Assembly: GCA_002839805.1 (NCBI GenBank)
Contig: PGYT01000025.1
Location: 1 to 37,608 of the forward strand
Direction of reading: 5' to 3'
DNA: 37,608 bases
Source: Ignavibacteriae bacterium HGW-Ignavibacteriae-2
Lineage (GTDB): Bacteria > Bacteroidota > Ignavibacteria > Ignavibacteriales > Melioribacteraceae
Shown here: one piece after another, positions 1 to 37,608 of the stretch
Layout of the letters: each line of letters begins with the position of its first letter
Numbering within the stretch: the stretch's first letter is position 1
Program-made: the position numbers and the translations under genes
Notes under the pieces: model-generated
Database searches by the model: none
What the model saw: the letters and a program-made list of their open reading frames with translations, nothing else
Told to the model about the DNA's origin: nothing

Positions 1-393
1 CACTACATAGGCATGAAGAAAATAATTCCTGAAGCGATTCCTGAACTAAAAATTATGCCTTTTTTAATCGGTTTTCTTATTCTCTTCGGATTAGTGGCAG
101 CGTTTCTTAAAAAGAAATCGTTAGTGATGGTTTGGATTTCCACAATCGTCATGATGATGATAATTGGACTATATGATTTTTATATATGGGGCTATGATTA
201 CGGACACGATCTAAATCCTGAGGCCCCAATTAAAATTCCGGGTATGGTTTATCAGCCTCCACTAATAGGGTCAAAACAATTATTAAATATGAACTCGGTT
301 TCACTACCCGACATAGGCGCATATCTCATAGGAATATCTCTATTAATTGCCGTGTTTGTTTTAATAAATCGAAAATTTATCAAAGGAAAATAA
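1..393 (+). CDS. Nos-cluster membrane protein, 5'-truncated
   Basis: The frame is open to the left edge (His-Tyr-Ile-Gly precede the Met at base 13), so this is most likely the C-terminal part of a longer protein, not a gene starting at base 13. About three hydrophobic segments are visible (near residues 16-33, 38-60 and 100-120 counted from that Met), with a polar stretch between the second and third containing WGYDYGHDL and the line PGMVYQPPLIGSKQLLN. I associate this type of protein with nos clusters of Bacteroidota-like bacteria, where it sits next to nosL; its biochemical role is not known to me. Its stop overlaps the nosL start by one base, so the two are translationally coupled. No start site or promoter can be assigned because the gene runs out of the window. 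Confidence 0.75.
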   Translation, partial: HYIGMKKIIPEAIPELKIMPFLIGFLILFGLVAAFLKKKSLVMVWISTIVMMMIIGLYDFYIWGYDYGHDLNPEAPIKIPGMVYQPPLIGSKQLLNMNSVSLPDIGAYLIGISLLIAVFVLINRKFIKGK

Positions 394-845
394 TGAAAGG
401 TGTTTTGTTTCTCACAGTAATTATATTTGTTCAATTTATAAATGGATGTTCAAACTCTCCATCACCAATAAATTATGGAGAAGACAATTGCGAATACTGC
501 CTCATGCTGATAACCGATCCTAAATATGGATCGGAATTGATGACCGACAAGGGAAAAATTTATAAATTTGATTCAGTGGAATGTTTGGCGGCATATTCAT
601 TTAAAAATGATCCTCTAAACAATTGGACTAAATGGGTAACTGATTTTTATAATCCAAACAATCTTATAAATCTAAAGTCGGCTTATTTCCTCAAATCTCA
701 AAAACTAAGAAGTCCCATGGGACTAAATTTGAGTGCTTTTTCTAAAGGGGATCATTTGCAAACGATCCGGAATGAATTTGGAGGAACGAAAATCAGTTGG
801 ATAGAATTAGCTAAATATGTATCGGAAGAATGGGATGAAAATTAA
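393..845 (+). CDS. nosL: NosL copper-binding lipoprotein
   Basis: Likely copper chaperone for nitrous oxide reductase maturation, anchored by lipid on the periplasmic side. A hydrophobic leader ends in Gly-Cys at residue 19 (lipobox-like). It is followed by C33-x-x-C36-x-M38, matching the CxYCxM metal site expected in NosL (sequence CEYCLM). The length of 150 residues fits the family. The start is chosen because it overlaps the stop of the upstream gene by one base and has AAAGG about seven bases before it. The 3' end overlaps nosD by 11 bases. The order membrane protein-nosL-nosD-nosF-nosY is typical of clade II (atypical) nos clusters. The assignment rests on motif, size and position together; the overall sequence is divergent. 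Confidence 0.88.
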   Translation: MKGVLFLTVIIFVQFINGCSNSPSPINYGEDNCEYCLMLITDPKYGSELMTDKGKIYKFDSVECLAAYSFKNDPLNNWTKWVTDFYNPNNLINLKSAYFLKSQKLRSPMGLNLSAFSKGDHLQTIRNEFGGTKISWIELAKYVSEEWDEN

Positions 846-2085
846 ATTTCCCCCAGTGATTGTGCTGTTCTTATTATCACTTGTAAATATTGAAATTTTT
901 GGAGGAATCTTTCACGCGGGTCCCAATTATCAATTAAAAAACCTGGAATCCGCGTTAAAAATTATTTCACCATACGATACAGTAATAATTCACCAGGGAA
1001 AATATTTCTCAAATAATATTATAGTAAACAAGCCTGTTGTTATTATCGGTTTGGGCCGTGCCGTTTTGGACGGTCTGGGCAAAAATCAGATAATGTTTAT
1101 AAAGTCGGATGATGTAATTATAGAAAATATGACGTTCATAAATTCAGGCATAAGTTTTATCGATGACAACGCCGCAATCAAACTGGATTCAGTCAGTAAC
1201 TGTAAAGTGATTAATAATTTTTTTGAGGATAATTTTTTCGCTATTTATCTTGCCCGCACGTCAAACTCAACAGTATCCGGAAATATAATTAAGGCAAAAA
1301 ACAAAAAAGAATCTTATTCAGGCAACGGCATCCATTTGTGGTACAGCAAAAATGTGGAAATTAGCGATAATAGAATTACAGGACATAGGGACGGTATTTA
1401 CCTTGAATTCGTACGCAGCAGCAATATCACAAATAACCTTAGTTGGAAAAACCTGAGGTATGGTCTTCATTTTATGTTTTCGGACAGCTGCAGTTATTCC
1501 GGAAATGTATTTCAAAACAACGGCGCCGGAGTGGCAGTTATGTTTACACGCCGGGTTGAAATGTTCAACAATAAATTTGAAAATAATTGGGGAGGCGCAG
1601 CATACGGAGTATTACTAAAAGAGATATTCGACAGTAATATTTATAATAATTATTTCTATAAAAATTCAAATGGACTTTATATGGAAGGCTGCAACAGAAT
1701 AAATATAAAGAACAATGACTTCGTGGAAAATGGCTGGGCAATAAGATTGATGGCAAATTCCATGGATAATAATTTTACCGCTAACAATTTTTCGGGAAAT
1801 TCTTTTGATGTATCTACAAATAACATTAAAAATTTCAACACTTTTTCGGGCAATTACTGGTCTGAATATAATGGATATGATCTTAACAAAGACGGGATAG
1901 GCGATATCCCTTTCCGGCCTGTCTCTCTATTCTCACTTATTACAGAGCAAAACCGCTCATCACTTGTTTTATTACGCAGTATGTTCGTTGAATTATTAAA
2001 TACAGCCGAAAAAATATTTCCTGTACTTACACCCGAAACATTGATTGACAATTCACCCAATATAAAAAAGATAAATCATGATTAA
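835..2085 (+). CDS. nosD: NosD periplasmic parallel beta-helix protein
   Basis: NosD supports assembly of the copper centre of N2O reductase together with the NosF-NosY transporter. The protein (416 residues from this start) has a signal peptide-like N-terminus (MKIKFPPVIVLFLLSL then polar). The body consists of short repeats with many Asn and Gly, such as NSTVSGNII, NVEISDNRI and NITNNLSW, the right-handed parallel beta-helix (CASH/PbH1) pattern. A frame extension begins six codons earlier at 817, inside nosL; the ATG at 835 is preferred because it puts the signal peptide directly at the N-terminus and gives an 11-base overlap. The 3' end overlaps nosF by eight bases. Family membership is clear from the repeats and the nos context; its exact molecular role is poorly known in any organism. 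Confidence 0.9.
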   Translation: MKIKFPPVIVLFLLSLVNIEIFGGIFHAGPNYQLKNLESALKIISPYDTVIIHQGKYFSNNIIVNKPVVIIGLGRAVLDGLGKNQIMFIKSDDVIIENMTFINSGISFIDDNAAIKLDSVSNCKVINNFFEDNFFAIYLARTSNSTVSGNIIKAKNKKESYSGNGIHLWYSKNVEISDNRITGHRDGIYLEFVRSSNITNNLSWKNLRYGLHFMFSDSCSYSGNVFQNNGAGVAVMFTRRVEMFNNKFENNWGGAAYGVLLKEIFDSNIYNNYFYKNSNGLYMEGCNRINIKNNDFVENGWAIRLMANSMDNNFTANNFSGNSFDVSTNNIKNFNTFSGNYWSEYNGYDLNKDGIGDIPFRPVSLFSLITEQNRSSLVLLRSMFVELLNTAEKIFPVLTPETLIDNSPNIKKINHD

Positions 2086-2788
2086 AGTCACTAATCTTAA
2101 CAAAAGCTTCGGAAGTTTGGAGGTACTGAAAAAAATTGATCTGGAATTCGTTCCTGGACAGATAACTTATATCGTTGGTCCAAACGGATCAGGAAAATCC
2201 ACTTTAATAAAAATAATTCTCGGTTTGGTTAAATCAGATTCCGGAGATGTTTGGGTGGGCGATTACATGTTAAACGGTGATTGCCATTATAGGGATAAAA
2301 TTGGATATATGCCTCAATCGGCAAGCTTCCCGGAAAATTTAACCGTAACAGAAGTATTTAAAATGCTTAAAGATCTTAGAAACAATAAAGATAATTTAGA
2401 TGAGTCACTTATTAAGGAACTGAATTTGGATAAAGAATTGAATAAACGTTTGGGGAATCTTTCGGGGGGTACAAAACAAAAGGTTAGCGCGGCTATTACT
2501 TTTCTATTTAATCCTTCTATACTTATTCTTGATGAGCCCACCGCTGGTTTGGACCCTGTTTCAAGCAGCATCCTTAAAGATAAAATTAAAAAAGAAAAGG
2601 AAAATGGGCGTACAATAATCCTAACATCGCATATATTAAGTGAATTGGAAGAACTGGCTGACAATGTGGTTTTTATTCTGGAAGGCAGTATAAAATTTTC
2701 CGGTAAAATAAACCATTTAATAGAAAAAACTTCTTCTTTAAATCTTGAAAGAGCAATGGCTGCTTTAATGAATGGACAATTAATATGA
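2078..2788 (+). CDS. nosF: NosF copper-maturation ABC ATPase
   Basis: ATP-binding subunit of the NosFY transporter for N2O reductase maturation, at the inner face of the cytoplasmic membrane. The 236 residues contain a full set of ABC motifs: Walker A GPNGSGKST (34-42), Q-loop Gln80 (GYMPQS), signature LSGGTKQK (128-135), Walker B ILILDEP (148-154) and switch His185. The signature LSGG-T-KQK is usual for ABC-2 partners. It overlaps nosD by eight bases and nosY by four (ATGA), indicating a tightly coupled operon. On sequence alone it would only be an ABC-2 ATPase; the nos name comes from its position between nosD and a six-helix permease. Confidence 0.92.
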   Translation: MIKVTNLNKSFGSLEVLKKIDLEFVPGQITYIVGPNGSGKSTLIKIILGLVKSDSGDVWVGDYMLNGDCHYRDKIGYMPQSASFPENLTVTEVFKMLKDLRNNKDNLDESLIKELNLDKELNKRLGNLSGGTKQKVSAAITFLFNPSILILDEPTAGLDPVSSSILKDKIKKEKENGRTIILTSHILSELEELADNVVFILEGSIKFSGKINHLIEKTSSLNLERAMAALMNGQLI

Positions 2789-3576
2789 ATTTATTATTTA
2801 AAATTTCCAGTTACCAATTACGAGATGTTATAAGAAGTAAATGGATCTTTTTTTATACAATTTTACTTATGATAATAAGTTATAGTTTAATTTCTCTCAC
2901 AAAAGAACCGGCAAAAATATTAATTACTATGTTGAACATTAATCTCATAATCGTTCCGCTAATAAGTCTTATATTCGGAACAATTTTTTTATACAACAAC
3001 AAAAACAACATAATTTTTCTATTATCCCAGCCGATAAAAAGAAATGTTTTGTTTCTTGGACTTTACATTGGATTGATACTACCTATTATTTTAGGTTTTC
3101 TACTCGGTGTCGGAATACCAATTCTGTTTTATGTAAAAATTTTTTCCAACTACGCTGAAACAATATTTCTTCTTCTGACGACAGGAATAGTTTTAACTAT
3201 AATTTTCGGCGGTGTAGCGTTTTATATATCTATAAGCAACGAGGACCGAATGAAGGGTTTGGGCATATCTATTATTGTTTGGCTGTTTCTTTCGATTTTT
3301 TATGACGGTCTGCTGTTAATAATATTTCAAACATTCGCCGATTATCCTCTGGAAAAAATTTCCGCGTTTCTTATAATGTTTAACCCCATCGATTTAACAC
3401 GCATTTTGGTTGTTATAAACTTCGATGTTTCAGCACTTATGGGATATACGGGCACTGTTTTTAAGAATTTTTTTGGCGGTAATTTAGGTGTGCTGATTTC
3501 GGCATTAATGCTAATGTTCTGGTCTATACTTCCGCTTTATTTGGGATTAAGAAAATTTAAAGCGAAAGATTTTTAA
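2785..3576 (+). CDS. nosY: NosY ABC permease
   Basis: Membrane subunit of the NosFY transporter. The 263 residues have about six hydrophobic segments (roughly 20-40, 50-72, 90-112, 125-148, 158-183 and 235-255), the arrangement of ABC-2 type permeases. A cytoplasmic N-terminus with the basic stretch RDVIRSKW precedes the first helix, as in other NosY proteins. ATGA overlap with nosF shows translational coupling. What the transporter moves is not settled for the family; a sulfur species for the copper-sulfide site has been proposed. The next gene follows after 26 bases on the same strand, so the operon may continue. Confidence 0.9.
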   Translation: MNLLFKISSYQLRDVIRSKWIFFYTILLMIISYSLISLTKEPAKILITMLNINLIIVPLISLIFGTIFLYNNKNNIIFLLSQPIKRNVLFLGLYIGLILPIILGFLLGVGIPILFYVKIFSNYAETIFLLLTTGIVLTIIFGGVAFYISISNEDRMKGLGISIIVWLFLSIFYDGLLLIIFQTFADYPLEKISAFLIMFNPIDLTRILVVINFDVSALMGYTGTVFKNFFGGNLGVLISALMLMFWSILPLYLGLRKFKAKDF

Positions 3577-3602
3577 ACAATTAAATAAATTGGATCTGCA
3601 GA

Positions 3603-4331
3603 ATGGATAAAAAAGAATTTTATAACGCGCTCTCCGAAGATTATGATGAAATGATTGATTTTGAGAACGCTTTAGACCGTAGAAAAAATTTATTAGCCGG
3701 CTTTATTAAAAAACATTCAACCGCTCTGGATTTCGGTTGCGGCACCGGCGTTGATTCGATAGCGCTCACTCATTCAAGTTTGTCCGTTGATGCTTTCGAT
3801 ATTTCTGAAGAGATGATTGTTAAGGGTCGGACAAATGCCTCAAACTATAACATGTCTATAAATTTTTACTCTGATTTTAGTCTAATTGAAAGTTCCCAAA
3901 AAAAATATGATTTAATTATCTCTCTGGGCAACACACTTGCCAACCTTCCGCAATTGGAGTTGAAACACAAACTTTATTCATTTGATAAAATGCTTGCGAA
4001 AGGCGGTAGAATGGTTTTTCAAATAATAAATTATGTTAAAGTTGGTAATGCCGATACATTTTTAATCGCCGAAAAAGAAACGAAGTTTCACAAAATTAAA
4101 AGATTCTACGAAAAATTATCCGACGGAATTGTATTTAAGATATTGGTCGAGAACAAAACAAGCGGGAAATCAAAAACATTGCAAACCAAAATTTATCCTC
4201 ATACTATTGAAGTATTCCACGAGTTTTTTGACAAAAAGAACTATGATTTGAATTATTGGGGAAGTTTAAATAAGGATACTTATAATCCTAATCTGTCTAA
4301 TGATTTGGTTATTTGTTCAGATAAGATTTAA
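3603..4331 (+). CDS. Class I SAM-dependent methyltransferase
   Basis: Soluble methyltransferase of 242 residues. SAM-binding motif I is visible as LDFGCGTG (42-49), followed by an acidic motif II region (VDAFDISEEMI, where the Asp would contact the SAM ribose) and the post-I segment YDLIISLGNTLANLP. The C-terminal half is beta-rich and should carry the substrate specificity. The substrate cannot be told from sequence. The gene lies 26 bases behind nosY on the same strand, with only a weak GGA before the start, so co-transcription with nos is likely, but a role in N2O reduction is not established. Its 3' end overlaps the convergent Rrf2 gene by 23 bases. Confidence 0.8.
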   Translation: MDKKEFYNALSEDYDEMIDFENALDRRKNLLAGFIKKHSTALDFGCGTGVDSIALTHSSLSVDAFDISEEMIVKGRTNASNYNMSINFYSDFSLIESSQKKYDLIISLGNTLANLPQLELKHKLYSFDKMLAKGGRMVFQIINYVKVGNADTFLIAEKETKFHKIKRFYEKLSDGIVFKILVENKTSGKSKTLQTKIYPHTIEVFHEFFDKKNYDLNYWGSLNKDTYNPNLSNDLVICSDKI

Positions 4332-4758
4332 GAGTTTCTATTTTATTAATAGATTTGTCTTTTAAGTCACATAAAGTTTCTTCGCTTAACATTTTGTAAG
4401 CATCGTCACGTAACTTGCCCCATTTATCATGCACCGGGCAAGGCATTGTGGAAGAACAACCGGGGAATCCAAGTACGCAGTTATTAAAAACTCCAAGTCC
4501 GTCAATTGCTTCGACTATATCAATAAGTTTTATCTCTTTGGGAAGTTTTGCCAGATAAAATCCGCCGTTTTTTCCCTTTCTGCTGCCAACTATACCGCTT
4601 GCCGTAAGCACTTGCAGCATCTTGGACACAAATTCTTTAGGCTGATTTACATTCTCTGACACTTCCTGTGCGTTAAACAGAGTATCTCTTTCCCTTGTAG
4701 AAAGGAAAAGAACCGCTTGCAAACCAACTTCACATTTTTTTGAAAATATTACTGTCAT
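4309..4758 (-). CDS. Rrf2-family regulator with Fe-S ligand set
   Basis: Winged-helix transcription regulator of 149 residues in the IscR/NsrR (Rrf2) family. The N-terminus (MTVIFSKKCEVGLQAVLFLS) and the wing region (SRKGKNGGFYLAK, about 59-71) are typical. Three cysteines at 94, 101 and 107 plus His110 (C-x6-C-x5-C-P-x-H) sit where IscR and NsrR bind their cluster, so a redox- or NO-sensitive Fe-S regulator is likely. It faces the nos cluster tail to tail, overlapping the methyltransferase by 23 bases. In denitrifiers, Rrf2 proteins such as NsrR answer nitric oxide, so control of the nos genes is a reasonable but unproven inference. The IscR branch is the main alternative. Confidence 0.88.
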   Translation of the reverse strand: MTVIFSKKCEVGLQAVLFLSTRERDTLFNAQEVSENVNQPKEFVSKMLQVLTASGIVGSRKGKNGGFYLAKLPKEIKLIDIVEAIDGLGVFNNCVLGFPGCSSTMPCPVHDKWGKLRDDAYKMLSEETLCDLKDKSINKIETLKSYLNK

Positions 4759-4810
4759 TATCGGACTAATTGTTCTGATAAAACTATAAAAAAATATTGC
4801 TTATTACAAG

Positions 4811-4846
4811 AATTAAAAAGAGTGATATTCGATTGAATACCACTCT
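4811..4846 (-). terminator. Rho-independent terminator of the beta-barrel gene
   Basis: Inverted repeat 4819-4830 / 4835-4846 (AGAGTGATATTC on the plus strand) with a four-base loop gives a 12-bp stem with one G-U pair when read on the minus strand. A short T run (complement of 4815-4818) follows it. It lies just after the stop of the outer-membrane protein gene and before the Rrf2 gene on the same strand, so it should separate their transcription. Confidence 0.75.
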
Positions 4847-4855
4847 AAAGAAAAA

Positions 4856-5386
4856 TTAAATTGCGAATTTAACGCCGGCTCTGAGGCCCAAATAATTGAT
4901 ATCGGAAATAATTTGATATTTAGCATTTACATCAAACATAAATTTATCAACTGGAAATTCATAACCCGCACCGAATCCAAATCCGAAATCGGAAGTGCTT
5001 TCGTCCTCTTCAACAGTCCCAAATCCATCCCAGTCAATTTTAAGATTTACTGTAAATAAATGCATACCAGCTTCAGCTATTCCATAAAAACCATTATTAA
5101 AATAGTATTTTGCTCCAACTTGAATTGGAATAGCGCTGTAAGAAGAAGTAATTCCAAAAGTCTCTTTTTCGCCCCAAGTTAAATAACCAATCTCCGCGAT
5201 TCCTACAATTTTTTCGTTAATTGGGTATTCACCCCTTAAAGAGGCGCCAATACCTGTTCCTGCAATATCACCAAAATCACCCATTGGTAAAGCTATTTCA
5301 GGCCCCGCACTAAATTTAATTTGTTGGGCTTGAGCAGTAATCGATACAGCAAAAATAATAGAAAGGATTAATACTGCTTTTTTCAT
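4856..5386 (-). CDS. Outer-membrane beta-barrel protein (porin-like)
   Basis: A 176-residue exported protein with a clear signal peptide (MKKAVLILSIIFAVSITAQAQ, cleavage after Ala-Gln-Ala/Gln). Alternating hydrophobic and glycine-rich strands follow (for example FGFGFGAGYEFPV and YLGLRAGVKFAI at the C-terminus), typical of small eight-strand barrels (OMP_b-brl / opacity-porin type). An acidic loop around residues 125-135 (TVEEDESTSD) is probably external. A strong AGGAG lies before the ATG. It has its own terminator downstream and a long intergenic region upstream, so it is probably a single transcript. Function is unknown; such proteins are common in Bacteroidota and relatives as structural or adhesion proteins. 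Confidence 0.82.
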   Translation of the reverse strand: MKKAVLILSIIFAVSITAQAQQIKFSAGPEIALPMGDFGDIAGTGIGASLRGEYPINEKIVGIAEIGYLTWGEKETFGITSSYSAIPIQVGAKYYFNNGFYGIAEAGMHLFTVNLKIDWDGFGTVEEDESTSDFGFGFGAGYEFPVDKFMFDVNAKYQIISDINYLGLRAGVKFAI

Positions 5387-5793
5387 GATTTACTCCTAAA
5401 TTAAAAATTTGGAAAAATGTAATCTGTCCATTTAGACAGTCTTGAGTTTATTTATTTTAATTTGGGGGAGGTAGTGTAATAAAATACCATCAGCCAAGAT
5501 TAAATCATGGTAATTACGAATAATGTATTAAAAATAATTCTAAGGATAACTTAGCAACTAGAAGTTAATTGCCAATTTCTTAAAACTGCCAGGTACCAAT
5601 ATAAAAATTTTTTAAACTAAAATTGTGATTTAAAACATTTGAAATTTGGAATTTTAGGTAAGTATTTATATTATTTGACTACAAAACACAATAAAATGAA
5701 TATACGAAATCTTTATAAATTTCATAAATATTTGTTTTAAATATCTTTTTATAACTTTGCACATAATTAATTTTTAGATGAGGATAAAGAAGA
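5387..5793. other. Divergent intergenic region, AT-rich
   Basis: Gene-free region of about 400 bases between the minus-strand beta-barrel gene and the plus-strand glycosyltransferase gene. It carries the AGGAG ribosome site of the first gene at its left end and a promoter-like element at its right end (listed separately). I see no tRNA, small ORF with credible coding character or strong hairpin. Confidence 0.7.
5731..5759 (+). promoter_or_regulatory. Bacteroidota-type promoter of the glycosyltransferase operon
   Basis: TTTG at 5731-5734 and TAACTTTG at 5752-5759, separated by 17 bases, match the -33 TTG / -7 TANNTTTG promoter described for Bacteroidota. The element ends 34 bases before the ATG at 5794, leaving room for a short leader. 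This is a sequence match only. Confidence 0.55.
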
Positions 5794-7251
5794 ATGATTT
5801 CAGTTTTTATACCCTACAGCGGATATGAACATACCAAACGCACAATTGAAAATATTAGAACAAGTCCCTTGGTTTCAAATATTTTTTTGCTCTCTTTAAA
5901 CAAGAAAGCAGAAAAAATTGAAGGGACCAAATCGATAGAAATAGACAGCTTAATCTCAGGTAAAACACTGGAACAAGTCTTAAAACACACTGATTCGGAG
6001 TATATTCTGTTTATTACGCAGGATAACCTTCTGGATTTCGGTCAGTTTAGTCTTGAAAGATTTTATTACGTAGCACAAAATACAGGTGCAGGATTAGTTT
6101 ATTCTGACTATAAAGAAATTAAAGATCAGGTATCTTACCCTCACCCCGTAATTGATTACCAGATAGGCAGCTTGCGCGACGATTTTAATTTCGGTTATGT
6201 ATTATTTCTTCAAAAAACCGCCTTACAAAAAGCGGTTGAGAGCACAAACAAAAAATATAAATTCGCGGGATTGTTTAATGCCCGTCTGAAAATTTCCCAA
6301 AATTACGAATTGTTGAGAATACCTGAATATTTATATTCGACTATAGAAACTGATAAAAGAAAATCGGGCGTAAAATTATTTGACTATGTTGATCCCAAAA
6401 ACAGGGATCTTCAATTGGAGATGGAGGATGCGGTAACCGAACATTTAAAATCTATTGGCGCATATCTTGAACCGAAGTTCGATAAAATTGAATTTGGGAG
6501 CGATAACTTTAAAATTGAAGCCACTGTTGTTATCCCTGTTAAAAACAGACTTAAAACTATAGCTGACGCAATAGATTCGGTATTAAAACAAAAAACGGAT
6601 TTCGATTTTAATCTTATAGTTGTTGATAATTATTCCAACGATGGCACAACTGAAAAAATAAAAGAATATACTAAAACGGAAAAAAGGGTTATTCTTGTAA
6701 CTCCTCAGCGCAAAGACCTGGGTATAGGTGGATGCTGGAATGAAGCTGTTCATCACGATAAATGCGGAAGATTTGCGATACAGTTGGATAGCGACGATGT
6801 ATATACGGATGAAACTACGATTCAAAAAATAGTAAACGCTTTCCGAAAGGAAAAATGCGCGATGGTAATTGGAAGTTATAAAATTACAAACTTTAATCTG
6901 GAAGATATTCCTCCCGGAATTATTGATCATAAAGAGTGGACACCAGAAAACGGCAGGAACAATGCTTTACGAATAAATGGGCTGGGAGCGCCGCGTGCCT
7001 TTTATACACCAATTTTGCGTAAGTATAAGATTCCTAATGTAAGTTATGGAGAAGATTATGCGCTGGGATTGATGATATCGCGCGATTATCAAATTGGAAG
7101 ATTATATGAACCTATATACACATGCAGAAGATGGGAAGGCAATTCCGATGCGGCTTTGGATATCCCTAAATTAAACGCTCATAATGTCTATAAAGATAGA
7201 ATCCGTTCTATTGAAGTTTTATCCCGAATAAGGAAAAATGCTGATGCTTAA
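5794..7251 (+). CDS. Two-domain family 2 glycosyltransferase
   Basis: A 485-residue soluble protein with two glycosyltransferase-A-like halves. The N-terminal part (about 1-210, beginning SVFIPYSGYEHTKRTIENI) resembles a GT2 fold but its DxD-like site is not obvious, so it may be non-catalytic. The C-terminal part (about 245-440) is a full GT2 domain: ATVVIPVKNRLKTIADAIDSV, the NDGTTEKI nucleotide-sugar region and LDSDD at about 331-335 as the metal-binding DxD. WEGNSDAAL near the C-terminus resembles an acceptor-side motif. Donor and acceptor sugars are unknown. Its last 14 bases overlap the next gene, so the two are translationally coupled and probably act on the same sugar. Confidence 0.85.
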   Translation: MISVFIPYSGYEHTKRTIENIRTSPLVSNIFLLSLNKKAEKIEGTKSIEIDSLISGKTLEQVLKHTDSEYILFITQDNLLDFGQFSLERFYYVAQNTGAGLVYSDYKEIKDQVSYPHPVIDYQIGSLRDDFNFGYVLFLQKTALQKAVESTNKKYKFAGLFNARLKISQNYELLRIPEYLYSTIETDKRKSGVKLFDYVDPKNRDLQLEMEDAVTEHLKSIGAYLEPKFDKIEFGSDNFKIEATVVIPVKNRLKTIADAIDSVLKQKTDFDFNLIVVDNYSNDGTTEKIKEYTKTEKRVILVTPQRKDLGIGGCWNEAVHHDKCGRFAIQLDSDDVYTDETTIQKIVNAFRKEKCAMVIGSYKITNFNLEDIPPGIIDHKEWTPENGRNNALRINGLGAPRAFYTPILRKYKIPNVSYGEDYALGLMISRDYQIGRLYEPIYTCRRWEGNSDAALDIPKLNAHNVYKDRIRSIEVLSRIRKNADA

Positions 7252-8269
7252 TAAAGTTTTTGTCGATGAAAAAAGTATCGATAAATACAGCGACAGCAAA
7301 ACTTTAGCTGACAGAACCAGAGCATTGTTAAAATACCAAATTGAGACGTGGGAACTGGCAAGGCAGGGATATAATTTATTGGATTCTGTTGAAGTAAAAA
7401 TTTTTGAGTTCGATGATTTCGAAATAAAAGTTCAGTTTAATCCGGGCAGAATTGTTTCTTCTTCAGCAAAAGTTGATAAAGACTCAATTTCCGCCCGACC
7501 TTGTTTTCTTTGTTATAAAAATCTGCCGGAGGAACAGAAAGCTATTCCCTATTTCAGGGATTATTTAATTCTTGCAAATCCATACCCAATTTTTCCCGAA
7601 CATTTTACTATACCTAAAATTGATCACGTAAAGCAGCAGATTGAAGGTAATATTGAAGGTATGCTGAATCTTTCTTATGATATTGGAAAATATTATACGG
7701 TTTTTTATAATGGTCCTCAATGCGGAGCTTCAGCACCCGACCATATGCATTTTCAAGCGGGTCTTAAAAATTTTATGCCAATCGACACCGAATATAAAAA
7801 ACTGATTTCTGACAATTCCGATATTTTACAGGAAACTGACGAAGTACGTATTTGGGGTGTAAAAAACAATCTTAGAAGGTTCTTTATTATAGAATCATCG
7901 AACAAAAAAAAACTTATAAAAGGTTTCCGAAAAATTTATGATGTTCTACACAGCCTTAACGCGCACTCTGAAACTGAACCAATGATGAATATATTAAGCT
8001 ATTATGATGATAAAAAATGGAAGTTAATAATATTTCCCCGCACGAAACACAGACCGGATCATTTCTTTAGAGAAGGAGATAAAAATATTCTATTGAGTCC
8101 GGCGGCCGTTGACTTTGGAGGAGTGTGCATTACTCCGCGGGAACAAGATTTTAATAAACTGACTAAAGATATTTTGATTGAAATATTCAGGCAGGTATCA
8201 ATTCCTGAGGAAATTTATGAATATTATAACAAAACGTTAATGAGAGAAATATCTAGCAGTCAGTCCTGA
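7238..8269 (+). CDS. HIT/GalT-like (DUF4922-type) nucleotidyl transferase or phosphorylase
   Basis: A 343-residue protein with the histidine-triad-like catalytic motif H169-M-H171-F-Q173 inside CGASAPDHMHFQAG. A CxxC pair, C89-F-L-C92, sits where GalT-type enzymes can bind zinc. NPYPIFPEHF (114-123) is another hallmark of the GalT / Ap4A phosphorylase / plant GDP-L-galactose phosphorylase (VTC2) superfamily. It should move a nucleotidyl group between a sugar phosphate and a nucleotide or phosphate; the exact substrate is unknown. The ATG at 7238 lies 14 bases inside the glycosyltransferase gene; a second in-frame ATG at 7244 is better spaced from AAGG and could be the true start. The 3' end overlaps the convergent phosphatase gene by 17 bases. 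Confidence 0.8.
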   Translation: MLMLNKVFVDEKSIDKYSDSKTLADRTRALLKYQIETWELARQGYNLLDSVEVKIFEFDDFEIKVQFNPGRIVSSSAKVDKDSISARPCFLCYKNLPEEQKAIPYFRDYLILANPYPIFPEHFTIPKIDHVKQQIEGNIEGMLNLSYDIGKYYTVFYNGPQCGASAPDHMHFQAGLKNFMPIDTEYKKLISDNSDILQETDEVRIWGVKNNLRRFFIIESSNKKKLIKGFRKIYDVLHSLNAHSETEPMMNILSYYDDKKWKLIIFPRTKHRPDHFFREGDKNILLSPAAVDFGGVCITPREQDFNKLTKDILIEIFRQVSIPEEIYEYYNKTLMREISSSQS

Positions 8270-9392
8270 TATAAATTAGACTAACATCGTCTTCGTACTT
8301 GCCGTTTGTAAATTCATCGAATTTTGATTTAATGTTTTCTATAACTTTGCCATCGGAGTTATTCGAAATTGTTTTTTTTAACCCTTCTATTTCAAACATT
8401 TTGCCTTCTGGATTCCTCGACTCTATTATTCCATCGGTTATTAAAAATATTTCATCTCCCTGTTTAAGATCAATTTCAATATCCTCATAACCTCCTTCCA
8501 AATTAAAACCCAGCAATAGTCCTTGTGATTTATAACTTTTTATTTCACCGCCAGAACTATAAATCAAAGGAAGGTCGCCGGCACCGCAATAGCTCGCTAT
8601 TTTAGTGTCCCTGTCAATAAGCACAATTGAAAGAGTAACAAACACTTCGCTAATACGTTCGTCTTTATATATAGATTCGTTTACTGTACTCATAATATCA
8701 TGGGCCGAAAGTATTTGTCCCGATTGAACGGCAAATCTTATTGCACTGCGCACGTAACCGGCGTAAGCTACAGCAAAATACCAGGCGCCCCATTTTTTAC
8801 CCATTACATCACCTAGTACTATTGCAACTCTTTTATCGTCAATTTTTACATAATCAATAAAATCTCCACCCGGTATGTTTTGAAAGGGAACGTGCCAGTG
8901 ATCGAGCGTAAATCCGTCGAATAAAATTGGCTGATCGGGAACAACTTTGGCGCTCATGCTGTCGGCGGCTTTTTGAACTTCACTTTCGGCCTTTAACCTT
9001 TCTTTCTCGTTTGTTTTAATTATGGCAGATACTTTGGCCAGTACAATTTTGGGACTGGATGTTTTAATTATGTATTCTTGAATTTCCAAATCATAACCTT
9101 GTAAAATATCCTCTTCGGAGCCTTTAGCCGTTAAGAAAATAAAAGGAATAGATCTAAGCTCCGGTTCAGAGAGTAATAACCGGCGGAATTCGAATCCGTC
9201 GACATCGGGCATCATAATATCGCTTATAATTAAGTCGGGCATAAAAGTTTTTACATAATCAAATCCTTCTTTTCCATTTATTCTATGCTCAATTATATAG
9301 CCTGCTTTTTTTAAATTATAAACAAATAATTTAGCTATGTTCTCATCATCTTCAACTAACAATATTTTATACTTGCTCGAATTACTGTCCAT
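8253..9392 (-). CDS. Receiver-PP2C (RsbU/SpoIIE-type) phosphatase
   Basis: Response regulator with a serine phosphatase output (379 residues from this start). The receiver domain (about 8-125) has the acidic pocket EDD and phospho-acceptor Asp58 (LIISDIMMPDVDG). The C-terminal PP2C-type domain (about 170-378) shows GGDFIDY, GDVMGK and, near the end, ITDGIIES and YEDDVSLI, the metal-binding Asp motifs of SpoIIE-like phosphatases. Expected role: on phosphorylation it dephosphorylates a STAS antagonist. The longer frame to 9452 would run 38 bases into the STAS gene; ATG 9392 is chosen because GGAGAGG lies directly before it and the receiver domain begins at once. GDVMGKKWG departs from the usual GKG but keeps the Asp. 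Confidence 0.88.
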   Translation of the reverse strand: MDSNSSKYKILLVEDDENIAKLFVYNLKKAGYIIEHRINGKEGFDYVKTFMPDLIISDIMMPDVDGFEFRRLLLSEPELRSIPFIFLTAKGSEEDILQGYDLEIQEYIIKTSSPKIVLAKVSAIIKTNEKERLKAESEVQKAADSMSAKVVPDQPILFDGFTLDHWHVPFQNIPGGDFIDYVKIDDKRVAIVLGDVMGKKWGAWYFAVAYAGYVRSAIRFAVQSGQILSAHDIMSTVNESIYKDERISEVFVTLSIVLIDRDTKIASYCGAGDLPLIYSSGGEIKSYKSQGLLLGFNLEGGYEDIEIDLKQGDEIFLITDGIIESRNPEGKMFEIEGLKKTISNNSDGKVIENIKSKFDEFTNGKYEDDVSLIYIRTDC

Positions 9393-9414
9393 CCTCTCCA
9401 CCGTAAATTTTAGA

Positions 9415-9756
9415 TTATCCAGTATAACTTTGAATAGCTTTTTGCAGATCACTATAAGTTTGAAAAACTCTGAACATTCTTGTTAGTTCGAACATTGCAA
9501 GCACTTGTGGTTTTAAACCTACAAGTCGAACATCCCCATTAATTCTTGATACTTTCTTTAATGAAGTAACAAGTACACCCAAAAATGTAGAGTCGATATA
9601 CTCGCAGGAGGACAGATCAATTATTATTTTAGAAAATCCGTCGTTAATTGCGGTATTGATTTTTTCTTTAAGCAGATTAGCCTCTCCGATAGTAGCCCTA
9701 TCGAAATTCACTATCTCTACTAAAATATCTGAAATTCTTTCTTCTTTAATTTCCAT
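9415..9756 (-). CDS. STAS-domain anti-sigma factor antagonist
   Basis: A 113-residue single-domain protein of the SpoIIAA/RsbV family. The conserved helix cap DSTFLGVLV contains the expected phospho-acceptor Ser56 after Asp55 (Thr57 is an alternative), preceded by the strand SKIIIDLSSCEYI. In a partner switch, the unphosphorylated form binds and titrates an anti-sigma factor kinase. It lies nine bases behind the sigma-54 activator gene and 22 bases before the receiver-PP2C gene, which would be its phosphatase. No RsbW-like kinase gene is in the window, so its partner must be encoded elsewhere, or it acts through a different target. Confidence 0.9.
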   Translation of the reverse strand: MEIKEERISDILVEIVNFDRATIGEANLLKEKINTAINDGFSKIIIDLSSCEYIDSTFLGVLVTSLKKVSRINGDVRLVGLKPQVLAMFELTRMFRVFQTYSDLQKAIQSYTG

Positions 9757-9765
9757 TGTATTTTA

Positions 9766-11148
9766 TTAGTTCCTATCAACTTCAATATTATACTTCTCCA
9801 GCAATCTATAGAAAGTTGCCCGTCCTATTCTCAATTTACGAGCCGCTTCAACAATATTTCCGTTGGTAACTTTTACGGCGTGTTTAATCGCCTCTTCCTT
9901 TAGCTTTTCAAAAGGAATTATAGGGGAATTATCAGTAAACAATTCCCCCGCTAAGTTAATATTCGGGGTATAATCATCCGAAAGCAATTGCTGAGGTAAT
10001 TGAGCGACATCAATATAATCCGAGTCGGTTAAAATAACGCATCGTTCCAAAGTATTTTCTAGCTCACGTACATTTCCAGGCCACTCGTAATCATAAATTA
10101 CTTTCATAGCCGCTTTAGTAATACCTTTAATATTTACGTCCATCTTTTTATTAAATTCTTCAATAAAATGATTTATCAGAATTACTATATCGCCCTTACG
10201 TTCTCTAAGCGGCGGGATTGTAATTGGGAACGAATTAAGTCTATAGAAAAGATCCTCCCTAAATTCTTTAGTTTCTACAGCTTTTTGTAAATCTTTGTTT
10301 GTGGCCGATAAAATTCTGGCGTTAGTGGGAATTATTTCATTACCGCCAACACGTTCAAATTCCTTCTGTTGAATTACACGCAGAATTTTTGCCTGTAAAG
10401 ACATCTCCATTTCACCAATTTCATCAAGAAAAATAGTTCCATTTTTCGCTAGTTCGAACTTGCCGATTTTTTTCTGATGAGCGCCTGTAAACGCTCCTTT
10501 CTCATGTCCAAAAAGTTCACTTTCAAGCAGTTCACGTGGTATTGAAGCGCAGTTTACAACTACAAAAGGCTCATCTTTTCTGCTTCCGTTGTAATGGATG
10601 GCCCGTGCAATAAGTTCTTTTCCTGTTCCGCTTTCACCATGAATTAAAACTGTAATATCGTTGTTGAGAACCCTAGAAACCATTTTGAAGACAGATTGCA
10701 TTTTGGAATCGGCCGAAATAATATTATCGAAGCTATATTCTTTCTGTAAATTATTTTCAAGTTCTTCCACTCTTTTTTGTAATTCATAGTACTGAATGGC
10801 ATTTTTAATCGACGGTCCAAGTCGGTTCTGATCGATTGGTTTAGGAAAATAATCGAATGCGCCAAGTCGTAAAGATTCAAGGGCAACTTCTACACTTCCT
10901 TGTGCGGATAACATAATAACTGGCAGACTGTGGTTGTGTTCTTTAACCCTCTTAAGCACTTCAATTCCATCTATATCGGGAAGCATTATATCAAGCAAAA
11001 TAAGATCAGGCTGCCTGTGTAATTGTTTGAGCATTTCGCCGCCATGATCAAAACCTTCAACTTTATAATTCCACTGGGTTTTAACCCAATGAGTTAATAA
11101 CCTTAAAATGGACGGTTCATCGTCCACAATAAAAATTAACTTTTCCAA
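9766..11148 (-). CDS. NtrC-family sigma-54-dependent response regulator
   Basis: A 460-residue transcription activator with three domains. The receiver (1-120) has phospho-acceptor Asp53 and conserved Lys103. The AAA+ domain (about 140-370) has Walker A GESGTGKE (171-178), the sigma-54 contact loop GAFTGA (218-223) and Walker B TIFLDE (238-243). The C-terminal Fis-type helix-turn-helix lies near 428-455 (NIVEAARKLRIGRATFYRLL). The intact GAFTGA implies true sigma-54 activation. The start codon is TTG, supported by AAAGGGG six bases upstream, partly in the stop region of the kinase gene 11 bases before. Its cognate kinase is very likely that upstream gene. Confidence 0.93.
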   Translation of the reverse strand: MEKLIFIVDDEPSILRLLTHWVKTQWNYKVEGFDHGGEMLKQLHRQPDLILLDIMLPDIDGIEVLKRVKEHNHSLPVIMLSAQGSVEVALESLRLGAFDYFPKPIDQNRLGPSIKNAIQYYELQKRVEELENNLQKEYSFDNIISADSKMQSVFKMVSRVLNNDITVLIHGESGTGKELIARAIHYNGSRKDEPFVVVNCASIPRELLESELFGHEKGAFTGAHQKKIGKFELAKNGTIFLDEIGEMEMSLQAKILRVIQQKEFERVGGNEIIPTNARILSATNKDLQKAVETKEFREDLFYRLNSFPITIPPLRERKGDIVILINHFIEEFNKKMDVNIKGITKAAMKVIYDYEWPGNVRELENTLERCVILTDSDYIDVAQLPQQLLSDDYTPNINLAGELFTDNSPIIPFEKLKEEAIKHAVKVTNGNIVEAARKLRIGRATFYRLLEKYNIEVDRN

Positions 11149-11159
11149 TTATTACCCCT

Positions 11160-13091
11160 TTATTTTTTCTTTGGCAACCTAATAATAAAAGTTGAGCCTT
11201 TATTAACTTCACTTTTAACCTGAAGCAATCCTTTATGAACATCAATAACCTGTTTAACGTATGCCAAACCCAGCCCAGCCCCTACAGTCTGACCGGTTTT
11301 AGTATCAAATTTATTAAACTTTTCAAATATTTTCGGCAGCTCTTTCTCGGGTATTCCAATTCCTGTATCATTAATCATTATTTCAACTTCGTTTAAAAAA
11401 TCCTGAACTATTAATGATACTCGACCGCCCGGTTTGTTAAATTTAATCGCATTTTCAACAATACCTTTAATTGCTTTTGAAATCAATTCCCTGTCAGCTA
11501 AAATTATAATTTCGGCCTCTGGAATCTCAAAATTCATAGTTACTTCTTTTTCTTCAGCATAACTTTTAAAACTATCTGCAATCAGATAGAGTATCTCAAC
11601 CAAATCGTTATCTTTTTTATTAAGCTGAAAATTCATCGATTCGAGTTTTGAAAAATCCAGAACATCATTTACAAGTTTTGCAAGTCTTTTACCTTCTGTA
11701 AGAATTATATTATTAAACTCAACAACCATCTCTTTTGGCATATCTTCATCTGAAACAATAGTTTCTGCAAATCCAACAATAGAAGCCAGAGGAGTTCTTA
11801 ATTCGTGCGAAACACGCGAAACGAATTCGTTTTTTAACTTATTTATCTCTTCAAGCACTGTAAGTTGCTGTTTTGCGCGATCCCGCTCTATGGAAATTAG
11901 TCTGTTTGCTTCAACCAATTTTGTGTTTAATTCTATCATTCTATTTTCGTCTTGTCTGCGTTTAGTAACATCCCTGCCGAGTGCCAGCATGCCTGAAATT
12001 ACATTATCATCTTTTGTAGGTGTTGCCTGGAAATCGTAAACTACCTGATTTTCGAACTTGTCGAGCAATGTGGCTTCAAATTCGGTAACCTCTTCACTGC
12101 TTAATATTTTTTGAAATGCATCTACAGTGTTGTTTTTATTACTTTCTTCAATTAATTCCAAAAAGTGTTTACCTAAAATTTCTTCGGGTTTGTACCCCAG
12201 AGATTTGGCGCCGTTTTTATTTATAAGTGAAACATATCCAAAACTGTTTAAAACAATAATTAAATCGCTTACTGTTTCTATTAATAGACGAAATTTTTCT
12301 TCGGATTTTTCAAGTTTATTTAAAATTGTTTTTTCCTCGGTAATGTCGGACATTATCCCAACAACCCTCTCCACCCTACCATTAATTATAACCGGTGTAC
12401 CGGTATGCCTAATCCATCTTCTTATTTTTTTATCAGCTTCAAAAATTTGATATTCGTATTCGCTTCTTTCGCCTGATTTTAATTTCTTTATGAATTTATT
12501 ATAACCTTTAAAATATTCGGGCACTACTTTCCGCAATAGAGAAAATTTATTTTTTATAATATCCTCGATTTTCAAACCGAATAAATTTTCAACGGATTTA
12601 GAAATAAAATAATAGTGAGTTCCGGTAACATTTGTGGAGTAAATTACATTATGAATATTTGATGTTGTCTCTATATACTGCTTATTTATTGTTTCTTCGT
12701 ATTGAAGTCGTTCATTTATGCATTTTTTGATAAGCAGCAATTTATCTAAAACGTCATTTTCAATTATATTTTCAGAAACTCCCGAAAGGATATAGAAAAC
12801 TGAAAATTCACAATTATATACAAGTTCAACTTTAATTCGATTAAAATGTTCGGTAGAAATATTCTCTTCCAAATTTATTATATATTCGGAGTTGCCATCT
12901 TTCTTGATTTCTAAATCGGTTACTATGGATATAAGTTTATTAAACTGGTCTATTGATATATTTTCAGGTTTGCTTGAACACACAACATTATTATTTTCCC
13001 CAAATATTTGGATTAAAAATACTGGACAATTATATGCGACCGAAGAATATAAATCACACAAAAATCTAAATTGTTCACCTGTTATGTTCAT
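11160..13091 (-). CDS. Soluble PAS-PAS sensor histidine kinase
   Basis: A 643-residue kinase without membrane segments, hence cytoplasmic. An N-terminal region (1-130) of no recognised family contains several cysteines (12, 22, 38, 94, 124). Then come PAS domain 1 (about 140-250, ending VVGIMSDITEEK), PAS domain 2 (about 265-378, ending LGRDVTKRR), a short coiled linker (380-425), the HisKA domain with His429 (SHELRTPL) and the ATPase domain (about 530-640) with VENAIKFN, NDTGIGIPEKE and GAGLGLAY. It sits directly upstream of the sigma-54 activator and should phosphorylate it, and perhaps also the receiver-PP2C protein. No ribosome site is evident before the ATG. The signal is unknown; the Cys-rich N-terminus could bind a cofactor. 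Confidence 0.9.
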   Translation of the reverse strand: MNITGEQFRFLCDLYSSVAYNCPVFLIQIFGENNNVVCSSKPENISIDQFNKLISIVTDLEIKKDGNSEYIINLEENISTEHFNRIKVELVYNCEFSVFYILSGVSENIIENDVLDKLLLIKKCINERLQYEETINKQYIETTSNIHNVIYSTNVTGTHYYFISKSVENLFGLKIEDIIKNKFSLLRKVVPEYFKGYNKFIKKLKSGERSEYEYQIFEADKKIRRWIRHTGTPVIINGRVERVVGIMSDITEEKTILNKLEKSEEKFRLLIETVSDLIIVLNSFGYVSLINKNGAKSLGYKPEEILGKHFLELIEESNKNNTVDAFQKILSSEEVTEFEATLLDKFENQVVYDFQATPTKDDNVISGMLALGRDVTKRRQDENRMIELNTKLVEANRLISIERDRAKQQLTVLEEINKLKNEFVSRVSHELRTPLASIVGFAETIVSDEDMPKEMVVEFNNIILTEGKRLAKLVNDVLDFSKLESMNFQLNKKDNDLVEILYLIADSFKSYAEEKEVTMNFEIPEAEIIILADRELISKAIKGIVENAIKFNKPGGRVSLIVQDFLNEVEIMINDTGIGIPEKELPKIFEKFNKFDTKTGQTVGAGLGLAYVKQVIDVHKGLLQVKSEVNKGSTFIIRLPKKK

Positions 13092-13401
13092 TTAATTATT
13101 CTGTTTATTGAATTTGATAAAATTAAGAAAAGAATATTAGAAATACACTAAATATGTATCAATTCAGTACAACATTGTTATAGATATAAAATGAATCGAT
13201 TAAATATTCCATCAATATTTTCTGCAATTAAAGTATTCCTCTAAAAACAGAATAAATTTAAGAGTAGTTGATAGACATCAGTATTGTTAAAATTAAGTTA
13301 GACGGACGTTTTATTTTACTGAAAAATTATTCCAAATTCTTATTTAATTAATACATAATCATATAGACATTTATATATATAATTTGTATTTATATTCATA
13401 T
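13092..13401. other. Divergent promoter region, kinase operon / lipoprotein
   Basis: About 310 AT-rich bases between the histidine kinase gene (minus) and the lipoprotein gene (plus). It should hold promoters in both directions. I found no GG-N10-GC element, no strong hairpin and no credible small gene here. Confidence 0.6.
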
Positions 13402-14103
13402 ATGAAAAGTGATATTAAAATAAAAAGCATAATGTACAATTTTATTAAACCAGTAATAGCTATTTTAATTTTTTGTTCATGTTCATCTGAGAAAGATCCA
13501 CAAATTCCCTCTGGGTCAGAAAAGGATAAAACTTCTTATTATAGAGTAGATACGGTAAAAGAGTTAAAAACAAAATCCACTCCGCCCGATACACAAAAAT
13601 CTAAAGACATAACCGTAGATCGAAATGATTCTAATCAAATGAACCCAGAGCCTGAAGAAAAAATCACTTCAATTGCAGAACTTTGGCACACTTATAAATC
13701 CAGTAAACGAATCGCTGAAGAATCTTTAGAAAAAGGCGATTTATCTAATACTGTTAAAAATCTTGCAATCGCAGGCAATTGTGCCCTTAAACTTGGCAGA
13801 CCCGAAATTGCCGCCTGGCAGTTTAATAATATCGGACATTATTCAATAGAAGAATTTAAAAAACTCACTGATTGCGATAATAGACTTCGCACTTTGGCCC
13901 AAATGGAAATAGATTCGGTTAAAATAAAATTATTGGCTGAAACCAAAAATATCTTTCGCAAACACATTGATCTGTTGCTAAACTCACAAAAGCACCTGCA
14001 AAGAGCGCAGATAATTGACGACGAACTTGCTGAAAGCAGGAGAACAGAAGTTATAGAAAGTAATGTAGAATTTATTAGTTGGGTTCAAGAATTTGTCAAA
14101 TAG
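13402..14103 (+). CDS. Predicted lipoprotein of unknown function
   Basis: I do not recognise the family. From the ATG at 13402 the protein has 233 residues; another ATG at 13432 would place the hydrophobic leader (MYNFIKPVIAILIFCSC) right at the N-terminus and may be the real start. A frame extension to a TTG at 13384 is less likely. The leader ends in Cys-Ser-Cys, suggesting lipid attachment. A charged, disordered-looking linker follows (about 25-90, rich in Lys, Asp, Ser, Pro). The C-terminal 140 residues are predicted helical with TPR-like spacing (AIAGNCALKLGRPEIAAWQFNN). It is divergent from the signalling operon and could be its target or an accessory sensor, but there is no direct evidence. 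Confidence 0.65.
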   Translation: MKSDIKIKSIMYNFIKPVIAILIFCSCSSEKDPQIPSGSEKDKTSYYRVDTVKELKTKSTPPDTQKSKDITVDRNDSNQMNPEPEEKITSIAELWHTYKSSKRIAEESLEKGDLSNTVKNLAIAGNCALKLGRPEIAAWQFNNIGHYSIEEFKKLTDCDNRLRTLAQMEIDSVKIKLLAETKNIFRKHIDLLLNSQKHLQRAQIIDDELAESRRTEVIESNVEFISWVQEFVK

Positions 14104-14240
14104 AACTAAAATTTCTTCTTTTTGTTCCGAACATTCATAGGTTTATCATTTTTATAATGAGCATTATTAAATAAATAATCCTTCTTTAACAAAAACCGCC
14201 AAAAACTATTAAATCAGGACAAAATACACTTATATAATGC

Positions 14241-14255
14241 GGCATAAATTTTGCA
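14241..14255 (+). promoter_or_regulatory. Candidate sigma-54 promoter before the GH3 gene
   Basis: GGCATAAATTTTGCA places GG and GC exactly ten bases apart, with GGCA and TTTGCA matching the -24/-12 sigma-54 consensus (TGGCAC-N5-TTGCA). The base before GG is C instead of T. It lies about 80 bases before the GTG start, giving a leader of about 70 bases. It also resembles a degenerate TANNTTTG box, so a sigma-70-type reading is possible. Confidence 0.4.
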
Positions 14256-14335
14256 TTTCCCCAGAAGCTTTTAATATCCTAATCTTCTTCATTTTCGACT
14301 AATTCAGTTAATTTATAAAACTAAGGAGATACTAA

Positions 14336-16591
14336 GTGAAAAATCAACAGGCGCATGTTATTCTTATCCTATTTTTACTTTTTATCAACATCACTCTTCA
14401 ATTGACCGCTCAAAATATTTACAAAGACTCCAGTGTTCCCATAGAAGCGAGAATTAAAGATTTGATCTCACAAATGACATTAGCTGAAAAAATTGGTCAA
14501 ATGCAGCAAAACCATCTTTCTAAAAAAAACGATGAAGTTTTTAATGAGATTAAGCTGGGTAAAATCGGATCGTTTTTAAATGCCGGGGATATTAACGATA
14601 AATTTGAATTACAAAAAATTGCTGTAGAAGAAAGTCGATTGGGAATTCCTTTAATTTACGGTCGCGATGTAATTCACGGGTTTAAAACTATTTTCCCCAT
14701 TCCATTAGGTCAGGCAGCGACTTGGAATCCTGAAATTGTAAAACTAGGATCAGCGGCAGCCGCTTCGGAAGCGGCGGAAGTTGGTATTCATTGGACTTTT
14801 GCGCCAATGGTGGATATAAGTCGCGACCCTCGCTGGGGACGCATTGCAGAGTCCTGCGGGGAAGATCCTTATTTAGCGGCAAAGATGGGTTCCGCGATGG
14901 TTGAAGGATTTCAGGGTAATGATTTGTCGAGCGAAAGTTCAATAGCCGCATGCACAAAACATTTCGTTGGTTATGGTGCGGCTGAATCAGGCAAAGATTA
15001 TAATACTACAATTATTCCCGAACGATATATGCGCGATATTTACCTCCCCCCTTTCAAAAGCTGTATTGATGTAGGCGCGGCCACACTGATGAGCGCATTT
15101 AACGATATTAATGGAGTTCCGGCTTCAGGTAATGAATTCACACTTAAACGAGTGCTTCGCGATGAATGGAAATTCGACGGTTTTGTGGTTAGTGATTGGG
15201 CCTCAATGACAGAAATGATAAATCATGGATTTTGTGCTGATGAAACTGAAGTTGCATATAAATCGGTTAAAGCCGGTGTAAATATGGAAATGGTATCTCA
15301 AAGTTATGCGAATAATCTAGAAAAATTGATAAAAGAGGGTAAAGTTTCTGAAGACCTGATAAATGAAATGGTAGAAGGTATTTTAAGAGTTAAATTCAGA
15401 TTAGGATTATTCGAAAATCCCTACAAACAACTAAAAGAAAAATCCCGAACATTATCCGCTGAACACCTTACCGCGGCAAGAGAATCCGCCGAACAAAGTT
15501 TTGTGCTTTTACAAAACACCGATGATTTTCTGCCGCTTAGCAAACTTAGTAAAACTATTGCCGTTATAGGCCCATTGGCAGACGACGCACAAGCGCAATT
15601 AGGATGCTGGTCTCCGGATGGTGATCCTGAAAACTCTATAACTCCACTTAAAGCAATAAAACAATTGTTGGGCGAAAAAACTAAAGTGATATTCGCAGCG
15701 GGATTGGATAATTGCAGATCAACGAACACAGAAAAATTTGCTGAAGCGGTTACTGCTTCAGAAGCCGCCGATGCGGTTATAATGATTTTAGGCGAGGACG
15801 ATTTACTATCGGGCGAATCCCATTCGAGAGCATTTATTGATTTACCCGGGGCCCAGGAAGAGCTGATTAAAACAATCGCCGAAACAGGTAAGCCGATAGT
15901 TTTAGTTATTATGGCTGGCAGACCTTTAACTTTCGGTAATATAGTTAAAGACGTTAAATCAATTTTATACGCGTGGCATCCCGGCACAATGGGAGGACCA
16001 GCAATAGCCAACATACTTTTCGGAAACGTTTCCCCATCAGGTAAACTGCCGGTTACTTTTCCAAGAACAGTAGGTCAAGTGCCAATCTATTATTCGCATA
16101 AAAACACCGGAAGACCGCCATCTGAGAATCAGCTTGGTATTAAAATGGGCACGCCCGAAAATCCAGTTGGTTTCGCCTCCTATTATTTAGACGTGGATTA
16201 TACACCGGCTTATCCATTCGGATTCGGACTATCTTATACTACATTTGAGTATCATGATTTAAAACTATCCTCAAACGAAATTTTGATGGGCGGAAAAATT
16301 GAAGTGTCTGCAACAATAAAAAATACTGGGAAATATGATGCTGAAGAGGTGGTTCAACTTTATGTGCGCGATCTATTTGGAAACGTTACTCGTCCCGTTA
16401 AGGAACTTAAAGGATTTAAAAAAATTCATTTAAAAGCTGGTGAAGAAAAAGTTGTTACTTTTAGTTTGAGTACCGGTGATCTGGCTTTTTGGAACATAGA
16501 TATGAAGTATGCCGCTGAATCAGGCGACTTTACTTTATGGGTCGGTGGTGATTCACAAAAGGGTTTAAAAGCGGATTTTACAATAAAATAA
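14336..16591 (+). CDS. bglX: Glycoside hydrolase family 3 beta-glucosidase, secreted
   Basis: A 751-residue exported enzyme that should release glucose from the non-reducing end of beta-gluco-oligosaccharides. Signal peptide at 1-25 (cleavage near LTAQ). The N-terminal barrel has GRDVIHGFKTIFPIPLG, DPRWGRIAESCGEDP, KHF (208-210) and catalytic nucleophile Asp287 in FVVSDW. The second domain holds the likely acid/base Glu494 (GESHSR). A fibronectin III-like domain closes the protein (about 640-750). Length and motif order match periplasmic BglX. The start is GTG, chosen for the AAGGAG about ten bases upstream and the signal peptide beginning directly after it; no ATG fits. It heads the carbohydrate block and would work after the GH5 and GH30 enzymes. 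Confidence 0.93.
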   Translation: MKNQQAHVILILFLLFINITLQLTAQNIYKDSSVPIEARIKDLISQMTLAEKIGQMQQNHLSKKNDEVFNEIKLGKIGSFLNAGDINDKFELQKIAVEESRLGIPLIYGRDVIHGFKTIFPIPLGQAATWNPEIVKLGSAAAASEAAEVGIHWTFAPMVDISRDPRWGRIAESCGEDPYLAAKMGSAMVEGFQGNDLSSESSIAACTKHFVGYGAAESGKDYNTTIIPERYMRDIYLPPFKSCIDVGAATLMSAFNDINGVPASGNEFTLKRVLRDEWKFDGFVVSDWASMTEMINHGFCADETEVAYKSVKAGVNMEMVSQSYANNLEKLIKEGKVSEDLINEMVEGILRVKFRLGLFENPYKQLKEKSRTLSAEHLTAARESAEQSFVLLQNTDDFLPLSKLSKTIAVIGPLADDAQAQLGCWSPDGDPENSITPLKAIKQLLGEKTKVIFAAGLDNCRSTNTEKFAEAVTASEAADAVIMILGEDDLLSGESHSRAFIDLPGAQEELIKTIAETGKPIVLVIMAGRPLTFGNIVKDVKSILYAWHPGTMGGPAIANILFGNVSPSGKLPVTFPRTVGQVPIYYSHKNTGRPPSENQLGIKMGTPENPVGFASYYLDVDYTPAYPFGFGLSYTTFEYHDLKLSSNEILMGGKIEVSATIKNTGKYDAEEVVQLYVRDLFGNVTRPVKELKGFKKIHLKAGEEKVVTFSLSTGDLAFWNIDMKYAAESGDFTLWVGGDSQKGLKADFTIK

Positions 16592-16600
16592 GCGCCTCGT

Positions 16601-16664
16601 TAATCCGGGCAGCGGCTAAATTGGTTAGTTTTAGTGATCTCTTTGTAAGCTGTTGCTCGGATTA
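16601..16664 (+). other. Long imperfect hairpin between the GH3 and GH5 genes
   Basis: Arms 16601-16617 and 16648-16664 pair over 17 bases as RNA (14 Watson-Crick and 3 G-U pairs), enclosing a 30-base loop. It begins nine bases after the GH3 stop. No T tract follows, so it is not a standard intrinsic terminator; it may stabilise the GH3 message 3' end or act in processing. Confidence 0.55.
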
Positions 16665-16857
16665 TTAATTCGGTTTACCGATCGTCTTAAACAAAATCTA
16701 AAAGAATTTTTATCTAACTGTTTTATATTTTTTTGTCTTATACGTATTCTTAGTGTATTTGTTTTATCTATCCAATCAAATTATTTAGTCTTAAATGTGT
16801 AAAAAAATCATCTTTCGATAAACAGCGTGTTGAACTAAATTAAGGTCGGCTTCTCTT

Positions 16858-17895
16858 ATGAACACCACAAATATTAAACCAATTCTAATACTGTTTTTTC
16901 TTTTTTCTATAGTATCATGCAAAGATTCAAGTGATAATATTGCGGAACCGGAAAAATCCGAAATTACTGTTGTAGATTATTACGGTCAGCTTAGCATTAA
17001 TGGCACATTGTTGGTTGATAAAAATAATAATCCGGTTGCACTAAGAGGTATGAGTTTGTTCTGGAGCCAATGGGGCGGCAAGTATTATAACAAGGAGTGT
17101 ATTAAGTGGCTCAGGAACGATTGGAAGTGCACTATAGTTAGAGCATCTATGGGTATAGAAGCCGGGGGATATTTAACAAATGCTGAGACAGAATTTAATA
17201 AAATTACCGAGGTAATTGAAGCGTGTATTGACCTGGGAATTTATGTTATAGTTGACTGGCATGACCATAACGCTCAGAATCATCTTGCCGAAGCAAAAGA
17301 TTTTTTTAGTAAAATATCAAATCTTTATGGAAACAAGCCCAATATTATTTATGAAATTTTTAACGAACCGCTGAATGTAAGTTGGAGCAATGTAATTAAA
17401 CCTTACGCAGAGGAAATAATTACAACAATTCGCGAAAACGACAAAAAAAATATTATTGTTGTGGGAACTTCTACCTGGTCTCAAGATGTTGACGCTGCAG
17501 CCAAAGATCCTCTTGCTGGGGATAATATTGCTTATTCACTTCATTTTTATACGGGAACTCATAATCAATCACTTCGTAATAAAGCAATTACCGCCATTAA
17601 CAAAGGACTAGCTTTATTCGTTACTGAATTCGGGATTAGCGAAGCTGACGGAAATGGTAAAATTGATATGAATGAAACAAACTTATGGAGGAGTTTTTTG
17701 GAGCAGTATAATTTAAGTTGGTGCAACTGGTCAATAATGGACAAAGATGAGACATCGGCCGCATTAAACAGCGGCTCAAGTGCAACAGGAAATTGGGCTG
17801 AAAACGAATTGAAAGAGTCCGGAAAAATATTAAGAGATTATATAAGAACACAAAACAACGATATCTTCGATATTCTGGATGAAATGAACAATTAA
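16858..17895 (+). CDS. Glycoside hydrolase family 5 endoglucanase, lipoprotein
   Basis: Endo-beta-1,4-glucanase candidate of 345 residues, anchored by lipid: leader MNTTNIKPILILFFLFSIVS then Cys21. The barrel shows GH5 hallmarks: RGMSLFWSQWGG (63-74), DWKCTIVRASMG (88-99), VDWHDH (132-137), acid/base Glu170 in EIFNEP and nucleophile Glu257 in FVTEFG. The WSQW and VRA-x-MG patterns point to subfamily GH5_2 (cellulases). A short linker follows Cys21 and there is no carbohydrate-binding module. The ribosome site is weak (AAGG 13 bases before the ATG). With the GH3, CotH and GH30 proteins around it, it suggests beta-glucan breakdown at the cell surface. Confidence 0.9.
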   Translation: MNTTNIKPILILFFLFSIVSCKDSSDNIAEPEKSEITVVDYYGQLSINGTLLVDKNNNPVALRGMSLFWSQWGGKYYNKECIKWLRNDWKCTIVRASMGIEAGGYLTNAETEFNKITEVIEACIDLGIYVIVDWHDHNAQNHLAEAKDFFSKISNLYGNKPNIIYEIFNEPLNVSWSNVIKPYAEEIITTIRENDKKNIIVVGTSTWSQDVDAAAKDPLAGDNIAYSLHFYTGTHNQSLRNKAITAINKGLALFVTEFGISEADGNGKIDMNETNLWRSFLEQYNLSWCNWSIMDKDETSAALNSGSSATGNWAENELKESGKILRDYIRTQNNDIFDILDEMNN

Positions 17896-17999
17896 GCCAG
17901 TTTAAATTTGTGTTAGTAAATGAACCCCTATTTAATAATTATTCTTAATTTACGGTCATACTTTTTTTTGGAAATTGTTCAATTAACTTGTTTGGTAAA

Positions 18000-20852
18000 A
18001 TGAAGTTAAAACAAACATTAACATTGCTCCTGACTGTTTCGATGGTAAGTTTTGCCCAGAACACAAGCGGTAAGCTGTTTTTTTCCCATGAAGCCGGAAT
18101 TTACGAACAAAACTTCAGCCTGGAAATTTCCGCTGAAAATCCGGGCGCATTAGTTATTTATACATTGGATGGAACTGATCCGCGATTTTCAAAAACAACA
18201 TTCACACAGACAAGTCCTTTTAATGTATTTCTAAACCCCGACAATACTTTTCAAAGAGATAGAGCGCCGGGTATTGTAATTAGAGCATGTGTTAAGGCTG
18301 ATACGATTAATATAGAAGATGTTTATACGCATACTTATCTTTTTATTAACAGAATAATTGCTCTATCTCCAAGCGATCAAATTCCTGGTCCCGGTTGGCC
18401 CGCGCCTAACAGCATTTCGCAAAGAATGGATTATGGTTTGGACCCCTATGTATATAATGACATCAGATACAGAGATTCTATAAAATCGGCGTTTTTAGCA
18501 ATTCCGGTAATTTCTCTCGTTACCGATTTAAACAATTTATTTAACAAGGATACTGGAATTTATGTTAACGCCCGGCAGCACGGTATCGACTGGGAAAGAT
18601 TCACTTCAGTTGAGTTATTAAATAATTTTGGAAATAAAGGTTTCCAGATCAATGCAGGTTTGCGTATACGTGGCGGCTACACGCGTGACGATCAATTTCC
18701 GAAACACTCTTTCAGGCTTTTTTTCAGAGGAGAATACGGGAAAACAAAATTAAATTTTCCTCTGTTCGAAGACGAAGGCGCCGATATTTTTGATAAAGTG
18801 GATTTAAGAACCGCACAGAATTACGCTTGGAGTACCGACGCGGTCGGAGCAGAAAACAATGTGATGAATAGAGATGTTTTTTCGCGTGATACGCAAAAGG
18901 ACATGAATCAACCTTACACAAGAAGCAGGTATTACCACCTTTTTATAAATGGAACATATTGGGGGCTATATCAAACCGAGGAGCGCCCGGAAGCTGATTA
19001 CGCAGAAACATATTTTGGAGGCAATTCCGAAGATTACGACGTGGTAAAAGTGAATCAGGAATTACCTAATTTCAGATATGAAATTGAAGCTACAGACGGC
19101 GATTTGAATGCCTGGAAATACATTTGGGATCTTATAAATGTTAGTTCAATCGATAATACAACCTTCTTTAAACTTCAGGGATTAAACTCCGACGGTACCC
19201 GTAATTTTAATTATCCAGTATTGCTGGATTACGATAATCTAATAGATTATATGCTTGTGATATTTTTTTCGGGAAATAAAGATGCACCAGTTACACTTAA
19301 CGGCAGGTACCCTAATAATTTTTATGCAATTTATAATAGAAAAAGCAACGAGGGATTTAAATTTATAACACATGATTCTGAGCACGCTCTTTTATACAAT
19401 GATTTACATATCAATATTGTAACTCGCAGCACACCCGTAAGCGAGTTTCGCCACTTTCATCCCAACTATCTGCATTACAAGTTAAAGGGCAATTCTGAAT
19501 ATCGCCTTCGTTTTGCGGACAGAATCTACAAACATTTTTATAACAACGGCGCTTTAACGCCCGATAAAACGGTACCAAGATTTAAATTTCGCGCAAGTCA
19601 AATTGAAAAAGCTATAATTGCAGAATCGGCAAGATGGGGCGATGTTTGGACAACTAAACCAAGAACAAAAGACGATGACTGGCTGCCGGCGATTAATAAT
19701 CTAGAAAACATTTATTTGCCTCTTCGCACCGGTATTGTGTTGCAACAATTAAAGGGTGATAATTTATTCCCTCAGTTTGATCCTCCAATTTTTAATAACA
19801 ACGGAATTGTAATTAAAGAATCGGTACTCAATGTAGAATCTGGTTACAAAGTTTCTATCTCCAAAGGTTTTTCAGGCAATGGAATTATTTATTATACCTT
19901 GAATGGAGACGATCCCAGAATGCCCGGCGGTGTTATTTCGGCAAATACATATCAATCGGATTCTGATAAAATAATAGAAATTAATTCTTCAACAACAATT
20001 AAGGCAAGATTAAAATACAATGGCAACTGGAGCGCTCTTCATGAAATAACTTTTCTAGTTGACGATGTTCTAGAAGATTTAAAAATAACAGAGATCCATT
20101 ATCATCCTTTGGATGAGGGTGAAATAAATGACAGAGAGTTTGAGTTTATCGAACTAAAAAATACAGGGAACTCATTAATTAATCTTACAGAAGTCAAATT
20201 CACAAAAGGTATTTTTTATACATTTCCCGCGGGTTCTGTTCTAAATGCAGGGAATTTTTTAGTGCTGGCTTCCAATCCTTCCAAGTTTCTATTGAGATAT
20301 AAGTTTGAACCGTTCGCTGAGTATGATGGCCAATTGGATAACAATGGTGAGAAGATTGTACTTCAAAATGCTTTGGGCGATACTATCACTTCAATCAGGT
20401 ATTACGACACAGAACCATGGCCGGTTTTAGCTGATACTGGAGGACACTCTTTAGTGCCAAAAGATATTAATGCAGCGGGAAATCCTAACGATGCTAACAG
20501 CTGGAGAGCTTCATTAGAAATACATGGATCCCCCGGAAGGGACGATACTATAATGGATATAACCGAGGATGAAGGGAAAATACCCCCTTATCGATACGAG
20601 TTATATCAAAATTATCCAAATCCGTTTAATGGGAACACAAAAATTTCATTTTCTATACTCGAATCCGCGAAAGTTACTCTGATAATTTATGACCTGCTCG
20701 GAAGGAAACTTACAACACTTACGAATAAAATATTAGAGCCTGGCAATTATTCTGTACTATGGAATCCCGAAAACGAAGCCTCGGGTGTTTATTTCTATCA
20801 ACTTACCGCGGACAGATTTATATCAACTAAAAAACTCGTGCTGCTTCGATAA
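18000..20852 (+). CDS. Large T9SS-exported CotH / lamin-tail protein
   Basis: A 950-residue exported protein. Signal peptide (1-19, MKLKQTLTLLLTVSMVSFA). An N-terminal chitobiase C-terminal-like beta domain (about 25-110; IYTLDGTDPRFS) is followed by a CotH-like region (about 185-500; LRIRGGYTRDDQFPKHSFRL, GLYQTEERPE, KFITHDSEHALL). A second YTLNGDDPR domain lies near 610-680, a lamin-tail-like domain (LKITEIHYHP, FEFIELKNTG) near 685-830, and a T9SS sorting domain begins near 865 (YQNYPNPFNGNTKISF). CotH is a spore-coat protein kinase in Bacillus; whether this protein phosphorylates or scaffolds is unknown. The frame extends to a TTG at 17988, but the ATG at 18000 starts the signal peptide directly. 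It lies among glycosidases. Confidence 0.88.
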   Translation: MKLKQTLTLLLTVSMVSFAQNTSGKLFFSHEAGIYEQNFSLEISAENPGALVIYTLDGTDPRFSKTTFTQTSPFNVFLNPDNTFQRDRAPGIVIRACVKADTINIEDVYTHTYLFINRIIALSPSDQIPGPGWPAPNSISQRMDYGLDPYVYNDIRYRDSIKSAFLAIPVISLVTDLNNLFNKDTGIYVNARQHGIDWERFTSVELLNNFGNKGFQINAGLRIRGGYTRDDQFPKHSFRLFFRGEYGKTKLNFPLFEDEGADIFDKVDLRTAQNYAWSTDAVGAENNVMNRDVFSRDTQKDMNQPYTRSRYYHLFINGTYWGLYQTEERPEADYAETYFGGNSEDYDVVKVNQELPNFRYEIEATDGDLNAWKYIWDLINVSSIDNTTFFKLQGLNSDGTRNFNYPVLLDYDNLIDYMLVIFFSGNKDAPVTLNGRYPNNFYAIYNRKSNEGFKFITHDSEHALLYNDLHINIVTRSTPVSEFRHFHPNYLHYKLKGNSEYRLRFADRIYKHFYNNGALTPDKTVPRFKFRASQIEKAIIAESARWGDVWTTKPRTKDDDWLPAINNLENIYLPLRTGIVLQQLKGDNLFPQFDPPIFNNNGIVIKESVLNVESGYKVSISKGFSGNGIIYYTLNGDDPRMPGGVISANTYQSDSDKIIEINSSTTIKARLKYNGNWSALHEITFLVDDVLEDLKITEIHYHPLDEGEINDREFEFIELKNTGNSLINLTEVKFTKGIFYTFPAGSVLNAGNFLVLASNPSKFLLRYKFEPFAEYDGQLDNNGEKIVLQNALGDTITSIRYYDTEPWPVLADTGGHSLVPKDINAAGNPNDANSWRASLEIHGSPGRDDTIMDITEDEGKIPPYRYELYQNYPNPFNGNTKISFSILESAKVTLIIYDLLGRKLTTLTNKILEPGNYSVLWNPENEASGVYFYQLTADRFISTKKLVLLR

Positions 20853-20948
20853 GTCCATAAATATGTTGCTTGTTAAATTTGGTTCATTTTTAGAAATTAC
20901 TAAGATTTTACATCATCACCGATCTAAGAATGCACCGATTCATTAATT

Positions 20949-22838
20949 CTAGGACTGCGTTTCATTTTTGAGTTTTTCCAACTCTTCCCATCGTAAATAA
21001 AGTCGTCGTACCTTTTCTTTAGCGTTAACAAGCGCTTCGTTTAGCTCTTTTGTTCTATGTGAGTGTTTATCGTAAAAATCAGGCGAAGAAAATATCGATT
21101 CTATTTCGTCAACGCCGGATTCCGCATCCATAATATCTTCTTCTATTGTTTCAAGTTCTTTTTTCTCCTTCCAGGTAAGTTTTTTTACTTGAGGTTTAAC
21201 CCTTGTATCACCTTTTTTTTCTAAAGTCTCTAAATTTTTATTCTCTTTAATTATTGATTTCTGTTTTTCAACATAGTAGTCGTAATCGCCTTCACTGAAA
21301 TACAGTTTACCCTCGCCATCAAAAGCCAGAATTCCATTACAAACACGATTCAGAAAATACCTGTCGTGGCTAACTACAACAACACATCCTTCGAATCCAA
21401 TGAGTGCCTCTTCAAGAATACGCAATGTGGGCAAATCCAGATCGTTAGTCGGCTCGTCTAACAACAAAAAATTTCCACCGTCTTTAAGTATACGCGCCAG
21501 CGTGAGTCTGCTTTTCTCCCCTCCGGAAAGCCGGCCGACAAGAGTGTTGATTTTTTCGTCGGTAAAAAGAAATCGCCGTAAATACGTCCATACATTCAAC
21601 GTATTTTTACCGAATCTGACTGATTCATTGCCGTCTCCAACGGCGTTAAAAACTGTATCATCGTCATTTAGAATAAGTCGCGACTGATCGATATAATTAA
21701 ATTCTGTTTTATCGCCAACATCAATTTTACCGTATGTCGGAGACAACTCTCCTAATATTAATCTTAATAATGTTGTTTTACCAATTCCATTAGGGCCAAC
21801 AATTCCAAGTTTTCTCTTGGAATCAAAAGCAAAATTTAATCCTTCGAACAAAACATTACCACCGAGTTTAATCCCAACATTTTTTAGTTCAACTATCTTA
21901 TTCCCCAACTGTTCAGCTGGTGGAATAACAAGTTCAACATCAAGTTCAACTTCGGTATTGTTTTGCGACAATACTTCATAATAATTATCAAGTCTGCTTT
22001 TGGCTTTGGTTCTGCGGGCTTTAGGTCCGCGAACAACCCAATCCAGTTCACGCCTTAAAAAATTCTGACGTTTTTGTTCCTCCGATTCCTGAATTGCCTG
22101 ACGCTCTACTTTATTCAAAAGAAAATCTGTATAATTACCATTGTGCGAATAAAAAACGCCTGATGACAATTCCACAATACGTGTAGCTATTCGATCGAGA
22201 AAATATCTATCGTGGGTTACGAATATGCATGTGCCATTATAATTCGCGAGAAAATTTTCTATCCATTCTATAGACTGAGTATCCAAATGGTTAGTGGGTT
22301 CGTCCAATATCAGCAAATCGGGCTGAGATATTAAAGCACGGCACAAAGCTACTCTTCTTTTTTCTCCGCCTGAGAGCAGTATAATTTCTTTGCTGATATC
22401 GGGAGCATTCAAAGATTTCAGAAGCAAATCAATTCGTTTGTCCAGATTCCAGCCGTCCAATTTGTTGATTTTTTCTTCAAGCACATGTCGCTGTTCGGAA
22501 TCAAATGGAAGCACTTCGTACTCACGTAAAAGATTTAGAATGTTTTTTGCTCCGTCCAGAATATTCTCGTAAATATTTTTTGATTCGTCAAGCGTAAATT
22601 CCTGACTTAAGAAACCCACCTGAAGATCTTTTCGTTTAGCAATTTCCCCTTTGTCGGGAGGCATAATTTCTGAGATTATTTTAAGGAATGTTGATTTACC
22701 CGCTCCATTTCTTCCAACAAGACCAATTCTATCTCCCTCGTGAACACTTAAAGAAGCCTTATCCAATATTATATCTTCACCGTAATGAACTTCCAACTCC
22801 ATAGCTGTAAGTATTACTTGTGTAATTTCCTTAGCCAT
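20949..22838 (-). CDS. uup: ABC-F family ATPase (Uup-like)
   Basis: A soluble protein of 629 residues with two ABC ATPase domains and no membrane part. Domain 1: Walker A GRNGAGKST, signature LSGGEKRR, Walker B LLILDEPTNHLD. Domain 2: Walker A GPNGIGKTT, signature LSGGEKSR, Walker B FLLLDEPTNDLD. A charged linker with RRTKAK lies between them and a C-terminal coiled coil (about 540-629) follows, the layout of Uup. ABC-F proteins act on ribosomes to relieve stalled states. The frame extends to TTG 22847; the ATG at 22838 is preferred. It is a housekeeping-type gene on the opposite strand inside the glycosidase block, so it probably has no link to sugar use. The symbol is by layout only. Confidence 0.9.
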   Translation of the reverse strand: MAKEITQVILTAMELEVHYGEDIILDKASLSVHEGDRIGLVGRNGAGKSTFLKIISEIMPPDKGEIAKRKDLQVGFLSQEFTLDESKNIYENILDGAKNILNLLREYEVLPFDSEQRHVLEEKINKLDGWNLDKRIDLLLKSLNAPDISKEIILLSGGEKRRVALCRALISQPDLLILDEPTNHLDTQSIEWIENFLANYNGTCIFVTHDRYFLDRIATRIVELSSGVFYSHNGNYTDFLLNKVERQAIQESEEQKRQNFLRRELDWVVRGPKARRTKAKSRLDNYYEVLSQNNTEVELDVELVIPPAEQLGNKIVELKNVGIKLGGNVLFEGLNFAFDSKRKLGIVGPNGIGKTTLLRLILGELSPTYGKIDVGDKTEFNYIDQSRLILNDDDTVFNAVGDGNESVRFGKNTLNVWTYLRRFLFTDEKINTLVGRLSGGEKSRLTLARILKDGGNFLLLDEPTNDLDLPTLRILEEALIGFEGCVVVVSHDRYFLNRVCNGILAFDGEGKLYFSEGDYDYYVEKQKSIIKENKNLETLEKKGDTRVKPQVKKLTWKEKKELETIEEDIMDAESGVDEIESIFSSPDFYDKHSHRTKELNEALVNAKEKVRRLYLRWEELEKLKNETQS

Positions 22839-23056
22839 TTGCACCAATCATTTATTATCAAAATAAAACAATAACAAATATAATCATTAATAGATGTGGA
22901 TTATAAAAAGAGGTGCTATATATATTGAATTTTACAACTCAACAAATTAGAATCTCTATAGCAATTTTAATTTATACTGAGTATGTTTAACAATATTTAT
23001 TCCGTCTAAAATAAAAATACAAATCATAATAACTCATTTATTATCGGAGAAATATT

Positions 23057-24541
23057 ATGACGGTAATATTAAAAACTCTTCGCTCTGTTTTTATAAACTT
23101 ATATTTATTTTTTATTTTTATAATTCTTTTGCAGGCATGTTCAGAATCCCCTAAAGAAGAGACACAGAGTCCGAATGTTTTCAATCGCCCAATAGAAAAA
23201 GCCGAACTATATGTAACGTCCAAAAATTCCCAAGACAGGATAACAAAAAAAGAAAATATTAAGTTTGAAAATTTGGAACAACCAAATGAGCACGATGCAA
23301 TTTTAATTTTGGATAGAGATAAATTATTTCAAACTATTGTAGGAATAGGCGGAGCTTTAACTGATGCCTCTGCAGAAACATTTTACAAATTATCACCTGA
23401 GAATCAAGAAGAAATACTAACGGCTTTTTTCGATAAAGAAAAAGGCAACGGATATTCTTTAGTCCGCACAAATATACACAGTTGTGATTTTTCCAGCGGA
23501 AGTTACACTTATGCCGAAGTACCCGGAGATACAAGTCTGAAAAACTTTACGATTGAGCATGATCTTAAATATAAAGCTCCTTTTATTCGAGCTGCCTTTA
23601 AAAAAGCCGGTGGTGATTTAAAATTGTTTGCTTCTCCCTGGAGTCCGCCAGCATGGATGAAATCAAACAACGATATGCTACAAGGAGGAAAGTTATTACC
23701 CGAATACAACAAAACCTGGGCAAATTATTTTGTCCGTTTTGTGCAGGAATTTGAAAAAGCTGGAATTCCAGTATGGGGTTTAACAGTTCAAAACGAACCG
23801 ATGGCAGTTCAAACCTGGGAATCATGTATTTTTACCGCGGCTGAAGAAAGAGATTTTGTTAAATATTTTCTAGGCCCAGCATTGGAAAAATCGGGACTTC
23901 TGCGTTTAAAACTTATGGTTTGGGATCATAATAGAGGACTTATGTATCAAAGGGCGAAAGCTGTTTACGATGATCCTTTAGCATCCAAATATGTATGGGG
24001 TACTGGATTCCACTGGTATGTTGGCGACCACTTTGATAACGTTAGACTTCTACACGATGCGTATCCGGAAAAAGAATTGGTGTTTACTGAAGGCACTGTT
24101 GCAAATTTTGATGCCGCAAGATTAGGCGAATGGCGTTGGGGTGAAGACTACGCCCGCTCCATGATAAACGATTTTAACAACTGGACAAGCGGATGGGTTG
24201 GATGGAACGTTATACTTGACGAATCCGGCGGTCCCAATCATGTGGGAAATTTTTGTATGGCTCCTATTATCTGTAATACAAAAACTGGTGACCTCACTTA
24301 TTTAAATTCCTTTTATTATCTGGGTCATTTTTCCAGATTTATTCGCCCGGGAGCCAAACGAATTATTTGTTCTTCTAATAATGACCATTTACTCGCTACA
24401 TCATTTATAAATACCGACGGCAAAATTGCTGTAGTTGTATTGAATACAAAAGATGAAGATATTGAATTCAGCATATGGATTGATAATAAAGCGGCAAAAA
24501 CTCTTAGCCCATCTCATTCTATTGTTACACTCGTTTTATAA
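23057..24541 (+). CDS. Glycoside hydrolase family 30 enzyme, lipoprotein
   Basis: A 494-residue lipoprotein: leader with ILLQAC, lipid Cys at 28. The GH30 barrel shows GIGGALTDASAE (97-108), SPWSPPAWMKSN (193-204), acid/base Glu247 in TVQNEP and nucleophile Glu345 in FTEGT, then GWVGWNVILDESGGPNH and a short beta domain at the C-terminus. The family contains glucosylceramidases and endo-beta-1,6-glucanases (GH30_1 and GH30_3); a secreted bacterial lipoprotein near GH3 and GH5 fits beta-1,6-glucanase better, as inference. GGAGA lies about eight bases before the ATG. It is divergent from the ABC-F gene with about 210 bases between, where its promoter should be. Confidence 0.9.
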   Translation: MTVILKTLRSVFINLYLFFIFIILLQACSESPKEETQSPNVFNRPIEKAELYVTSKNSQDRITKKENIKFENLEQPNEHDAILILDRDKLFQTIVGIGGALTDASAETFYKLSPENQEEILTAFFDKEKGNGYSLVRTNIHSCDFSSGSYTYAEVPGDTSLKNFTIEHDLKYKAPFIRAAFKKAGGDLKLFASPWSPPAWMKSNNDMLQGGKLLPEYNKTWANYFVRFVQEFEKAGIPVWGLTVQNEPMAVQTWESCIFTAAEERDFVKYFLGPALEKSGLLRLKLMVWDHNRGLMYQRAKAVYDDPLASKYVWGTGFHWYVGDHFDNVRLLHDAYPEKELVFTEGTVANFDAARLGEWRWGEDYARSMINDFNNWTSGWVGWNVILDESGGPNHVGNFCMAPIICNTKTGDLTYLNSFYYLGHFSRFIRPGAKRIICSSNNDHLLATSFINTDGKIAVVVLNTKDEDIEFSIWIDNKAAKTLSPSHSIVTLVL

Positions 24542-24581
24542 CCTTTTCCGGCACACCGAATAATTTTAACAAATACTTTGC

Positions 24582-24601
24582 GCCGTATCCAAAGATACGG
24601 C
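24582..24601 (+). other. Perfect 8-bp hairpin after the GH30 gene
   Basis: GCCGTATC (24582-24589) and GATACGGC (24594-24601) enclose the loop CAAA; with one bulged T the stem extends by two more pairs. It lies 41 bases after the GH30 stop. No T run follows, so termination is uncertain, but it is the only strong structure between GH30 and the transporter gene. Confidence 0.45.
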
Positions 24602-24697
24602 TGCAACTAAATTAACGTAAAAATAATTTACCCTTCTTTCTTTGATCATTTCTATTATTTATAATTGAATCCGATAAATATTTTATTGGTGAAATCA

Positions 24698-25993
24698 ATG
24701 GAATCCCATTCTTCAATCTCGATTTTCAGCATTATCCCATTTGCTTTATTATTAACTTCAATAGCTGTGTTTCCACTTTTTTTTAACCACTTTTGGGAGC
24801 AGAACAAAAACAAACTTATAATTGCGTTAACACTTAGTGTGCCTACAGTCATTTATCTTTTTACGAACAATCTTGGAGATAAACTTTTCGAATCTATTGC
24901 ATTCGATTATCTTCCATTTATTGTACTATTGGGTTCTTTATTTACAATTACCGGAGGGATTTATCTTTCAGGGGATATTGAGGCCAAACCGACTGTAAAT
25001 TCTTTGTTTTTATTGACTGGCGCCGGACTGGCTTCTTTTATTGGAACTACTGGAGCGGCAATGCTGCTGATAAGGCCTCTTCTGCAGACCAATAAGGAGA
25101 GAAAACATAAAGTCCATACAATATTATTTTTTATAGCTCTTGTTGCTAATTGCGGCGGACTTTTAACTCCGCTGGGCGATCCACCGTTATTCATGATGTA
25201 TTTGCGAGGAGCTTCTTTTATTTGGTTTTTTAATCTACTTCCATTTTGGCTTCTTACAAATGGAATGCTTTTATTGGTGTATTTTTTCGTTGAAACTTAT
25301 CTTCATAAAAAAGAATCACCTCAAGCGCTTCTTCTAGACAAAGAGAATATTCGTCCGATTAAAGTGGAAGGAAAATTAAATTTTGTTTGGTTAATCGGAA
25401 TTGTTTTGTCCGTAGCATTTTTAAATGAGCAATATCTGCCGTTTATTAAATTGAATGAATACTATAAATTTATTCGTGAAGGAACAATTATTGCTATGGC
25501 TATATTGTCTCTGCTGTTAACTCCAAATCTTACGAGAGCGTCAAACAATTTTACCTGGGAACCGATAAAAGAAGTGGCCTACTTATTTCTTGGCATATTT
25601 ATAACAATGGTACCCTGCTTATTATATCTGGAATATAACGCAAAAACATTAGGCGTTACAAGCACAAGTCAATTTTATTATTTCACCGGATTGCTCAGTA
25701 GTTTTCTGGATAATACCCCCACAGCAGTAACCTTTCATTCTTTAGCATTAGGATTAGGTGAAGTTTCAGGCAATATGGTTGCGGGAATTCCACAATCATT
25801 GCTCGAAGCAATATGCGTTGCCGCTGTATTTTTTGGTAGTATGACATATATTGGTAACGGTCCAAATTTTATGGTAAAAGCAGTAGCTGAAGAGAATAAT
25901 GTTAAAATGCCAAGCTTCTTCGGTTATATGTTTAAATTTTCATTAATTGTGCTGCTGCCAATTTTTATAATTGTTGAATTATTGTTACTGTAA
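24698..25993 (+). CDS. NhaD/UIT-type sodium:proton antiporter-like transporter
   Basis: Polytopic membrane protein of 431 residues with about eleven hydrophobic segments. Two motifs place it in the ion transporter superfamily that includes NhaD, ArsB and the UIT families: TPLGDPPLFMMYL in the first half and DNTPTAVTFHSLALG in the second. The pattern suits a sodium:proton antiporter of the UIT3 kind; exact ion specificity cannot be read from sequence. The frame extends to a TTG at 24665 and a GTG at 24689; the ATG at 24698 is the most conservative choice and none has a convincing ribosome site. A clear terminator follows 25 bases after the stop. Confidence 0.83.
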   Translation: MESHSSISIFSIIPFALLLTSIAVFPLFFNHFWEQNKNKLIIALTLSVPTVIYLFTNNLGDKLFESIAFDYLPFIVLLGSLFTITGGIYLSGDIEAKPTVNSLFLLTGAGLASFIGTTGAAMLLIRPLLQTNKERKHKVHTILFFIALVANCGGLLTPLGDPPLFMMYLRGASFIWFFNLLPFWLLTNGMLLLVYFFVETYLHKKESPQALLLDKENIRPIKVEGKLNFVWLIGIVLSVAFLNEQYLPFIKLNEYYKFIREGTIIAMAILSLLLTPNLTRASNNFTWEPIKEVAYLFLGIFITMVPCLLYLEYNAKTLGVTSTSQFYYFTGLLSSFLDNTPTAVTFHSLALGLGEVSGNMVAGIPQSLLEAICVAAVFFGSMTYIGNGPNFMVKAVAEENNVKMPSFFGYMFKFSLIVLLPIFIIVELLLL

Positions 25994-26533
25994 AAGTGAG
26001 TATTAACACCTATTAATTAGAATATGGTATTACTTATAATAAGTAATAATTCTATTTTTTTAGAGTAATTTATAAATTGAAAATTTGATTGAAATTAATT
26101 GGAGACCAAAAAAAAGAAGTAACTTGATCATACTTTTATATCTGCTGATTAATTGTAAAAAGATATCTATTTAATTGGTGTTAATCGATCATTTCGATTC
26201 GATTACAAATTGCTGGAATTATTGTCCGAAATTAACAACATTTTTTTGTCAGCTAATTTCAAAACTGTTCTTAATTTTGATAGCCGTCTTTCAATTATGT
26301 TTCATTAATTTAGTTAGGATTGAATTAGTGTGCCCCAAAAAGGGGTCTCAGTTTATTGGAAGTATTTTTATTATAACATTCTTAGATACAACTTATTCGG
26401 TCAATCAATCCAAATGTTTATGATGTTTTATGCCTTTTTATTTGTATTTACTGTATTTACAAGTGTACCCTTTTTATATAAGTAATTTAGTCTTACTAGC
26501 GTAAATAATTATTTTATCTCTCATGAAGAATGT
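25994..26533. other. 540-base gene-free region
   Basis: Between the transporter gene and the convergent histidine kinase gene. The left end holds a terminator (listed separately). At 26333-26345 there is a small hairpin CCCC-AAAAA-GGGG. An open frame 26175-26423 starting with TTG has no ribosome site and a Cys/Phe/Ile-rich, unconvincing translation, so I do not call it a gene. The rest is very AT-rich. Confidence 0.6.
26019..26061 (+). terminator. Rho-independent terminator of the antiporter gene
   Basis: TATTACTTA (26028-26036) and TAAGTAATA (26040-26048) form a perfect 9-bp stem with a TAA loop. AGAAT (26019-26023) and ATTCT (26049-26053) extend it past a four-base bulge. A run of seven T (26055-26061) follows. 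Confidence 0.75.
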
Positions 26534-27952
26534 TTATTGAAATTGAATTGCGGGAATTGTGATGATGAAAATCGTACCATTGGGCAGATTATTTTTTATC
26601 TCAATGTGCCCCATCATTTGTTTTATAATTACCGAAACAAGACTTAATCCGAGACCATACCCCTTTACTGATTCTGTGTTTTTTCCACGATAAAATTTAT
26701 CAAATATTTTATGCCGTTCTTCTTCGGGTATCCCATAGCCAGAATCAGAAACTGAAATAATAATATTCTCATTATCAGAATTTATATTTACAAACACTTT
26801 TGTATGATTAGGATCAGAATATTTAATAGCGTTATCGATAAGATTTGAAAGTGCAATAGCAAAATATTGTGCATTCCCTTTCACGCTTAAATTTTCTGAA
26901 GTACTAAAGAAAACGTTTTTATCGCTATACTTTGTAGCAATCTGATCTTTAATTAATTTATTTAAATTAAATACGGTTGGATAGTATTGTGTCGTATCAG
27001 ATTCCCGAGCTAATATTAAAAGAGTTTGAACAATGTTTATCATATCGTTTGTCTTGTCATGCAAAATATTAAGCGTTTCTTTGTACTCATTAATATTTCT
27101 TTCTTTTTTCAAAATAAAATCTAATTCTGATTTAATAGTTGTTAGTGGAGTCATTAATTGATGGGAAGCGTTGTTCGAGAATTCGGAAATTTGAGTGATC
27201 TGATTTTCGAGACGGTCAAAGAGATTATTTAAAGTATCTTTTAATCTAGTATAAACATCTTTTTTATTAGCTTTGAATTCTATACGTTTTGAAATATGTT
27301 TTGCGGAAATCTGATCTGCCAAGTCAATTATTTTATTGAGTCTAGAGTAAACTCTGCTCGAAACATATAAGGAAATAATAATAATTAGAATTAAAATAAT
27401 GGGAAGTGTGATTAAATTAAAAATCTCAAACTCTTGAATAAAATTTGTTACATCTGATCTATTTGTCGCCAATTGAATTAATACTCTCTCACCATTATCC
27501 AAATATTTATAAACAACCCTAAGTTCCTGTCCATTAAAATCTATATTGTCTTTGGTGATTCCGGATTTAAGAGGCGGGAATTTTAGTGGAATTGAACCAA
27601 ATCGTAAAACATTTGAACTAATAAATAATATTTTGCCTGAAGTGTCATAAATTTGTAAGAAATACGAGTTCTCCGAAACTAATAAAAACTCTTCTTCTTC
27701 AAATTCCCTGTTACTGTAAAAAAATAGGCTATCATCTTTAAAATCAATAAATTTATCCACATGCTCTAATTCATGAATTATTTTTTTATCCGATTCAATA
27801 TCAACTATATCGACCAATTTAATAAACGCGAATAAATTGAATAAAATATAAAACCCAAAAATTACCCCTGAAATTAATAAGGTAGTTCTGGTGATTGAGG
27901 AAAATAATATATCTTTAGTGCTATTCTTCAAGTAAAATATATCCTTCACCAT
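26534..27952 (-). CDS. Membrane sensor histidine kinase
   Basis: A 472-residue class I kinase. Membrane segment 1 at about 23-45, periplasmic sensor of about 130 residues, membrane segment 2 at about 178-198, HAMP linker (about 198-250), HisKA with His264 (ASHQLMTPL), then the ATPase domain with NLIDNAIKYSD, SDSGYGIPEEE and GYGLGLSLV. The H-box reads HQLMTP instead of HELRTP, a variant seen in some OmpR-linked kinases. The start at 27952 overlaps the regulator gene by 32 bases; an in-frame TTG at 27931, nine bases after AAGGAT, would shorten it by seven residues. It forms a two-component pair with the preceding regulator and sits next to the divergent octaheme cytochrome gene. Confidence 0.9.
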   Translation of the reverse strand: MVKDIFYLKNSTKDILFSSITRTTLLISGVIFGFYILFNLFAFIKLVDIVDIESDKKIIHELEHVDKFIDFKDDSLFFYSNREFEEEEFLLVSENSYFLQIYDTSGKILFISSNVLRFGSIPLKFPPLKSGITKDNIDFNGQELRVVYKYLDNGERVLIQLATNRSDVTNFIQEFEIFNLITLPIILILIIIISLYVSSRVYSRLNKIIDLADQISAKHISKRIEFKANKKDVYTRLKDTLNNLFDRLENQITQISEFSNNASHQLMTPLTTIKSELDFILKKERNINEYKETLNILHDKTNDMINIVQTLLILARESDTTQYYPTVFNLNKLIKDQIATKYSDKNVFFSTSENLSVKGNAQYFAIALSNLIDNAIKYSDPNHTKVFVNINSDNENIIISVSDSGYGIPEEERHKIFDKFYRGKNTESVKGYGLGLSLVSVIIKQMMGHIEIKNNLPNGTIFIITIPAIQFQ

Positions 27953-28589
27953 AAATGTTTTTAATTAATTTTTTATCGCAGTTTAATTCAATTTTTTTTC
28001 GAAGATTTTTTATTGTTGATTCAACAATGTTCGTCTCAGGTGTAAAATTGTAATTCCAAACATTTTGACAAATATTTTCTCGGTTTAATATCATGCCTTT
28101 ATTTTCAATAAAATACTTTAAAAGATCAAACTCTTTTTCTGTTAATTTTACTTCGGTATTTTCAACGAATAGCTTGTGTTCAACAAGATTAAGTCTCATT
28201 TTTCCGAAAATTATTTCAATATTAATGGGAGATTTCCTTCTAATAACGGCATTAATTCTTGCAAGCACTTCATCGAACGAAAACGGTTTTGTAATGTAAT
28301 CATCGGCGCCAATATTTAGAGCTTCAACTTTGCTTTTAACATCCGTAACAGCTGTAAGAAGAATTATCGGTATATTAAATCCCTTTTTCCTTAAAATTTT
28401 GCAGACTTCCAATCCGCTTTTTTGCGGCATACGCCAATCCAAAAGAAGAGCGTCAAATTTTTCTTTTTCAAAAATTGTGAGCGTTGCATTGCCGTCCGAA
28501 GTTATTTCAGATTCTATATTTTCATCGGCGAAATTTTTTCTTAAAGAATTTGCAATAGCAGCATCATCTTCTGCAATTAGAATTTTCAT
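27921..28589 (-). CDS. OmpR-family response regulator
   Basis: A 222-residue DNA-binding regulator. The receiver domain (1-115) has the acidic pair EDD (7-9), phospho-acceptor Asp51 (ALLLDWRMP) and the Lys of ITKPF. The C-terminal winged helix (about 125-220) has VKLTEKEFDLLKYF, the recognition-helix region TNIVESTIKNLRKKI and the end GEGYILLEE. AGGT lies just before the ATG. It overlaps the kinase gene downstream. Being divergent from the multiheme cytochrome gene with 157 bases between, it may control that gene; this is inference from position. Confidence 0.92.
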   Translation of the reverse strand: MKILIAEDDAAIANSLRKNFADENIESEITSDGNATLTIFEKEKFDALLLDWRMPQKSGLEVCKILRKKGFNIPIILLTAVTDVKSKVEALNIGADDYITKPFSFDEVLARINAVIRRKSPINIEIIFGKMRLNLVEHKLFVENTEVKLTEKEFDLLKYFIENKGMILNRENICQNVWNYNFTPETNIVESTIKNLRKKIELNCDKKLIKNIYGEGYILLEE

Positions 28590-28746
28590 TTAAAACCTAT
28601 CTATATGTCAGAAAATTATTCGTTTAAATAATCCTTGGAACTATAGTAATAATGAAAAAAAAATCATAATTGTTTTAGTGACAATTAGACAAACACATCT
28701 TAATTTTTAAATAGAATAAAAAACTCTTATTAATCTGGAGATATAG

Positions 28747-30210
28747 ATGAAAACAAATCTACTAATTTTAATTATAACTTCTTTTTTTATGCTGATTACT
28801 AAAGTTAACGCGCAAGATTATGCAGGCAGCAACGCATGCAAAACTTGTCATTCAGCAAAACACAGCGATTGGCTCACATCAGGTCATCCATATAAAATAC
28901 AAAAACTTGAAAATGGACAAGCTCCTGTATATCCATTATTGTCTTCACATAAAGTTGTTGGACCCGACGTTGATTATATACTTAAACCCGGCGTTCCCCA
29001 GCCTCCAAAAGGATATACCTGGGATCAGGTTGGCTGGGTAGTTGGCGGTTTCCATTCTAATGCAAGATTTCTGGACAAAGAAGGATATCGAATAATAGGG
29101 GACAGCGCTCAATACAACCTTATTTCCAATAAATGGGTTGCTTACGAAGGAACAACACCAGGAAAAGCCTCATATTCTTATTCATGCTACAAATGCCACA
29201 CAACCGGAGCAAGTCCTGTAAAGAATGCAGAATTCCAAGCATATCCGGGTATTGAAGGCAGTTGGGTTGAACAAGGAATAGGCTGCGAAGGATGCCACGG
29301 TCCAGCAAAAGCTCATACAACAAATATTACCATTAAACCAACCAAAAATGGTTATGAATCGTGTAACAATTGTCATGCTCGCGACCGCGGGGAATCATTT
29401 GCCTGGAACGAAAGAGTTGAATGGAGAGCTCAAACAGTTGGCGGAATTTCTACTGGTTTTATTCGTCACCGTGAGCAAGGCGATATGATGGGAGCTTCAA
29501 AGCACGCGGCAGTTGGTTTCACATGTGCTACTTGCCACGAACCGCACAAGAGCGTTTATTATGAAAATGGAGGTTTAAAATCGACTGTTAGCTGCGAATC
29601 TTGTCATCAAAATAAAGAAATTCCCGGACATGGTTTGGCACAAGCTCAATGTGTTGACTGCCATATGCCTTTTGCAGCTAAAAATGGCGATGTAAAAACT
29701 TTTATTGTCTCGGAACAAAGTGCTCACTTCTGGAATATTATTACAGATCCCGTGACTATGTTCGGTAACTTGGATACAATTTCGGGTTTCAAATTTATTA
29801 AAAAAGATGGCAGTGGAATGTCTGGCTTAACATTAGATTATACTTGTGTGCAGTGTCATACAGACAAAGATGTTAACTGGGCCTCCCAATACGCGAAAAA
29901 TATACATGCGGGTATAACATCTGTAGCACAAAATAGCGAAATTCCAAGCGCCTATACATTAGGCCAAAACTATCCTAATCCGTTTAACCCAAGTACAACA
30001 ATCAATTTTAGCGTGCCAAAATCAGGCCGTGTAACTTTGAACATTTACTCTATAACAGGTGAATTGGTAGAAACACTTGTTGATAATGAAATGAACGCGG
30101 GCAGACACAGCGTAGAATTTAATGCTGGCAATATATCAAGTGGTATTTACATATATTCGATTAGTGCCTCTAATTTTAAATTCAGCAGAAAAATGATGCT
30201 TGTTAAATAA
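28747..30210 (+). CDS. T9SS-exported octaheme c-type cytochrome
   Basis: A 487-residue secreted cytochrome with signal peptide (1-22, ending VNA). It has eight CXXCH heme sites beginning at Cys 31, 147, 180, 206, 260, 283, 302 and 367. A long stretch without heme motifs (36-146) separates the first site from the rest. From about residue 401 there is a T9SS sorting domain (YTLGQNYPNPFNPSTTINF up to the C-terminal KLM-type end), so the protein should cross the outer membrane and be surface-bound or released. Layout resembles cytochrome c554 / doubled-CXXCH families, not a canonical nitrite or hydroxylamine enzyme. GGAG precedes the ATG by seven bases. Roles could be extracellular electron transfer or a surface reductase. 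Confidence 0.92.
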   Translation: MKTNLLILIITSFFMLITKVNAQDYAGSNACKTCHSAKHSDWLTSGHPYKIQKLENGQAPVYPLLSSHKVVGPDVDYILKPGVPQPPKGYTWDQVGWVVGGFHSNARFLDKEGYRIIGDSAQYNLISNKWVAYEGTTPGKASYSYSCYKCHTTGASPVKNAEFQAYPGIEGSWVEQGIGCEGCHGPAKAHTTNITIKPTKNGYESCNNCHARDRGESFAWNERVEWRAQTVGGISTGFIRHREQGDMMGASKHAAVGFTCATCHEPHKSVYYENGGLKSTVSCESCHQNKEIPGHGLAQAQCVDCHMPFAAKNGDVKTFIVSEQSAHFWNIITDPVTMFGNLDTISGFKFIKKDGSGMSGLTLDYTCVQCHTDKDVNWASQYAKNIHAGITSVAQNSEIPSAYTLGQNYPNPFNPSTTINFSVPKSGRVTLNIYSITGELVETLVDNEMNAGRHSVEFNAGNISSGIYIYSISASNFKFSRKMMLVK

Positions 30211-30227
30211 ATAATAAGATTTTAAGC

Positions 30228-30258
30228 AAAAAGCCGTCCATATGGACGGCTTTTTTTT
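30228..30258 (+). terminator. Strong rho-independent terminator of the cytochrome gene
   Basis: A perfect inverted repeat runs from 30228 to 30255, centred in CCATATGG, with a GC-rich stem (GCCGTCC / GGACGGC) and eight T on the plus side. It begins 18 bases after the stop codon. The A run on the left side means it can also work for the convergent hydrolase gene. Confidence 0.93.
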
Positions 30259-30305
30259 CTACATTAAAAATGATGAGTACTATAACTTTTCGGAATATGA
30301 ATAAT

Positions 30306-31280
30306 TCAACTATTTTTATTTTCATTCACAAACTGAAGAGCTCTTTCTTCGGACCAATACAAATCATTTTCATTGAACCGTACAAATCCAACATGTCCTC
30401 CAGACTTTGGAACTTCTAGTGTTACATACTCGCTTTTTTCGGCTTCTTCAAACGGGAAACATTCTTTGGATAAAAACGGATCGTTAGCAGCGTTAACAAT
30501 TAATGTCGGGATTTTTATATCCTTTAAAACCGGTTTACAACTGCAACGATTCCAATAATCTTCTGCGTTGTTAAATCCATGCAGCGGAGCTGTATATCGA
30601 TCGTCAAATTCTTTAAATGATTTAATTTCTTCGTAACCGTCATCATTAATTTGAAAGGGGAATAACTTCTTTTTATCAATAATTTTTTTATGAAGCATTA
30701 TAAGAAAACGTTTCATATATATTTTGTTAGAAAATTTTGCCAATTTTATCGAACTTGTTGTCAAATCGCAGGGGGCAGAAAAAACTACTGATTTTTTAAT
30801 TTCTTTAGCTAGCTTTGCAGATTGCTGTCCCAGATATAGGAGTGTAAGGTTAGCTCCCATGCTAAATCCAATCAGAATAACTTCGTCATAAACATTTTCG
30901 CTAATTGCATGTTTAATCACAATATCCAAATCGTCGGTCGCCCCGTTATGATAAAACCGAAGAGTCTGGTTTGGTTCCCCGCTGCATGATCTGAAATTCC
31001 ACGCAAGAGCATCCAAACCATTGTTGTTCATCGCTTTTACCATGCCCTTTACATAAGCGCGATTTGAAGACCCCTCGAGTCCGTGAGATATAACAACTAA
31101 TTTATTGCTCCCCACTTTGGACCAATCCAAATCCAAAAAATCATTATCCGGTGTTTTTATTCTGTCTCTTTTGTAATCATTAAACTCTATTTTCCGGAAC
31201 ATTGAAGGGAAAATGGATTGAATGTGACCATTATTCAAAAACACAGGTGATTTATAGGTTGAATTCTTAATTATCGGCAT
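30306..31280 (-). CDS. YheT-like alpha/beta-hydrolase
   Basis: A 324-residue soluble hydrolase. The family's N-terminal signature FLNNGHIQSIFPSMF is followed by VVISHGLEGSSNRAY (oxyanion region), the nucleophile elbow GFSMGANL (Gly-x-Ser-x-Gly), the acid region NAANDPF and the catalytic His in KSGGHVGFV. These match the YheT/EMB8 group of putative esterases, whose natural substrate is not known. No signal peptide. It converges on the octaheme cytochrome gene across a shared terminator and stands alone on its strand, with about 135 bases to the next gene. Confidence 0.9.
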   Translation of the reverse strand: MPIIKNSTYKSPVFLNNGHIQSIFPSMFRKIEFNDYKRDRIKTPDNDFLDLDWSKVGSNKLVVISHGLEGSSNRAYVKGMVKAMNNNGLDALAWNFRSCSGEPNQTLRFYHNGATDDLDIVIKHAISENVYDEVILIGFSMGANLTLLYLGQQSAKLAKEIKKSVVFSAPCDLTTSSIKLAKFSNKIYMKRFLIMLHKKIIDKKKLFPFQINDDGYEEIKSFKEFDDRYTAPLHGFNNAEDYWNRCSCKPVLKDIKIPTLIVNAANDPFLSKECFPFEEAEKSEYVTLEVPKSGGHVGFVRFNENDLYWSEERALQFVNENKNS

Positions 31281-31415
31281 AATTCTTTTTCAATTTAGTT
31301 TTATTACACAAAAATTATGTGTATTGTTTTCAACTGACCATTTGTTTTGGTTTTATAATAATTTTTAGGAAAGAACGAGTGGGGATAACAACTAACAGAT
31401 TTTTGGTTTAAATAT

Positions 31416-32357
31416 TTATGTAAACTTTATGAACTTTCTCGTTTTTTGCAGCGCTTCGTTCAGCTGATCTGTATTAAAAACAACTATAGCGTTTATCGAA
31501 GACAATATTTTCAAATATCCCCCCACTGCTTTCCCGCTCACAATTATTTGTAATTGGTCGCCGGCAAGGTCACGAATTTTTTTTAATTCCGAAACTATTA
31601 GAGGATCGTCATCGGGATAAACAAGACTCAACAATAGCACTTTTGAGTTCAATTTGTTAACAACAAAAACAATCTCTTCTGCGGGCAGACTTGGACCCAT
31701 GTATGTTATTTTCCATCCGTCGGATGATGCAATTAAACCACCGATTAAAGCGCCTGTTTCATGGTACTGACCTTGAGGAGTTGTGACAACAAGACGAGGA
31801 GCATTGTCTTGAATATTATATCCTTCGGAAATGTTGCTTAAAAATTTTCTAATAATGGCACTGGTGAAATGTTCATGCGCTACACGATATAAACCTTCTC
31901 TCCATAAATCCCCAATTTTCTCCATCATTGGTAATATAATTTGATCGATCAAAATTGGCTGGCTGTAGTTTATCGAGGCATCAGCCAGAATTTTTTCGAG
32001 CTCCTGCGCATTGAACTGCCCAATCGCTTCCAAACAATTTTGTACTACAATATTGTAAATATTTTCGGAGTTCGAATCACTTTTAGGCAAATTAGTTTTT
32101 GAAAAAACTTCAGCTTCAATTAGCATGCTTTTTAAATCTGATAAAGGAAGTGAGGCTATTGATCCGATACGGTAACCATTTTTTGTCAATTTGTTTAATG
32201 TAATCAGTTTATCTATATCAGCTTCGGAATATAATCTCCGGTTCGATTTAGTTCTTTGCGGTTCTACCACATTGTATCTTTTTTCCCAGGTTCTAATAAT
32301 AAGTTCCGTTAATCCGGATAATTTGGCGGCTATATTAATAGTAAAGGTTTTCTGCAA
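31416..32357 (-). CDS. MerR-type regulator with B12-binding domain (CarH-like)
   Basis: A 313-residue transcription regulator. The N-terminal MerR helix-turn-helix (1-70) has TWEKRYNVVEPQRTKSNRRLYSEADI. A helical bundle (about 95-185) carries W152-x9-E162-H163, the signature for holding the upper face of adenosylcobalamin in CarH. The cobalamin fold (188-310) has Q197-x-H199-x-x-G202, where the His should be the lower cobalt ligand; the usual acidic residue before it is Gln. CarH-type proteins repress in the dark and release DNA on light. The residue after W152 is Arg, while Thermus CarH has a His there that binds cobalt after light. The start is TTG, supported by GGGAG seven bases upstream; no ATG fits the domain start. 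Confidence 0.88.
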   Translation of the reverse strand: MQKTFTINIAAKLSGLTELIIRTWEKRYNVVEPQRTKSNRRLYSEADIDKLITLNKLTKNGYRIGSIASLPLSDLKSMLIEAEVFSKTNLPKSDSNSENIYNIVVQNCLEAIGQFNAQELEKILADASINYSQPILIDQIILPMMEKIGDLWREGLYRVAHEHFTSAIIRKFLSNISEGYNIQDNAPRLVVTTPQGQYHETGALIGGLIASSDGWKITYMGPSLPAEEIVFVVNKLNSKVLLLSLVYPDDDPLIVSELKKIRDLAGDQLQIIVSGKAVGGYLKILSSINAIVVFNTDQLNEALQKTRKFIKFT

Positions 32358-32817
32358 AAGATAACTCCCTGATTTTTGTTGAAACTTATCATCCTATCCA
32401 AAGCTAAATAACAGAGTATATGCCGGCTCTAGTTCCATTTGCTTTAAATTACAATACCTGCTCTATTTAATTTAATTAGTATAGTAAAAGAATATTTTAA
32501 AATCTTTTTAAAAATTTGGTTGCAGTTTAATAATAAGAAAATTATTTGGTGAATATTTCACTAGATATGTTTTTTGTCCGATAATTATTGAATTCCGCTT
32601 CCACAATATTCCATTATGGGTATTTGATTTCTATCTTAATTCAAGCGGAATATCTGGCAACATTTATAAATGAACTAAATTCCATTTATAAGAATAAACT
32701 TTTTTGTTATTCGAATTAGAAAGACAAAGGGAGCCACTCTATTAAATTAAGAAAGGGAATTTACCTTAGTTGATGAATCGTGTCGGTGAAAAAAATTTAA
32801 TCAATTATCTATGTTAA
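32358..32817. other. 460-base regulatory region upstream of the B12-MerR gene
   Basis: No gene is seen here. It contains the palindrome CATTTATAAATG (32661-32672) with a half copy at 32683-32691, and a wider inverted repeat ATTCCGCTT / AAGCGGAAT (32592-32600 / 32643-32651). It should hold the promoter of the B12-MerR gene (minus strand) and the 3' end signals of the TIP30-like gene. Confidence 0.6.
32661..32691. repeat. Palindrome plus half-site, possible operator
   Basis: CATTTATAAATG (32661-32672) is a perfect 12-bp palindrome. CATTTATAA repeats directly at 32683-32691, so TTATAAATG and CATTTATAA also form an inverted repeat with a 10-base spacer. Spacing of about two helical turns between repeats suits a dimeric or tetrameric regulator; the sequence is AT-rich, so chance is possible. 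Confidence 0.35.
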
Positions 32818-33483
32818 TTATTTAGCCGACAATCTAATGTCTTTGCACTCTAATACTTTTTTGGCATAACCATATTTAGTTGTATTTATCATTGCATTGC
32901 CAATCTCTTCGAGAGAAACCACATATTTGGGAAAAAGTTTTTTCCAAATTGGATAGAGAGGGGCAAATAATGAATAAATTTTGTAAGCGTTATTTAAACC
33001 TTTTGTTGGCTGTATATACCCGGGTCTAAACATGTATACTCCTTTAAAGGGGAGACTTAATAAATCGTTTTCAGTTTTGCCCTTAACCCGAGCCCACATA
33101 CTTTTACCTTTTTCAGAACTATCAGTGCCTGTACCCGATACATAAGTAAAAATAATTTCCGGATTCAGTTTTAGGAGTGTTTTCGCAAAGTTCATTGTTA
33201 GATCATAAGTTAAACGGGTATATTCTTTTTCACTTTTTCCTAAAGATGAAACTCCCGAGCAAAAGTAGCACGCGTTATAATTTGATAATTGACTCTCCGC
33301 AGCCGACAGATCAAAAAAATCTTTGACAATTATTTCTTTCAATTTTTCATGTTTAACACCGCACGGTTTTCTGTTAACAACTAAGACAGACTCTACATCC
33401 GGATTTAATAAACATTGGTGAACAACACCCTCCCCAACCATTCCTGTCGCACCTGTAATTATTGCTTTAATTTTCATTTTCAT
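32818..33483 (-). CDS. TIP30-like NAD(P)-binding oxidoreductase
   Basis: A 221-residue atypical short-chain dehydrogenase-fold protein. Nucleotide-binding motif TGATGMVGEGV (10-20), then NPDVESVLVVNRK and YVSGTGTDSSEKGKSMWARVKGKTE, which resembles the active-site region of HTATIP2/TIP30 and related sugar-epimerase-like proteins. Substrate unknown. It begins with MKM: the second ATG (33477) is better spaced from AAGGA (nine bases) than the first (three bases), so the true start may be two codons later. It is the last gene of a minus-strand series led by a TetR regulator, but 167 bases separate it from the gene before it, so it may have its own promoter. Confidence 0.8.
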   Translation of the reverse strand: MKMKIKAIITGATGMVGEGVVHQCLLNPDVESVLVVNRKPCGVKHEKLKEIIVKDFFDLSAAESQLSNYNACYFCSGVSSLGKSEKEYTRLTYDLTMNFAKTLLKLNPEIIFTYVSGTGTDSSEKGKSMWARVKGKTENDLLSLPFKGVYMFRPGYIQPTKGLNNAYKIYSLFAPLYPIWKKLFPKYVVSLEEIGNAMINTTKYGYAKKVLECKDIRLSAK

Positions 33484-33650
33484 AATTCCTTGTAAATTTT
33501 ATGTGTATCTACAAAACTCAGGGTCTCATGTTTGAATGTTGTGTGTATTGTTTAATTATTTCAAAACAAAAAGACTTCTTAAATTTCATTTCAGTCTGTT
33601 TAGAGGTTAATACAAATTTTCAGTTGATAGTTAATGTCACTGGTTACCTA

Positions 33651-34550
33651 TCAATATTTTACGCCAGTCATTTTTTCTGACACGTCCCATAATTTTTCCG
33701 CAATTATTTTATCATGCGATAATTTGTTAGATTCAACTTTTTGGGGATATCCCCGCCACTCCTGCCAGCCATCGGGACCATAATAATCTCCACTTTGCGC
33801 TTCATTATCAAATGCCGCTTTTAAAGTTGGTAACGCGCCCTGCCAAATCTGCATTGCGAAAAATTTGTTCAGAAATTCAAATATACTGCTGTGTCTCTGA
33901 AGATCTGTAGCCGTCCAGCCCGGATGAGCCGCAGTCACTTTTACATTTGATTTACTTTTTTCCAGCTTTCTCTTCAATTCGTAAGTGAAATATAGATTTG
34001 CGATTTTACTGTCTCCGTATGCGCTTATCGGTTTATATTTTCGTTTTTCCCAATTCAAATCGGCAAAATCAATTTTTCCATATTTATGAGCCGCACTCGA
34101 TACATTCACTATTCTTGCTTCATTCGATTTATTTAAAAACTCCATCAATAATCCTGTCAAAGCAAAATGCCCTAAATGATTAGTTCCGAACTGTAATTCA
34201 AATCCGTCATCCGTTTTAGAATAAGGGGGTATCATAACTCCCGCATTATTTATAAGAATATCAAGTTTTTCATATTTCTCTTTGAATCTTGAAGCGAAAA
34301 CACGAACGGATTCAAGACTTGCCAAATCCAATTCCATAACTTGTATATCGGAATTATTATGTTGAGCTCTAATTTTATTGGCGGCAGCGTTACCCTTTTC
34401 CATATTTCTTACCGCAATTATTATAGTGGCATTTTTACTTGCAAGCACTCTTGCTGCTTCAAACCCTATTCCACTGCTTGAGCCTGTAAGTATTATTACT
34501 TTTCCTCTTTGATCCGGAATATTATTAGAATCCCATTTATTCATAGACAT
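33651..34550 (-). CDS. Short-chain dehydrogenase/reductase (retinol dehydrogenase-like)
   Basis: A 299-residue Rossmann-fold oxidoreductase. Cofactor motif TGSSSGIG (22-29) with an Arg at 48 (AVRNMEKG) suggesting NADP(H), structural NNAG (101-104), catalytic Ser at about 151 (VNVSSAAH), Tyr178 and Lys182 (YGDSK). The long form with insert DFADLNWEKRKY and the C-terminal GDYYGPDGWQEWRGYP resembles the retinol dehydrogenase / protochlorophyllide reductase-like group. GAGG seven bases before the first ATG supports the start over the ATG two codons later. It follows another dehydrogenase gene by 20 bases, so they are likely one transcript. Confidence 0.9.
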   Translation of the reverse strand: MSMNKWDSNNIPDQRGKVIILTGSSSGIGFEAARVLASKNATIIIAVRNMEKGNAAANKIRAQHNNSDIQVMELDLASLESVRVFASRFKEKYEKLDILINNAGVMIPPYSKTDDGFELQFGTNHLGHFALTGLLMEFLNKSNEARIVNVSSAAHKYGKIDFADLNWEKRKYKPISAYGDSKIANLYFTYELKRKLEKSKSNVKVTAAHPGWTATDLQRHSSIFEFLNKFFAMQIWQGALPTLKAAFDNEAQSGDYYGPDGWQEWRGYPQKVESNKLSHDKIIAEKLWDVSEKMTGVKY

Positions 34551-34570
34551 TTTTGAGCCTCTTTAAATTG

Positions 34571-35302
34571 TTATAATAAATCCTGTGACGTTGGTCTTAC
34601 AAGTATTTCATTTACATTTACATTTTCCGGTTGAGAAGCGGCATAAACTATGGCATTAGCAATATCTTCAGCTTTTATGGCTTCTATTTCCATGGCAGCA
34701 AACAAGGACCCAACTTCGGCGTCAGTTATTGTACTTGTTAAATTACTTTCCGTAGCGCCCGGGCGAATTACAGTGGTTCGCAGGTTAAAATTTTTGGAAA
34801 GCTCCATTCGCAGCCCTTCCGTAATTGCCTCTACAGCCCATTTGGTTCCACTATACACGGTGGATGAAGGGAACACTTTAACTCCGGCCACTGAAGAAAT
34901 GTTAATTATATGACCTCTTTTATTCTCCATCATCGTTGGAAGAACAGCTGCCACTCCGTTCAATACTCCTTTAATGTTTACATCTATCATTTTATCCCAT
35001 TCATCCTGATGCAAATTTTTCATGAAAGAAAGTGGCATAATACCCGCATTGTTTACAAGTATATCTATATTTCCAAATTCCTTTAAAGCGGCCGCGGCTA
35101 AATTTTGCATGTCGTCGCGTTTTACAACATCTGCTTTGACTGCAATCGCTTTTATTCCTTCGGATTCTAATTCATTTTTTAATATTTCCAATTTATCTAT
35201 ACTCCGTGCGGCTAATACAACGTTAAATCCCGCTTTACCAAGTGCTATTGCTGTTGCCGCACCGATTCCCGATGATGCGCCCGTGATAATTGCTGTTCTC
35301 AT
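34571..35302 (-). CDS. Classical short-chain dehydrogenase/reductase
   Basis: A 243-residue SDR of the classical type. TGASSGIG (7-14), Arg33 at the end of strand 2 (LAARSIDKL, pointing to NADP(H)), NNAG (84-87), catalytic Ser near 137 (INISSVAG), Tyr150 and Lys154 (YSGTK). The body resembles clavulanate dehydrogenase/YdfG-like SDRs; the substrate is unknown. GGAG eight bases before the ATG. It lies 38 bases after the metallo-hydrolase gene and 20 bases before the second dehydrogenase, so the three are probably co-transcribed. Confidence 0.92.
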   Translation of the reverse strand: MRTAIITGASSGIGAATAIALGKAGFNVVLAARSIDKLEILKNELESEGIKAIAVKADVVKRDDMQNLAAAALKEFGNIDILVNNAGIMPLSFMKNLHQDEWDKMIDVNIKGVLNGVAAVLPTMMENKRGHIINISSVAGVKVFPSSTVYSGTKWAVEAITEGLRMELSKNFNLRTTVIRPGATESNLTSTITDAEVGSLFAAMEIEAIKAEDIANAIVYAASQPENVNVNEILVRPTSQDLL

Positions 35303-35340
35303 ATCTATAACTCCTATTTAAATTAAATCTTTTTTTCTAC

Positions 35341-36471
35341 TTATTGTTTAGTAAGTTCTGCTTCATTGTTGCGCACCAAAATATTTTCCCACCACTTTTC
35401 TGATGAAATATTATTTTCATAGGTAATTGTTCCGCCGACTACTGGCGTTGCCGTTATTACACCAGCCTTTTCCGCCGCTTCGCTCAATCTTTTCATCGGT
35501 TCATACCAAGGGTGTAATGAGAGATTAAATGTTCCCCAATGTATCGGGTGAAGTATTTTCCCGTTTAGATCTATATGCGCCTGGACAGTTTCTTCTGGAT
35601 ACATATGGATATGGTGCCATTTCTCGTTGTAGGCGCCGCATTCCATAAACGTAATATCGAACGGTCCGTATTTTTCACCTATTAGTTTGAATCCCTCAAA
35701 ATAACCTGAATCCCCGCTAAAATAAATTTTATGATTTGGAGCTTTTACTACAAATGACGCCCACAAAGTTTCATCACGGTCAGTTAATCCTCTTCCTGAA
35801 AAATGTTGCGTTGGTGTTGCCGCGACAATTACTTCGTTATTAATAATAACTTCGTCCCACCAATCAAGTTCAACTATTTTTTCGCGAGGCACTCCCCAGC
35901 CTTCAAGCTCCGCTCCCACTGCGAGAGGAACAATAAATTGTTTTACTCTTTTATGAATTAATTCTATTGTATACTTGTTCAGATGATCGTAATGGTTATG
36001 AGAAATTAGAACAACATCTATTTCGGGAAGTTGCGCAACGTCCAGAGGTATTTCACCGTTAAATCTTGATGGTCCAAAAAATGAGACTTTCTCCTCAAAA
36101 ACCGGATCGGTTAAAATTTTATATCCATCAATATTTATAATAAGCGACGAATGTCCTATCCAAGTCGAGTTTAATTGGTTATTTCCTGAATCGAGAAATT
36201 TTGTCAAATCAACTTTTTGACGCGGAAGACTGTCACTAGGAGTGCGCTGGTCTCCTCCGAAAAGATATTCCCACATTGTTCCTGCGTATTCCCCGAATGA
36301 AGGTTGTTCCCATTGTAGGGCGTTGTAAAATTTACCCTCTTTATATTGAGCTGAGCTTTTTATTTTATTCATTTTAACATCCTCTATACTATATAATGCC
36401 GACGAACACGACTGGTTAACCATCATTACTATCGAAAGTGTTATAAGCAGTAATAAAAAATTTATTTTCAT
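35341..36471 (-). CDS. Metallo-beta-lactamase-fold hydrolase, exported
   Basis: A 376-residue protein of the UlaG / NAPE-PLD-like branch. Metal site SHNHYDH (HxHxDH), later histidines in ATPTQHFSGRG, FSGDSGYF (Asp ligand) and HPIHWGTF, plus the N-terminal TWIGHSSLIINIDGYKILTDPVF typical of the branch. The hydrophobic leader with Asn-Gln-Ser-Cys22 suggests export, perhaps with lipid attachment, though the lipobox is weak. The frame extends to TTG 36498; the ATG at 36471 begins the leader directly and is preferred. Family members cleave lactone, phosphodiester or N-acyl-phosphatidylethanolamine substrates; the substrate here is unknown. A perfect 18-bp palindrome lies just upstream. Confidence 0.88.
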   Translation of the reverse strand: MKINFLLLLITLSIVMMVNQSCSSALYSIEDVKMNKIKSSAQYKEGKFYNALQWEQPSFGEYAGTMWEYLFGGDQRTPSDSLPRQKVDLTKFLDSGNNQLNSTWIGHSSLIINIDGYKILTDPVFEEKVSFFGPSRFNGEIPLDVAQLPEIDVVLISHNHYDHLNKYTIELIHKRVKQFIVPLAVGAELEGWGVPREKIVELDWWDEVIINNEVIVAATPTQHFSGRGLTDRDETLWASFVVKAPNHKIYFSGDSGYFEGFKLIGEKYGPFDITFMECGAYNEKWHHIHMYPEETVQAHIDLNGKILHPIHWGTFNLSLHPWYEPMKRLSEAAEKAGVITATPVVGGTITYENNISSEKWWENILVRNNEAELTKQ

Positions 36472-36508
36472 TATTTTTTTTATTTTTTTCCTGACCAAAA
36501 CGTCTCCA

Positions 36509-36526
36509 TAAATGAATATTCATTTA
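36509..36526. promoter_or_regulatory. 18-bp palindrome, likely TetR operator
   Basis: TAAATGAATATTCATTTA is a perfect palindrome between the TetR gene (stop at 36544) and the metallo-hydrolase gene (start at 36471). A related site (15 of 18 identical) lies in front of the TetR gene, which suggests both bind the same regulator. Confidence 0.65.
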
Positions 36527-36543
36527 ATTATTAGATAAAATTT

Positions 36544-37116
36544 TTAGAGCTTAATAGCATCCCAGGCAAGAAGAAACGCCTGATCAATGTTATCACTTGT
36601 TAATTCTATAGTTTTACATAGTTTTGAGTTCGACAATATCATCATTGGATAAAAAATAAAAGCTGCCAACATATCGTAGGGGACATCTTTAATCACTTTC
36701 TGATCAATTCCCCTTTGCAAAACTTTTAACATGGGCTCAAAATGTTTTTCAACCTTTATATGATCAACGAGCTCTGAATAAGGAGAATTGGAGAATTGCT
36801 CAGTATATTGGTAATATTTTCTGTTTTTTGATATATAATCAAAGCCATTATGCCAAAAAGTATTAAAAATATCCATGAATGGTTTACTGGAATCGAAGTT
36901 TTTCAGGAGCGCTACGCTTAATTTCTGCTTTATTTCCACATAGGTCGAAACCAGAAGATCCTCTTTGTTTTTATAATAGATATAAATTGTTGCAGGAGAA
37001 ACATTGGCTTCTTTTGCTATTTTAGACACCGAACTGGAAACGAAACCAATCTCATTTACCAGTTTTACTGTCGCCTGAATTATGGCTTCTTGCTTATGTT
37101 CATCTTTAATTCTCAT
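36544..37116 (-). CDS. TetR/AcrR-family repressor
   Basis: A 190-residue regulator. The N-terminal helix-turn-helix (about 8-55) reads AIIQATVKLVNEIGFVSSSVSKIAKEANVSPATIYIYYKNKEDLL, a standard TetR pattern. The C-terminal ligand domain (about 75-185) is divergent, with an aromatic-rich helix (FNTFWHNGFDYISKNRKYYQY). A second ATG seven codons upstream (37137) lies inside the palindromic operator-like site; the ATG at 37116 is preferred since it starts the family fold directly and leaves the site upstream. It probably represses itself and the following metallo-hydrolase/dehydrogenase genes. The ligand is unknown. Confidence 0.9.
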   Translation of the reverse strand: MRIKDEHKQEAIIQATVKLVNEIGFVSSSVSKIAKEANVSPATIYIYYKNKEDLLVSTYVEIKQKLSVALLKNFDSSKPFMDIFNTFWHNGFDYISKNRKYYQYTEQFSNSPYSELVDHIKVEKHFEPMLKVLQRGIDQKVIKDVPYDMLAAFIFYPMMILSNSKLCKTIELTSDNIDQAFLLAWDAIKL

Positions 37117-37126
37117 GACTCTAAAA

Positions 37127-37144
37127 TAAACGATCATTCATTTA
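37127..37144. promoter_or_regulatory. Second operator-like palindrome at the TetR promoter
   Basis: TAAACGATCATTCATTTA matches the perfect palindrome at 36509-36526 in 15 of 18 positions and keeps one half-site fully (ATTCATTTA). It lies 11 bases before the preferred TetR start, as expected for autoregulation. Confidence 0.6.
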
Positions 37145-37422
37145 TTGTCAAGCAAAAAAATTAAGGTTGTAAGCTAATAAATATTCGCCGGATGGAATCT
37201 TTATATAACTACTGTAATATGTTAATGTTACAATTTGTTACGTTTCGGAAATTTTTAGTTAACATACACTTTGTAAGTTACGCTAAATTATTTGAGTTAG
37301 TGTCTAAGATCGCACAAAAAATATTTTACCAAGAGTGTTACTATTAAATAACTTAGGTGTCCATTAATGGACTTCCACAGTTCTTAAATAAAAGTTTATA
37401 AAAATGAAATGGAGAAAAAATA
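37145..37422. other. Divergent intergenic region, TetR / TonB receptor
   Basis: About 280 AT-rich bases between the TetR gene and the receptor gene. GGAG at 37411-37414 is the ribosome site of the receptor. No further gene or strong hairpin seen. Confidence 0.6.
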
Positions 37423-37608
37423 TTGAGAGTTCTTCGGTTAATTCTTTTATATATGCTATTTGTATTAAATGCGGATATAATCTACTCGCAAGAAACAAGC
37501 GCAACATTAAGCGGTTTTGTTTATGATAAATCGACAGGCGAAACACTAATAGGCGCCAATGTTTTCTTTAAGGATTTAGGAACCGGCACAAGTACTAACG
37601 TTTATGGT
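37423..37608 (+). CDS. TonB-dependent receptor, N-terminal part only
   Basis: The frame runs off the right edge, leaving 62 codons. A hydrophobic leader (LRLILLYMLFVLNADIIYSQ) is followed by SGFVYDKSTGETLIGANVFF, the start of a carboxypeptidase-regulatory-like beta-sandwich found at the N-terminus of many Bacteroidota-type TonB-dependent outer-membrane receptors. The start is TTG, supported by GGAG eight bases upstream and by the leader beginning there; an ATG at 37404 is in another frame. Ligand unknown; the plug and barrel are outside the window. An adhesin or other surface protein with the same domain is the alternative. Confidence 0.75.
   Translation, partial: MRVLRLILLYMLFVLNADIIYSQETSATLSGFVYDKSTGETLIGANVFFKDLGTGTSTNVYG

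Follow-up and report, generated by a model that had tools for sequence, protein, structure and literature searches.

The known cytochromes on the outer surface of Gram-negative bacteria are mainly described as lipoproteins, porin-bound complexes or filaments. Among multiheme enzymes of solved structure, MccA, the octaheme sulfite reductase of Wolinella succinogenes, carries a cysteine-bound copper at heme 2. OcwA of Thermincola potens is described as a terminal reductase at the cell surface, with nine hemes, a C-terminal three-helix bundle and a beta-sheet domain at residues 75-156 that is common to MccA (PMC6703420). In the same description, hemes 2 and 5 of OcwA are open, heme 2 serves as active site in OcwA as well as in MccA, the histidine pair HH281/282 sits above the open heme 2, and nitrite is reduced, if slowly (PMC6703420). 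OmhA is likewise described as surface-located and has been tied to ferrihydrite reduction (PMC7829351). From species, heme number and location, OmhA is probably the S-layer undecaheme cytochrome of Carboxydothermus ferrireducens deposited as PDB 6qvm.

Our window, the whole stretch of 37,608 nucleotides that was analysed, is contig C144 of the assembly of Ignavibacteriae bacterium HGW-Ignavibacteriae-2 (4.16 Mb, 147 contigs, 99.9% completeness). It encodes a c-type cytochrome that joins eight heme motifs to a sorting tail of the type IX secretion system (T9SS). We propose that this octaheme is a T9SS-delivered surface oxidoreductase that passes electrons to an external acceptor, with an MccA/OcwA fold, an open heme 2 and two-component control, and we assign this reading a probability of about 0.52. 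It is based on the tail, the T9SS genes, the fold, the conserved histidines, the gene cluster around an orthologue in genome G224, the link to a regulator and an upstream palindrome. The gene and its product comprise the following features:

28747-30210, forward strand: T9SS-tagged octaheme c-type cytochrome, 487 residues, ATG start
28747-28812, forward strand: signal peptide at about residues 1-22, type I as judged by eye
28837-28851, forward strand: heme 1 motif CKTCH (residues 31-35)
28951-29169, forward strand: beta-domain between heme 1 and heme 2 (model strands 48-120, that is, full-length residues 69-141)
29185-29199, forward strand: heme 2 motif CYKCH (residues 147-151), candidate open heme by analogy with OcwA and MccA
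29284-29376, forward strand: heme 3 (residues 180-184) and heme 4 (residues 206-210) motifs
29458-29505, forward strand: FIRHREQ...SKH segment (residues 238-253) with conserved H241 and H253
29524-29859, forward strand: heme 5 to heme 8 motifs (at 260, 283, 302 and 367)
29971-30198, forward strand: T9SS type A C-terminal sorting domain (residues 409-484), from profile matches
30233-30258, forward strand: hairpin and T-run past the stop codon, terminator-like by eye

The CXXCH motifs start at residues 31, 147, 180, 206, 260, 283, 302 and 367 and contain all 16 cysteines of the protein, and about 30 residues lie between heme 8 and the tail. The tail scored 41.9 bits against Pfam PF18962 (cut-off 27) and 38.4 bits against TIGR04183 (cut-off 23; 42.5 bits in the genome scan). 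Motif positions and profile scores thus bear out an earlier note on this DNA, which had seen eight CXXCH motifs and a sorting domain in one 487-residue protein; the N-terminus, inspected by eye, looks like a type I signal peptide, and the note had listed a signal peptide. A chance combination of motifs was rejected, as homologues retain both parts: in three of them, at 37-42% identity, neither the tail nor any of the eight hemes is lost. No other CXXCH protein was found among the window's ORFs of at least 80 residues. PF22113 matched the octaheme only partially, and TIGR04315 (octaheme tetrathionate reductase) was absent among its 14 NCBIfam matches with E values up to 1.

A first model of the whole mature protein (28 rows) reached a mean pLDDT of 62.7, with most of model residues 162-388 being poor. 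In this model the tail forms an Ig-like beta-sandwich, for which Foldseek returned weak matches to the T9SS entries 8glk (E = 1.9e-3) and 8qb1 (E = 2.5e-2; which we take to be a T9SS C-terminal domain) as well as to many unrelated Ig folds. Modelling the cytochrome part by itself (54 rows, no hemes placed) gave a pLDDT of 81.2 and a pTM of 0.82. Compared with solved structures, this second model matched MccA (Z 17.4 over 334 residues), OcwA (Z 16.8 over 292) and the undecaheme cytochrome (Z 14.1 over 275), while the fourth row scored Z 5.6. The same three proteins led the profile search of the PDB (OcwA 104, undecaheme 89 and MccA 79 bits). As modelled, the octaheme domain has the MccA/OcwA fold. 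The stretch between heme 1 and heme 2, placed correctly at residues 36-146 by the earlier note, had been regarded there as a 110-residue gap untypical of an electron wire; this view was rejected, as the stretch is modelled as an OcwA/MccA-type beta-domain.

Each of the described proteins differs from the window octaheme in some respect. MccA (PDB 4rkm/4rkn) is the best fold match and has eight hemes likewise, but its heme 8 motif is long-spaced, whereas that of the octaheme is an ordinary CVQCH at residue 367, and it has no counterpart of the T9SS tail. Because the octaheme has no cysteine outside its heme motifs, it should lack an MccA-type copper site. OcwA (PDB 6i5b) shares the fold, the beta-domain between hemes 1 and 2 and, by profile, the region of hemes 1-4; its HHLQYPEWLMTGH after heme 4 resembles the FIRHREQ...SKH segment and may be equivalent to it. 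In contrast to the octaheme with its eight hemes and T9SS tail, OcwA has nine hemes, a three-helix bundle and a Gram-positive envelope to reside in, and its surface location is described, whereas that of the octaheme is predicted. The C. ferrireducens protein has the same fold over the shared part, but differs by its eleven hemes, its monoderm host and the lack of a T9SS tail. Cytochromes of the MtrC/OmcA type are decahemes, with ten hemes versus eight here.

We then considered the heme ligands. Six histidines outside the CXXCH motifs (190, 241, 253, 267, 327 and 387) occur in all 30 class rows, and a seventh, H47, in 29 of 30 with one gap; the eight hemes thus have seven such histidines between them. 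Among the 28 rows of the wider family, 25 have H241 and 26 have H253, and the others are unsubstituted apart from gaps. Aligned with MccA by eye, six of the conserved histidines pair with a histidine, while H241 has no partner. By analogy, H241 may be placed above heme 2 as HH281/282 is in OcwA. One heme would be without a conserved histidine as sixth ligand. Because of the analogy with OcwA and MccA, this open heme is most likely heme 2. A phmmer match to a nitrite reductase had made the FIRHREQ stretch a candidate for a catalytic histidine; this was dropped, as NrfA enters the structural alignment near heme 4 and seems to be in another register.

A subclade of nine of the 30 rows, to which the window belongs, has H241 further from heme 4 by 10-16 residues: the spacing is 32-38 residues, versus 22-23 in 18 rows and 29 in the three f46 rows. 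Ahead of ARF or its variants, HSN (seven rows) or WSN (two rows) replaces WK in this subclade. Lying beside the putative pocket, these changes look like the retuning of a substrate site. They would suit an enzyme, released or kept on the surface, whose open heme 2 reduces sulfite, nitrite, hydroxylamine, tetrathionate or another small soluble compound, as opposed to a protein that transfers electrons to extracellular solids. A soluble substrate also fits the fold, since MccA, the closest match, reduces sulfite and OcwA reduces nitrite too (PMC6703420). The missing copper site speaks against such an enzyme, though, as do the tandem 16- and 24-heme forms described below, which suit electron transfer better. 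Soluble substrates could moreover be reached in the periplasm, which would make T9SS export needless. Weighing both sides, we regard an enzyme dedicated to soluble compounds as rather unlikely.

The reading of the octaheme as a surface oxidoreductase depends on its export. From the tail, the earlier note had predicted that the protein lies outside the outer membrane, a view that absence of T9SS core genes would refute. Both SprA (977 bits) and PorU (968 bits) are encoded in the window genome, as is PorV (304 bits), whose gene adjoins that of PorU; for these three, that objection falls away. TIGR04183 has at least 128 matches in this genome, 125 of them over the cut-off (150 of 161 candidates scored). 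Two matches to the T9SS PorP family were both below the cut-off. The GldL and GldM models, used for PorL and PorM, had no match in the window genome, and none in the control genomes either. The SprA match (C49:9788-16166) shifts frame after 15649, the gene being split in the assembly. With its Por_Secre_tail over the cut-off, the octaheme is like other T9SS type A cargo, except that here the cargo is a multiheme cytochrome. A second T9SS-tagged protein, with CotH kinase and lamin-tail domains, is encoded at 17988-20852 of the window.

The tail is also a feature of the family. A profile search (E <= 1e-30) detected the octaheme in 30 of the 391 genomes of a class sample, and in a phylum sample 4 of 247 genomes gave a match to the cytochrome part with a single-protein query (E <= 1e-10). 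Since only 30 of 391 class genomes have the gene, and the sole other congener in the class sample is without it, the gene is an accessory trait. Por_Secre_tail (E <= 0.001) was found in 29 of 30 family proteins, which are 37-64% identical to the window octaheme; this set consists of the window protein and 29 of 30 family ORFs, a second ORF of locus L186 (off the contig, no tail seen) being omitted and a G307 fragment with a visible tail lying outside the set. In the one tailless exception, L164, the ORF runs off the contig.

A scan of named genome contigs turned up relatives in other phyla; it listed at least 333 relatives, of which the best 80 were kept. Among these, the tail exceeded the TIGR04183 cut-off in L027, L034 and L037 and the Pfam cut-off in L024 and L025, with L047 falling just below (26.1 versus 27 bits). 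Other phyla also have relatives without a T9SS tail. By eye, the N-termini of five Chloroflexota relatives resemble lipoprotein signals, and four Methanoperedens relatives (L026, L028, L030 and L035) have C-termini in which a Pro-rich stretch precedes a hydrophobic helix and basic residues, an arrangement that looks right for an archaeal sorting signal; no sorting model scored over its NCBIfam cut-off in the three Methanoperedens octahemes scanned. Plasmids gave three distant matches (23-26% identity). On a tree of 59 rows, the T9SS label takes 2 changes, versus a mean of 16.8 when shuffled; this tree leaves out L164, L186, L187 and L188, represents L166 by its complete unit alone and has long branches (L044, L025 and the outgroup), which make some placements unsure.

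Such tailless relatives, together with the missing GldL and GldM matches, could be taken to mean that the octaheme is a periplasmic cytochrome with a tail that is vestigial or unused for export. This is hard to reconcile with a tail that all but one of the 30 family proteins retain down to 37% identity, or with a genome that encodes SprA, PorU and PorV besides its many tail matches, and we consider a periplasmic location highly improbable. T9SS export of the octaheme, in contrast, is well supported as far as sequences can tell.

In some members, octaheme units are repeated in tandem before a single T9SS tail, giving 16 hemes in L027, L034, L163 and L168 and 24 hemes in L037. The two units of L027 are nearly identical. 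Three of the tandem chains are located as follows:

L037, 4266-8111: 24-heme chain on a Saprospiraceae contig
L027, 7944-10652: 16-heme chain on a Neomarinimicrobiota contig
L034, 6768-9458: 16-heme chain on a Prolixibacteraceae contig

These chains invite the idea of a pure relay or wire on the surface, devoid of a catalytic site, in which tandem copies extend the path to minerals or other cells. The window octaheme is a single unit, though, seven conserved histidines for eight hemes point to an open heme, and OcwA, of the same modelled fold, is described with two open hemes (PMC6703420). A role as mere wire thus appears quite unlikely to us.

For the surface oxidoreductase that we favour, the gene neighbourhood suggests a means of control:

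26534-27952, reverse strand: sensor histidine kinase (Pfam and NCBIfam)
27921-28589, reverse strand: OmpR/PhoB-type response regulator, divergent from the octaheme gene (Pfam and NCBIfam)
28653-28674, forward strand: palindromic element TGAAAAA(N4)TCATAATTGTT, predicted operator, starting 94 bases 5' of the start codon

The divergent two-component system that had been noticed earlier is confirmed, and its link to the octaheme is strengthened by a recurring neighbourhood: besides the window, regulator and kinase adjoin the octaheme in 15 of 30 fetched loci (with one ORF in between in L175), and several of the fetched loci are cut by contig ends. L170 has a kinase match at the contig end, and in L023 the regulators are less similar and lie several genes from the octaheme.

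An upstream scan covered 27 loci plus the window, with L166, L187 and L188 left out. A close regulator orthologue (phmmer E <= 1e-69) is present in 11 loci, counting the window, and the palindrome stands out in every one of them; these eleven sites were picked by eye and then scored with leave-one-out matrices, uncorrected for shared ancestry. Shuffled sequences scored as high in 0 of 200 cases in ten of these loci and in 1 of 200 in L021. None of the five loci with a distant regulator had a palindrome that stood out, with a G+C content of at least 0.50 upstream of four of them as a confounder; several A+T-rich loci without a regulator were negative too. Where no regulator is adjacent, the palindrome stood out in one of 12 loci (L183, 2 of 200 shuffles, at another position). 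Across the window, a degenerate palindrome pattern matched exactly once and once more with 3 mismatches, compared with an average of 0.06 in shuffles. The weaker copy lies at 13319-13341, about 40 bases 5' of an ORF at 13384. OmpR-type direct repeats were found neither in the upstream region of the window nor, apart from a few unshared ones, at other loci. From these patterns we infer that the regulator binds to the palindrome.

How electrons would reach a surface-located octaheme was approached through porins and other cytochromes. Two matches to the MtrB_PioB porin model in the window genome remained below the cut-off (best 16.1 versus 23 bits). As the window also has no further CXXCH protein among its ORFs of at least 80 residues, no path for electrons through the outer membrane came to light, which weighs against the surface reading. 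OmbB-type porins are described for other Ignavibacteria, and Geobacter-like porin-cytochrome complexes for Melioribacter and Ignavibacterium (PMC7399161). With such complexes reported in these two genera, a porin conduit may feed the octaheme. The earlier claim of a route unlike porin-cytochrome conduits is thus uncertain: no MtrB-type porin reached the cut-off, but an OmbB-type conduit may exist.

In genome G224, the cluster around the octaheme orthologue also encodes a cytochrome b, a hexaheme of the NapC type, proteins with 13 and 19 hemes and, as a second T9SS-tagged protein, a nonaheme. The window genome has a counterpart of this cluster on another contig (C5:159164-169284; L122 4164-14284), from which the octaheme is missing. 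It encodes a 914-residue nonaheme with a T9SS tail, a NapC/NirT-type hexaheme, a 23-heme protein, a protein that combines 16 hemes with a cytochrome b561 domain and a further cytochrome b561-type protein. A third T9SS-tagged multiheme protein, of 514 residues with nine CXXCH motifs, is found at C128:40936-42480 (L121 8936-10480). As separate observations, nosL and nosD (Pfam) lie at the start of the window ahead of ABC-transporter ORFs resembling nosF and nosY (13-3576), and on contig C42 an ORF that looks NosZ-like by eye (L123 11289-13235) lies near an octaheme with a Multi-haem_cyto domain.

Taken as a mechanism, the adjacent two-component system would govern expression of the octaheme via the palindrome. 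After Sec export, the precursor would receive its hemes in the periplasm, and T9SS would then carry it to the external side of the outer membrane or further out. Like OcwA on Gram-positive cells, it would act there as a terminal reductase that hands electrons to an external acceptor; the hemes of the octaheme would form the electron path, and the acceptor may meet the open heme, most likely heme 2. Secretion in vivo, the identity of the acceptor, the donor and the electron route across the outer membrane are the parts of this scheme that we infer.

Among openly licensed PMC papers, a scope that excludes preprints, we found none that joins T9SS to multiheme cytochromes. PMC5492636, on the respiration of Melioribacter roseus, makes no mention of the terms multiheme, octaheme, outer membrane, extracellular, secretion or sorting. 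On a broader scale, it is conceivable, if still doubtful, that this class and some other T9SS-bearing lineages possess a T9SS-based respiratory surface system, with octahemes, 16- and 24-heme tandems and nonahemes as cargo, a cluster of cytochrome b, NapC-type hexaheme and proteins of 16 and 23 hemes to feed them, and a dedicated two-component system as the switch. If true, such a system would explain extracellular electron transfer where its mechanism has been stated to be unknown. Delivery of a heme-loaded cytochrome via T9SS would, if it occurs, be a distinct route to the cell surface that is ready for a genetic test. If the window genome belongs to the organisms in question, the octaheme family, with its regulator and predicted operator, would be a concrete candidate for extracellular electron transfer.
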